A stretch of DNA of 44,818 bases from a bacterium (GTDB lineage Bacteria > Vulcanimicrobiota > Vulcanimicrobiia > Vulcanimicrobiales > SCRA01), in contig SCRA01000042.1 of assembly GCA_004297985.1 (NCBI GenBank), forward strand, positions 1 through 44,818, written 5' to 3'. The first letter of the stretch is position 1. Every line of letters begins with the position of its first letter. Made by a program: the position numbers and the translations under genes. The notes below the pieces were generated by a model. The model worked only from the letters and a program-made list of their open reading frames with translations. It was not told the DNA's origin and did not search any database. Positions 1-44,818 of this stretch are shown here, in pieces.

Positions 1-57
1 GGTGAGAGTCACCGACTCCGCACCCGCAGCGGCGGGAAGACCAAGAAGTCTGCCTAA
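1..57 (+). CDS. possible C-terminal end of an unidentified basic protein
   Basis: A frame open from the window edge ends at a TAA at 55-57. It reads as a short basic tail (HRLRTRSGGKTKKSA). This looks like the end of a nucleic-acid-binding or ribosomal-type protein, but 18 residues are too few to assign a family. No start is visible because the window begins inside the frame. It may also be chance coding. Confidence 0.2.
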   Translation, partial: GESHRLRTRSGGKTKKSA

Positions 58-69
58 CGTACCGCCACG

Positions 70-114
70 GGGTCAAATCCTCGATGCCGCGAGAGGGTCA
101 ATTCCTCGGCGCCG
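70..114. repeat. imperfect 20-bp direct repeat at a break point
   Basis: Two copies of GGGTCAAxTCCTCGxxGCCG lie at 70-89 and 95-114, identical at 17 of 20 positions and offset by 25 bp. They sit exactly where the metallo-beta-lactamase reading frame downstream stops resembling its family. They may mark a rearrangement or an assembly junction. Confidence 0.5.
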
Positions 115-282
115 TTTCCAGATAGAGGCGGCATCGAAGCCGAAATCGCCGGCGTTCTCCTCCTCGAGTTCGCGTCCGCCTTGAAAGAGGCCGCAATCGA
201 CCAGGATGCGCCTCCCGCCGAACTCGATCAGATGACACGATCCGGTGACGCCGCGATCGGCACCGTGGAACGATACCTTCAT
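73..282 (-). pseudogene. truncated metallo-beta-lactamase (RNA-processing MBL type), N-terminus only
   Basis: The first 54 codons (MKVSFHGADRGVTGSCHLIE..., then ILVDCGLFQGG) are the characteristic start of the CPSF/YSH1-like metallo-beta-lactamase exonucleases, which in this family lead into the zinc motif HxHxDH. Here the frame turns into unrelated sequence (WKRRRGIDPLAAS) at about position 120 and stops at 73, so no metal ligand is present and the product cannot be active. Full members of the family are about 450 residues. Its ATG overlaps the stop of the upstream LOG-family gene as ATGA, so the two were once translationally coupled. Whether the break is biological or an assembly error cannot be told from the sequence. 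Confidence 0.75.
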
Positions 283-1241
283 AGCGCCTCCATGAGCGGG
301 CTGCCGTTGGCTTCGTGCCAGCGCAGGATGCCGCTCCAGATCTCCTCGGCGCTCTCCGCGAACCAGAAGAGGTCGCGGTCCTCCGCGTCGATGGTCCCCT
401 CGGCGACGAGGAAGTCCACGTCGAAGGCGCGGCGCCAGTACGTCTCGCCAACCAGGATGATGGGCAGCGGAGCCGCCTTGCGCGTCTGGACCAGCGTGAG
501 TACTTCAAAGAGCTCGTCGAAGGTACCGAAGCCGCCGGGAAAGGCCACCACGGCTTTGGCCCGCAGCAAGAAGTGAAGCTTACGCAACGCGAAGTAATGG
601 AAGCGGAAGCAGAGCTCCGGCGTGATGTACGGGTTGGGGAACTGCTCGTGCGGGAGCGTGATATTTAGGCCCACCGATTTCGCGCCGACGTCAAAGGCAC
701 CGCGATTGGCCGCCTCCATTGTGCCCGGCCCGCCGCCCGTTACGACCACCAACCGGCCGTCACGGCGTTCCTCGCCCGCGCGGCCCACCACGCGCCCCAG
801 CTCGCGCGAGATCTCGTAGTAACGGCTCTTCTCCAGGATGCGATCGGCGATCGCGGCACACCGCGCGAGCTCGGCGTTCTGTGGATCCCGCGCGCTTTCG
901 GCGTGCGCCTCTTGCGCTCGCCGCTGCGCGAGCGCGGGCTCGCAAACGCGGGTGCTGCCGAGCACGACGACCGTGCCTGCGATGCGGTGTTCCTGTAAGA
1001 TCAGCTCCGCCTTGAGGTAGTCGACTTCGAGACGTATCGAGCGCGTGTCGTCGCGGTGAAGAAACTCGACATCTTGATCGGCCTGGCGATAGGTAGGGCT
1101 GGCCAGGATGGCGGCGAGGCGCAGCGGTGCCTGAGGATCCTCCTCACCGGACTTGGGCTGCTGCCATGGCAAGGGAACGTGGCGCACGCGCGGATGCGCG
1201 GGCTTCGGTATGTGCCGCTCGTTGCGTAGATGCTCGCCCAT
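279..1241 (-). CDS. LOG-family nucleotide 5'-monophosphate phosphoribohydrolase
   Basis: This is a Rossmann-like protein of the LOG (formerly 'lysine decarboxylase-like') family. Members cleave the base from nucleoside 5'-monophosphates and in some lineages activate cytokinins. The diagnostic motifs GGGPGTMEAANRGA (about residue 169) and PGGFGTFDE (about residue 235) are both present. An N-terminal extension of about 85 residues precedes the core and matches nothing I recognise. I chose the ATG at 1241 because GGAGGA lies 5 nt upstream of it. A GTG at 1253 is in frame but overlaps that ribosome site. The stop overlaps the start of the broken metallo-beta-lactamase gene. The cellular substrate cannot be inferred. 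Confidence 0.88.
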   Translation of the reverse strand: MGEHLRNERHIPKPAHPRVRHVPLPWQQPKSGEEDPQAPLRLAAILASPTYRQADQDVEFLHRDDTRSIRLEVDYLKAELILQEHRIAGTVVVLGSTRVCEPALAQRRAQEAHAESARDPQNAELARCAAIADRILEKSRYYEISRELGRVVGRAGEERRDGRLVVVTGGGPGTMEAANRGAFDVGAKSVGLNITLPHEQFPNPYITPELCFRFHYFALRKLHFLLRAKAVVAFPGGFGTFDELFEVLTLVQTRKAAPLPIILVGETYWRRAFDVDFLVAEGTIDAEDRDLFWFAESAEEIWSGILRWHEANGSPLMEAL

Positions 1242-1313
1242 TGCGTCCTCCACGTTACTGCCGGGGCCGCCCGATGCTCCGGCGATTCATGGAGGCAGGA
1301 AGCTACCCCTCTC

Positions 1314-1478
1314 TCAAGGGGCGTCGCAAGGTGGGTGGCCGCAGGCGCATGACTCTTCCTCTTCTTCGGCCTGCTCGCTCTCGCGGCAGTAGTCGCTGCA
1401 GAAGGCGTTCTCACCAGCTTGTGCCGCGATGCGGCAAGAGCACTTCGTGTGCCCGCACTCGATGGTCTCCAGGTTCAT
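1314..1478 (-). CDS. small bacterial metallothionein
   Basis: This 54-residue protein has eight cysteines (8, 13, 15, 27, 31, 44, 46, 51) and histidines at 10 and 48. They are arranged as CGHTKCSC, FCSDYC and CACGHPPC, which is the pattern of prokaryotic metallothioneins of the SmtA/BmtA type (Pfam Metallothio_Pro). Such proteins bind Zn, Cd or Cu in the cytoplasm through a thiolate/imidazole cluster. A run of five glutamates separates the second and third cysteine groups. A GGAGG lies 11 nt before the ATG. It is transcribed in the same direction as the LOG gene, 72 bp upstream of it. No SmtB-type repressor gene is adjacent. Confidence 0.88.
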   Translation of the reverse strand: MNLETIECGHTKCSCRIAAQAGENAFCSDYCRESEQAEEEEESCACGHPPCDAP

Positions 1479-1564
1479 CGCCGATCGACCCTCCTCTGCG
1501 AGGTCATGATGCCAACAGGATGAGCGTAGGATGTGAGGGCCGCAAGAAGAAGTCGCGCCGCCAG

Positions 1565-2287
1565 ATGCTCAGAGCCGAAGGGCTTCGCAAGAGGTTTGGC
1601 GCCCGTACGGCGGTCGACGGTATCTCGCTCGCCGTCGAGCGAGGCGAGACGGTCGGTCTGCTCGGACCCAACGGTGCCGGCAAGACGGTCACGTTCTCGA
1701 TGATCGTGGGAAGCCTGCGCCCGGAAGCTGGACGCATCTGGATCGACGACGTCGAGGTCACCGGGAAGACCATGGCGGATCGCGCGCACGCCGGGCTTGG
1801 CTATCTTACACAGGAGCGTTCGCTGTTTCGTCATCTCTCGGTCGTCGATAACCTACGGCTGATCCTCGAGATGCGTTCGATTTCGACGGAGCGCAAGCGC
1901 GAGATGCTCCGCCGGCTCATCGAGCAATTCGCTCTCGAGCCGTTGCTGCGCCAACGGGCCGACTCGCTCTCGGGAGGGCAGCAACGCCGCGTCGAAGTCG
2001 CACGGGCGCTCGTCACCGAGCCGTCATACCTGCTCCTCGATGAGCCGTTTGCCGGCATCGATCCGCTCACCGTCGCCGATCTCCAGCGCATGATCGCGGA
2101 GCTGCGCTCGCGGAACTACGGCATCCTGGTCACCGACCATAACGTCGTCGATACGCTGCGTATCACCGATCGCGCATACGTGATCCACGACGGGCGCGTC
2201 ATCGCCATCGGAACCCCGGATCAGATTACCGCGGACCCGCTTGCGCGAGCGGTGTTCTTCGGCCAGCGGTTTCGCTACGAGAGCTGA
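1565..2287 (+). CDS. lptB: LPS export ABC transporter ATPase LptB
   Basis: This 240-residue ATPase matches the usual LptB length. It has Walker A GPNGAGKT, a Q-loop in YLTQE, signature SGGQQRR, Walker B LLLDEPFAGIDP and the H-loop in TDHNV. The LptB-typical stretch around LTQERSLFRHLSV supports LptB over branched-chain amino acid LivF/LivG ATPases, the main alternative. LptB powers extraction of lipopolysaccharide from the inner membrane with LptFG. Neither those genes nor lptA/lptC are in the window. The ATG at 1565 gives the family length, and an in-frame ATG at 1520 would add 15 basic residues. Neither start has a strong ribosome site. Confidence 0.85.
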   Translation: MLRAEGLRKRFGARTAVDGISLAVERGETVGLLGPNGAGKTVTFSMIVGSLRPEAGRIWIDDVEVTGKTMADRAHAGLGYLTQERSLFRHLSVVDNLRLILEMRSISTERKREMLRRLIEQFALEPLLRQRADSLSGGQQRRVEVARALVTEPSYLLLDEPFAGIDPLTVADLQRMIAELRSRNYGILVTDHNVVDTLRITDRAYVIHDGRVIAIGTPDQITADPLARAVFFGQRFRYES

Positions 2288-2321
2288 CGGCCCGGAAGGT
2301 ACCGGCATCTCGGCGTTGAAC

Positions 2322-2448
2322 CTACGGGCCTGTCCCCGGCTGCACTGTCGAGGGTGCCGACGTAGCTCAGTTGGTAGAGCAGCTGATTCGTAATCAGCAG
2401 GTCGTCAGTTCGAGTCTGACCGTCGGCTCCAGGATCAAAGGCCCGTAG
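2322..2448. repeat. 9-bp inverted repeat enclosing the tRNA gene
   Basis: CTACGGGCC at 2322-2330 is perfectly complementary to GGCCCGTAG at 2440-2448. The tRNA gene lies between them. In a precursor transcript the arms could pair and present the tRNA on a stem. The 3' arm could instead pair with CGGGCCT at 2481-2487. I cannot say whether either is functional. Confidence 0.45.
2356..2431 (+). tRNA. tRNA-Thr (anticodon CGT)
   Basis: A complete cloverleaf is visible. The acceptor arm is GCCGACG pairing with CGTCGGC, the D-loop contains AGTTGGTAGA, and the anticodon stem GCTGA/TCAGC encloses the loop TTCGTAA. The anticodon is CGT, reading ACG (Thr). The T-loop is GTTCGAGTC. The discriminator base is at 2428 and CCA is encoded at 2429-2431. 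A decayed integrase lies directly downstream, which suggests that this gene served as an attachment site. Confidence 0.97.
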
Positions 2449-2495
2449 TATAAAGATTCTTCTAAAGTAAGTTCACTGTTCGGGCCTCACGATTC

Positions 2496-2738
2496 TCATA
2501 AATTCTGGCGCTTTCCCCGGCTTATCGTTCGCCCAAGCGCCTCGCCGATCTGGGCGACGGCAGCGCGTTGCGCGGTCGGCAGGACGTGGCCGTTCGTGTT
2601 GAGCGTCGTCTGGACATTAGAACGGCCAAGGCGCTCGTGTACGCCCTTCGGGTTGACACCCCGCGAGCGCAATAGTGTCGCGTGCGAGTGCCGCAGGTCG
2701 TGGAGTCGGAGGCCCGCAAGGGTTACGAGAGCGTGCTG
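2496..2738 (-). pseudogene. C-terminal remnant of a tyrosine recombinase (phage/island integrase)
   Basis: The reverse strand reads LRLHDLRHSHATLL, then GVNPKGVHERLGRSN and TTLNTNGHVLP, the C-terminal catalytic block of phage-type tyrosine integrases. The box II histidine and arginine remain in HDLRH. The second conserved histidine of LGHS has become arginine (LGRS), and the catalytic tyrosine of TxxTYGHV has become asparagine. The frame is closed upstream by a TGA at 2754-2756, and everything N-terminal to the catalytic block is missing. The fragment starts about 65 bp from the tRNA-Thr gene, the normal place for an integrase next to its attachment site. It is a dead relic of an integrated element. 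Confidence 0.85.
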
Positions 2739-2876
2739 GCGCTGCCCGGCATGTCATGCGCCAAGACCATCCCGGTCGACCTCTCGACCTGGCATGACGG
2801 CCAAGCCAAGATTGTGGTTATGCTGGTCAATCACGATCACATGTCTGCGCCCGGCGCGGTCCCGCAGTCACCGTAA
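2682..2876 (+). other. short open frame of unknown nature beside the integrase relic
   Basis: A 64-codon frame overlaps the integrase remnant antisense at its 5' end. Its second half (about 2727-2876; LPGMSCAKTIPVDLSTW, then IVVMLVNHDHMS) has a protein-like rhythm with one Cys and several His residues. It could be the tail of a protein carried by the lost element. I recognise no family, and there is no ribosome site. It fills the gap between the integrase relic and the VOC gene, where I see nothing else. Confidence 0.2.
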
Positions 2877-2919
2877 ATCTCAAGTAGGCATTGAATCAGC
2901 CGTCCGAACAGCGAGCGTG

Positions 2920-3324
2920 TTACGGGGCCGTGATCATCCATTCAATGCCGAAGCGATCGTCCAGCATCCCGAATTTTCCGCCCCAAAATGCGTCGTCGAA
3001 CGGCACTTTCACGTTGCCGCCTTGCGACAGGGCGTTGAATACCCGCTCGCCTTCAACGCGATCCGTTGCCGTCAGCGACACGGAGATGTTGCCGGCTTCC
3101 GGATCGATGGACTTGGCACTGGCGCCGTCGGAGGCCATAAAGGCGGCGTCCCCGGCCTTGAACGATGCGTGCATCACTTTGTTGCGAAATTCAGGGGATA
3201 CCTGATCGGCCATCGGGGAGTCCCCGTGTCGCATCATTTCAAAGCTTCCGCCGAGCACGCTCTTGTAGAATTCGAGCGCCTCTTCACAACGTCCATAGAA
3301 GAAGATGTACGGTTGTAGTTGCAT
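2920..3324 (-). CDS. VOC-superfamily protein, PhnB/YjdN-like
   Basis: This 134-residue protein opens with QPYIFFYGRCEEALEFYKSV and has the paired beta-alpha-beta-beta-beta modules of the vicinal oxygen chelate fold. The ending WGGKFGMLDDRFGIEWMI is typical of PhnB-like glyoxalase-superfamily proteins. These are usually annotated as 3-demethylubiquinone methyltransferase-like, but most have no assigned reaction. GGAGAG lies 3 nt before the ATG. It stands alone with 277 bp to the next gene, and that gap shows only two weak hairpins (3491-3511 and 3543-3561) without U-runs. Confidence 0.85.
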   Translation of the reverse strand: MQLQPYIFFYGRCEEALEFYKSVLGGSFEMMRHGDSPMADQVSPEFRNKVMHASFKAGDAAFMASDGASAKSIDPEAGNISVSLTATDRVEGERVFNALSQGGNVKVPFDDAFWGGKFGMLDDRFGIEWMITAP

Positions 3325-3601
3325 GTGCTCTCCTTCGTTCGCTGAGTGCTATAGATGGCGTGCGCCACTCTTAGCCGGGCCGATGACGTGCAGCCTAGTA
3401 GCGATCATTCGTTGATTCTACCGTGATGCCGGCATTCTAACGCCCGAGCTCGAGCCCCTCGACGGCGGTAACGAGAGACGGGCCGGCACGAGTGTAGCAT
3501 GGAATGCTGCACGCCTCCTCTCCTGTCGCCCGAGCATCCCCACGAGAATGAACGGTTCTCGCAAGCAAACGGATGCTCGCCGAGAAAGTAGGGCCGTCGA
3601 A

Positions 3602-5245
3602 CTACGAGGTACCGTTCGTCCGCTTCGCGCGCAGCTCGCTTTCGCGCTCGCGCAGCAGATGGCGCTTGGTCTTCCCGGTCGACGTCTTGGGCAGCTCCGC
3701 GACGAACTCGATCCAGCGCGGATACTTGAACGGTGCCAGCTTCGACTTGACAAAGCGCTTCAACTCGTCCGAGAGCTCGGGGTATTCCTTGACTCCAGGC
3801 TTGAGCACCACGAAGGCCTTGGGCTTGACGAGGTCGTTGTCGTCCAGCGCGCCGATCACCGCTACCTCCAGCACGGATTCGTGCTGCTGCAGCGTTCCCT
3901 CGACTTCCACCGGCGAGACCCAGATGCCGCCGACTTTCAGCATGTCGTCGGCGCGCCCGCAGTGCACGAAGTCGCCTTCGTCGGTAACGCGGAACTTGTC
4001 GCCAGTCCGCAGCCACTCGCCGATGAAGGTGGCGCGCGTCTTCTCGCGGTTGTTCCAGTAGAACGCCGCGGCGCTGGGGCCGCGTACTTCTAGCTCGCCG
4101 ATCTCGCCTGGCCCCACCGGCCGTCGCTCGGCGTCGACCAAACGTACCTGATAGCCGGGAACGGGGCGCCCGGTGGTGCCGTAGCATACCGCACCAGGGC
4201 GATTGGAGACGAAGACGTGCAGCATCTCGGTGGAACCGATGCCGTCGATGATTTCCACGCCGGTGCGTGCCGTCCAGGCCCGCCCTACCTCCTCCGGAAG
4301 CGCCTCGCCCGCCGAGGTGCACAGGCGCAATGCCAGCTCCTCGCGCGTAGGCAGGCCGTCGTGCGCCAGCAGATTTCCGAAGAGCGTGGGCACGCCGTAG
4401 AAGATCGTCGGGCGGCGACGCCGCAGGATGTCGTTGACGGCATCGGGTGTCGGCCGCCCGGAGAAGAGAATGCTGGTCGCGCCGACCGACATCGGAAACG
4501 TGAGCGCGTTCCCCAGGCCGTAGGCGAAGAAGAGCTTCGCCGCCGAGTAGACGACGTCGCTCTCGGCGATGCCTAGGACGCCCTGCGCGAAAAGCTCGGC
4601 CGTCTGCGCGAGACTGGTGTGCACGTGGACCGTGCCTTTGGGCTCGCCGGTCGAGCCCGAGGAGTAGAGCCAGAAGCAGATGTCGTCGCGGCGCGTGGCC
4701 GCCGTGGTGGCCTCAGGCTCCGCGCGCTCGAGCAGTTCGGCGAACGTGGGGGCGGCTTGGTTCGAGACGTGTCCCTGCGGGTCGGAGACGATGATGCGCC
4801 CAGGCCACTGCGCTAACGCGGCGGCCTCGCGGAACTGCGGCAACAGCTCGCTGGAGACGATCGCCGCCTTCGCGCGGCTGTCGGCGAGAATGTAGGCGTA
4901 GTCGGTGGGCGTCAGCAGGGTGTTGATGGGAATGGGCACGATGCCGGCTTTGATTGCCCCGAGAAAGGCGACGGGAAAGTCGATGCCGTCGAGCACGCAG
5001 ATGACGACGCGGTGCTCGATCTCGATGCCGAGGCCGCGCAGCGAATTGGCGCAGCGCCCCACGCGATGCGCAAGTTCGCCGTAGGTGTACCGGCCGGCGT
5101 CGTCGATGAAGGCGGTCTTCTGCGCATGGGCTGGAAGATTGCGCTCCAGGAGATCGGCGGCAGCGTTGTAGAGCGAGGCTGCGATCTTGCTTTGCGCGGT
5201 TGCGCCGGAGGCGGACTGGACGGGCGTCTCGATGATGGATGTCAC
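3602..5245 (-). CDS. bclA: benzoate-CoA ligase (AMP-forming)
   Basis: This acyl-CoA synthetase of 547 residues activates an aromatic acid with ATP and CoA. The ANL-family motifs are present: A3 YSSGSTGEPKG (194-204), the A5 stretch DGIGSTEM, A8 GRADDMLKVGGIWVSP and the catalytic A10 lysine (about K525) in STGKTKRH. The overall pattern is that of the benzoate/4-hydroxybenzoate-CoA ligases. Position in a box gene cluster supports benzoate. The GTG start at 5245 overlaps the flavodoxin stop as GTGA. A longer frame upstream runs through the flavodoxin gene and is rejected. It supplies benzoyl-CoA to BoxB. 2-Aminobenzoate or a hydroxybenzoate as substrate cannot be excluded. Confidence 0.9.
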   Translation of the reverse strand: MTSIIETPVQSASGATAQSKIAASLYNAAADLLERNLPAHAQKTAFIDDAGRYTYGELAHRVGRCANSLRGLGIEIEHRVVICVLDGIDFPVAFLGAIKAGIVPIPINTLLTPTDYAYILADSRAKAAIVSSELLPQFREAAALAQWPGRIIVSDPQGHVSNQAAPTFAELLERAEPEATTAATRRDDICFWLYSSGSTGEPKGTVHVHTSLAQTAELFAQGVLGIAESDVVYSAAKLFFAYGLGNALTFPMSVGATSILFSGRPTPDAVNDILRRRRPTIFYGVPTLFGNLLAHDGLPTREELALRLCTSAGEALPEEVGRAWTARTGVEIIDGIGSTEMLHVFVSNRPGAVCYGTTGRPVPGYQVRLVDAERRPVGPGEIGELEVRGPSAAAFYWNNREKTRATFIGEWLRTGDKFRVTDEGDFVHCGRADDMLKVGGIWVSPVEVEGTLQQHESVLEVAVIGALDDNDLVKPKAFVVLKPGVKEYPELSDELKRFVKSKLAPFKYPRWIEFVAELPKTSTGKTKRHLLRERESELRAKRTNGTS

Positions 5246-5718
5246 GCGACTTCGGCCTCGCGGGCGAGCCAGGTGCCGGCCCACAACTTCACCCACTCGG
5301 CGGCCACGTCTTCCGGTAGGGTCCCGGAGCTGGCATCGTGCATGAGGGGGTCGCCCAAGCGCGTCGCGCCGAGCTCGCCAAGCAGTGCGTCGAAACGCCG
5401 CCCTCCTCCGCAGTATGTCGTCTTGTAGGTGCGATCGCCAAGCGCGATCATGCCGTACTGGACGTGTGAGAGATCCGGGCGCGTGTCCTCTAGGCACGAG
5501 AAGAATGCCTGCGCGTTATCGGGAACATCCCCTTGGCCGTAGGTTGACGTACAGATCAGAAACGTCGAGTCACGCGAGAAGACGCGTTCAGTGAGGTCGT
5601 CCATGGGTTCGATGACCACATGGTATCCCGCCGCCTCCAGCACGCCTCGGAGCTCGTCGGACACCAGCTCGGCGGTGCCGGTCATCGTCCCTATGAGAAT
5701 CGTGATCTCGTGCCCCAT
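5242..5718 (-). CDS. short-chain flavodoxin (MioC/CysJ-like) in the box cluster
   Basis: This 158-residue protein has the FMN phosphate loop GTMTGTAE near its N-terminus, the aromatic-loop segment CTSTYGQGDVPDNAQAFF and ALGDRTYKTTYCGGG. Together these define a single-domain flavodoxin of the MioC/sulfite-reductase type. It is an electron carrier in the cytoplasm. It is the first gene of the transcript that continues into the benzoate-CoA ligase. That placement suggests it carries reducing equivalents to the di-iron epoxidase BoxB, since no BoxA reductase gene is in the window. The ATG at 5718 follows a purine-rich GGAGGGGGAGG site. An in-frame upstream extension to 5790 would overlap the promoter -10 box. 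Confidence 0.85.
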   Translation of the reverse strand: MGHEITILIGTMTGTAELVSDELRGVLEAAGYHVVIEPMDDLTERVFSRDSTFLICTSTYGQGDVPDNAQAFFSCLEDTRPDLSHVQYGMIALGDRTYKTTYCGGGRRFDALLGELGATRLGDPLMHDASSGTLPEDVAAEWVKLWAGTWLAREAEVA

Positions 5719-5778
5719 CCTCCCCCTCCGTCTCGGGCCATCGGCGTTGCCGCTGCAACCTTGGTCTCTAATATGGGT

Positions 5779-5807
5779 AGTATAGTGCATAATGGAGCCA
5801 GAAACAA
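5779..5807 (-). promoter_or_regulatory. sigma70-type promoter of the flavodoxin-bclA transcript with embedded ATGCA
   Basis: On the minus strand TTGTTT (5807-5802) and TATACT (5784-5779) are separated by exactly 17 bp. The last six bases of the spacer are ATGCAC, directly before the -10 box. The boxC promoter has the same layout, so a BoxR-type repressor bound at ATGCA would block both. The predicted leader to the flavodoxin ATG is about 54 nt. Confidence 0.7.
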
Positions 5808-5837
5808 GAATTATAATTCATTGACGGAGACCTGCTC

Positions 5838-6722
5838 GTGACCGAGACGCCAAAACTGTTGTCTGCAGATGAGCCGGGGCCGTTCCTGCGCCTGCTGGGC
5901 GATCGCGTTCGCGAGGCGCGGGCGCGCCGCGGCATGACCCGCCGCATCCTGGCCAGGCAGTCGGACGTCTCGGAGCGCTACCTGGCTCAGCTTGAGTCCG
6001 GCCAGGGCAACGTCTCCATCTTACTGCTGCGCCAGGTCGCTCGGGCACTCGGCATGCCGCTGGCCTCTTTAGTATCCGAGGATCCTGAGCCCCCCGTGGA
6101 GCTCACGCGGACCGTCGAACTTTTGCAGCGCCTCAGCCCTGAACAGCTCGCGCAGGCGCGCGAGCATATGGTGCGCTCCCTGGGGAGCGTCGAGGTCGGT
6201 GCCCGGCAGGGCCGCATCGCGCTGATCGGCCTGCGCGGCGCGGGCAAGACCACGCTCGGCTCGCTCTTGGCTCAGCGCCTCGATGTCCCGTTCATCGAGC
6301 TGGACCGCGAGATCGAATTGGAGAGCGGCCTCTCGCTGGGCGCCATCTTCGACATCTATGGCCAGGCGGGGTTCCGCCGTCTCGAGCGACTCTGTCTGGA
6401 TCGAGCCATCGAGCGTCACCATCGCTTTGTCCTGGCGACCGGGGGCAGCATCGTCTCCGAGCCATCCACGTTCGCGCGGCTGTTAGCCGCCTGCTATACC
6501 GTCTGGCTGCATGCCTCGCCCAGCGAGCATATGGACCGGGTCATCGCCCAAGGTGACTTGCGCCCGATGGCCGGCAACTCGCAGGCGATGGTCGACCTCC
6601 AGCGCATCCTGCACGGTCGAGAGTCGCTCTACAAGGGAGCCGATGTCGAGATCGATACCAGCGGGCGCAGTCTTGCCGAGAGCCTAGAGGATACGCTCGA
6701 AGTGCTTTCACATGCACAATAG
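5838..6722 (+). CDS. boxR: BoxR/BzdR-type regulator: XRE helix-turn-helix fused to a shikimate-kinase-like domain
   Basis: Residues about 17-80 are an XRE helix-turn-helix (RVREARARRGMTRRILARQ..., then LAQLESGQGNVSI). A linker follows, and residues about 125-290 resemble shikimate kinase with the P-loop GLRGAGKT (131-138) and the stretch ELDREIELESGLS. This fusion is the hallmark of BoxR and BzdR, which repress benzoate genes and release DNA on binding benzoyl-CoA. It lies between the two box transcripts. The GTG start at 5838 follows GGAGA, and a TATAAT at 5812-5817 may be its -10 box although no clear -35 is seen. Its last codons contain one of the ATGCA sites. Confidence 0.93.
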   Translation: MTETPKLLSADEPGPFLRLLGDRVREARARRGMTRRILARQSDVSERYLAQLESGQGNVSILLLRQVARALGMPLASLVSEDPEPPVELTRTVELLQRLSPEQLAQAREHMVRSLGSVEVGARQGRIALIGLRGAGKTTLGSLLAQRLDVPFIELDREIELESGLSLGAIFDIYGQAGFRRLERLCLDRAIERHHRFVLATGGSIVSEPSTFARLLAACYTVWLHASPSEHMDRVIAQGDLRPMAGNSQAMVDLQRILHGRESLYKGADVEIDTSGRSLAESLEDTLEVLSHAQ

Positions 6723-6748
6723 TGCTTGTCAAATTTTCTCACATGCAG
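6709..6748 (+). promoter_or_regulatory. candidate BoxR operator: two ATGCA direct repeats 31 bp apart
   Basis: TCACATGCA occurs at 6708-6716 and again at 6739-6747, a spacing of 31 bp or about three helical turns. The second copy ends immediately before the boxC -10 box. The first overlaps the end of boxR. A further ATGCAC stands before the -10 box of the divergent flavodoxin promoter (5790-5785, minus). As I recall, BzdR-type regulators recognise TGCA repeats, which would fit. Binding is inferred only. Confidence 0.55.
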
Positions 6749-6754
6749 TATAAT
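6726..6754 (+). promoter_or_regulatory. sigma70-type promoter of boxC-boxB
   Basis: TTGTCA (6726-6731) and a perfect TATAAT (6749-6754) are spaced by 17 bp. Transcription should begin near 6761, downstream of the ATG at 6757. This excludes that ATG as the boxC start and points to the ATG at 6787. Confidence 0.8.
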
Positions 6755-6786
6755 ACATGAAATTACTGGCAAGCACGAGGCACCCG

Positions 6787-8463
6787 ATGGTTACGGCAGA
6801 GGTATCCCTAGCGTCCCCGCCTGTCACGTTTGACACCGCTCCGGAGCGATACCGTCACTGGCGACTGAGCGTAGACGGACGCATCGCGACCCTCATGCTC
6901 GACGTCGACGAGGACGGCGGGCTCCGCCCAGGTTACAAGCTCAAGCTCAACTCGTACGATCTCGGCGTCGACATCGAGTTTCACGACGCCCTTCAGCGTA
7001 TCCGCTTCGAGCACCCCGGGGTAGCTTGTGTCGTCGTGACGAGCGCGAAGGACCGGATGTTCTGCGCCGGCGCGAACATCTACATGCTGGGTACCTCGAC
7101 GCACGCCTGGAAAGTGAACTTCTGTAAGTTCACCAACGAGACGCGCAACGGCATGGAGGACTCCAGCCGCTACGACGGCCTGCACTTCATCGCCGCACTC
7201 AACGGGACGACGGCCGGCGGCGGCTTCGAGATCGCTCTCGCGTGCGACGAGATCGTGCTGGTGGATGACCGCTCCAGCGCGATCAGCCTGCCGGAGGTTC
7301 CGCTCCTGGGTGTGCTCCCGGGCACGGGCGGCCTCACGCGCGTGGTGGACAAGCGCAAGGTGCGGCGTGACATTGCCGATGTGTTCTGCACAAACCCCGA
7401 CGGCGTCCGCGCCGATCGCGCGAAGGCGTGGAACCTCGTCGACCATACCGCTCCGCCGGACGGATTCGGCGCGCTCGTCGCCGAGCGCGCCCGCACGCTC
7501 GCGGCGTCGTCCCCCCGCCCCGCGGACGCGCGCGGGATCACGCTTCACGCCGTGGAGCGGACCGTCGACGATGCGGGCTACCACTATCGTTACGTCGATG
7601 CCCGCTTCGACCGCCTCGCCCGCATGGCGACTCTCGTCGTCCGCGCGCCGCGCGAGCCCCAGCCGGAGACCGTGGAGGCGATCGCAACGATAGGGGATGC
7701 GTGGTGGCCTCTCGCGATGGCGCGCGAGCTCGACGACGCGCTGCTCATGCTGCGCACGAACGAGAGCGAGTTGGGGCTGCTGGTCCTGCGCACCGAAGGT
7801 GATGCCGAGGCCGTTCTCGCCGTCGACCGAACGATGCTGCGCCTCCGCGACCATTGGCTGGTGCGCGAGACGATCGGCATGCTGCGGCGGACGTTTGCGC
7901 GGCTCGATGTCACGTCGCGCAGCCTCTATGCCATCGTCGACGTCAACTCGTGCTTCGCGGGCACGCTCTACGAGCTCGCGCTCGCGGCCGACCGGTCCTA
8001 CATGCTGGATTTGACGGACGGCGATGAGAGCGCGCCGGAGATCGAACTCGACGAGTTCAACTTCGGCCTCTTGCCGATGGTCAACGGGCGCAGTCGCCTC
8101 GACATTCGCTTCCTGGGATCCCCCGAGGCGGTGGCGGCACTGCGCGCCGCCGCCAATCGCCGCTTCCGCGCGTCGGAGGCACTTGCGCGCGGCTTGGTGA
8201 CCGTCGCGCCTGACGATCTCGACTGGGAAGATGAGATTCGGCTGGCATTCGAGGAGCGCGCGGCGCTCTCGCCGGATGCGTTGACGGCTATGGAGGCGAG
8301 CCTGCGCTTCGCCGGGCCCGAGACGCTGGAGACCAAGGTATTCGGCCGCCTCTCCGCGTGGCAGAACTGGGTCTTCATCCGCCCCAATGCCACCGGCGAG
8401 CATGGTGCACTCAACGTCTTTGGAACCGGCTCCAGACCACAGTTCGACTGGAAGAGGGTTTAA
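6787..8463 (+). CDS. boxC: benzoyl-CoA-dihydrodiol (2,3-epoxybenzoyl-CoA) lyase BoxC
   Basis: This 558-residue protein of the crotonase superfamily opens with the BoxC-specific stretch HWRLSVDGRIATLMLDVDED. It contains a crotonase-like segment (MFCAGANIYMLG, then NGTTAGGGFEIALACDE) and a second half with PLLGVLPGTGGLTRV and a C-terminal enoyl-hydratase-like domain. BoxC hydrolytically opens the ring of 2,3-epoxybenzoyl-CoA to 3,4-dehydroadipyl-CoA semialdehyde and formate. The length matches the family (about 550). The ATG at 6787 has GAGG upstream and lies after the predicted transcription start, unlike the in-frame ATG at 6757. BoxB follows after 3 bp. The aldehyde dehydrogenase BoxD is not in the window. 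Confidence 0.94.
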   Translation: MVTAEVSLASPPVTFDTAPERYRHWRLSVDGRIATLMLDVDEDGGLRPGYKLKLNSYDLGVDIEFHDALQRIRFEHPGVACVVVTSAKDRMFCAGANIYMLGTSTHAWKVNFCKFTNETRNGMEDSSRYDGLHFIAALNGTTAGGGFEIALACDEIVLVDDRSSAISLPEVPLLGVLPGTGGLTRVVDKRKVRRDIADVFCTNPDGVRADRAKAWNLVDHTAPPDGFGALVAERARTLAASSPRPADARGITLHAVERTVDDAGYHYRYVDARFDRLARMATLVVRAPREPQPETVEAIATIGDAWWPLAMARELDDALLMLRTNESELGLLVLRTEGDAEAVLAVDRTMLRLRDHWLVRETIGMLRRTFARLDVTSRSLYAIVDVNSCFAGTLYELALAADRSYMLDLTDGDESAPEIELDEFNFGLLPMVNGRSRLDIRFLGSPEAVAALRAAANRRFRASEALARGLVTVAPDDLDWEDEIRLAFEERAALSPDALTAMEASLRFAGPETLETKVFGRLSAWQNWVFIRPNATGEHGALNVFGTGSRPQFDWKRV

Positions 8464-8466
8464 CGC

Positions 8467-9891
8467 ATGGACATCAATTACTCGGAGCGCATCCCGAACA
8501 ACGTCGACCTCGCTTCGGATCGCACTCTGCAGCGCGCGCTCGAGCATTGGCAACCGGAATTCCTCAAGTGGTGGAAGGACCTCGGCCCGAGCGACTTCCA
8601 GGCGGACGACGTCTATCTGCGGACGGCAACGTCCGTCGATGCCAAGGGCTGGGCCACTTACGGCTTCGTGCGCATGCCGGAGTACCGGTGGGGCATCTTC
8701 TTAGCCGACCGCGACCCCGATCGCCGCATCGGTTTCGGTGACCACTTCGGTAAGCCGGTGTGGCAGCAGGTTCCGGGCGAGCACCGCTCCACGCTGCGCC
8801 GCCTGATCGTCACGCAGGGTGACACGGAGCCGGCATCCGTCGAGCAGCAGCGCCTGCTGGGACATACGGCGCCGTCCGTCTACGATCTGCGTAACCTCTT
8901 CCAAGTGAACGTGGAGGAGGGGCGGCATCTCTGGGCGATGGTCTACCTGCTGCACGCCTACTTCGGGCGCGACGGTCGCGAGGAGGCCGAAGATCTGCTG
9001 GCACGTCACTCCGGCGACACCAATAACCCGCGCATCCTCACTACCTTCAACGAGCCCATCAGCGACTGGCTCAGCTTCTATATGTTCACCTACTTCACGG
9101 ACCGCGACGGAAAGTTCCAGTTGAAGTCGCTGGCGGAGTCGAGCTTCGACCCGCTCTCGCGTACGTGCCAGTTCATGCTCACCGAAGAGGCCCACCACAT
9201 GTTCGTGGGCGACACCGGCATCGCGCGGGTAACCAAGCGTACACTGGAAGTGATGAAGGAGCTGAGGACCGAGGACCCCGACGCGATCCGCCTCGCAGGT
9301 GCGATCGACCTTCCCACGCTTCAGAAGTATTTGAACTTCTGGTTCACGGCCTCGCTCGATCTCTTCGGCGTGGAGACGTCGTCAAACGCCGCCTCCTACT
9401 TCGCCGGCGGCGTCAAAGGGCGTCCCGACGAGTGGAAGTTCGAGGATCATCTCGCCGTCGATCAGACGTTCACGTTGGAGACGCCGAGCGAAAGCGGAGG
9501 CGTCAAGGCCGAAGAGATTCCGATGCGCAACGCGATGAACGAAGTCACGCGCACGGAGTACGTGAAGGACTGCGAGATCGGCGTCGCGCGCTGGAACCGT
9601 CTGATCCAGAAGCAGGGCTACGATTTCCGGTTGACGCTGCCCAGCACACGCTTCCATCGCAAGATCGGCGTCTGGGCCGGCATCGCGACGAACGTGGAGG
9701 GTCGCGTCATCTCGCGCTCCGAGTGCGATGCAAAGCAAGGCGAGTGGCTCCCGACGCAGAGCGATCGCGCATACATCGCGAGCTTGATGCAGGGCGTCAC
9801 TGAACCAGGGAAGATCGCGGCGTGGATCGCTCCGCCGGACCGCGGGGTCAATAACCAGCCCGTCGACTACGAGTACGTCCGCTTGCATTGA
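8467..9891 (+). CDS. boxB: benzoyl-CoA 2,3-epoxidase, di-iron subunit BoxB
   Basis: This 474-residue di-iron oxygenase epoxidises the aromatic ring of benzoyl-CoA. The expected iron ligands are visible as E121, E151, H154 (in VEEGRH), D212, E241 and H244 (in LTEEAHHMF). They are offset by one from the ligand numbers I recall for Azoarcus BoxB. The C-terminus also follows the family. It is cotranscribed with boxC and ends at a strong terminator 35 bp downstream. It needs two electrons per turnover, normally from the ferredoxin reductase BoxA. No boxA is present here, but a flavodoxin is. Confidence 0.95.
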   Translation: MDINYSERIPNNVDLASDRTLQRALEHWQPEFLKWWKDLGPSDFQADDVYLRTATSVDAKGWATYGFVRMPEYRWGIFLADRDPDRRIGFGDHFGKPVWQQVPGEHRSTLRRLIVTQGDTEPASVEQQRLLGHTAPSVYDLRNLFQVNVEEGRHLWAMVYLLHAYFGRDGREEAEDLLARHSGDTNNPRILTTFNEPISDWLSFYMFTYFTDRDGKFQLKSLAESSFDPLSRTCQFMLTEEAHHMFVGDTGIARVTKRTLEVMKELRTEDPDAIRLAGAIDLPTLQKYLNFWFTASLDLFGVETSSNAASYFAGGVKGRPDEWKFEDHLAVDQTFTLETPSESGGVKAEEIPMRNAMNEVTRTEYVKDCEIGVARWNRLIQKQGYDFRLTLPSTRFHRKIGVWAGIATNVEGRVISRSECDAKQGEWLPTQSDRAYIASLMQGVTEPGKIAAWIAPPDRGVNNQPVDYEYVRLH

Positions 9892-9925
9892 CGAGAAGCC
9901 GGCGCACGGGCGCCCCAGCATATGG

Positions 9926-9966
9926 AACGCCGTCTCGGCATCGTTGCCTCGACGGCGTTTTCTTGC
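9926..9966 (+). terminator. intrinsic terminator after boxB
   Basis: AACGCCGTC (9926-9934) pairs with GACGGCGTT (9951-9959). An inner GGCA/TGCC stem with a TCGT loop extends the hairpin, and TTCTT follows. It closes the boxC-boxB transcript. Confidence 0.85.
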
Positions 9967-10117
9967 TAGGTCGGCCACCTCAACGCGCGGCCTCCGAAGG
10001 TCCTATCGGCACCGGGAGGCAGGGGACATTCAGGCTCGCCGGCGGGGTACCGCGACCCTGTGGCGCTGTGGTGGCGGCCCCTACAATGGGGAGCGTAAGG
10101 AGCCCGCGCCGATCTCG

Positions 10118-11095
10118 ATGAGCCTGTTTCTCCCGACCTTCTCTGCCCAACCGAAGCTTGCCATCTCGGTAATCATCCCGGCATATCAGGAGGGCCGGAC
10201 GATTGCCTGCAGTCTCGCCGCCGTCGATTCCGCACTTGCGGCGCTGCGGGCGCGCTATGAGGTCGAGTTGGTCGTCGTCGACGACGGCAGCACGGATGAC
10301 ACGGTCGCGGGCGCCGCCCGGTTCGCGGAGGGGCGCGCGGACGTACGCGTCCTGCGCCATCCGCGCAACCGCGGCCTGGGGGCGGCGTTGCGGACCGCTT
10401 TTGGCCAGGCGCGCGGCGCCTATGTGGTGACTCTGGACGCGGACCTGAGTTATGGCCCCGAGTACGTAGAGCGTCTCGTCACGGCTCTCGAGGAGAGCGG
10501 TGCCGACATGGTTCTGGCCTCGGCCTACATGCCGGGCGGACGGGTGGTCAACGTTCCGTGGGGTCGTCGCGTGCTGAGCCGCGAAGCGAATCGCTTCCTC
10601 TCGCTGGCCACGAATGCACGGCTCCATACGCTGACGTGCATGGTCCGTGCCTATCGCTCCGAGCTGCTCGCGCAACTACCCGCGGCGCGGGACGGGATGG
10701 AGATCAACCACGAGCTCGTCTTCGCCGCTCTCCGCGCCGGCGCGAACGTGGTCGAGATTCCCGCCCGCCTCGCCTGGAGCGATGAGCGCGCACGCGCCGT
10801 TCGTAGGCCCAAGCTCGCGCGCGCCGCCGCGCACATCTGGCACGTCCTGCGCAGCGGGATCGCTCATCGCCCCGCGCTGCTTCTGGCGCTTCCCGGCCTG
10901 CTCCCCGGGCCGTTGCCGGTGGTTGCGGTGCTGCTCTACGCGCTGCACGCCTCCGCGCGCACCATCGCCGTAGGCGTCACGATCACCGCGATCGTGCAGT
11001 ACGCCAGCCTCGCGGTCTTCGCCGGTCAAGCGGCGGCTTTCTTCACCAAACGGGCGCCGGCGCATCGGCGCCACGCTGTGCAAACGAACCGCTGA
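10118..11095 (+). CDS. family 2 glycosyltransferase (polyprenyl-phosphate sugar synthase type)
   Basis: The N-terminal GT-A domain has SVIIPAYQEG, the nucleotide-binding DDGSTDDT and the metal-binding DADLSYGPEYVE. After it come two hydrophobic segments (about residues 250-310) ending in FFTKRAPAHRR. This resembles dolichol/polyprenyl-phosphate mannose synthases and related enzymes that load a sugar onto a lipid carrier at the inner membrane. The ATG at 10118 is 15 nt after AAGGAG, which is long, but no better start is in frame. A possible -10 TACAAT is at 10082-10087. It begins a run of six same-strand genes for a surface glycan. The donor sugar is not predictable. Confidence 0.85.
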   Translation: MSLFLPTFSAQPKLAISVIIPAYQEGRTIACSLAAVDSALAALRARYEVELVVVDDGSTDDTVAGAARFAEGRADVRVLRHPRNRGLGAALRTAFGQARGAYVVTLDADLSYGPEYVERLVTALEESGADMVLASAYMPGGRVVNVPWGRRVLSREANRFLSLATNARLHTLTCMVRAYRSELLAQLPAARDGMEINHELVFAALRAGANVVEIPARLAWSDERARAVRRPKLARAAAHIWHVLRSGIAHRPALLLALPGLLPGPLPVVAVLLYALHASARTIAVGVTITAIVQYASLAVFAGQAAAFFTKRAPAHRRHAVQTNR

Positions 11096-11113
11096 CAAGG
11101 AGTCTACGCTGGA

Positions 11114-12340
11114 ATGGACACGCTGCTTCGCAAGGTCGCACTGCCCTCGGATCAAGACGCAAGTGGGCGCAACTTGGGTCAGGAGGAGATCGCCGCCGTC
11201 TCGGAAGCGATCCTCAGCGGAACGCTCACCAGCACCAAGGGGCGCTTCGTCAAGACGCTGGAGCAGCGCTTCGCAGCGCGCCTGGGCGTGAAACACGCCT
11301 TTGCCTGCTCGTCCGGCTCCGCCGCTGTGCACTGCGCGGTGGCCGCGGTCGATCCCGAGCCGGGCGACGAGATCGTCACGACGTCGATCACCGACATGGG
11401 AGCGCTGGCGCCCATCCTCTATCAAGGCGCGATCCCCGTCTTCGCCGACGTCGATCCCCGCACGTGCAACGTGACGGCGGAGAGCATCGCCGCAGTCTTG
11501 AGCGAGCGTACCAAGGCCATCATCGTCACGCATCTCTTCGGCAACCCGTGCGAGATGGAGCCGATCGTCACGTTGGCGCGCACGCGTGGGATCCCGCTGA
11601 TCGAGGACTGTGCGCAGTCGTTTGGCGCCACGTACGACGGCCGGCACGCCGGCACGCTCGGCGACATCGGCACCTTCAGCCTTCAGCAGGGCAAGCACAT
11701 TACCACAGGCGAGGGTGGGCTGATCGTCACGAATGACGATGCGCTGGCGCGCCGCATCTTCCTGTTCATCAACAAGGGCTGGGGCTACGGCGATCCCGAG
11801 CCGGACCACTCCTTCTTGGCGCTCAACTACCGCATGTCCGAGCTCTGCGGAGCCGTCGCCGTTGCCCAGCTCGAGAAACTGGATGCGGCAGTGACGCGCC
11901 GCATCGAACTGGCAGGCCAATTGGCGGAGCTGCTGCGCGGCGTGCCCGGCGTGAGCGTACCCTTCGTCGGCCCACGCGGCATCCACACCTACTGGAAGTA
12001 CTGCATTCGCGTCGATGCCGACGTCGTGCCCGAGGGTGTGGGCGGCATCGCGCGCCTGCTGCGCGAGTACGACATCTTCACCGCTCCGCGCTATATCCAG
12101 AAGCCGGCCTTCATGTGCGAAATCTTCCAGAAGAAGCGCACGTTCGGGAAGAGCTCCTTTCCGTTCACCCTGGCCCGCCCCGAGGCCGTCGACTATCGGC
12201 TCGAGCGCTTCCCCGGCACCGTCGAGGCACTCGAGGGCATCCTCGTCATCCCTTGGAACGATCGATTCAGCGAGCAGGACGTGCGCTACATCGGCGAAGG
12301 GATCCGCGTTTCGGTCGATACGCTGCGCGGGGTACGCTAG
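11114..12340 (+). CDS. DegT/DnrJ/EryC1 sugar aminotransferase
   Basis: This 408-residue PLP enzyme transfers an amino group, usually from glutamate, to a keto-sugar nucleotide. Family markers are FACSSGSAAVHCA near the N-terminus, EDCAQSFGATY and the PLP lysine in LQQGKHITTGEGG. AAGGAG lies 11 nt before the ATG. With the next two genes (an oxidoreductase and a left-handed beta-helix acetyltransferase) it forms a set equivalent to WbpE-WbpB-WbpD, which makes a 3-acetamido-glucuronic acid nucleotide. That role is inferred from order and family, and the substrate could differ. Confidence 0.88.
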   Translation: MDTLLRKVALPSDQDASGRNLGQEEIAAVSEAILSGTLTSTKGRFVKTLEQRFAARLGVKHAFACSSGSAAVHCAVAAVDPEPGDEIVTTSITDMGALAPILYQGAIPVFADVDPRTCNVTAESIAAVLSERTKAIIVTHLFGNPCEMEPIVTLARTRGIPLIEDCAQSFGATYDGRHAGTLGDIGTFSLQQGKHITTGEGGLIVTNDDALARRIFLFINKGWGYGDPEPDHSFLALNYRMSELCGAVAVAQLEKLDAAVTRRIELAGQLAELLRGVPGVSVPFVGPRGIHTYWKYCIRVDADVVPEGVGGIARLLREYDIFTAPRYIQKPAFMCEIFQKKRTFGKSSFPFTLARPEAVDYRLERFPGTVEALEGILVIPWNDRFSEQDVRYIGEGIRVSVDTLRGVR

Positions 12341-12343
12341 GAC

Positions 12344-13381
12344 ATGGAGGGAGCGCTGCGTTTCGCGATCGTAGGGACGGGGGCGATCGCCAAGTCCTAC
12401 GAGGCGGCATTCGCCGGGCTCACGTGTGGGCGGATCGTCGCCGCATGCGACGTCGATCCTCGCGCTGCCCGGGAGTTCGCACAGCGCGTCGGCTGCGCGC
12501 CGTTCACGTCGTACGAGCAGATGGCAGGTGAAGTTCCGTTGGACGCGGTGATCGTCTGCACGCCGCCGTTCGCGCACGAAGCCGTCGCCACGTATTTTCT
12601 GCGGCGCGGCGTGGCCGTACTCTGCGAGAAGCCGCTCACCACCACCGTCTCAAGCGCCATACGCATGCTCGAGACGGCGGAGTGGAACGGTGCCGTCTTC
12701 ACGATGGCCTCGAAGTTCCGCTACGTCGACGACGTTCGTCTCGCTCGCAAGCTGGCATTGGACGGGGCGATCGGCGAGGTCGTACTCATCGAGAACGCTT
12801 TCACCGGCCGCGTCGACATGTCCACACGCTGGAACGCGGATTCCAAGCGCAGCGGGGGCGGCGTGCTGATCGACAACGGGACGCACGCCGTCGACATCCT
12901 GCGCTACTTCCTCGGTGCCCTCTCGGACGTCCAGGTCTTCGAGTCAAAACGCATCCAGGGGTTGGCGGTCGAAGACACGGTTCGACTCTTCGTGCGCAGC
13001 GAGAGCGGCGTGACGGGGACCTCCGACCTCTCGTGGAGCATCGACAAGGAGCTCGATACCTATCTGCGCGTCTACGGCAGCCGAGGGACCATCCTGGTGG
13101 GCTGGAGGGAGTCGCGTTATCGCTGTTCCGGAGAGAGCGAGTGGCATGTCTTCGGCCGCGGCTACAACAAGGTCCAGGCCTTCCAGAGCCAGATCCGGAA
13201 CTTCTGTAACGCCATTCTAGGCCGCGAGGGGCTGGTCATCACCCCACTCGACGCGCTGGCCTCGGTGGAGGTGATCGGCGCTGCCTATGCTGCCCTGGAA
13301 CGCAGCCACTGGGAGAAGATCCGCCATGCCCTGCACGACGTGGTCGCCTTCTCCAACTTGACGGGACGGCGTGTCTCATGA
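12344..13381 (+). CDS. Gfo/Idh/MocA-family sugar oxidoreductase
   Basis: The Rossmann motif FAIVGTGAIAKSYEAAF opens the protein and CEKPLTTT marks the conserved lysine of the family. DNGTHAVDILRY carries the conserved histidine region. The enzyme oxidises or reduces a sugar with NAD(P). In a WbpB-like role it would oxidise C3 of a UDP-sugar acid before transamination by the preceding gene product. The gene starts 3 bp after the aminotransferase, and its stop overlaps the next start as ATGA. Family confidence is high and substrate confidence low. Confidence 0.87.
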   Translation: MEGALRFAIVGTGAIAKSYEAAFAGLTCGRIVAACDVDPRAAREFAQRVGCAPFTSYEQMAGEVPLDAVIVCTPPFAHEAVATYFLRRGVAVLCEKPLTTTVSSAIRMLETAEWNGAVFTMASKFRYVDDVRLARKLALDGAIGEVVLIENAFTGRVDMSTRWNADSKRSGGGVLIDNGTHAVDILRYFLGALSDVQVFESKRIQGLAVEDTVRLFVRSESGVTGTSDLSWSIDKELDTYLRVYGSRGTILVGWRESRYRCSGESEWHVFGRGYNKVQAFQSQIRNFCNAILGREGLVITPLDALASVEVIGAAYAALERSHWEKIRHALHDVVAFSNLTGRRVS

Positions 13382-14004
13382 ATGCGAAGATCCATCCGAC
13401 CGCCATCATCGAGCCGGGCGTCGAGATCGGCGACCGGACCTCGATCTGGGACAACGTTCACGTTCGCCGCTCCACGACGATCGGCGAGGATTGCATCGTC
13501 GGCGAGAAGAGCTACATCGCCTACGGCGTGAAGATCGCCTCGCTCGTGAAGATCAACGCCTTCGTCTATATCTGTGCGGCGGTGACGATCGAGCGCGGCG
13601 TGATGATCAGCGCCGGAACGGTCTTCACCAACGACCGCTTCCCGCGTGCCGCGACCAACGATCTCTCCAGGCTGCGTCCCTCCGAGCCGGACGAGACCAC
13701 CCTGCCGACGCTCGTTCGCGAGGGGGCCACCATCGGCGCGAACTGCACGATCGGCTGCGGCTTGGAGATCGGCCGCTTCGCCATGATCGGCATGGGCTCG
13801 GTGGTGACGAAGTCCGTTCCCGACTACCATCTCGTGGTCGGCAGCCCTGCACGCTCGATCGGCTACGTCTGCAAGTGCGGGCATGTCCTGGCTCGCTTGC
13901 ACGACGGCGAGACGGGCCCGCCCCCACGCGTGGCCTGCCGTAGCTGCGGTGAGGTATTCGAAGTAGACGGAGGTAGGGTTACCCCGTTGGCGGCGGCCAC
14001 GTGA
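13378..14004 (+). CDS. left-handed beta-helix N-acetyltransferase (WbpD-like) with a zinc-ribbon-like tail
   Basis: Hexapeptide repeats run from the start (IHPTAIIEPGVEIGDRTSIW) to about residue 165 and form the beta-helix that binds acetyl-CoA. The stretch FTNDRFPRA and the ending YVCKCGHVL are typical of UDP-2-acetamido-3-amino-glucuronate acetyltransferases. The C-terminus has two CxCG/CxxCG knuckles (CKCG and CRSCG, about 25 residues apart) that could bind one zinc ion. It is coupled to its neighbours by ATGA and GTGA overlaps, supporting joint action with the aminotransferase and oxidoreductase. Confidence 0.87.
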   Translation: MNAKIHPTAIIEPGVEIGDRTSIWDNVHVRRSTTIGEDCIVGEKSYIAYGVKIASLVKINAFVYICAAVTIERGVMISAGTVFTNDRFPRAATNDLSRLRPSEPDETTLPTLVREGATIGANCTIGCGLEIGRFAMIGMGSVVTKSVPDYHLVVGSPARSIGYVCKCGHVLARLHDGETGPPPRVACRSCGEVFEVDGGRVTPLAAAT

Positions 14005-15347
14005 GCGTGGGCGAGCGTTGGTGCGTGGTCGGCGGCGGCATGCTCGGCATGGCCCTCGCCCTTCGGCTCGCGCAGCGGGGCCAGCGCGTGACGGTCTGGG
14101 AGGGGGCGGCGGAGCTCGGCGGCTTGGCAGCGCCGTGGAGCCTGGGCGAGATCGTGTGGGATCGCCACTACCACGTGACGTTGGCCTCCGATTCGTACCT
14201 GCGGGGGCTGCTGCGCGAGCTCGGCGTCGAGAGCGAGCTGACCTGGGTCACGACGCGCACCGGCTTCTACGCCGGAGGGCGTCTGCTCTCGCTCTCCAGC
14301 ATCTTCGATTATGCCGCCTTCCCGCTACTCTCGCCGCTGGAGAAGATGCGGCTGGCTGCGACGATCATCCGTGCCTCGCGAATCGGCGACGCGCGCCCAC
14401 TGGAGCGGATCAGCGCCGTCGATTGGCTGCGGCGCCACTCCGGGCAGCGCACGCTTGAGCGGATGTGGTATCCGCTGCTGCGCGCCAAGCTGGGCGCCAA
14501 CGCCGATCGCGTCTCCGCGGCGTTCATCTGGGCGATCATCGCGCGCATGTACGCGGCGCGCAGAAGCGGGGCCAAGCGCGAGCTCTTCGGCTACGTGCGC
14601 GGCGGCTACGCGCGCATCCTCGACCGGCTGGCAACGCACCTCGTGGAGTGCGGAGTACGCGCGGTCGTCGGCCGGCGCGTGGAGAGCGTTACCCGCAGTG
14701 AGGACGGCTCGCTGGTCGTCAAGGCGTCGGACGGCAGTGCGGAGGCGTTCGATCGCGTGGTGGTGACGGCGGCCTCGCCGCTGGCGGCGCGCCTATGCCC
14801 CGAACTCACCGAGCGCGAGCGAGAGCTCCACGAAGGCGTGGAGTACCAGGGCATCATCTGCGCCTCGCTCGTGCTGGACCATCCGCTGAGCGCCTACTAT
14901 ATCACGAACATCGTCGACGCGTGGGTGCCGTTCACGGCCGTCATCGAGATGACGGCGCTGGTCGACCGCGCGACGTTCGGTGGCCGCTCGCTGGTGTATC
15001 TTCCAAAGTACGTGACCGAGGGCGATCCCGCACTCGCGCGCAGCGACGAGGAGATCGAGCGCGAATTTCTCGATGCGCTGGAGCACATGTACCCGGGGCT
15101 CCAGCCGGGTGCGGTGCGCGGCTTCCGCATCTCGCGCGTCCGTTATGTCCTCCCGCTCTCGACGCTTGGCTACTCCGACCGCCTCCCGCCCATTCGCACA
15201 TCGGTGCCGGGACTCTACGTGGTCAACAGTGCCCAAATCGTCAACGGCACGCTCAACGTCAACGAGACCATAGCGCTGGCGGAGCGCGCCTACCCCGGTT
15301 TGCTCGCCGATCACCCTGCCGGGAAGCAGAGGCCGCTGAACGTATGA
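14001..15347 (+). CDS. FAD-dependent NAD(P)-binding amine-oxidoreductase-like protein
   Basis: The dinucleotide-binding motif VVGGGMLGMALALRLAQRGQRVTVWE opens this 448-residue protein in pieces characteristic of the phytoene desaturase/UDP-galactopyranose mutase superfamily (GGGMLG, then E at the end of strand two). GLAAPW and RHYHVT follow, and the C-terminal FAD segment is GLYVVNSAQIVNGTLNVNE. In glycan clusters such proteins are often annotated UDP-galactopyranose mutase-like, but the mutase signature residues are not clear here. The GTG start and the stop both overlap neighbours by four bases. The reaction is unknown. Confidence 0.8.
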   Translation: MSVGERWCVVGGGMLGMALALRLAQRGQRVTVWEGAAELGGLAAPWSLGEIVWDRHYHVTLASDSYLRGLLRELGVESELTWVTTRTGFYAGGRLLSLSSIFDYAAFPLLSPLEKMRLAATIIRASRIGDARPLERISAVDWLRRHSGQRTLERMWYPLLRAKLGANADRVSAAFIWAIIARMYAARRSGAKRELFGYVRGGYARILDRLATHLVECGVRAVVGRRVESVTRSEDGSLVVKASDGSAEAFDRVVVTAASPLAARLCPELTERERELHEGVEYQGIICASLVLDHPLSAYYITNIVDAWVPFTAVIEMTALVDRATFGGRSLVYLPKYVTEGDPALARSDEEIEREFLDALEHMYPGLQPGAVRGFRISRVRYVLPLSTLGYSDRLPPIRTSVPGLYVVNSAQIVNGTLNVNETIALAERAYPGLLADHPAGKQRPLNV

Positions 15348-16339
15348 TGCAGGCTACCCTCTCGCTCGATCTCGACAACCAGTGGTCCTACATGAAGACG
15401 CACGGCGACGCTGGCTGGGAGGCGTTTCCATCGTACCTGGACGTGGTCGTCCCGCGCGTGCTCGCCTTCCTCGCGCAACGGAGCCTGCGCATCACCGTCT
15501 TCGTGGTGGGGCAGGATGCCGAGTTGCCGCGCAATATGCCCATGCTGCGCTCCGTCGCCGAGGCCGGCCACGAGATCGGCAACCACTCGTTCCACCACGA
15601 ACCGTGGCTCCATCTGCATGGCGAGGCCGAGATCGACGGCGAACTGGCTAGAGCCGAGAGCGCCATCGAGCGCGCTACAGGAGTCCACCCGTTCGGCTTT
15701 CGCGGGCCGGGTTTCACACGCTCGGAGACGATCTTGCGGGTGCTGGCACGGCGCGGCTACCGCTACGACGCCTCGACGTTGGCGACGTGGATCGGGCCGC
15801 TGGCGCGCGCCTACTACTTTCGTACGGCACACCTGGATGCCCAGGCGATGCGCGAGCGTGAGGCGCTCTTCGGCCGCCTGACGGACGCATTCCAGCCCAA
15901 CGGCTGCCGGTGGGTGCGCACCACGGCCGGGGAGATCGCCGTGCTTCCCGTGACCACGATGCCGCTGCTGCGCGTGCCGATCCACGTCAGCTACGTGCTC
16001 TACCTCGCGGCCGTCTCACCGGCCGCGGCGCGCGCCTACTTCCGTGCCGCGCTCACGCTCTGTCGCCTTACGGGAACGGAGCCTTCGATCTTGCTTCATC
16101 CGCTCGACTTCCTCGGCGCGGAAGACTGTCCGGAGCTGGCATTCTTCCCGGCGATGCAGATGGGCGCGAAGGCCAAGATCGCCGTCGTCTCGCAAGCCTG
16201 CGAGGCACTCTCCTCCGCCTTCGACATCCGCCCGCTCCTCGAGTACGTGCGCGAGCGCGAAGCGCCGTCCTCCGCTATGCAGGCTGACCGATGCCCGCGG
16301 GGATCCGGTTCGCCATCGTGCGCAGATCGGCATCCGTGA
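15344..16339 (+). CDS. polysaccharide deacetylase (NodB homology) family protein
   Basis: This 331-residue protein has the family's metal-binding block GNHSFHHEPW (HxxxH type) and the third motif FRGPGF followed by ARRGYRYDAS. The first motif is SLDLDNQW rather than TFDDG, as in the polysaccharide-deacetylase subfamily found in O-antigen-like clusters. It may remove an N-acetyl group from a glycan. The last 65 bp overlap the 3' end of leuA on the other strand. The ATG at 15344 overlaps the previous stop as ATGA. Confidence 0.83.
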   Translation: MMQATLSLDLDNQWSYMKTHGDAGWEAFPSYLDVVVPRVLAFLAQRSLRITVFVVGQDAELPRNMPMLRSVAEAGHEIGNHSFHHEPWLHLHGEAEIDGELARAESAIERATGVHPFGFRGPGFTRSETILRVLARRGYRYDASTLATWIGPLARAYYFRTAHLDAQAMREREALFGRLTDAFQPNGCRWVRTTAGEIAVLPVTTMPLLRVPIHVSYVLYLAAVSPAAARAYFRAALTLCRLTGTEPSILLHPLDFLGAEDCPELAFFPAMQMGAKAKIAVVSQACEALSSAFDIRPLLEYVREREAPSSAMQADRCPRGSGSPSCADRHP

Positions 16340-17441
16340 TCTCGCGTTTGGTGTTCGCCATCTCGAGGAACGACTGGTAGAAGCGGTCGAGTTCCGGCTT
16401 CTCGAAGGCGAAGCCCAGTCGCTCCAAGCGCACGCGGATCGCATGGCGCCCGGACTGGCGCCCCAGGTGGAGCCGCGCGGCCCGCTGGCCCAGCATCTCC
16501 GCGGGAAGCACCTCGTAGGTGGAGCGGTGCTTGAGCACACCGTCCTGGTGGATACCGGATTCGTGGGCGAAGGCGTTGGCGCCGACGACGGCCTTGTGTT
16601 TCTGCACGGGCATGTGTGTCGCGCGGGCTACCATGCGCGAGAGCGCTGGAATGGCAGCCATGTCGAAGTGGACATCCACGCCGTAGACGTCCTGGCGCAC
16701 CCGCATCGCCGCCAGGGTCTCTTCGAGCGCGCAATTGCCGGCGCGCTCGCCGATGCCGTTCACCGTGCATTCGATCTGCCGCGCGCCCGCACGTACGGCG
16801 GCAAGCGTGTTGGCCACCGCCAGGCCTAGGTCGTCGTGGCAGTGCACGGAGAAGATGGCGCGCTCGCTCCCCTGTACCCGTGCGCGTAAAAGCGCGATCA
16901 GCGCGGCGTACTCGTGCGGTTGCGTGTAGCCCACGGTGTCGGGGACGTTGAGCGTCGTGGCGCCGGCGTCGAGCGCCGTCTGAAAGATCTCGACGAGAAA
17001 GTCATGATCGCTGCGGGTAGCGTCCTCGGCGGAGAACTCCACGTCGGCGCAGAGCGAGCGCGCGGTGCGCACGGAGCTCTCGACGGCGGCCAGCACCTGC
17101 CGGGGGGTCATGCGGAGCTTGTGCTCCATGTGGATGGGGCTGGTGGCGATGAACGTATGAATGCGCGGCGCTCGAGCGCGGCGGATCGACTCCCAGGCGG
17201 CGTGGATATCGCCCTCGACGGTGCGGGCGAGGGCGGCAACGCTGGCCCGCGTCACATGCGCTGCGATCTCGGCCACCGACTCCGCGACCGCGGGAGAGGC
17301 CGCGGAGAAGCCGGCCTCGATCACGTCGACGCCGGCACGATCGAGGCCGCGAGCGATACGAAGGCGGTCGGCGGCGCGCATGGCGGCCCCCGGAGACTGC
17401 TCCCCGTCGCGCAGCGTGGTGTCGAAGACACGAACCTCCAT
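16275..17441 (-). CDS. leuA: 2-isopropylmalate synthase lacking the C-terminal regulatory domain
   Basis: This DRE-TIM metallolyase of 388 residues condenses acetyl-CoA with an alpha-keto acid. Motifs are [12 protein letters not shown] at the N-terminus, HCHDDLG (metal-binding His), NGIGERAGN and HESGIHQDG. Standard LeuA is about 500-560 residues with a C-terminal leucine-binding domain, which is absent here because the protein ends soon after the second subdomain. Homocitrate synthase (NifV) has the same length and is the main alternative. However, a Leu-rich leader peptide and attenuator stand upstream, and leuC and leuD are nearby, so leucine synthesis is favoured. GAGG lies upstream of the ATG, downstream of the attenuator hairpin. 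Confidence 0.85.
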
Positions 17442-17455
17442 CGATTCTACCTCGC

Positions 17456-17497
17456 AAAAATGTGAGACGCGCCCCCGCCGAAGCGGGGGCGCGTCTC
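17456..17497 (-). terminator. attenuator terminator in the leuA leader
   Basis: On the minus strand GAGACGCGCCCCCGC (17497-17483) pairs perfectly over 15 bp with GCGGGGGCGCGTCTC across a TTCG tetraloop. ACA and then TTTTT (17460-17456) follow. It lies between the leader peptide and the leuA ATG, so termination here would silence leuA. Confidence 0.85.
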
Positions 17498-17522
17498 TTA
17501 CTGTTGTTTAGATGCGCAGACC

Positions 17523-17585
17523 TCAGCCGCTTCGTCGTAAGACGTCGTCCATAAGGGGAAGTCGGCTAAGGAGCTGCAGGTGCAT
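17523..17585 (-). CDS. leuL: leucine-rich leader peptide of the leuA attenuator
   Basis: This 20-residue frame begins MHLQLLSRLPLMDDVL and ends at TGA. Six residues are leucine, including LQLL and LPL. It has no ribosome site because the ATG is predicted only about 4 nt from the transcription start. Bases 17534-17527 (CGAAGCGG, in the last codons) are complementary to CCGCTTCG in the terminator arm and loop (17486-17479). A ribosome stalled for lack of charged Leu-tRNA would leave this segment free to disrupt the terminator. A ribosome reaching the stop codon would cover it. Confidence 0.75.
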   Translation of the reverse strand: MHLQLLSRLPLMDDVLRRSG

Positions 17586-17595
17586 CTTACCGTGG

Positions 17596-17604
17596 AGTGT
17601 AGCA
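17596..17604 (-). promoter_or_regulatory. extended -10 promoter of leuL-leuA
   Basis: TGCTACACT on the minus strand is an extended -10 element (TGnTACACT). No good -35 lies 17 bp upstream, as is common for extended -10 promoters. Ten bases separate the -10 box from the leader ATG, so the transcript should be nearly leaderless. Confidence 0.6.
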
Positions 17605-17657
17605 CGCGCGGTCAAGGGTGATGTCGCCGTTCCTGCGATATCCCTCGCACGAGGAGG

Positions 17658-17686
17658 TTGACACGTCGAGTGCATCGGCGTACCAT
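17658..17686 (+). promoter_or_regulatory. promoter of ilvL-ilvBNC-leuCD
   Basis: A perfect TTGACA (17658-17663) and TACCAT (17681-17686) are spaced by 17 bp. The leader ATG comes 10 bases after the -10 box, the same geometry as on the leuA side. Confidence 0.75.
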
Positions 17687-17696
17687 GGCGACAACA

Positions 17697-17762
17697 ATGT
17701 CGTCACAGATTCTCGTCGTTAGCCTTATTCTTGTCCGCCTCGAATGGGGTCGGTGGGGATAG
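17697..17762 (+). CDS. ilvL: branched-chain amino acid leader peptide of the ilvB attenuator
   Basis: This 21-residue frame begins MSSQ. It continues ILVVSLILVRL and ends EWGRWG before TAG. Nine of the eleven middle residues are Ile, Leu or Val, the signature of an ilv-type leader peptide. There is no ribosome site, and the ATG lies about 4 nt from the predicted transcription start. A small hairpin (CTGTC/GACAG, 17766-17779) follows the stop codon directly. The last third of the frame contains the antiterminator strand. The structure predicts that stalling on scarce Ile, Leu or Val tRNA allows read-through into ilvB. Confidence 0.85.
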   Translation: MSSQILVVSLILVRLEWGRWG

Positions 17763-17820
17763 GCACTGTCTGACGACAGGATACGAAAGTAGAAGCCGCC
17801 TCGCCGACCAAGCGAGGCGG
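17735..17820 (+). promoter_or_regulatory. predicted antiterminator of the ilvB attenuator
   Basis: CCGCCTCG (17735-17742) can pair with CGAGGCGG (17813-17820), and GGTCGG (17748-17753) with CCGACC (17804-17809). The two helices are nested and exclude the terminator hairpin at 17793-17823. The 5' strand is the coding sequence of the last leader codons, so a ribosome at the stop codon would mask it. Confidence 0.7.
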
Positions 17821-17830
17821 CTTTGTTTTT
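17793..17830 (+). terminator. attenuator terminator in the ilvB leader
   Basis: AAGCCGCCTCGC (17793-17804) pairs over 12 bp with GCGAGGCGGCTT (17812-17823) across a seven-base loop. TGTTTTT follows. It lies between the leader peptide and the ilvB ribosome site. Confidence 0.9.
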
Positions 17831-17843
17831 CACTGGAGGTACT

Positions 17844-19538
17844 GTGGAGACCACCGGCTCGCGTCTGCTGCTCTCGGCCCTCGAGGCTCACGGGATCGAC
17901 GCCGTTTTCGGGTATCCCGGGGGCGCGATCATGCCGTTTTACGATGCGCTACCCCAAAGCGGGCTCACGCACTATCTCGTGCGCCACGAACAAGGGGCCG
18001 CCTTCGCCGCGGGGGCCTATGCGCGCACGACCGGGCGTCTGGGAGTCTGCGTCGCCACCAGCGGCCCGGGGGCTACGAACCTCGTGACGGGCCTGCTCGA
18101 CGCCATGATGGATAGCGCCCCGGTGCTGGCCATCACCGGTCAGGTGCGTTCGGCGCTCATGGGGACGGACGGATTTCAGGAAGCCGACGTGGTCGGCATC
18201 ACCAGCTCCTGCACCAAGCACAACGCGCTGGTGTCTCGGGCGGTGGAGATTCCCGTCGCCATCGAACGAGCGATCCGCATCGCCACCTCGGGGCGTCCGG
18301 GGCCCGTGCTCGTCGATATCACCACGGACGCGCTCAAGGAGCGTCTGACCTGGGAGGGTCCGCTGTGCCAAGCGGCGGAGCGCCCCCGCGTCTCGCAGGA
18401 TACCCATGACGTCGATCTCAAGGTACAGGCTACGGAGGCCATCGCGGCCTTGGCGCGCGCGGAGCGCCCCGTCATCATCGTCGGCGGCGGTACGCGCATC
18501 GCGAACGTGATCCAAGAGTTCCGGCGCTTCGCGGCGCTGATCGGTGCCCCGGTCGTCGCAACCATCACGGGTTTGGGAACGGCGGATCCCGGCGATTCAC
18601 GCTACCTTGGGATGTTCGGCATGCATGGCCACAAGGGGGCCAACCTCGCCGTGACGCGTGCCGACTGCATGCTCGCGCTGGGAATGCGCTTCGACGACCG
18701 CGTGACCGGGGACGTCGGCAAGTTCGGCCGGAATGCCACCATCATCCACTGCGACATCGATCCCACGGAGATCGGTAAGATCATTCCCGTGGATGTCCCC
18801 ATCGTGGGCGATCTCCACGAGACCATCGCCGCGCTCACGCAGGTGGCCGAAGTCGCGACGATGCCCTCCTACGAGTCGTGGCTGGCCGAGGTCGCGATGC
18901 TGCGGCGCCCTCTGCCGCCGGCGCGCCACGAGAACGACGAGCTCTCGGCCACCGATGTGCTCGACGCGCTCTCCGCGATGATGGAGCCGGGCACGGTCGT
19001 CACCACCGATGTCGGTCAGCATCAGATGTGGATGGCCCAACGCGTGCGTCTGGAGAGCAGCCGGGACTTTCTGACCTCGGCGGGCCTGGGCGCCATGGGA
19101 TTCGGCCTCCCCGCAGCGGTGGGTGCCCAGGTGGCGCGTCCTAACGATCCGGTGATTGCCGTCGTGGGAGACGGCGGATTCCAGATGACGATGCACGAGT
19201 TGGCAACGATTCGCCGCTACGAGCTTCCCGTCAAGATCGTAGTGATCGACAACCGGCATCTCGGTATGGTGCGCCAATGGCAAGAGCTGTTCTACGAACG
19301 TCGTATCGTGGCCACCGATCTCTACGACAACCCCGAGTTCTGCACGTTGGCTTCGGCTTACGGCATACGCTCCGCACGCGTCGAGCGCGCGGAGGACCTC
19401 CATCGTGCGCTGAGCGAGATGCTGGAGTCCGACAGCGCCTACCTGCTGCATTGCGCCTGCTTCCCGACGGAAAATTGCTTCCCGATGGTTCCCGCAGGCC
19501 GGCACATCGACGAGATGCTGGAGAGAACACCCGCATGA
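17844..19538 (+). CDS. ilvB: acetolactate synthase catalytic subunit
   Basis: This 564-residue thiamine-diphosphate enzyme makes 2-acetolactate or 2-acetohydroxybutyrate, the first common step to Val, Leu and Ile. It has [12 protein letters not shown], the active-site glutamate in [10 protein letters not shown], the FAD-region sequence in the middle and the thiamine motif GDGGFQM followed by VIDN. I chose the GTG at 17844 because GGAGG lies 5 nt before it. An in-frame TTG at 17823 lies in the terminator stem and is rejected. It is the first structural gene after the attenuator, and its stop overlaps ilvN as ATGA. Confidence 0.95.
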
Positions 19539-19749
19539 GCGAACGACTCGAACTCCCGCTGCACGACCAGCGCGCACTCGCCAAGGTGCTGACCGCGCTG
19601 ACACGCACGGGATGCACTGCCACCAGCGTACGCGCCAACTTCGGCGACAACTACTCGGCCGTCATCACCATCGAGGGCGCGCCGCTCAATCTGCGGCGCC
19701 TCACGGCCATGATTTCGCGACTCATCTCCACCCACCAAGAGGAGTACCG

Positions 19750-19753
<4 letters not shown>
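19535..19753 (+). CDS. ilvN: very short acetolactate synthase small subunit (ACT-like)
   Basis: This 72-residue protein sits where ilvN/ilvM normally is, between ilvB and ilvC, with four-base overlaps at both ends. Its pattern ([20 protein letters not shown], then VITIEG and a final helix) fits one beta-alpha-beta-beta-alpha-beta ACT unit. Typical IlvN has about 160 residues and IlvM about 87. The usual glycine-rich effector loop after the first strand (NxPGVL in other members) is replaced by HDQRALAK, so valine feedback may be weak or absent. The assignment relies mainly on position. Confidence 0.7.
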
Positions 19754-20820
<1,067 letters not shown>

Positions 20821-20850
20821 GGACCTTCTTTTCCGCCACGCCATTGTTGC

Positions 20851-20889
20851 CGAGAGGCTCGTGTACGTATCAGTACACGTCGCCTCTCG
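20851..20889 (+). other. stem-loop between ilvC and leuC
   Basis: CGAGAGGC (20851-20858) pairs with GCCTCTCG (20882-20889). Inside, CGTGTAC (20860-20866) pairs with GTACACG (20873-20879) across a six-base loop. No U-run follows, so it is not a typical terminator. It could stabilise or process the ilvC end of the transcript and so set different amounts of IlvC and LeuC. Confidence 0.7.
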
Positions 20890-20913
20890 TCGCCTCCGCG
20901 TGACGAAAAATGA

Positions 20914-20935
20914 GGCCCCTATTCGGCCCCTATTC
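20914..20935. repeat. perfect tandem repeat of 11 bp (two copies)
   Basis: GGCCCCTATTC occurs at 20914-20924 and again at 20925-20935 without a gap, directly upstream of the leuC ribosome site. Its role is unknown. Confidence 0.8.
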
Positions 20936-20957
20936 CGACAAGACGGAGAAAGAGTTC

Positions 20958-22325
20958 GTGCGAACCCTATTTGACAAAGTTTGGGAGAGCCACGTGGTCG
21001 AGGAGTTGGCGGGCGGTAACGCTCTGCTCTTCGTCGACCGCGTGGTGGCCCACGAGATCACCACACCGACCGGAGCGCTCGAGATCGAAGAGCGCTTCGG
21101 TGACCGCCTCTACGATCCGGCGCGCATCGTGGCCATCAACGACCACGTGGCACCGGCGAAAGATACCGAGACGGCCATCCAGGCCCAGGTGCTGCGCACC
21201 TGGGCCAAGCGCCAGGGCATCGAGCTCTATGACATCGGCGACAACGGCATCTGCCACGTGGTCGTGCCGGAGCGCGGCTTCGTCGAGCCGGGGATGACCC
21301 TCTGCTGTGGTGACAGCCATACCTGCACGTTGGGCGCCTTCGGCGCCTTCGCGCTGGGCATCGGCAGCACGGCGCAGGGTGGGGCGATGCTCTCCGGATG
21401 CCTGATCCTCCAACGGCCCAAGGTCTACGGCGTCGAGCTGACCGGCAGTCTCGGCCACGGCGCGACGGCGAAGGACCTGGCGCTGTCGGTGGTCTCCCGC
21501 TTGGGGTTCCGCGGCGCCACCGGCTACGTCATCGAGTACTTCGGCAAGGGCCTCGCCTCGCTCTCGATGGAGGAGCGTATGACGCTCTGCAACATGGCGA
21601 TCGAGGCCGGCGCCACCTCCGGGATCTGTCCAGCCGACGAGACGACGTTCACGTATCTCGCCCAGACGGAGCGCCAGCGCGGTGCCCCGGATTGGGAGGC
21701 GCGCCTGGCGCGGTGGCGTACCCTGCGAGCCGACGACGGCGCCGCGTACGACGCGCGCGCCCGCATCGACCTCTCGGAGCTCCGTCCGCTGGTATCGTGG
21801 GGAACCAACCCCGGCGAGTGCGCGCCCATCGACGGCACGGTGCCGCAAAACGCGCCGGCTGGATCGCTCGAGTACATGGGCCTCACCGCGGGACAGCCTC
21901 TGGGCGGGCTGGCGATCGATCAAGCCTTCATCGGCTCGTGCACCAACGCGCGGCTCTCCGATCTGCGCGCCGCCGCCGCCGTGCTGCGCGGGCGCCGCGT
22001 GGCCGTGCCCACGATCATCACTCCGGGCTCGCAGGCGGTGCGCCGCGCTGCCGAGCGCGAAGGCCTCCATGACGTCTTCCAAGACGCGGGTGCGCTGTGG
22101 ACGCATTCGTCGTGTGGGCCGTGCCTGGGCATGTCGATGGGTGTTCTCGCTCCGGGAATGCGCTGCGCCTCGTCGTCGAACCGCAATTTTCCCGGGCGTA
22201 TGGGAGCGGGCGGGCGCGTCCATCTGGCGTCACCTGCAGTGGTCGCTGCCAGCGCCGTGGCCGGGTGCCTTACCTCGCCCGATCAACTGCCGCAGCAGCG
22301 TGCCATGGTAAGGGGGGCGGCATGA
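20958..22325 (+). CDS. leuC: 3-isopropylmalate dehydratase large subunit
   Basis: This 455-residue aconitase-family protein isomerises 2- to 3-isopropylmalate with LeuD. It opens VRTLFDKVWESHVV. It has CCGDSHTCTLGAFGAF, GSCTNARLSDL and the cluster motif HSSCGPCLGM, which provide the three cysteine ligands of a [4Fe-4S] cluster. The GTG at 20958 has GGAGAAAGAG upstream and gives the normal N-terminus. An ATG at 20910 would add 16 residues across the tandem repeat and has no ribosome site. The stop overlaps leuD as ATGA. leuB is not in the window. Confidence 0.94.
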   Translation: MRTLFDKVWESHVVEELAGGNALLFVDRVVAHEITTPTGALEIEERFGDRLYDPARIVAINDHVAPAKDTETAIQAQVLRTWAKRQGIELYDIGDNGICHVVVPERGFVEPGMTLCCGDSHTCTLGAFGAFALGIGSTAQGGAMLSGCLILQRPKVYGVELTGSLGHGATAKDLALSVVSRLGFRGATGYVIEYFGKGLASLSMEERMTLCNMAIEAGATSGICPADETTFTYLAQTERQRGAPDWEARLARWRTLRADDGAAYDARARIDLSELRPLVSWGTNPGECAPIDGTVPQNAPAGSLEYMGLTAGQPLGGLAIDQAFIGSCTNARLSDLRAAAAVLRGRRVAVPTIITPGSQAVRRAAEREGLHDVFQDAGALWTHSSCGPCLGMSMGVLAPGMRCASSSNRNFPGRMGAGGRVHLASPAVVAASAVAGCLTSPDQLPQQRAMVRGAA

Positions 22326-22849
22326 TCATCGAAGGCGAGATCCTCTTGGTCGACCGTGCCAATGTGGACACCGATCAAATCATCCCCGCGCGTTACCTCA
22401 CGGGCATCACCAAGAGCGGCTACGGCCGTCACCTCTTCACGGGGATGCCCGGAGGTTCGGAGCTGTTGGCGAGCAAGCCGGCGGCCACCATCCTCGTCGC
22501 ACGCGAGAACTTCGGTTGCGGAAGTTCGCGCGAGCACGCGGCCTGGGCTCTCGCCGACCACGGCTTCCGCGCCGTGATCGCCGAGAGCTTCGCGCGCATC
22601 TTCCTTGAGAATGCTTACACCAACGGCCTCGTTCCCATCGCGCTGTCCGAGGCCGACGTGGAGGCGCTGAGCACCTGTGAACGCCTGCGCATCGACGTTG
22701 CCGGCCAAGTCGTCGAGGCGCAAGGACGGCGGATCCCATTCGATCTGGATCCGTTGCGCAAGGCCTTCGTCATGGACGGCGGCTTCATGGAGTACCTGGC
22801 GAAGAAAGTCGAGACCGTGCGTGCATGGGAGCGCACGACGGCGCGCTAG
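22322..22849 (+). CDS. leuD: 3-isopropylmalate dehydratase small subunit
   Basis: This 175-residue swivelling-domain protein has VDTDQIIPARYLT, the substrate-binding loop ENFGCGSSREHAAWAL and FLENAYTNGLVPI, all typical of LeuD. It completes the LeuC active site. It is the last gene of the ilvBNC-leuCD run. Its stop overlaps the stop of the convergent GGDEF gene by four bases, and no terminator fits between them. Confidence 0.94.
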   Translation: MIIEGEILLVDRANVDTDQIIPARYLTGITKSGYGRHLFTGMPGGSELLASKPAATILVARENFGCGSSREHAAWALADHGFRAVIAESFARIFLENAYTNGLVPIALSEADVEALSTCERLRIDVAGQVVEAQGRRIPFDLDPLRKAFVMDGGFMEYLAKKVETVRAWERTTAR

Positions 22850-23769
22850 ACGCCGCCGCGCCGGTTCTTCATCGCGTACATCGCCGCGTCGGCTTCCTCC
22901 CATGCGTGGCGCAGCGTCGCACCCGTGTGCCGCTGCGCCACGCCGACGGAGACTGCGATCCCCTCGGCGGTGAAGGCCGCCAGCAGGCGCGCGCGCAGAC
23001 GCTCCGCCTGTTGCGGCTCGCTCTCCACGGCGAGGATGGCGAACTCGTCGCCGCCGGTGCGCGCGACGATGTCGTGGCGGCGCAGGACGCGCGTAGTCGC
23101 TTGCGCGGCTTGTCGCAGGAGGCGGTCCCCGGCGGCGTGACCGTAGGTGTCGTTGATCTGCTTGAACTCATCGAGATCGAGCACGAAGACATGAGCGGAG
23201 CGGCCGAAGCGCCGGCAGCGCTCGTCCTCACCGGAAAGCAGGCGATCCCAGCCGCGGCGATTGAAGACGCCGGTCAGCGGGTCCGTCAGCGCCTCGGCCT
23301 CGGCGTGCTCCGCGCGCCGCTCCGCTTCGTCCACCTCGAGCTGGCGGTCGGCGATGAAACTCAAGAGGCGCCCGAAGAGCAGAAGCGTGGATTCGGCCTC
23401 CTTGCAGTCGATCTCTCGCGGGTGCGTGTCGACGGCGCAGATCGTACCGAGTAACGTTCCGTCGCCGCGCAGAATCGGTACACCGGCATAGGCCTGGCCA
23501 TCGCTCGTACGCGGAGCGATAAGCGGCCCCTCGCCGTGCGTCACGCGCGCACACAGCGTCTCCGGCAGATCGGGGGCCATGCCGCGTTCCAACGCGGAGA
23601 CCGCTCCCTCGGACTCGACGATGACCGACCCGCGCCCTTCGGTGCGGACGAAGATCCAGAGCTCGAAGCCTAGAGTGCGGTGGAGATAGGCGAGGGTGGC
23701 GCGGACAGCTCCGTCGAGATCGCCGAACGGGAGCAGGGTGTGCAGCGGAGCCGAGGCGGTCATGACCAT
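22846..23769 (-). CDS. GAF-GGDEF diguanylate cyclase
   Basis: Residues about 15-140 form a GAF domain (PILRGDGTLLGTICAVDTHP). A short coiled linker leads to the GGDEF domain with LTDPLTGVFNRRGWDRL, an intact active site TGGDEF (239-243) and the inhibitory I-site RRHD (230-233) five residues before it. It should make cyclic di-GMP from two GTP in response to a small molecule or redox cue bound by the GAF domain, with product inhibition. No membrane segment is seen, so it is cytoplasmic. The ATG at 23769 or the one two codons later could be used, and neither has a clear ribosome site. Confidence 0.93.
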   Translation of the reverse strand: MVMTASAPLHTLLPFGDLDGAVRATLAYLHRTLGFELWIFVRTEGRGSVIVESEGAVSALERGMAPDLPETLCARVTHGEGPLIAPRTSDGQAYAGVPILRGDGTLLGTICAVDTHPREIDCKEAESTLLLFGRLLSFIADRQLEVDEAERRAEHAEAEALTDPLTGVFNRRGWDRLLSGEDERCRRFGRSAHVFVLDLDEFKQINDTYGHAAGDRLLRQAAQATTRVLRRHDIVARTGGDEFAILAVESEPQQAERLRARLLAAFTAEGIAVSVGVAQRHTGATLRHAWEEADAAMYAMKNRRGGV

Positions 23770-23810
23770 CGCGATTCGCTGATTGCCCCGCGCTTCCGTG
23801 CAGGCGTGGG

Positions 23811-24614
23811 TTAAGCTTTAGCTCCGCCTCGTATCTCCTCGAAGCCGTAGGCTTCGATCCAGCTCAGGCTCTCTTGCGTCGTGCCCAACGGGTGGTACTC
23901 CAAACCGACCCAGCCTTCGTATCCCGCGGCGTCGATCGCGCGCAAGATGCGCTCGTAGGCCAGCTCCCCCGTTCCGGGCTGGTGGCGGTCGGGGGAGTCG
24001 GCGATCTGCACGTGGCCGATGCGCCCGACGTTTCGCGCGAACGTCGCCAAGAGATTGCCCTCGCCTCGCTGTGCGTGGTAACAGTCGAACTGGAGGCGCG
24101 CGTTCTCGGCGCCGACCTCATCCAGCAGGCGCAGCGCGCGCGCCGTCGTCTCGACGAAGAAGTTCGGCGTGTCGATCGCGTTGAGCGGCTCAACCATCAG
24201 CGTTATGCCGCCTTCGTGCAAGCGGCTCGCGGCGTAGCGCAGGTTCTCGACGGCCGTCTGCCACATGACCTGCTCGTCCAGCTCCGGCTTGCGGATCCCC
24301 ACCAAGGCGTTGACGCGCGTACAGTTCAAACGGTGTGCCGCGTCCAGCGCGCGCTCGACGCCCGCGTGGAACTCCTCGCGCCTGGCGGGATCGAGGGCGA
24401 AGCCGCGTTCCCCGGCCGCGAAATCGCCCATCGGAAGATTGAAGAGCACCAGGTGCAGAGCGTGCTCGAGCAGGCGCTCGGCGTAGTCGTCGAGGTGCTC
24501 GTACGGCGAGGGAAACTCGACGGCTCCGAACCCCGCCGCGGCCGCTGCCGCGAAGCGCTCGCGCATCGGCTGTTCGGTGAAGAGGAAGGAGAGGTTGGCG
24601 CAGAGCTTCGGCAT
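23811..24614 (-). CDS. hyi: hydroxypyruvate isomerase family protein
   Basis: This 267-residue TIM-barrel protein of the xylose-isomerase-like/AP-endonuclease-2 superfamily begins MPKLCANLSFLFTEQPMRER, typical of Hyi. It has NALVGIRKP, the metal-site strands MVEPLNAID, LQFDCYHAQRGEG, HVQIADSPDRHQPG and GLEYHP. Hyi interconverts hydroxypyruvate and tartronate semialdehyde. The ATG at 24614 lies 10 bp after the aldolase/dehydrogenase gene, so the two are probably cotranscribed for sugar or glyoxylate-type metabolism. The exact substrate in this pairing is uncertain. Confidence 0.85.
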   Translation of the reverse strand: MPKLCANLSFLFTEQPMRERFAAAAAAGFGAVEFPSPYEHLDDYAERLLEHALHLVLFNLPMGDFAAGERGFALDPARREEFHAGVERALDAAHRLNCTRVNALVGIRKPELDEQVMWQTAVENLRYAASRLHEGGITLMVEPLNAIDTPNFFVETTARALRLLDEVGAENARLQFDCYHAQRGEGNLLATFARNVGRIGHVQIADSPDRHQPGTGELAYERILRAIDAAGYEGWVGLEYHPLGTTQESLSWIEAYGFEEIRGGAKA

Positions 24615-24624
24615 CGAGTGGTCC

Positions 24625-26658
24625 TTATCGGGGAAAGGCCGCGGCGGCGCCGCCGTCGACGGTGAGCACGCAGCCGGTGGTGGACTCGGCAGTGGCAAGA
24701 TAATGGAACGCCTGCGCCACGTCGCCGGCCTGCACCTCGCGGTGCAGCAGGTTGTCGGCAAAATACTCTTCGACGCTGATGCCGTGGGTAGCGGCGCGCG
24801 ATGCCGCCAGTTCCGGCGTGAAGAGACCCGTACGGATGCGGTCGGCGTTGACGGCGTTGGCGCGAATGCCGTAGCGCCCTCCGTCGAGCGCGTACTGGCG
24901 CATCAGCGCAAGCGCCGCCGTCTTGGCCACGCCGTAGGGGCCGAAGCCCGCGCTCTGCGCGAAGGCCTGCTTCGAGAGATTGAAGAGCAGCGTTCCGCCG
25001 CAGCCTTGCGCCACGAACGTTTCGAAGGCGGCCCGCGCTAGGCGCTGATGCGCGTAGAAGTTCACTTCGAGCGAGCGCGCGAGTGCCGCCTCGCCCTCCG
25101 CGGTGTGGAGCAGCCCCGAGGGCGCGATTCCCGCGTTGCTGACCAAGATATCGATACCGCCGAAGGCGTCGCAGCAGCCGTTCACCAGCGCCTCGCCGGC
25201 GTCGGCGGCGCTTACGTCGCAGAGCAACGGGACGATGCGCTCGCGGTAGGGCGCCAGTTGCTCGCGCGCCCGTTCCAGGGCGTCGGCGTCGCGATCGGCG
25301 ATCAGCACGTGCGCGCCGTGGCGCGCCAGCTCCATGGCGGTAGCCAAGCCGATGCTGCCCGCGCCGCCCGTCACGGCGGCGATCCGCCCGTCGAGCGCGG
25401 TGCGGGCACGTGCCGTCCTCCGCAGTTTGTCCTGCTCCAGCGTCCAGTACTCCATCTCGAAGATCTCGAGCGGCGAGATGGGTTCGTACCGGCCGATCGC
25501 CTCGGCGCGAAGGATCGTGCGCGCCGTGTGTTCGGCGATATCGCGTACCGCCAGCGCCTCGCTCTTGGTGGAGCCCCAGGCGCAGATGCCCAAGCCCGGC
25601 GCCACCGCCGCGCGCGGCAGAGCATCCAGCGGCGTGCGCCGGCCGAGATGCGCGACCCCTGCCTCGACGTAGCTCCGGTAGCGCGAGGCATAGGCGTCGA
25701 GGGCTCGATCGACCGTAGCGCGCGGCGACTCGTTCTCGCGCGGAGTCAGCAGCGCGGGCCATGGTCGCGTGCGCAGAACGTGATCGGGAGTGATCGGCCC
25801 GCGTGAGCAGAGCTCAGCGGCGTCCTCGCGCAGCGAGAGGGCTAGCGCCTCGTCTCCCTCGCACCACGCCGTCACGACGCGCATGCCGCGCTCGGCGAGC
25901 GCTCCGCGCAGCGACAGCGCTACGTCGCGGCGTTGCACACCACTGGGTACGGGGGCCTCGATGGGGAAGACGCGCGCGCGTGCGAGCTCGTGCTCCGCGG
26001 CCTCGACGGCCTCGATCATCCGCTCGTAGGACAGGCGGGCAGACTCGCCGGCGGTGAAGATACCGTGTTTGGCCAGAATGATGAGCGACGGCCTAGGGTG
26101 CTCGCGTAGTCGCGACTGAACGCGCTTAGCCAGCACGAAGCCGGCCATGCAGTAATCGAGTACCAGTGCCTGCGGTCCGAAGAGCGCGCGGGCACGTTCG
26201 ACCCCGTCAGGCTGATCGGTGAGGGCAAGCACCGCGTCGGCGTGCGTATGGTCGACGTAGCGCTCGGGGAGCAGTGCGTGGAGCAGCGCCTCGACGGACG
26301 GGTTGGGCGAGCGGTAGTCCAGCAGATGGGTGCGCTGCTGGTTGACCATCTCCTCGTCGCTCAAGCGCTCGCACTGCAGCATGCGGCGCACGTGCGCGAG
26401 GCGGAGGGCGGGAAAGCCCTGCGGCTCGATGGAGGCGAGATCCCAGCCGCTGCCCTTGATATAGAGCGCCTCTACCTCACCGTCGACGGCATCGCGTGCG
26501 ACGGCCTTCACGGAGGTGTTGCCGCCGCCGTGAAGGACGAGCGAGGGATCGGCGCCGATCAGGTGCGAGGTGTAGACGCGCAGCGCCAGGGCCTCGCCCC
26601 AGGCGGCGTGGCGCGCGAGATACCGTTTGGCCTCGCGCTCGTCGTACCGGCTCGTCAT
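24625..26658 (-). CDS. bifunctional class II aldolase / short-chain dehydrogenase (RhaD-like, COG3347 type)
   Basis: This 677-residue protein has two domains. Residues 1 to about 400 are a class II aldolase domain with LHGGGNTSVK, the zinc-binding HTHADAV and LAKHGIFTAG. Residues about 425-677 are an SDR domain with TGGAGSIG, SNAG and the catalytic YGVAK. Such fusions cleave a deoxy-sugar phosphate (for example rhamnulose-1-phosphate) and reduce or oxidise the aldehyde product. The rhamnose isomerase and kinase genes are not near. The ATG at 26658 lies 61 bp from the divergent folP, and the ribosome site is weak. The substrate is inferred from family only. Confidence 0.87.
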   Translation of the reverse strand: MTSRYDEREAKRYLARHAAWGEALALRVYTSHLIGADPSLVLHGGGNTSVKAVARDAVDGEVEALYIKGSGWDLASIEPQGFPALRLAHVRRMLQCERLSDEEMVNQQRTHLLDYRSPNPSVEALLHALLPERYVDHTHADAVLALTDQPDGVERARALFGPQALVLDYCMAGFVLAKRVQSRLREHPRPSLIILAKHGIFTAGESARLSYERMIEAVEAAEHELARARVFPIEAPVPSGVQRRDVALSLRGALAERGMRVVTAWCEGDEALALSLREDAAELCSRGPITPDHVLRTRPWPALLTPRENESPRATVDRALDAYASRYRSYVEAGVAHLGRRTPLDALPRAAVAPGLGICAWGSTKSEALAVRDIAEHTARTILRAEAIGRYEPISPLEIFEMEYWTLEQDKLRRTARARTALDGRIAAVTGGAGSIGLATAMELARHGAHVLIADRDADALERAREQLAPYRERIVPLLCDVSAADAGEALVNGCCDAFGGIDILVSNAGIAPSGLLHTAEGEAALARSLEVNFYAHQRLARAAFETFVAQGCGGTLLFNLSKQAFAQSAGFGPYGVAKTAALALMRQYALDGGRYGIRANAVNADRIRTGLFTPELAASRAATHGISVEEYFADNLLHREVQAGDVAQAFHYLATAESTTGCVLTVDGGAAAAFPR

Positions 26659-26719
26659 GGGCACGCCGCTTCGCCGCCCCAGGGGGGCTCCTCCGCTCCA
26701 CCGAATAAGCACGCCTCCC

Positions 26720-27895
26720 ATGTTCGTTCGCACGCTCTCACCTGCGCGCGCGCGGCGCGGCCCCTTGGCCGCCGCCGCCGCCGCCCGCGCCGTCGCACTC
26801 GACGCTCTCGACGCGGACCTCGCAGACCGCGTCGCCGCGCTGGCGGTGGCGTACGGTCTAGCCGTACTCGAAGACGGCGCCGCCCTCCAGCTCGCCGGCA
26901 CGGCGGCGCAGTACGACGCGGCGGCGCGCGGAGCCGAGGGCGCCGTCGCCGAGGCCTTGACCCTGGCTGGTCGCGCCGTGCGCAACGCCTTGGCGCCGGC
27001 TCGGCGCCTGCGCGCGGGTCGCTTCGTGCTGGATCTCGAGCGCGCGCTCGTGATGGGCATCCTCAACGTGGCCAAGGAGTCGTTCTACGATGGCGGGCGC
27101 TACGTCGGCGTGGAGCGCGCGCTGGAGCGCGCGGAGCAGATGATCGCCGAGGGCGCCGACCTCATCGACGTGGGGGGACAGTCATACAACGCCACGACGC
27201 CGGCCGTAAGCCAGGAAGAGGAGATCGCCCGCGTCGTGCCCGTCGTGGAGGCCCTGGTGCGCGCCTTCCCTGGCGTTGCGCTCTCGATCGATACCGTGCG
27301 CTCCGGGGTGGCGCGCGCGGCGCTCGATGCGGGCGCTTCGATCATCAACGACTGCAGCGGTAATGCGGACCCGGAGATGGCTGCTGCCTGCGCCGCCTAC
27401 GGCGCGGGCGACGTCGTCATGCACCTCAAGGGGCGGCTCAAGGTACGTGAGCCGGAGGCCTACGTCTACGACGACGTGGTGGCCGAGATCGTACGCTTCT
27501 TGAAGGAACGCTGCGATGCGGCCCTGGCGGTGGGCGTGCATGCGGAGTCGTTGGTCGTCGACCCTGGTCTCGAGTTCGGCAAGGAGCCGTACGACGACCT
27601 CACGATCGTCGAACGCCTCGAGGAGTTTCTGATGCTGGGGTATCCGTTGCTCGTCGCCGCCTCGCGCAAGAGCTTCATGGGGCGTCTCTTCGACCTTCCG
27701 GCCTCCGAGTTGTTGGCCCCCAGCGCCGCCGTGGCGGCCTGCAGCATCCTCGCCGGAGCGCGCATCGTCCGCGCCCACGACATCCAATTCACCGCCCGGC
27801 TCGTCAAGATGATGGAGGCGATCTCCTCGGACCGCAAGCGTGAGCTCGTTCGCGTCGCGGAGATGCCATCCACCCCCGCTACGGCGGAACCGTAG
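26720..27895 (+). CDS. folP: dihydropteroate synthase with a 100-residue N-terminal extension and altered loops
   Basis: Residues about 110-391 are a pterin-binding TIM barrel with MGILNV, SIDTVRSGVARAALDAG, INDCSG, DPGLEFGK, ASRKSFMG and the phosphate-anchor motif RAHD. Two functional loops differ from the norm. NVTxDSFSDGG is NVAKESFYDGG, and GGESTRPG is GGQSYNAT. Residues 1-100 are an alanine- and arginine-rich domain I do not recognise. The gene is followed after 8 bp by the HPPK-FolE2 fusion, which supports a folate role. The ATG at 26720 gives the shortest plausible extension. The loop changes leave p-aminobenzoate as second substrate uncertain. Confidence 0.82.
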   Translation: MFVRTLSPARARRGPLAAAAAARAVALDALDADLADRVAALAVAYGLAVLEDGAALQLAGTAAQYDAAARGAEGAVAEALTLAGRAVRNALAPARRLRAGRFVLDLERALVMGILNVAKESFYDGGRYVGVERALERAEQMIAEGADLIDVGGQSYNATTPAVSQEEEIARVVPVVEALVRAFPGVALSIDTVRSGVARAALDAGASIINDCSGNADPEMAAACAAYGAGDVVMHLKGRLKVREPEAYVYDDVVAEIVRFLKERCDAALAVGVHAESLVVDPGLEFGKEPYDDLTIVERLEEFLMLGYPLLVAASRKSFMGRLFDLPASELLAPSAAVAACSILAGARIVRAHDIQFTARLVKMMEAISSDRKRELVRVAEMPSTPATAEP

Positions 27896-27903
27896 GAAGA
27901 CCG

Positions 27904-29421
27904 ATGACACAGACCGTCTATCTTGGCCTGGGCTCGAACTTAGGCGACCGGCAGGCCAACATGCTCCAGGCCCTGCAGAAACTGCGCGCCTACGCGCGCA
28001 TCGTGCGCGTCAGCGCTACCTATCGAACGCAGCCGTTCGGCGCCGTCGGTGGGCCCGCGTTCCTCAACGCCGCCGTCGAAGTCGAAACGGACCTCGAGCC
28101 GCCCGCCTTCGAGCGGGCGCTGCGCCGAGTCGAAGAAGCCGTGGGGCGGCAGCGCGGCGATCTTGGCGTCGGCGTGAAGGCGCCCACCTCGGCTCGCTGC
28201 ATCGATATCGACATCCTGTTGTGGGGCGAGCGCTGCGCGGACTTTGGCCGCTTCGCCGTTCCCCATCCGTATCTGGCGGAGCGCCCCTACAATCTCGTGC
28301 CGCTGGCGGAGATCGCCGGCGGGGTCCGCGAGCCGCGCAGCGGGCGCACCATCGGCGAGCTGGCGGCGGCGATCGATCGCGGCGGCATCGAACGTCAGCG
28401 GCGCAGCCTCCACTTTCAGACGGACCGCCAGGATCAGGAGCCGGAGGTGCATCTCGCGCTCGATCGGGTGGGCGTCTCCTCCGTGCGCCGGGTACTGCGG
28501 CTGGACCTCGGCGGCCACGAGCAGACGCTGATCGGCGAGTTCTCGATGCTGGCGGATCTGCGCCCCGAACAGTCCGGTGTCCACATGTCGCGCTTCTCCG
28601 AGCTGCTCGAAGAGGCGTTGCTCGAGGTGCTGGAACACAGCGAGCCGTTGCGCGTCGAGGAGCTCAGCGCGCAGGTGGCGCGCGAGATCGTCGTATCCCA
28701 GGGGGCGTCGCGCGCCGAGGTGCGCCTGCGCGCCGACTTCGGCCTCGAGCGCTGGACGCCGGTCTCCGGTAAGCGCGGCGAAGAGATGTATACGCTGATT
28801 GGGCTGGCCTCTGCCGATGCTCGTCTGCGCGGCGAGCGCGACCCGCTCGTGCGGCGTGCCGTGGGCGTTGAGGCGGAAGGAATGACGGCCTGTCCCTGCG
28901 CGCAGTCGATGGTGCGGGAGCACTCGCTGCACGCGCTGATGGACGCGGGCTTCGACCAGGCGCAGGCGGAGCGCGCGCTCGACGTCCTCCCCGTTGCGAC
29001 GCATAACCAGCGCGGGCGAGGCACGGTGCTGATCGGCCTCGCTGAGGGGGCCACCGAGAGCGTGCACCCGGAGTCGCTGGTAGAGATCGTCGAGAACGCC
29101 ATGTCCAGCGAAACCTACGGATTGCTCAAGCGCCCGGACGAGTTCTTCGTCGTCAACAAGGCGCACCAGAACCCGAAGTTCGTCGAGGACGTGGTGCGCG
29201 GCATCCTCGCCCGCGCGCTCGACGTCTACGCCGACTTCCCGGACCAGACGTTCGTCGCCGCGACGCAGATCAACTACGAGTCGATCCACAAGCACGACGC
29301 GCTCGCCGAAGCCTTCGGCACGTTCGGTGAGTTGCGCCGCGAGCTGGGCGGCGAGCGCGTCGCACACAAGACGGATCTCCAGAACTGGCTCACGGTCCAT
29401 CCCGATCGAGCGATGCGGTGA
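27904..29421 (+). CDS. fusion of HPPK (FolK) and type IB GTP cyclohydrolase (FolE2/MptA-like)
   Basis: Residues 1-155 are 6-hydroxymethyl-dihydropterin pyrophosphokinase (YLGLGSNLGDR, TYRTQPFG, and DIDIL at 101-105 binding Mg2+). Residues about 175-505 are a FolE2/MptA-type GTP cyclohydrolase with GVHMSRF (225-231) and the metal-binding cysteine block GMTACPCAQ (C330, C332). The protein therefore carries the first step of pterin synthesis and the step just before dihydropteroate synthase in one 505-residue chain. Dihydroneopterin aldolase (FolB), which acts between them, is not seen. FolE2 enzymes work without zinc dependence in many bacteria, whereas MptA uses Fe2+. The stop overlaps the next GTG. 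Confidence 0.9.
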   Translation: MTQTVYLGLGSNLGDRQANMLQALQKLRAYARIVRVSATYRTQPFGAVGGPAFLNAAVEVETDLEPPAFERALRRVEEAVGRQRGDLGVGVKAPTSARCIDIDILLWGERCADFGRFAVPHPYLAERPYNLVPLAEIAGGVREPRSGRTIGELAAAIDRGGIERQRRSLHFQTDRQDQEPEVHLALDRVGVSSVRRVLRLDLGGHEQTLIGEFSMLADLRPEQSGVHMSRFSELLEEALLEVLEHSEPLRVEELSAQVAREIVVSQGASRAEVRLRADFGLERWTPVSGKRGEEMYTLIGLASADARLRGERDPLVRRAVGVEAEGMTACPCAQSMVREHSLHALMDAGFDQAQAERALDVLPVATHNQRGRGTVLIGLAEGATESVHPESLVEIVENAMSSETYGLLKRPDEFFVVNKAHQNPKFVEDVVRGILARALDVYADFPDQTFVAATQINYESIHKHDALAEAFGTFGELRRELGGERVAHKTDLQNWLTVHPDRAMR

Positions 29422-30680
29422 TCCCTCCGCTGGAGATTTGGGCCTCGCCCGAGCCGACGGCGGCGCGGATCGACGCGCTGACGAGGCGGGATCAACTGCG
29501 CGAGACGGGCCACGAAGCGCGTCTTTGCGACATCGATCTGTTGGCGGATTTAGGCGTCGACTGCGTGCGCTACCCGGTGCTGTGGGAGAAGACGGCGCCG
29601 CTCGAACCGCACGAGGCGGACTTCGCGTGGGCGGCCCCGCGCTTGGAGCGCCTGCGCGCGCGGGGCGTGGCGCCCATCGTTACCCTGCTCCACCACGGCA
29701 GCGGCCCCGACGGTACCTCGCTCGTCGATCCCGCGTTCCCTGAGCGTTTCGCGAGCTACGCCCGCGCGGTGGCCGAACGCTTTCCCTGGGTCGAGCGCTG
29801 GACGCCGATCAACGAGCCCTTGACCACGGCCCGCTTCTCGACGCTCTATGGGCATTGGTATCCGAACCTCGTCGACGATCACCGCTCCTTCGGACGTGCC
29901 GTGGTGAACCAGGCGCGTGCCATCGTTCGCGCGATGCGCGAGATACGGCGCGTCAACCCGGCGGCGCAACTGATGCTGACGGAGGACTTGCAGGGCTTCC
30001 ATCCGGACGCGGTGCACGCCGCGTACGCCGAGCACCTGCGCGAGCGCTCCTTTCTCTCCGTGGAGATCCTGATGGGGCGCATCGTCCCCGGTCATGCGAT
30101 GTGGCGCTATCTCACACGCCAGTGCGCCGTTGCCGCGGGGGAGCTTGCGCTGCTCGCGGAGGACGCGACGCCGCCCGACCTCATGGGCTGGAACTACTAT
30201 CCGCACTCCGAGCGTGCCCTGCTCGATCGCGGCGAGCCCTCCTGCCGCGACGTCTCGGCCGTCTTCGTACGCCCGGGAGGCATCTCGCCGCGCCCGTTGC
30301 TGCGCGCCGCGTACGAACGGCTCGGCCTGCCGATGGCGATCGCGGAGGCGCACGTGGACGGCGACGAGGGCGAGCGTTGCCGGTGGATGGAGCAGCGCTG
30401 GCGCGATGCGCAGGCGCTGCGTGCGCAGGGCATACCGTTGGTGGCTCTGGGCGCCTGGGCGGCATTCGGCATGGTGGATTGGCGCTCGCTCCTACGGAGC
30501 CGCGATGGCTGGCGCGAGGACGGCGTCTTCACGTTTTCCCCTGCCGATCGTCGACCGGCGCGCACCGCCGTTGCCGATCTCGTCGAGCGCTTAGCACGCG
30601 GCGAGGCGCCGCCGGAGTATGGGCCGGGATGGTGGGAGAGCGAAGGGCGGCTCGAGCGTGCGGCGGCGGTGGGGGAGTGA
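29418..30680 (+). CDS. glycoside hydrolase family 1-like protein
   Basis: This 420-residue TIM-barrel protein has the GH1 acid/base motif TPINEP (E133) and the preceding strand RYPVLWEKTAP. The nucleophile region is probably AIAEAHVDG (E310), in place of the usual ITENG. GWNYYPHS matches the family's NYY segment. It may cleave or rearrange a beta-glycoside, but the changed nucleophile motif makes activity uncertain. Similar proteins occur fused to dTDP-sugar reductases in glycan clusters. It is coupled by GTGA to the folate fusion upstream and by TGATG to the glycosyltransferase downstream. Confidence 0.78.
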   Translation: MIPPLEIWASPEPTAARIDALTRRDQLRETGHEARLCDIDLLADLGVDCVRYPVLWEKTAPLEPHEADFAWAAPRLERLRARGVAPIVTLLHHGSGPDGTSLVDPAFPERFASYARAVAERFPWVERWTPINEPLTTARFSTLYGHWYPNLVDDHRSFGRAVVNQARAIVRAMREIRRVNPAAQLMLTEDLQGFHPDAVHAAYAEHLRERSFLSVEILMGRIVPGHAMWRYLTRQCAVAAGELALLAEDATPPDLMGWNYYPHSERALLDRGEPSCRDVSAVFVRPGGISPRPLLRAAYERLGLPMAIAEAHVDGDEGERCRWMEQRWRDAQALRAQGIPLVALGAWAAFGMVDWRSLLRSRDGWREDGVFTFSPADRRPARTAVADLVERLARGEAPPEYGPGWWESEGRLERAAAVGE

Positions 30681-31798
30681 TGGCCCCGTGCGACGGCATC
30701 ATCGTCGGTCTTCATCTGCGCTGGAACGGCGTCTACCAACGCCCACAACACGTTCTCTCGCGTTTGGCACGGGAGCATCCCGTCGTGGTTCTGGAGGAGC
30801 CGCTCTTCGCTTCGGGGCCCAGCCGCTTCGACGTGGAGGAGCCGGTGGCCAATGTCACGGTGATCCGCCCGGTGGTCGACGCCGACGGTCCGTTCCTCGC
30901 CTCGAAGATTGCGCCGGGGGCGCTCGCCGTGGTGGCGCGCCACGCGGCGGCGCGCGGGATCGAGTCGCCGGCGCTCTGGCTCTATACGCCGATGATGACG
31001 GCGCTGGCCGACGCTTTCCCGGAATCGCCGGTGATCTACGATTGCATGGACGATCTCGCATCGTTCGCCTTCGCGCCGCTGGAGATGCGCGAGCGCGAGC
31101 GCAAGCTGCTGGAGCGTGCCGACGTCGTGTTCTGCGGGGGCCCCTCGCTCTATCACGCGCGTGCCGAGCACGGGCTCAAGGTGCACTGCGTCCCTAGCGG
31201 CGTTGAGTTCAGGCGCCTTGCGGCGGCGCGGACGGCGGCGCCGGTCGAGCCGCTCGAGTTGCTCGAAGGACACATCTTCGGATACGTCGGCGTGATCGAC
31301 GAGCGCATCGACTACGCGATCGTGCGGCGCCTGGCATGCGTGCCCGGCGCGCACGTCGTGATGGTAGGCCCCGTGGCGAAGATCGATCCGCGCGCCCTAC
31401 CGCAGGCCGCGAACATCCATTACGCGGGGCAGGTCGAGTACGGCGAGCTCGCGCGCTGGATGGCCGGCTTCGACGTGGCGATGATGCCCTTCGCCAACAA
31501 CGCCTCCACGCGCAGCATCTCGCCGACCAAGCTGCTGGAGTACTTCGCCGCGGGAAGACCGGTGGTGACAACGCCCATCCGCGACGTCGTCGAGCGCTAC
31601 GGCGGCCTGGTCACGCAGGCACGGACCCCCGAGGAGTTCGTGCGCGCCTGCGTGGAGGCACGCCCCGATCCCCGGCGCGGCGAAGCGGCAAGCGCAGTCG
31701 CACGGCTGCAGAGTTGGGACGCGATCGTCGGCACGATGGAGCGGGCGATCCTCGACGCGACGGCGCCGGCGATCGTCGCCGAGCGCGCGGGCGCGTGA
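30680..31798 (+). CDS. glycosyltransferase (TuaH-like, GT-B fold)
   Basis: The N-terminus contains WNGVYQRPQHVLSRLAREH, the signature of TuaH-like transferases. The C-terminal GT4-type donor-binding half has STRSISPTKLLEYFAAGRPVV, where the E of LLEY binds the nucleotide sugar. It is cytoplasmic, at 372 residues. The ATG overlaps the GH1 stop by one base (TGATG), and the stop overlaps the amidohydrolase start. The acceptor and donor are unknown. Pairing with the GH1-like gene suggests a small glycan or glycolipid pathway. Confidence 0.83.
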   Translation: MAPCDGIIVGLHLRWNGVYQRPQHVLSRLAREHPVVVLEEPLFASGPSRFDVEEPVANVTVIRPVVDADGPFLASKIAPGALAVVARHAAARGIESPALWLYTPMMTALADAFPESPVIYDCMDDLASFAFAPLEMRERERKLLERADVVFCGGPSLYHARAEHGLKVHCVPSGVEFRRLAAARTAAPVEPLELLEGHIFGYVGVIDERIDYAIVRRLACVPGAHVVMVGPVAKIDPRALPQAANIHYAGQVEYGELARWMAGFDVAMMPFANNASTRSISPTKLLEYFAAGRPVVTTPIRDVVERYGGLVTQARTPEEFVRACVEARPDPRRGEAASAVARLQSWDAIVGTMERAILDATAPAIVAERAGA

Positions 31799-33330
31799 CC
31801 CGTCCGCGCGCCTTTACCAACGGCCGCATCTACGCCCTCGATCCCGCCACTGGAGCCTATCGCCGCCATCGCGAGCTGGTCGTGCAGGGTGCGCAGATTG
31901 CCGCGCTGGGCGAGGATCTCTGCGGGGCCGGCGTCGAGCGCATCGACCTCGCGGGCAAGACGCTTCTGCCTGCCTTCGCCGACAGCCACATCCATCTCAC
32001 CGATACGGGATGGTTCCTAGGCGAGCGCAGCCTCGACGGTCTTGCAAGCTACGCGCAGTTCGAGCGGAGAGTGCGTGCCCTCGCCGGCGGCGCAACGATC
32101 TTCGCCGGACAGTACGACGACGCGCACTGGAGCGACGGGCGCGAAGCCGATGCACAGCCGCTGGAGGCCGCCTTCCCTCACCGCTTGGCGATGCTCGTGC
32201 GCATCGATGCGCACTCGTGCATCGTCAACCGCAAGACGCTGGCCTGGCTCGACCTGCCGCCGGGGCTGGAGGGCATCGAGCGCGACGCCGCTGGAGTCCC
32301 CACGGGACGCCTCTTCCTCGAAGCCAACTGGCGCGCGCAGACGGCGTTCATGGCGGCGCTTCCGGAGCACGAGCGGCGAGCCGCCGAACGGCGTGCCTTG
32401 GAGGAGGCGTTGCGCCGCGGTGCGCTTCATCTGCACGTGCAGCTCGTGGGTTTCGAGAGCCGCGAGTCCTTCGCCGCGGAGATGGAGGCGATGGGCGCGG
32501 TGGCGCGTGCGATTGCACCGGAGCTGGCAGGCAAGATCCATTGGAAGCTCTGCACGATGGACGTAGCGATCGCCGCGGATCTGGGTTTGCCGTACGTCGG
32601 CGGCGACGTCTTCCTTGACGGATCGATCGGCAGCCGCACCGCCGCCGTCGGGGAGCCGTACCTGGAGAGCGGCGGTTACGGCAAGCTCTTTCACAGCGAT
32701 GCGGAGGTCGCCGCATACCTTCGCGCAGCGGAGGGGCGTGGCATCTCGGCAGGCGTTCATGCCATCGGCGACCGCGCGCTGGCGCAGGCCATCGCCGCTA
32801 TCGAAGCGGCGCTCGGCGGCCGACCCTCGCAGCGCACACGACACTTCATCGAGCATGCGGAGATGCTCTCCCCCGAACAGATCGCGCGCTGCGCTCTGCT
32901 GGGGATACACCTCTCCATGCAGCCGCAGTTCGATGCGCTCTGGGGCGGCGACGGCAGCATGTATGAACGGCGCTTGGGACGCACGCGCAAGCGCGCCATG
33001 AATCGCTTGGCAAGCATCGTTCGGTCCGGCATCGTAGCGGCCGGCGGCGACGACAGCCCCGTCTGCCGCTTGGCGCCGCTCGAGGGGATGGAGGCGTGCC
33101 TCACGCACCATGAGCCCGCGGAGCGCCTCGACGCGGAGCAGGCGCTCACGCTTTACACGTACAACGCGGCCCGCCTGGGCCACGCGGAGCTGCGCACGGG
33201 GCGCCTGGCACCGGGACAGGCCGCCGACCTCGTGATCCTCGATCGCGATCCGCTCGCGGAGCGGTCGTTTGCCGCCGCCCAGGTGCTGGAGACGTGGGGC
33301 GACGGGCGGTGCCTCTACGACCGAGCCTGA
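31795..33330 (+). CDS. YtcJ-like metal-dependent amidohydrolase
   Basis: This 511-residue protein of the Amidohydro_3 group has the metal motif DSHIHL, LDGSIGSRTAA, HAIGDRAL, FIEHAEML and the aspartate in GGDDSPV. The C-terminus returns to the small beta domain (GRLAPGQAADLVILDRDP). Such enzymes hydrolyse amide or related bonds with one or two metal ions, and most have no known substrate. The GTG start overlaps the glycosyltransferase stop, ending a five-gene coupled run that starts at folP. No signal peptide is visible. Confidence 0.86.
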   Translation: MTRPRAFTNGRIYALDPATGAYRRHRELVVQGAQIAALGEDLCGAGVERIDLAGKTLLPAFADSHIHLTDTGWFLGERSLDGLASYAQFERRVRALAGGATIFAGQYDDAHWSDGREADAQPLEAAFPHRLAMLVRIDAHSCIVNRKTLAWLDLPPGLEGIERDAAGVPTGRLFLEANWRAQTAFMAALPEHERRAAERRALEEALRRGALHLHVQLVGFESRESFAAEMEAMGAVARAIAPELAGKIHWKLCTMDVAIAADLGLPYVGGDVFLDGSIGSRTAAVGEPYLESGGYGKLFHSDAEVAAYLRAAEGRGISAGVHAIGDRALAQAIAAIEAALGGRPSQRTRHFIEHAEMLSPEQIARCALLGIHLSMQPQFDALWGGDGSMYERRLGRTRKRAMNRLASIVRSGIVAAGGDDSPVCRLAPLEGMEACLTHHEPAERLDAEQALTLYTYNAARLGHAELRTGRLAPGQAADLVILDRDPLAERSFAAAQVLETWGDGRCLYDRA

Positions 33331-33348
33331 TCGAGGCGCCACGGGGCC

Positions 33349-34449
33349 TCAGATCAGCGAGACGATCTCCGTTTCCTTGCTGGCGGGTGCGTTCTCGAGC
33401 GCCTCTAAGAGATGCTCCGCCATCGCATCGTAGAGTGGGCCCTCCAGGTCCTCGATGCGGCCGTGATCGGCGTACTCCACCACGCCTGGATCGATCGGCA
33501 GGCGAGCCAAGACGGGGGCTCCTGCGAGTTCGGCCACCTGATCGGCGTACGATGGTCCGAAGATCTCGTAGCGCGTGCCGGTGTCGGGCGCTTGGAAGTA
33601 CGACATGTTCTCGATCACGCCGATGATCGGCTTCTTGAGCTGGTGCACGAGGTTGGCTGCCTTGCGCACGATCATCGTGGCCAGACGCTGCGGCATCGTC
33701 ACCAGCACCACACCGTCAACGCGCAGCGATTGCAGCACGGTCAGTGGTGCGTCGCTGGTCCCTGGCGGGAGATCGATCAGCAGGTAGTCGAGATCGGTCC
33801 ACATGACCTGCTCGTAGAACTGCCGAATGACGCCCGAGAGGATAGGCCCGCGCCAGATCATCGCCGTGTCTTCCTTGTCCGTGAGCAGATTCGAGCTCAC
33901 GACTTGGATCGCCGTTCTGGTCATGGCCGGGACCATCAGTCCTTTGGGCTGCTGGCCGGGCGGCGGCGGCGGCGCGTTGGGATCGGGTTCGAGCGCAAGG
34001 CGCCCGGTGAGCCCGAAGAAGCGCGGAATCGAGGGGCCGGTAACGTCGGCATCGAGGATGCCCACACGGTAGTTCTTACGGCGCAGCGCGACGGCGAGCA
34101 GCGAGGTGGTCAGCGACTTGCCGACGCCGCCCTTTCCCGACATGATCGGGATGAGGTGTTTGATCTTCGCGCGGCGATTGAATTCGCTAGGGCGGCGGCG
34201 CAGCGGAATCGTGTCATCTTTGCTGACTTCCGGGACCTCGTTCTTGTCGCGTGCATACAGCAGCGCGGTCATGACGGGTTCCATGCGCAGGCCGTGGGCG
34301 TTCACGCCCTGCTCGAGTGTCTCGAACTTATTGATCCCGCAACCGGCGCAGTGCAGGCCGAACTTGCTGAGCACCTTGCCGGCGAGTGGAAACGCCTCGA
34401 CCAGCTCGTTGATCTTGATCTGCGGGTCGATCTCGATGGTAGAAGACAT
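33349..34449 (-). CDS. DUF1858-Mrp fusion: Fe-S carrier-type P-loop ATPase
   Basis: Residues about 8-60 form a DUF1858 domain (INELVEAFPLAGKVLSKFGL, then HCAGCGIN and a helix). Residues about 95-366 are an Mrp/NBP35 ATPase with the deviant Walker A MSGKGGVGKS (103-112), DADVTGPSIPRFFGL and LIDLPPGTSD. Mrp proteins bind and transfer [4Fe-4S] clusters through a C-terminal CxxC after IENMSYF. Here that segment reads QAPDTGTRYEIFG and has no cysteine. The only CxxC is C34/C37 in the DUF1858 domain. Carrier function may therefore have moved to the N-terminus. The ATG at 34449 follows AAGGAA. It diverges from the M16 gene. Confidence 0.88.
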   Translation of the reverse strand: MSSTIEIDPQIKINELVEAFPLAGKVLSKFGLHCAGCGINKFETLEQGVNAHGLRMEPVMTALLYARDKNEVPEVSKDDTIPLRRRPSEFNRRAKIKHLIPIMSGKGGVGKSLTTSLLAVALRRKNYRVGILDADVTGPSIPRFFGLTGRLALEPDPNAPPPPPGQQPKGLMVPAMTRTAIQVVSSNLLTDKEDTAMIWRGPILSGVIRQFYEQVMWTDLDYLLIDLPPGTSDAPLTVLQSLRVDGVVLVTMPQRLATMIVRKAANLVHQLKKPIIGVIENMSYFQAPDTGTRYEIFGPSYADQVAELAGAPVLARLPIDPGVVEYADHGRIEDLEGPLYDAMAEHLLEALENAPASKETEIVSLI

Positions 34450-34507
34450 GGTCTGCGTTCCTTCGCGCTGGGGGGTGGCGGCTCCCCGTTCGGCGTAGCC
34501 AGAGATC

Positions 34508-35806
34508 ATGTCCGACTGGATGCTTCCCAACGGCTTGCGCGTCGTCTTTCGCCCGCTGCCGGGACGCCGTACCGCGTGCCTAGGAGTCACGATGCACGTG
34601 GGTTCGCGCCATGAGCGCGCGGGTGAAGAGGGTGCGGCGCATCTGGTCGAGCACCTCGCCTTTCGCGACACCGCTCGCTACTCGGCGACCCAGATCACAG
34701 ACATGCGTGAGCGCCTTGGCGGCGGCTTCGAAGCGGGGACGGAGAAGGAGTTCACGTCCTACACCGCCACCGTGCCCGCGCATGCCGCGTGGCGTGCGCT
34801 CGATCTGCTGGCCTCGCAGGTACGCGAGCCGCTCTTTCGCGAGGATGATGTGGCGCGCGAGCGACGCATCGTGTTGCAAGAGCTGTCGGAGGCCGAGGAG
34901 GACTTCGAGGATCGCACCGGCGTGCTTGCCGAGGAACTGCTCTTCGGCGGCGCACTCGGCCGCGAGATCGCAGGGAGTAGGCGCAGTGTGCGCGCCCTCG
35001 ATCATTCCGCCATCCGCCGATTCCATCGTAGAACATACTCGCCCAAGCGCGCCGTCGTCTTCGCCGTCGGCGACGTCGACCGCCGCCGTCTAGGGCGCGA
35101 GGTCGAGCGTCTCTTCGGCGATTGGAACGGCCGTGCGGCGCCGGCAGCGGCGCCGCTCACGCTTCCCGATCGCATGCGGGCGAAGGTACTGCGTCGCAGC
35201 TCATCCTCTGCGCAGGTCGTGCTGGCCTTTCCCGGCATGGCCGGCACGGCGAGCGATCGCGAGCTGCAGACGCAGGGCGTGCTGAGCGCGATGCTAGGAG
35301 CTACGGAGGGGAGCCGCCTCTTTCATGCTATTCGCGATCACGCGGCGCTGGCATACAACGTAGAGAGCTATACCAGCGTCTATACCGACGTGGGACTGTT
35401 CGCGATCAGCTTTGGCGTGCCCGGCGGCGGCGTGCGCCGCGCGCTGGAGATCGCGTTGCGCGAGATGCGCGCGCTCTGTGAGCATCCGACGCCGGGGGAG
35501 TTCGCGCGGGCCATCGAGTCACTGGAAGCGCGCATGCTGCTCGACGCCGAGTCGCCGTGGCTGATCGGACGCGAGGAGGCGCGCAGCGCGCTTCTTGGGC
35601 GCAAAGTGTCGAGTGTGGAAGCGCGTCTGCGCTCGCTGCGTGCGATTACGCTCGACGACGTACGTGCGTTGGCGCACCAGCTCTTCACTGCACGCTGTGC
35701 CGTGCTCGCGATGGTCGGAGAGCCGCGGCTCCCCGCACCGCAGCGCTGGCTGCGCGAACGTCTGCGCGCCGGCTACTTCGTACCGTCGAGCGGCCAGAAG
35801 CCGTAG
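34508..35806 (+). CDS. M16 family zinc metallopeptidase
   Basis: This 432-residue protein has the inverted zinc motif HLVEH (H45, E48, H49) and the third ligand E125 in VLQELSEAEED, 76 residues later as expected. A second, non-catalytic half with AYNVESYTSVYTDVGLF follows. It resembles bacterial processing peptidases of the PqqL/YmxG group. No signal peptide is seen, so it is probably cytoplasmic. The last 34 bp overlap the end of the epimerase gene on the other strand. The target peptide is unknown. Confidence 0.9.
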   Translation: MSDWMLPNGLRVVFRPLPGRRTACLGVTMHVGSRHERAGEEGAAHLVEHLAFRDTARYSATQITDMRERLGGGFEAGTEKEFTSYTATVPAHAAWRALDLLASQVREPLFREDDVARERRIVLQELSEAEEDFEDRTGVLAEELLFGGALGREIAGSRRSVRALDHSAIRRFHRRTYSPKRAVVFAVGDVDRRRLGREVERLFGDWNGRAAPAAAPLTLPDRMRAKVLRRSSSSAQVVLAFPGMAGTASDRELQTQGVLSAMLGATEGSRLFHAIRDHAALAYNVESYTSVYTDVGLFAISFGVPGGGVRRALEIALREMRALCEHPTPGEFARAIESLEARMLLDAESPWLIGREEARSALLGRKVSSVEARLRSLRAITLDDVRALAHQLFTARCAVLAMVGEPRLPAPQRWLRERLRAGYFVPSSGQKP

Positions 35807-36534
35807 AGGGCGCGCCCCGGCTCGAGATCCCAGAAGCGGGTCGCGTTGTCGCCTACGCCGTAGACGATCGCGTAGCGGACCTCGCGGTCGAGAATGGCGC
35901 GCACCAGTCGAGCGAAGTCGCGCTGCGACATCCAGGTGGCGGCGTAGCGCGCGAACTTCTGCTCGTCCGTGAGGTCGAGCCAACCCGAGGACTCGCGCAC
36001 GCTCGGATGTTTGGGGTCGTCTTCCTTGGTGATCGAGCCGATGCGCACGCAGGCGATCTGCAGACCGTACGCATCGCTGTAGTAGCGTCCGAGACTTTCG
36101 CCGAAGGCCTTCCACACCCCGTAGAGGCTGTCGGGGCGGATCGGCGCATCGGTACGTACGATGATGCCCGAAGCAGGCTCGTAGATCCCGGGTTTCCCCT
36201 CCACCTCGTAGCGCCCCACGGCATGGTTGGAGCTGGCGAAGATGACGCGCTTGCAGCCCGCGCGGCGTGCCGCCTCGAAGGCGTTGTACGTCCCGCCGAT
36301 GTTGATCGAGTAGACGTCCTCCCAGGAGGCCTCGACGGCCACCACCCCGGCGAGGTGGACGACGGTCTCGCATCCGGCGAAGGCTCGTTCGAGGGCTTCG
36401 AGGTCGCGTACGTCGGCGACGACGTCGGCCTGGGAACGATCGATGCGCACGACCTCGTGTCCGTGCGCACCTAAATCGCGACAGAGCGGGACGCCGATCG
36501 TCCCGTTGGAACCGGTTACCGCGATGCGTGCCAT
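35773..36534 (-). CDS. NAD-dependent epimerase/dehydratase, uronate-dehydrogenase-like
   Basis: This 253-residue extended SDR has GSNGTIGVPLCRDL, HLAGVV, SSNHAVG and the catalytic pair YGVWK. VRIGSITKEDDPKHPS and the loss of the usual C-terminal extension resemble uronate dehydrogenase, which oxidises glucuronate or galacturonate at C1 with NAD. The substrate has not been fixed by any neighbour. Its 3' end overlaps that of the M16 gene. Confidence 0.85.
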   Translation of the reverse strand: MARIAVTGSNGTIGVPLCRDLGAHGHEVVRIDRSQADVVADVRDLEALERAFAGCETVVHLAGVVAVEASWEDVYSINIGGTYNAFEAARRAGCKRVIFASSNHAVGRYEVEGKPGIYEPASGIIVRTDAPIRPDSLYGVWKAFGESLGRYYSDAYGLQIACVRIGSITKEDDPKHPSVRESSGWLDLTDEQKFARYAATWMSQRDFARLVRAILDREVRYAIVYGVGDNATRFWDLEPGRALYGFWPLDGTK

Positions 36535-36567
36535 AATCCGTGGCTACGCGGCGCGTGCGCGAGTTCC

Positions 36568-36918
36568 CTATGCGCTGTGGCGCACGTTCGTGGTGGCGAA
36601 GCGCTCACGCGCCTCCTCGATAGAGGCGTGAATGCTGAAGATCTTGTCGAGTGCCGTGAGATGGAGGATCTTGAGGATCTGCGGGTTGGCGGCCACCAGG
36701 CGCACCGTGCCGCCGACTTCGCGTACCGAGCGCAGTGCCGCGATCAACGCGCCCAAGCCCGTCGAGTCGAGCATCTCGACCTGCAGCATGTCGACAATGT
36801 GCAGGAAGCGCCCGCCGTCGATATGATTGCGGAAGGTCTTCTTGAGCCGGGCTGCGGTCAGCCCGTCCACCACGCGGGGGAGCGCCGTAACGGTGATGCT
36901 CTCGGTGGGGGTGTCCAT
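36568..36918 (-). CDS. STAS-domain anti-anti-sigma factor-like protein
   Basis: This 116-residue STAS domain has the phosphorylation-type segment MLDSTGLGAL, where the serine is the site used in SpoIIAA-like proteins. It would bind an anti-sigma kinase in the unphosphorylated state. No partner kinase, phosphatase or sigma factor is adjacent. I place the start at the ATG at 36918 because AGGAGAC lies 11 nt upstream. An ATG at 36945 would add nine residues across that site. A consensus promoter lies about 80 bp upstream. Confidence 0.88.
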   Translation of the reverse strand: MDTPTESITVTALPRVVDGLTAARLKKTFRNHIDGGRFLHIVDMLQVEMLDSTGLGALIAALRSVREVGGTVRLVAANPQILKILHLTALDKIFSIHASIEEARERFATTNVRHSA

Positions 36919-36995
36919 ACTGGAAACGTCTCCTAGCGGGGTCATCGTCCAACGCGCGTGCGGCCAGACGATGAACGGCCGATTTCGCTGGCTTT

Positions 36996-37024
36996 ATCCT
37001 AAGTACCACAAAGTAAACTGTCAA
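36996..37024 (-). promoter_or_regulatory. sigma70-type promoter of the STAS gene
   Basis: On the minus strand TTGACA (37024-37019) and TAGGAT (37001-36996) are spaced by 17 bp. It faces away from the hemL-side promoter in the same 255-bp gap, which is AT-rich against its surroundings. Confidence 0.75.
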
Positions 37025-37075
37025 TGGTCTTTAACGTAAGAGGCTTAAAAGTTGCGTGAAGGAATTTTTCGATAG

Positions 37076-37104
37076 TTGACTTTTTGCGAGAGCCCGACTA
37101 AAGT
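37076..37104 (+). promoter_or_regulatory. sigma70-type promoter of the HxlR-hemL transcript
   Basis: TTGACT (37076-37081) and TAAAGT (37099-37104) are spaced by 17 bp. Transcription should begin near 37111, leaving an 90-nt leader with GGAGAAG before the ATG at 37201. Confidence 0.7.
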
Positions 37105-37200
37105 CTGAATGGCACTTGCACTCGCCGCCTCGTTTCGGGGAAGGCGATTTCACGGGATCGAGGGCCCGGGGCCGCACCCCACGCCCCGGAGAAGACGGAT

Positions 37201-37872
37201 ATGGCTCGAGGCTATGGACAGGAGTGTCCGATCGCGCGGACGCTGGAGATGCTGGGTGAGAAATGGACGCTCTTGGTCGTTCGCGAGCTCTTCCAAGGGA
37301 CCAACCGCTTTAAAGATCTGGTCGAACGCCTCCACGGCATCCCGCGCAATCTGCTGGCACAGCGCCTCGCGCAGTTGGAGACCGAGGGTTTGGTCGTCCG
37401 GCGTTCCTACCGTGAAGTGCCCCCGCGCGTCGAGTACCACCTGACGGAGAAGGGCTGGAGCCTTCAGCCTGTCCTCCGCTCGCTGGCCGATTGGGGGCGG
37501 CGCTGGAACGTCTGCGCGAGCGGCGGCGAACGCCATGAGCACGACCTGCTCAGCGAGCGGATGCTCAGCCTGCCATTCGAGTACGACATCGCCTCTGCGC
37601 AGGGCGCGCGTGAGACCGTCCAGGTCCATGCCGGCGCCCGCGCCTGGTTCATTACGCTCGAGCACGGCGGGTGTCTGGTCGGCCGCAGCGCAGAGGACGA
37701 GCCCTCCGCCGTACTCTCGGGGAGCGAAGCCGTCTGGCTCGACGTGCTCTCCGGCCACCAGACGCTCGATCAAGCCGAAGCCGCCGGCAAGATCGTGATC
37801 GCGGGTGATCGAACGACCGTCGAACGTTTCCATCACGCCTGCCTTGGTCCGCAGGCACTTCTCACCGCGTAA
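37201..37872 (+). CDS. HxlR-type regulator with a C-terminal SCP2-like domain
   Basis: Residues about 8-105 are a winged helix of the HxlR/MarR-like group (CPIARTLEMLGEKWTLLVVR, then RFKDLVERLHGIPRNLLAQRL and VEYHLTEKG). The conserved cysteine is C9. Residues about 115-223 resemble the sterol-carrier-type domain that many long HxlR proteins carry and that may bind a small hydrophobic ligand. HemL follows after 10 bp, so the pair is cotranscribed, and the regulator may control its own operon. The signal is unknown. Confidence 0.87.
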   Translation: MARGYGQECPIARTLEMLGEKWTLLVVRELFQGTNRFKDLVERLHGIPRNLLAQRLAQLETEGLVVRRSYREVPPRVEYHLTEKGWSLQPVLRSLADWGRRWNVCASGGERHEHDLLSERMLSLPFEYDIASAQGARETVQVHAGARAWFITLEHGGCLVGRSAEDEPSAVLSGSEAVWLDVLSGHQTLDQAEAAGKIVIAGDRTTVERFHHACLGPQALLTA

Positions 37873-37882
37873 GGAGTCCTTC

Positions 37883-39190
37883 GTGCTCGAGCTCACCCGC
37901 AGCGCCGACCTCTGGCGGCGCGCCGCCTCCGTATTGGCCGGAGGCGTCGACTCGCCGGTGCGTGCCGGCAAGCCGGTCGGGGGCCCGATCATCGTGCGCG
38001 AGGCCGCCGGCGCGTACGTCGTGGATGCCGACGGGCGGCGCCTGTTGGATTACTTGATGGCCTACGGGCCGTTGCTTCTGGGGCACGCGCACCCCGCGCT
38101 CACCCGCGGGCTCGACGAGGCCGCGGCGCGTGGGACGCTCTACGGCTGCACGCATGAAGATGAAGTGCGGCTTGCCGAGCGCCTGCGAGCGCACATGCCT
38201 TCGCTGGAGCGCATACGCTTCACCAATAGCGGCACGGAATCGGTGATGAGCGCGATCCGCGTGGCGCGCGGTTTCACCGGCCGCGAGGCGATCCTGCGCT
38301 TTGCGGGCAACTACCACGGCCACTTCGATCAAGCGCTGCTCGACGCAGGTGCCTCAGCCGGCGCGGCGGGCGTGGGGCCCTCGGGCATCCCGCAAGGAGT
38401 GGCGCGCGATACGATCGTCTGCCGCTACAACGATCTCGACGGTCTCGACGCCGCGCTGTGCGAGCACGGGCCGCGGCTCGCTGCGATCGTCGTCGAGCCC
38501 GTCGTCGGCAATATGGGGCTCGTGCACCCGCTTCCCGGATTCCTCGAAGGTCTGCGCGATCGCACGCAGCGTTGCGGCGCCCTGTTGATTTTCGACGAAG
38601 TGATCACCGCGTTTCGCCTGGGCTTGGGCGGTGCGCAAGGACGTTGCGGCGTGACTCCCGATCTCACCACGCTGGGCAAGGTGCTCGGCGGCGGCTATCC
38701 GCTTGCGGCCTTCGGCGGACGCGCCGACGTGATGCGCGTGCTGGCGCCGGAGGGGACGGTCTTCCAAGGCGGGACGCTCTCCGGAAACCCGTTCTGCGTG
38801 GCGCTGGCGCACCGTCTGCTCGACGTGCTGGAGGGTGATCCGGAGCTGCTGCCGCGCATGCGTGCCTTGGGCGAGCGCCTCGCTGCGGGGCTGCGAGAGG
38901 TGCTCGACGAGCTCGAGCTGCGCTATCCCGTGGTGCACGACGAGTCGATCGTGGACTTCATGTTCCGCGTGGCCGATCGCCCGCATCGCGACTACGACGA
39001 AGCCAGAGAGGGAGACGGCGCGGCGTACGGAGTCTTCTATCGCGAGATGCTCAGCGAGGGCGTCTTGCTGGCGCCCTCGCAGAACGAAGTCATGTTTCTC
39101 TCATCCGCGCACACCGCCGATGATGTCGATCTCACCGTGCGGGCCGCGCGCGCCGCACTCTCTCGAATGCGCGCTCGCGGCGAGGTCTAG
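37883..39190 (+). CDS. hemL: glutamate-1-semialdehyde 2,1-aminomutase
   Basis: This 435-residue PLP enzyme makes 5-aminolevulinate in the C5 route. It has GGVDSPVRAGKPVGG near the start, FTNSGTESVMSAIRVARGFTG in pieces, NYHGHFDQ, LIFDEVITAFR and the PLP lysine K266 in TTLGKVLGGGYP. AAGGAG lies 6 nt before the GTG at 37883. Its stop overlaps the stop of the convergent NYN gene by four bases. Position behind an HxlR regulator suggests controlled tetrapyrrole supply. Confidence 0.95.
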   Translation: MLELTRSADLWRRAASVLAGGVDSPVRAGKPVGGPIIVREAAGAYVVDADGRRLLDYLMAYGPLLLGHAHPALTRGLDEAAARGTLYGCTHEDEVRLAERLRAHMPSLERIRFTNSGTESVMSAIRVARGFTGREAILRFAGNYHGHFDQALLDAGASAGAAGVGPSGIPQGVARDTIVCRYNDLDGLDAALCEHGPRLAAIVVEPVVGNMGLVHPLPGFLEGLRDRTQRCGALLIFDEVITAFRLGLGGAQGRCGVTPDLTTLGKVLGGGYPLAAFGGRADVMRVLAPEGTVFQGGTLSGNPFCVALAHRLLDVLEGDPELLPRMRALGERLAAGLREVLDELELRYPVVHDESIVDFMFRVADRPHRDYDEAREGDGAAYGVFYREMLSEGVLLAPSQNEVMFLSSAHTADDVDLTVRAARAALSRMRARGEV

Positions 39191-39891
39191 TTCGAGATCT
39201 CTTCGAGCTCGTCGCCCGGGGCGGACGGTGGGCGCACGGAGCGCCGTGCCTCGTCGTGGAGCTCGATCTCCCGTGCCGCCTCACGCAGCTCGATAAATTC
39301 GTCGGCGGCGTCGAGCAGCTCGTCGGAGGCACGGCCCGGGAAGGGGCGCGGGTGCTCCACGGAGTGGTTGTAGGCCCAGTTCGACTGCGAGCCCGCCACC
39401 ACCACGCGCACGCCTTTGAGCGCTAACGCGTGCACCAGCGGCACGTACTCGGCGTCCGCCATCACCAGCACCACGCGATCGCAGTGGTCGGCCATCCACA
39501 TCGCGTCCACGGCGAGGTCGATGCCGATCTCCGCTTTCACGGTGCCGTCCACGTGGACGCGCATGCCGCGGCGCACCACCTGATATCCGTTGCGGTTCAG
39601 CATGCGGATGAAACCCTGCTGATCGCGCCGCCGGCGCTCGGCTTCAGCGGGATCGGCGTGCTCAACGGTCAATCCGCGCGCGCGTCGTGCAGCGGCGTAC
39701 AGCGCGTACGACTCTTCGCCCCATTCGCCGATGTAGTAGCGTGCGCGGACCAGCGTTGTGCCGGAGCACAGGAGCGACAGGAGTCGGCGAAAGTCGACGC
39801 GGATGCCCAGCCCCTCATAGGTGACGCGGGCAAAGTTCCAGCCATCGATAAAAATTGCCGTGCGCGTTGCGCTGTTCACAAGACCCATCAT
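39187..39891 (-). CDS. NYN-domain (LabA/DUF88) predicted ribonuclease
   Basis: This 234-residue protein has AIFIDGWNFARV with the first acidic residue, the central EIGIDLAVDAMWMA and VLVMADAEYVPLVHALALKG. It is a PIN-like NYN fold with three or four conserved acids forming a metal site. Such proteins are thought to cleave RNA. The C-terminal 50 residues are acidic and low in complexity. The start could be the ATG at 39891 or the next one at 39888. No partner is apparent. Confidence 0.88.
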   Translation of the reverse strand: MMGLVNSATRTAIFIDGWNFARVTYEGLGIRVDFRRLLSLLCSGTTLVRARYYIGEWGEESYALYAAARRARGLTVEHADPAEAERRRRDQQGFIRMLNRNGYQVVRRGMRVHVDGTVKAEIGIDLAVDAMWMADHCDRVVLVMADAEYVPLVHALALKGVRVVVAGSQSNWAYNHSVEHPRPFPGRASDELLDAADEFIELREAAREIELHDEARRSVRPPSAPGDELEEISN

Positions 39892-39951
39892 ATCCCCGCC
39901 GACTTCTCCTTGCCGCAGGGCGGGGCCTCGTACCCCGCGAACGGCCTGGGC

Positions 39952-40434
39952 GTGCGTCGATCATCGTTCGTTGCCGCTATCGCGCTTCCGGTGGTCCTAG
40001 CGTTCGCTAACCCTGTAGGGGCACAGCAGTCGCTGGAGGTTCCACCCGTTGCCACGCCGGCACCTTCGGCGGCGCCGAGGGCCGCGCAGACCCAGCCGCC
40101 TCGCGGCTACTCCGGTGGCGAGGCCTCCCCAAACGTCCCAAAGAAGGACCGCACCAGCAACCTTCCCACGCGTGTCTGGGAGGGCGCCGTCGTGCATGCC
40201 TCGGCGCAGAGCGTCCGCGTGCACAGCCCGGCGCAGCACCGCGATTTGACGTTCTTGGTTTTCTCCCCGCCGCATCATCTGACCGACGCAAACGGCATGG
40301 GAACCTACGCCATGAGCGAACTGCCGCCTGGAACGCGCGTCAAAGTGGTGTATACCCAGATGCTGGGGGTCCGCCATGCGTACGTCATCTACATCTACCG
40401 CGCCGACGGCACAATAAAGAAGATGCATGGCTGA
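39952..40434 (+). CDS. hypothetical secreted protein
   Basis: The GTG-started 160-residue protein begins VRRSSFVAAIALPVVLAFAN and has a cleavage-like site PVGA-QQ, so it is probably exported by the Sec route. A Pro/Ala-rich stretch (about 30-60) is followed by a small beta-rich region (LTFLVFSPPHHL, VKVVYTQMLGVRHAYVIYI). I recognise no family. The last eight bases overlap the GIY-YIG gene. The reading frame extends far upstream through the NYN gene, but the signal peptide fixes the start. Confidence 0.65.
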   Translation: MRRSSFVAAIALPVVLAFANPVGAQQSLEVPPVATPAPSAAPRAAQTQPPRGYSGGEASPNVPKKDRTSNLPTRVWEGAVVHASAQSVRVHSPAQHRDLTFLVFSPPHHLTDANGMGTYAMSELPPGTRVKVVYTQMLGVRHAYVIYIYRADGTIKKMHG

Positions 40435-40705
40435 AGGCGCTGCTGAGCGGGCCTACGTCTACCTGCTGCGTTGCCGCGACGGCTCGTTGTACGCGGGGTG
40501 GACAACCGATCTCATTCGGCGGCTCCGCGTCCATGCGGCGGGGCGCGGCGCACGGTATACGCGCTCGCGCCTCCCTGTTGCGCTGGCTGCGTCGTGGGAG
40601 GTTGCGGACCGCTCCGAGGCGATGCGCCTGGAGGCGCGGATCAAGCGCCTGAGCAGGGCGAAGAAGATCGCTCTTTGTGGATACACGGTGGACGTCCCGG
40701 CCTGA
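40427..40705 (+). CDS. GIY-YIG domain protein, YhbQ/UPF0213 type
   Basis: This 92-residue protein starts YVYLLRCRDGSLYAGWTTDL, the GIY-YIG motif with Y replacing I. Arginine in DLIRRLRVHAAGRGARYTR and the late glutamate in EARIKRLSRAKK complete the catalytic set. Small stand-alone members are predicted endonucleases of unclear function, possibly in DNA repair. It overlaps the previous gene by 8 bp. Confidence 0.9.
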   Translation: MAEGAAERAYVYLLRCRDGSLYAGWTTDLIRRLRVHAAGRGARYTRSRLPVALAASWEVADRSEAMRLEARIKRLSRAKKIALCGYTVDVPA

Positions 40706-40780
40706 TCTCGCGAAAGGGACGGGCACGCCGCTCGGCGCATCGCTGGGGTCGAGGAACTCCAGAGGAAAGGAAACATCACC

Positions 40781-41272
40781 GTGGCCACCTATCAACCCCC
40801 GACGCCAGAGGAAGTCACCGCGCTCGCTACGGAGGCCGATCATCTCCAAGCGCGTATAGCCACGCCGCACGGCGACATCGTCTTCGCCTTCTATGCGAAG
40901 GATGCGCCGACGCACGTCGCGGCGTTCGTCAAGCTCGCGCGCGCCGGTTTTTACGATGGGCTGACGTTCCACCGCGTCGAGCCCGGCTTCGTCATCCAGG
41001 GCGGCTGCCCCGAAGGCACGGGCAGCGGTGGTCCCGGCTACCGCCTCAAAGCGGAGTTCAACGAGCACCCGCACCTGCAGGGGACCGTAGCGATGGCACG
41101 CGCCTCGTCGCCCGACTCGGCCGGCTCGCAGTTCTACATCTGCCTTGAGGACGCGCGCTTTCTCGATCGCCAGTACACGGTCTTCGGCCAGGTTATCGAA
41201 GGACTGAACGCGGTGCAGAAAGTGCGCCCCGGCGACGCGATGGAGCGCATAGCGATCGAAGCCGCCGTGTAG
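40781..41272 (+). CDS. cyclophilin-type peptidyl-prolyl cis-trans isomerase
   Basis: This 163-residue cyclophilin core has FVKLARAGFYDGLTFHRV, FVIQGGCPEGTGSGGPGY, SQFYIC and YTVFGQVIEG. The catalytic arginine is in FHRV. There is no signal peptide, so it acts in the cytoplasm on Xaa-Pro bonds. The GTG at 40781 has AAAGGA 8 nt upstream. It is a single gene between a GIY-YIG protein and the convergent pirin. Confidence 0.93.
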   Translation: MATYQPPTPEEVTALATEADHLQARIATPHGDIVFAFYAKDAPTHVAAFVKLARAGFYDGLTFHRVEPGFVIQGGCPEGTGSGGPGYRLKAEFNEHPHLQGTVAMARASSPDSAGSQFYICLEDARFLDRQYTVFGQVIEGLNAVQKVRPGDAMERIAIEAAV

Positions 41273-41288
41273 CGCGGCCCCGTGGGCG

Positions 41289-42005
41289 TTAAGCCGTGGG
41301 GGGAACGTCCCAGAGCAGGATCTCGCCCCGTCCGCCGACGGTGAGCCGATCGAGATCCGCGATGCGTACCGAATCTCCCGCGGCGAGCGGCGCACCGTTC
41401 GCTTCGACGTTCCCCTCCGCGGCGAAGAGAAACCCCAAGCGCCCGGGGGAAAATCGATGTTCGACCTGCGCCTCCTCCAGACGTGCGACGGCGAAGACAG
41501 CCCGCTGCGTGAGATGCACGGGCGCCTCCACGCCCTCCACGCCGCTGGCGATGGTAAGCCAGCGGTCACGGCGGTCGTCCACGGTGAAGTCGGCCTGACC
41601 ATAGAGCGGCGCCGTACCCGTCTTGCCGGGCAGCACCCACATCTGCACGAGACGCAGCGAGTGTTGCTTTGACGCGTTGAACTCCGAGTGGCGTACGCCG
41701 GTGCCGGCGCTCATGAACTGGACGGAGCCGGGCCCCACGATGCCTCGGTTGCCCATGCTGTCGCGGTGCTCGAGCTGGCCGTCGATCACGTAGGTGACGA
41801 TCTCCATATCACGATGCGGGTGCAGCGGGAAGCCGGTGCCTGCGGCAATCGTGTCGTCGTTGAGGACGCGCAATGCCCCCCAGTTGAGGTTATCGGGATC
41901 GACGTAGTCGGCAAAGCTGAAGGAGTGATACGTCTTCAGCCATCCGTGGTCGGCGAAGTAGCGCTCGCTCGCCCGCTGAATGGCAAAGGTTGGAGTAGCG
42001 TGCAT
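41289..42005 (-). CDS. pirin family protein
   Basis: This 238-residue bicupin has the pirin metal ligands H62 and H64 (LHPHRDMEIVTYV), H106 and E108 (VRHSEF). YhhW-type bacterial pirins act as quercetin dioxygenases in vitro, but many are regulators or of unknown role. AGGGAG precedes the ATG at 42005. It diverges from an ArsR gene with a shared 88-bp region that holds a direct repeat, so the two may be coregulated. Confidence 0.92.
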   Translation of the reverse strand: MHATPTFAIQRASERYFADHGWLKTYHSFSFADYVDPDNLNWGALRVLNDDTIAAGTGFPLHPHRDMEIVTYVIDGQLEHRDSMGNRGIVGPGSVQFMSAGTGVRHSEFNASKQHSLRLVQMWVLPGKTGTAPLYGQADFTVDDRRDRWLTIASGVEGVEAPVHLTQRAVFAVARLEEAQVEHRFSPGRLGFLFAAEGNVEANGAPLAAGDSVRIADLDRLTVGGRGEILLWDVPPTA

Positions 42006-42018
42006 GGCACTCCCTACA

Positions 42019-42066
42019 ACACGTGACCGGTTGCGGTGGCTGCGGCTGCTCTCTTGACACGTGACC
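42019..42066. repeat. direct repeat ACACGTGACC in the pirin-arsR intergenic region
   Basis: ACACGTGACC occurs at 42019-42028 and 42057-42066. The second copy runs into an imperfect palindrome GTGACC-AAAA-GGTAAC (42061-42076) inside the arsR promoter spacer. It is a candidate operator. Confidence 0.55.
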
Positions 42067-42083
42067 AAAAGGTAACATATACT
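42054..42083 (+). promoter_or_regulatory. promoter of the arsR-SRPBCC operon
   Basis: TTGACA (42054-42059) and TATACT (42078-42083) are spaced by 18 bp. The spacer contains the palindrome GTGACC/GGTAAC, where a bound ArsR-type repressor would exclude polymerase. The GTG start follows 10 bases after the -10 box, so the transcript is nearly leaderless. Confidence 0.75.
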
Positions 42084-42093
42084 GAGCTACGGC

Positions 42094-42408
42094 GTGGACC
42101 TAGATGACGTATTCAAAGCACTTGCCGATCCCACGCGACGCGCGTTGCTGGATGCGCTCCGAGAGCGTGATGGTCAAACGTTGGGAGAGCTGTGCGAGGA
42201 TGCGGAGATGACGAGGTTCGGGGTCATGAAGCATTTGCGCGTCCTCGAGGCTGCGGGTCTGGTAGCGACCAGACGCATCGGACGCGAGAAGCACCACTAC
42301 CTCAATCCCGTTCCGATCCAACACATCTACGATCGCTGGGTGAGCAAGTACGCACGCCATTTGACGCGCACACTGACCAAGCTCAAGCGAGAGCTGGAGG
42401 AAGAATGA
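42094..42408 (+). CDS. ArsR-family winged-helix regulator
   Basis: This 104-residue protein has VFKALADPTRRALLDAL, TLGELCED and MTRFGVMKHLRVLEAAGLV. It carries only one cysteine (in ELCED), so it is not a typical thiolate metal sensor. It belongs to the group paired with SRPBCC genes. The GTG start lies close to the predicted transcription start and has no ribosome site. The stop overlaps the next gene as ATGA, which strongly links the two. Confidence 0.9.
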   Translation: MDLDDVFKALADPTRRALLDALRERDGQTLGELCEDAEMTRFGVMKHLRVLEAAGLVATRRIGREKHHYLNPVPIQHIYDRWVSKYARHLTRTLTKLKRELEEE

Positions 42409-42875
42409 GCGAGACGCTGCGACACATGTACGAAATCTACATCCGCACGACGCCCGAGAAGTTATGGAATGCGCTCACGAACGGGGAGCTGACCAAACAA
42501 TACTTCTACGGAGCCGCCGCGCACTCGGATTGGAAAGCCGGATCGGCCTACGAGATGATCGACGAAGACGGCGATAAGATGCTCTTCGGCGACGTCGTCG
42601 AGAGCGATCCACCGAACAAACTCGTGTACACGTTCAACGCCGCCTACGATCCGGCGGAGGATCGCGATCCACCCTCACGCGTGACGTGCGAGATCGCGCC
42701 CATGGGTGAGATCTGCAAGCTGACGCTAGTTCACGAGCATTTCGCCGGCGAGACGGAGACGTTCAAGAACACCCGCAGCGGCTGGGGTCCGATCCTTTCC
42801 GGCCTCAAGACGCTCTTGGAGACGGGAAAGCCACTGGGATTCCGGCGGCCCCAAGAGGCAACGACCGGCTCCTGA
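42405..42875 (+). CDS. SRPBCC/AHSA1-domain protein
   Basis: This 156-residue protein has the AHSA1 pattern YEIYIRTTPEKLWNALTNGEL, YFYGAAAHSDW, LVYTFN and a C-terminal helix with GWGPILSGLKTLLETG. The helix-grip fold binds hydrophobic ligands. ArsR-SRPBCC pairs are common, and the partner may sense the ligand or act as a transport or enzyme module, but the reaction is unknown. A 101-bp gap to the typA stop follows, with nothing that I recognise. Confidence 0.9.
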   Translation: MSETLRHMYEIYIRTTPEKLWNALTNGELTKQYFYGAAAHSDWKAGSAYEMIDEDGDKMLFGDVVESDPPNKLVYTFNAAYDPAEDRDPPSRVTCEIAPMGEICKLTLVHEHFAGETETFKNTRSGWGPILSGLKTLLETGKPLGFRRPQEATTGS

Positions 42876-42976
42876 AGCATCGCGCGGCGCATGCCGGCCA
42901 GCACGTTCGCCGAGTAGGTATTGAAACGTGCGGCCGCTGCGCCGCCGATCAGATGTTGAAGCAGACGACGCCGCCG

Positions 42977-44812
<1,836 letters not shown>

Positions 44813-44818
44813 TATAGC

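Follow-up and report, generated by a model that had tools for sequence, protein, structure and literature searches.

The leuA and ilvB genes point away from each other in the window, the whole stretch of 44,818 nucleotides of contig SCRA01000042.1 that was analyzed, and the question raised by this locus is how the short sequence upstream of leuA acts on the gene. The region between the two genes, bounded by leuA on the minus strand (17441 to 16275) and by the ilvB frame that opens at 17823 on the plus strand, contains two attenuator-like leaders back to back. The locus has the following features.

17615-17611, minus strand: TTGAC motif, identical in the four members of the genus (alignment)
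17604-17596, minus strand: extended -10 element TGC-TACACT, putative promoter of the leuA leader, identical in the four members of the genus (alignment)
17585-17523, minus strand: leader peptide frame MHLQLLSRLPLMDDVLRRSG and stop, from ATG 17585 to TGA 17523, with putative CTT control codons 6, 9, and 11; homologs MHLQLLGRLLLTDGVLRRSG, MRMQLLGRLLLTDGVIRRSG, and MHVQILSQLLLTNDALRRSG
17571-17558, minus strand: segment 1 (CCUUAGCCGACUUC), which carries Leu codons 6 and 9 and is the partner of segment 2 in minimum-energy folds and pair counts
17533-17521, minus strand: segment 2 (GAAGCGGCUGAGG), leader end and stop codon, invariant in the four genomes; its partner in the folds is segment 1 or, as 17534-17527, segment 3
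17497-17464, minus strand: intrinsic terminator (3:4 hairpin), 15-bp stem, UUCG loop, tail ACAUUUUUG
17486-17479, minus strand: segment 3 (CCGCUUCG), 8-bp complement of 17534-17527, made up of the loop and the inner portion of the 5' arm of the terminator
17460-17456, minus strand: U-run of the terminator, U5
17441-16275, minus strand: leuA, encoding a 2-isopropylmalate synthase of 388 aa that lacks the C-terminal LeuA_dimer domain (NCBIfam NF002086.0; Pfam PF00682 and PF22617 only)
17658-17824, plus strand: companion ilvB attenuator, with promoter TTGACA-17-TACCAT, leader frame MSSQILVVSLILVRLEWGRWG (ATG 17697), and terminator 17792-17824; ilvB-leader profile match at 17655-17841 (E 2.1e-8)
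17823-19538, plus strand: ilvB, acetolactate synthase large subunit (TIGR00118.1, above cut-off); open frame as listed, with translation perhaps beginning a few codons downstream

The leuA product matches NF002086.0 with an E value of 1.5e-171 and 571.4 bits, above the cut-off of 532. Genes assigned to the ilvC, leuC, and leuD families of NCBIfam follow downstream of ilvB on the plus strand, and for an ilvN-like stretch of 76 aa, NCBIfam gave no match at 1e-10.

The enterobacterial attenuators of leuABCD, ilvBN, and ilvGMEDA combine Leu control codons in a leader peptide with competing hairpins and an intrinsic terminator, and the leuA leader described here has all of these in common with them. 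We consider it highly likely that leucine controls leuA through ribosome-mediated transcription attenuation and that the RNA involved is nearly leaderless. The basis is sequence, conservation, and fold predictions, from which we infer the start site, translation, stalling, and regulation. The RNA would start at about 17589 to 17585, at the leader ATG or immediately ahead of it, and the ribosome would load on its near-leaderless end. When Leu-tRNA is ample, the ribosome would reach the stop codon and cover segment 2, so that the UUCG terminator forms and leuA is off. When Leu-tRNA is scarce, the ribosome would stall at CTT codon 6, 9, or 11 and keep segment 1 beneath it; segment 2 would then pair with segment 3, the terminator would be delayed, and RNA polymerase would continue into leuA. 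In the absence of leader translation, both the 1:2 hairpin and the terminator would form.

The leucine-making gene leuA is preceded by a frame in which 6 of 20 codons specify leucine (CTG CTC CTT CTT CTT TTA in MHLQLLSRLPLMDDVLRRSG), as the sequence-only reading, an earlier inspection of this DNA, had stated, and the hairpin with a 15-bp stem, a TTCG loop, and a U-run that it had placed between leader and gene was also recovered, with U5 in the run. An ATG frame of 10 to 40 codons with at least six Leu codons occurred in 11 of 5,000 dinucleotide shuffles of 17605-17498. Leucine codon choice in the leader differs from that in nine neighboring genes: CTT makes up 3 of 6 Leu codons in the leader and 17 of 313 (about 5%) in the genes, and TTA 1 of 6 and 2 of 313. 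PMC1183508 deals with rare-codon choice in the leu leader and, in the relevant part, gives CUA as the rare Leu codon of the enterobacterial attenuator; the counterpart here is CTT.

Conservation of the leader in related genomes had been set beforehand as a test, and its outcome did not refute the attenuator reading. The relatives found were three more genomes of the same genus (G001, G002, and G003), with none from other genera of the family. All four genus members have kept the leader (MHLQLLGRLLLTDGVLRRSG in G003, MRMQLLGRLLLTDGVIRRSG in G001, and MHVQILSQLLLTNDALRRSG in G002, in addition to that of the window), including the frame, the stop, and the -10, and each of them uses CTT for Leu codons 6, 9, and 11. 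The alignment is also invariant in the TTGAC before the -10, in TAAGATG, and in the run CGACGAAGCGGCTGAGG, which corresponds to segment 2 and is unchanged even at third codon positions. The G002 leader lies at a contig edge and ends inside the terminator, where a second G002 contig begins. The terminator is present in G003 and G001 as well, and in G002, at the start of the leuA contig, its stem is shorter.

Leader codons 3, 5, 10, and 16 are not Leu in every member of the genus. As read from the four-genome alignment, leader substitutions have no third-position bias; thus, the leader peptide as such appears not to be under obvious selection, as expected of an attenuator. Leu16 (TTA) is Ile in G001. 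A ribosome stalled at Leu16 would mask segment 2, and so this codon cannot be a control codon in the attenuation model.

The conserved frame and CTT codons, found in four of four genomes, bear directly on the possibility that leucine is not sensed at all, i.e., that the hairpin is a plain terminator or a processing hairpin, the Leu-rich frame arose by chance, and leuA transcription starts inside or after the frame. The proposed promoter gives this possibility some footing. The extended -10 ahead of the frame that the sequence-only reading had noted is there, but it has no -35 at normal spacing, and no sigma-70-like hexamer pair was found on the minus strand; the one sigma-70-like promoter, at 17658, is on the plus strand. 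The conserved TTGAC (17615-17611) lies at an odd distance. As a -35, it would have a spacing of 8 to TACACT or 20 to TAAGAT, and it was not accepted; the hexamer TTGACC ends 8 nt before TACACT, too close to be its -35. This invariant, misplaced motif could be a protein-binding site, judging from the alignment. Against a plain terminator, there are only 14 nt from the U-run to the leuA ATG, which leaves no room for a promoter after the terminator, and like leaders recur in the order. We therefore regard a locus that does not sense leucine as highly unlikely.

The extended -10 is suitably placed for a start at or upstream of the leader ATG and is conserved in the four genomes, but a -35 is absent. 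The leader ATG follows the -10 by only 10 nt, a point that goes beyond the sequence-only reading, so the 5' untranslated region would be about 0 to 4 nt. With the start site inferred in this way, the leuA leader RNA would be nearly leaderless.

The competing structures are as follows. The last codons of the leader (CGAAGCGG, 17534-17527) had been proposed to pair with the hairpin arm and loop, and they are complementary to 17486-17479 at all eight positions; 6 of 5,000 leader shuffles contained eight bases in a row that were complementary to the terminator arm and loop. In addition, we found a protector pairing that the sequence-only reading had not noted, in which the Leu-codon segment (17571-17558) pairs with the leader end (17533-17521) to give the 1:2 hairpin. 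In free RNA, the minimum-energy structure contains both 1:2 and the terminator in all three full leaders. Leu codon 11 is unpaired in the 1:2 fold of the window. Across the four genomes, 95.6% of the pair cells of the 1:2 helix (columns 12-31 with 56-73) are retained, and the changes in segment 1 preserve most of the pairing, with C to U and A to G yielding G-U pairs. One reading of a GA-to-AG swap in G002 is that the bulged A has moved; the fixed-column count scores the pair as broken. The frame, the control codons, and the pairing are thus conserved in four of four genomes, although covariation itself was not significant among these close sequences (one both-sided change, not above shuffles, 142/500).

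Folds were also predicted with a ribosome mask, for which a footprint of 27 nt was the chosen value, in three genomes, with RNA extending to the terminator loop or at full length. For RNA that included the terminator arm and loop, stall states, with the A site at codon 5, 6, 9, or 11, were predicted to contain the 8-bp 2:3 helix in 10 of 12 cases, against none of nine free, codon-16, or stop states; the free state had 1:2 in 3 of 3. In G000, the window's genome, stalls at codons 5 and 6 make the segment 2 region pair differently with the terminator loop region and not as the 8-bp helix. By prediction, therefore, the mutually exclusive 1:2, 2:3, and 3:4 pairings track the position of the ribosome, and these folds give the alternatives expected of a leucine attenuator in most states, which supports the sequence-only reading and suggests that the leuA leader is a full three-hairpin attenuator.

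A simpler switch would have two states: a ribosome at the stop codon of the leader would just block segment 2, with no part for the 1:2 hairpin. Input and output would be as in the three-hairpin model, but RNA with an untranslated leader would read through. In the masked folds, 2:3 and 3:4 alone are enough for the switch, and the energy of 1:2 is not unusual against codon recoding: 69 to 689 of 1,000 recodings of the same peptide were as stable. Relative to dinucleotide shuffles, the fold energy upstream of the terminator stands out in G000 (z -5.1) and only weakly in G001 (z -1.6). The two-state version is opposed by the retention of the 1:2 helix across the four genomes and by its place in the minimum-energy fold of every full leader, and we consider it unlikely.

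In the three-hairpin model that we prefer, the terminator is within the minimum-energy structure in 21 of 21 full-length folds. It therefore wins at equilibrium, and antitermination must be kinetic. The standard attenuation model assumes such a kinetic advantage for read-through.

The switch type is well known, and the leuA leader adds to it a conserved and very probably genuine leucine attenuator of classical logic. It differs from the enterobacterial leu and ilv systems in its near-leaderless start, in having no Rfam leader match, and in the orientation of leuA, which diverges from an ilvB operon with its own attenuator. At gathering score, Rfam gives a single tRNA in the window, and at the leuA-leader locus there is no leader family up to E 0.5. 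Across 12 sources, three sub-threshold Rfam matches were obtained, none at a leucine leader family.

Leaderless leaders with Leu or Ile/Leu/Val codons before leuA and ilvB have been described in Streptomyces and Corynebacterium, as far as the relevant parts of PMC8079986 and PMC5784534 go. Those of Streptomyces lividans LeuL1 and IlvL and of the Corynebacterium diphtheriae ilvB leader precede the same genes as here. In the portion of the literature that bears on it, LeuL1 is without a typical terminator, whereas the leuA leader of the window has a strong one and a 2:3 antiterminator. For the actinobacterial leuA LEU element, the pertinent part of PMC1262725 describes Leu codons that pair with the Shine-Dalgarno region as a pseudoknot, with no obvious terminator; here, the Leu codons pair with the leader end in the predicted nested folds, and a strong terminator is present. 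These descriptions are the context for another possibility, that leucine acts on leuA through a different RNA device, e.g., a LEU element, or through a leader-binding protein. The leucine runs and leaderless RNAs of actinobacterial leuA leaders (PMC8079986 and PMC1262725, in the parts concerned) make it conceivable. The lack of a typical terminator in those leaders, as described there, against the strong one here, and the absence of any Rfam family at gathering score for the leuA leader of the window, make it highly unlikely, and attenuation by a translating ribosome remains the preferred reading.

According to the part of PMC2965389 (2010) that deals with their distribution, leader-peptide systems had, to its authors' knowledge, been demonstrated in Proteobacteria and Actinobacteria only, and that study added Firmicutes. 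Among the open-licence papers listed, no title or abstract opening dealt with this lineage (under a guessed name) or with a divergent leuA-ilvB attenuator pair. With the leuA leader, leucine attenuation of the leaderless, terminator-bearing type would extend to a lineage that is represented here by assembled genomes only.

The leuA leader had been described as a second, divergent attenuator with the logic of the ilvB side. The orientation of the genes agrees with this, but the two leaders of the window are not detectable copies of each other. As an inverted copy of the ilvB leader, the leuA leader was rejected: the local alignment score was 15, 495 of 1,000 shuffles were as good, and profiles gave no score. 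Comparison of leaders across the order (103 genomes) places the pair in a wider context. Window-type ilvB was found in 33 of 103 genomes (E <= 1e-100) and window-type leuA in 13 of 103 (E <= 1e-60). Seventy genomes are without an ilvB match at this threshold (38 of 58 among those of good quality), which may reflect widespread auxotrophy for branched-chain amino acids or the use of other enzymes.

Upstream regions were collected for 12 leuA and 32 ilvB genes (44 in total), omitting one leuA without a start and one ilvB match. A TTGACA-like/TAnnnT promoter followed by an Ile/Leu/Val-rich frame was present in 16 of the 44 regions, against 0.01 per shuffled set, and in all 16 the ATG is 7 to 13 nt after the -10, although 0 to 60 nt were permitted. 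Many ilvB and leuA genes of the order would likewise have leaderless leaders. Lacking a -35, the leuA leader of the window is not one of the 16. For 10 of the 32 ilvB regions, this first scan detected no leader, and in eight of these (L118, L122, L123, L127, L131, L135, L140, and L142) a profile built from 17 ilvB leaders of the other family matches further upstream. The same profile detects the ilvB leader of the window and, at E 1.2e-22, the leuA leader of G044.

Long leuA genes, which encode the LeuA_dimer domain, have Leu leaders of their own, among them MNGNARIALAILLLSGAPQA, together with terminators. Such leaders were seen in 8 of the 15 stretches fetched; the eighth (G087) was counted by leucine content, without a promoter match. 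The profile of these leaders adds G088, and the leaders of G026 and G082, which have short LeuA, match this family. The ilvB and long-leuA leader families share their build with the leuA leader of the window, i.e., an ATG 6 to 13 nt after the -10, a Leu or Ile/Leu/Val frame, and a terminator. The TTGACA-like promoter also belongs to the build of these families, and the leuA leader of the window is without a -35. However, whereas the ilvB leader of the window matches the ilvB profile, its leuA leader scores with neither, nor do the other leuA leaders of the genus when the terminator is left out; with it included, the G001 leader reaches E 0.0022 with the ilvB profile. Alignment of the G000 and G026 leuA leaders gave a score of 24 (4 of 1,000 shuffles as good), and profiles did not support a relation.

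In G044, the leuA leader (MLVTSLLLLALALVGRSASNRLGLTTA) and the ilvB leader (MLLTALLIVVLVLISRSSPNRLGLTTA) are near copies (L007 1331-1500 and L120 1329-1500), and where the ilvB core has Ile/Val codons, the leuA copy mostly has Leu or Ala. Their alignment score is 143, against a shuffle maximum of 33, which upholds the copy reading.

Divergent leuA and ilvB genes with a leader on each side are also found in five genomes of the other family (G005, G013, G073, G089, and G093). The divergent pair with two attenuators is thus present in both families of the order. A tentative reading of these comparisons is that leucine attenuators of leuA arose or were replaced several times in the order, in at least one case (G044) by copying of the ilvB attenuator and retuning from Ile/Val to Leu; that the divergent leaderless pair is a two-input module that has outlasted swaps of LeuA enzyme type and leader; and that the leader of the window evolved separately. 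The most unusual part of the system is comparative, namely the leader that was duplicated and recoded in another genus of the order, together with the divergent module of two attenuators. The set of related leaders allows a change in the amino-acid specificity of an attenuator to be traced codon by codon, and with two divergent attenuators, the shared Ile/Leu/Val steps would be controlled separately from the leucine-only step.

The LeuA_dimer domain binds leucine. Its profile (PF08502) has no match in the genome of the window; of the 103 genomes of the order, 21 contain the domain, as do 14 of 14 controls. Among the genomes with short LeuA, 12 of 13 are without PF08502, with G047 as the exception. 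A Leu attenuator as a stand-in for the missing allosteric domain was considered and rejected: genomes with the long, domain-bearing LeuA carry Leu leaders too, and the correlation of attenuator with missing domain therefore fails.

Other arrangements upstream of leuA were also seen in the order. In G007 and G052 (L009 and L008), a frame that begins 8 nt after a -10 (MPVVRIGRGCSLQNAIIIRPSRSPRPSGGGFCFNEE...) runs through the terminator, with its stop just before leuA; it may represent a different kind of control, or no leader. In G023 (L006, about 1370-1470), the gene upstream of leuA ends in EQWLSLSGTLLST and a stop codon right before a terminator, and the C-terminus of a full-length protein may serve there as the leader. 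This gene order is shared by G061 (L112), which has neither the tail nor the terminator.

Follow-up and report, generated by a model that had tools for sequence, protein, structure and literature searches.

Putative leaderless leader-peptide attenuators of branched-chain amino acid synthesis in Eremiobacterota, with a back-to-back pair between ilvB and leuA

In E. coli, attenuation of ilvB by branched-chain amino acid (BCAA) leader peptides is an established mechanism. The E. coli ilvL, ivbL and leuL leaders follow the classic 1:2 / 2:3 / 3:4 logic with BCAA control codons, as does the leader described here from the window, by which we mean the whole 44,818-nucleotide stretch analysed (contig C28 of the 90-contig assembly G000). 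Those E. coli leaders lie at separate loci, each preceded by a 5′ UTR that carries a ribosome-binding site, whereas the leaders in the window begin very close to the promoter, with two of them divergent within one intergenic region. Attenuation of this kind is likewise established in Corynebacterium (PMC10272879, PMC11857589) and in mycobacteria (PMC13236596), and for Streptomyces it has been predicted (PMC1262725). In C. glutamicum, ilvBNC transcription begins a single nucleotide away from the leader start codon (PMC11857589), and this system (the ilvB-II motif) resembles the window in having an I/L/V-rich leader peptide that is leaderless or nearly so, as is probably the case in the window, and an anti-antiterminator, antiterminator and terminator before ilvB (PMC11857589, PMC10272879). 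The window differs in belonging to another phylum, in its leader and RNA sequence, which have no Rfam match, and in that its genus carries a second attenuator, back to back with the first, on leuA. The M. tuberculosis ilvB1NC leader likewise combines a BCAA-rich uORF, an intrinsic terminator and an alternative antiterminator (PMC13236596), but differs in sequence and spacing and uses LVVI only as control codons. Candidate ilvB leaders in Streptomyces and other Actinobacteria consist of short ORFs with I/L/V runs and terminators (PMC1262725); there the ORFs overlap the candidate terminators, whereas in the window the two are separate and the antiterminator is clear and covarying. Control-codon changes in a similar ilvB leader of S. 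coelicolor had no effect (PMC1262725), so anatomy alone is no proof of attenuation. Our full-text search of the Eremiobacterota literature found nothing on attenuation or leader peptides. Both the mechanism and the leaderless start are already known from Corynebacterium ilvBNC; the probable case described here is apparently the first to be reported for this phylum, and what sets it apart is the back-to-back arrangement together with the putative leaderless regulon.

The window contains leuA on the minus strand, a 402-nt intergenic region, and then ilvB, ilvC, leuC and leuD on the plus strand (Table 1). We conclude that the region upstream of ilvB is very probably a ribosome-mediated transcription attenuator of this ilvB-ilvC-leuC-leuD gene run. 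A first-pass annotation had placed a promoter, a 21-codon frame and a terminator with a U run at 17658-17830, and each of these is found there. The promoter is the only sigma-70-like site within 2 kb (0.2 expected), and a TTGAC box with a -10 element is kept upstream of every leader listed. Codons 5-13 of the leader ORF (ILVVSLILV) form a cluster of control codons, also conserved in relatives, which doubles as the 5′ side (region 1) of the default hairpin. Across the 44.8 kb this is the only ATG ORF of 10-40 codons with at least 7/10 residues I, L or V, and a terminator follows it; ten shuffles of the window produced three ORFs of that kind, none with a terminator. The intrinsic terminator lies between the leader ORF and the first gene, with a stem of 13 pairs followed by GTTTTT (-24.9 kcal/mol) and a gap of 19 nt to the ilvB start codon. 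The 146-nt leader RNA as a whole folds at -64.6 kcal/mol (z = -5.15), far more stable than its shuffles. Downstream, at 17844-20820, ilvC directly follows ilvB, with no acetolactate synthase small subunit gene between them. The encoded IlvB is 82% identical to that of locus L003 and 53-57% identical to those of other close relatives (metagenome bins).

Table 1 Positions of the attenuator features and adjoining genes in the window.
Feature	Position	Strand	Details	Evidence
leuA (2-isopropylmalate synthase)	16275..17441	-	divergent from ilvB	NF002086 571.4 bits, over cut-off
leuA attenuator terminator	17464..17497	-	15-bp stem, TTCG loop, then ACATTTTTG (T run)	
leuA leader peptide ORF	17523..17585	-	20 codons, MHLQLLSRLPLMDDVLRRSG then stop, Leu-rich, ATG 17585	conserved in G029, G030, G031
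leuA promoter	17596..17604	-	extended -10 TGCTACACT	conserved in G029, G030, G031
ilvB promoter	17658..17686	+	-35 TTGACA (17658-17663), spacer 17 nt, -10 TACCAT (17681-17686)	sequence
ilvB leader peptide ORF	17697..17762	+	21 codons, MSSQILVVSLILVRLEWGRWG then stop, ATG 17697 to TAG 17762	homologous leaders in relatives
Control codons	17709..17735	+	ATT CTC GTC GTT AGC CTT ATT CTT GTC (I5-V13)	
Default (1:2, anti-antiterminator) hairpin	17709..17783	+		fold of full leader, no-ribosome fold
Antiterminator 5′ strand (region 2)	17748..17758	+	GGTCGGTGGGG, leader codons 18-21	duplex energy, covariation
Intrinsic terminator	17792..17830	+	stem 17792-17804/17812-17824, loop CGACCAA, U run	conserved in relatives
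Antiterminator 3′ strand (region 3)	17799..17809	+	CCTCGCCGACC, equal to terminator 5′ arm + loop	duplex, masked folds, covariation
ilvB (acetolactate synthase large subunit)	17844..19538	+	GTG start, GGAGGT at 17835	TIGR00118 655.7 bits, over cut-off

The distance from the -10 box to the leader ATG is 7-13 nt in every leader listed, so the 5′ UTR would be a few nt only, with the transcription start predicted from the promoter position. The ilvB and ilvC leaders are thus probably leaderless, and if transcription of the ilvB leader begins near 17693, no Shine-Dalgarno sequence would be possible. Leaderless transcripts seem to be common in the window's genome, judging from the pattern TTGAC-N17-19-TANNNT-N5-13-ATG, which occurs 28 times there against 2 for a reversed control. 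One predicted leaderless ORF of 11 codons (MAFLGQSLEHV; L142, G000:C22:96213-96255) stands directly before a gene reading like ribosomal protein L21. Another, of 25 codons (MNLGDRVRRPSPKLAHLVLGFVGMF; L149, G000:C32:5648-5688), has a strong terminator and then an acetyltransferase-like gene behind it and is a possible further attenuator.

Competing RNA folds in the leader match the classic scheme. The pairing of 17748-17758 with 17799-17809 is the classic region 2:3 pairing; taken with a short extension (17795-17809), this duplex reaches -27.6 kcal/mol, compared with -24.9 kcal/mol for the terminator. We folded the leader with a masked ribosome, on the assumption that its front edge lies 13 nt beyond the A-site codon's first base. 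Terminator probability varied with the codon in the A site: 0.91 at codon 5, 0.00-0.08 at codons 6-9, 0.39 at codon 10 and 0.79-0.93 at codons 11-13. It was 1.00 at every position between codon 14 and the stop codon, and likewise when no ribosome was present. Before the terminator 3′ arm is transcribed, antiterminator probability was ~1.0 on all codons 5-13. In these folds the antiterminator excludes the terminator, is free under a ribosome stalled on the Ile/Leu/Val codons and is covered by one at the stop codon, and the default hairpin favours termination without translation. The RNA folding suggested by the first-pass annotation thus yields the antiterminator with a ribosome on the control codons, and the terminator with a ribosome at the end of the frame or with none. 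When the ribosome stalls on codons 11-13, the terminator prevails once more at equilibrium, and in several relatives it does so at every ribosome position, so the switch there would have to be kinetic.

The first-pass annotation had drawn the antiterminator differently, with 17735-17753 pairing with the terminator loop and 3′ arm (17804-17820). Its core, GGTCGG:CCGACC, is real; the helix that is better supported is the one with the 5′ arm and loop. A duplex with the loop and 3′ arm does exist in the window (-25.7 kcal/mol vs -27.6 for loop and 5′ arm), and a few relatives (G034, G075 and G095) score better on the 3′ arm, but the probability of this helix is ~0 in the masked-ribosome folds at every ribosome position where it can be computed. 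Moreover, a ribosome on codons 10-13 would sit over the 5′ part of 17735-17753, the 3′-arm pairing falls to -17.5 in G031 vs -29.8, and the part that covaries is the six-pair core shared by both helices. Attenuation by way of that earlier helix is therefore quite unlikely.

From the parts, their conservation and covariation, and the mutually exclusive folds, all of which were computed, we infer the transcript start, translation, stalling and amino-acid response of the following model, in which pairing to the terminator 5′ arm and loop is the switch. RNA polymerase would start near 17693 and a ribosome would initiate at the AUG, very close to the 5′ end of the transcript. Under a shortage of charged Ile-, Leu- or Val-tRNA, the ribosome would stall on codons 5-13 and break the default hairpin, so that 17748-17758 could pair with 17799-17809. 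Those latter bases are the 5′ arm and loop of the terminator; once they are taken up, no terminator would form and ilvB would be transcribed. When amino acids are plentiful, the ribosome would reach the stop codon and cover 17748-17758, so that the terminator (17792-17824) forms and transcription stops. Without translation, the default hairpin would sequester 17748-17758 and the terminator would again form. On the other strand, the divergent leuA would carry an equivalent attenuator sensing mainly leucine.

We searched 149 genomes of the phylum, 34 of which carry this ilvB. In 30 of these 34 the ilv operon begins with a BCAA-rich leader and terminator, so that relatives keep both the I/L/V-rich frame and the terminator on which the first-pass annotation had staked its reading. 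The pair lies directly before ilvB in 22 genomes (21 listed plus G108). It lies before ilvC in eight genomes of genus g38 (G125, G126, G128, G119, G121, G118, G127 and G120), where ilvC is the first gene and ilvB the second. This indicates that the device follows the operon head and not a particular gene. Among the other four genomes, no leader was found in G090 under the filter used or in the distant G139, and the loci of G124 and G091 end at contig edges.

Across the order, the leader frame, the terminator and the antiterminator that excludes it show both conservation and covariation. When the antiterminator core was aligned in 13 genomes, 93% of cells were paired and four of nine pairs had changed on both sides, a count that leans towards pairing because the segments were hand-picked and hand-aligned around the core; pairing was at most 49% when the partner strand was slid. 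The aligned variants include GGTCGG:CCGACC, GGTTCGG:CCGAACC, GGATCGG:CCGATCC and GAACCGG:CCGGTTC, among others. A permutation test served as the independent check: across 20 representatives, the duplex between a genome's own leader and terminator averaged -20.0 kcal/mol, compared with -17.2 for permuted partners, and own pairing was better than all 100,000 between-genome permutations, with kinship between genomes not removed. Leader and terminator strands covary. Geometry agrees among the same representatives: upstream pairing of the terminator 5′ arm had a mean of 0.82 with the ribosome on I/L/V codons vs 0.30 on the last five positions, a difference present in 19 of the 20 and absent in one. 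In most genomes this pairing stays high through the last codon of the I/L/V cluster and drops within 1-3 codons. The earlier reading of the locus as classic ilv attenuation is accordingly supported, both by the conserved, covarying parts and by the masked-ribosome folds.

These data also bear on simpler explanations. A constitutive terminator that merely limits ilvB transcription, with no amino-acid response, would accord with the great stability of the hairpin and its dominance at equilibrium in several relatives. The antiterminator strand, however, coevolves with the terminator, and in most genomes a ribosome stalled at the end of the I/L/V cluster would only just leave that strand uncovered; we give this explanation hardly any credence. 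Could the short ORF instead be the by-product of a riboswitch or T-box, with the RNA itself sensing a ligand or uncharged tRNA? T-boxes are found on ilvB genes elsewhere. So are ppGpp riboswitches (PMC10272879). At the Rfam gathering score, however, neither these nor any other cis-regulator matched in the window or in nine relatives; the window gave a distant tRNA only and the relatives no family, and permissive thresholds returned weak matches to unrelated families. What is conserved is an I/L/V-codon-rich frame of variable length with two competing helices and not an aptamer, which makes a sensing RNA extremely improbable. Ribosome-mediated attenuation is the reading we retain.

Codon choice in the leaders is distinctive. 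ATT makes up 84% of Ile codons, CTT 49% of Leu codons and GTT 25% of Val codons in the leaders, compared with 9%, 5% and 6%, respectively, in thirteen ORFs of the window. Rare codons would sharpen stalling, and pairing constraints and common ancestry can also contribute to this bias.

The leuA twin, an addition to what the first-pass annotation had found, shares the ilvB-leuA intergenic region on the opposite strand. Its terminator folds at -35.1 kcal/mol and its leader has z = -8.53. In folds made before the terminator 3′ arm is complete, CGAAGCGG pairs with CCGCTTCG when the ribosome is on codons 3-14 and does not when it is at the end. Because the leuA terminator always prevails at equilibrium, switching here would be kinetic. 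Family f2 has a long form of leuA, identified by visual inspection of the sequence, which lies divergently to ilvB in G095, G106, G129, G060 and G089. These long-form genes (L087, L088, L097, L106 and L111) have a Leu/Ile-containing leader (e.g., MNGNARIALAILLLSGAPQA) and a terminator, and no convincing antiterminator with the right geometry was found in these leaders.

A third attenuator was detected before ilvE in the window's genome (L167, G000:C85; also L165), with leader MYRSLAPLPVIILLSSFSRSR, terminator GAGCGGCCCCTCACCGGAGGGGCCGCTC and an antiterminator formed by CCGGTGAGG and CCTCACCGG. It has a counterpart in G030 and less clear ones in G129, G095, G106, G120 and G126. Other attenuators in the genome were sought by the promoter pattern only. 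There was no convincing leader before ilvD, and no Trp-leader attenuator with a terminator before the chorismate-binding (trpE/pabB-type) loci of the genus. The leader scan, applied to ~70 ilvB loci from other phyla, found a similar leader and hairpin only in L039, L060 and L078. L039 and L060 are Desulfobacteraceae ilvB loci with I/L/V-rich ORFs followed by similar terminators (ATCCGTTATCAG...), and represent a candidate attenuator in another phylum.

Taken together, BCAA synthesis in this order is likely governed by a regulon of separate leaderless leader-peptide attenuators on ilvB or ilvC, leuA and ilvE, two of them divergent and back to back between ilvB and leuA, also beside the long leuA of the sister family. 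The leader peptides are shorter than the genes that standard callers report, and annotations therefore probably lack the regulon. With the divergent ilvB/leuA pair, two attenuators with different amino-acid signals could be compared within one intergenic region. Attenuation in this leaderless form would also be a clear case in which to test how ribosome and RNA polymerase keep in step on a leaderless transcript. If our reading is true, Eremiobacterota would gain their first described RNA-level amino-acid regulation, and classic attenuation in its leaderless form would be placed in a phylum that has been little studied and is mostly uncultured.
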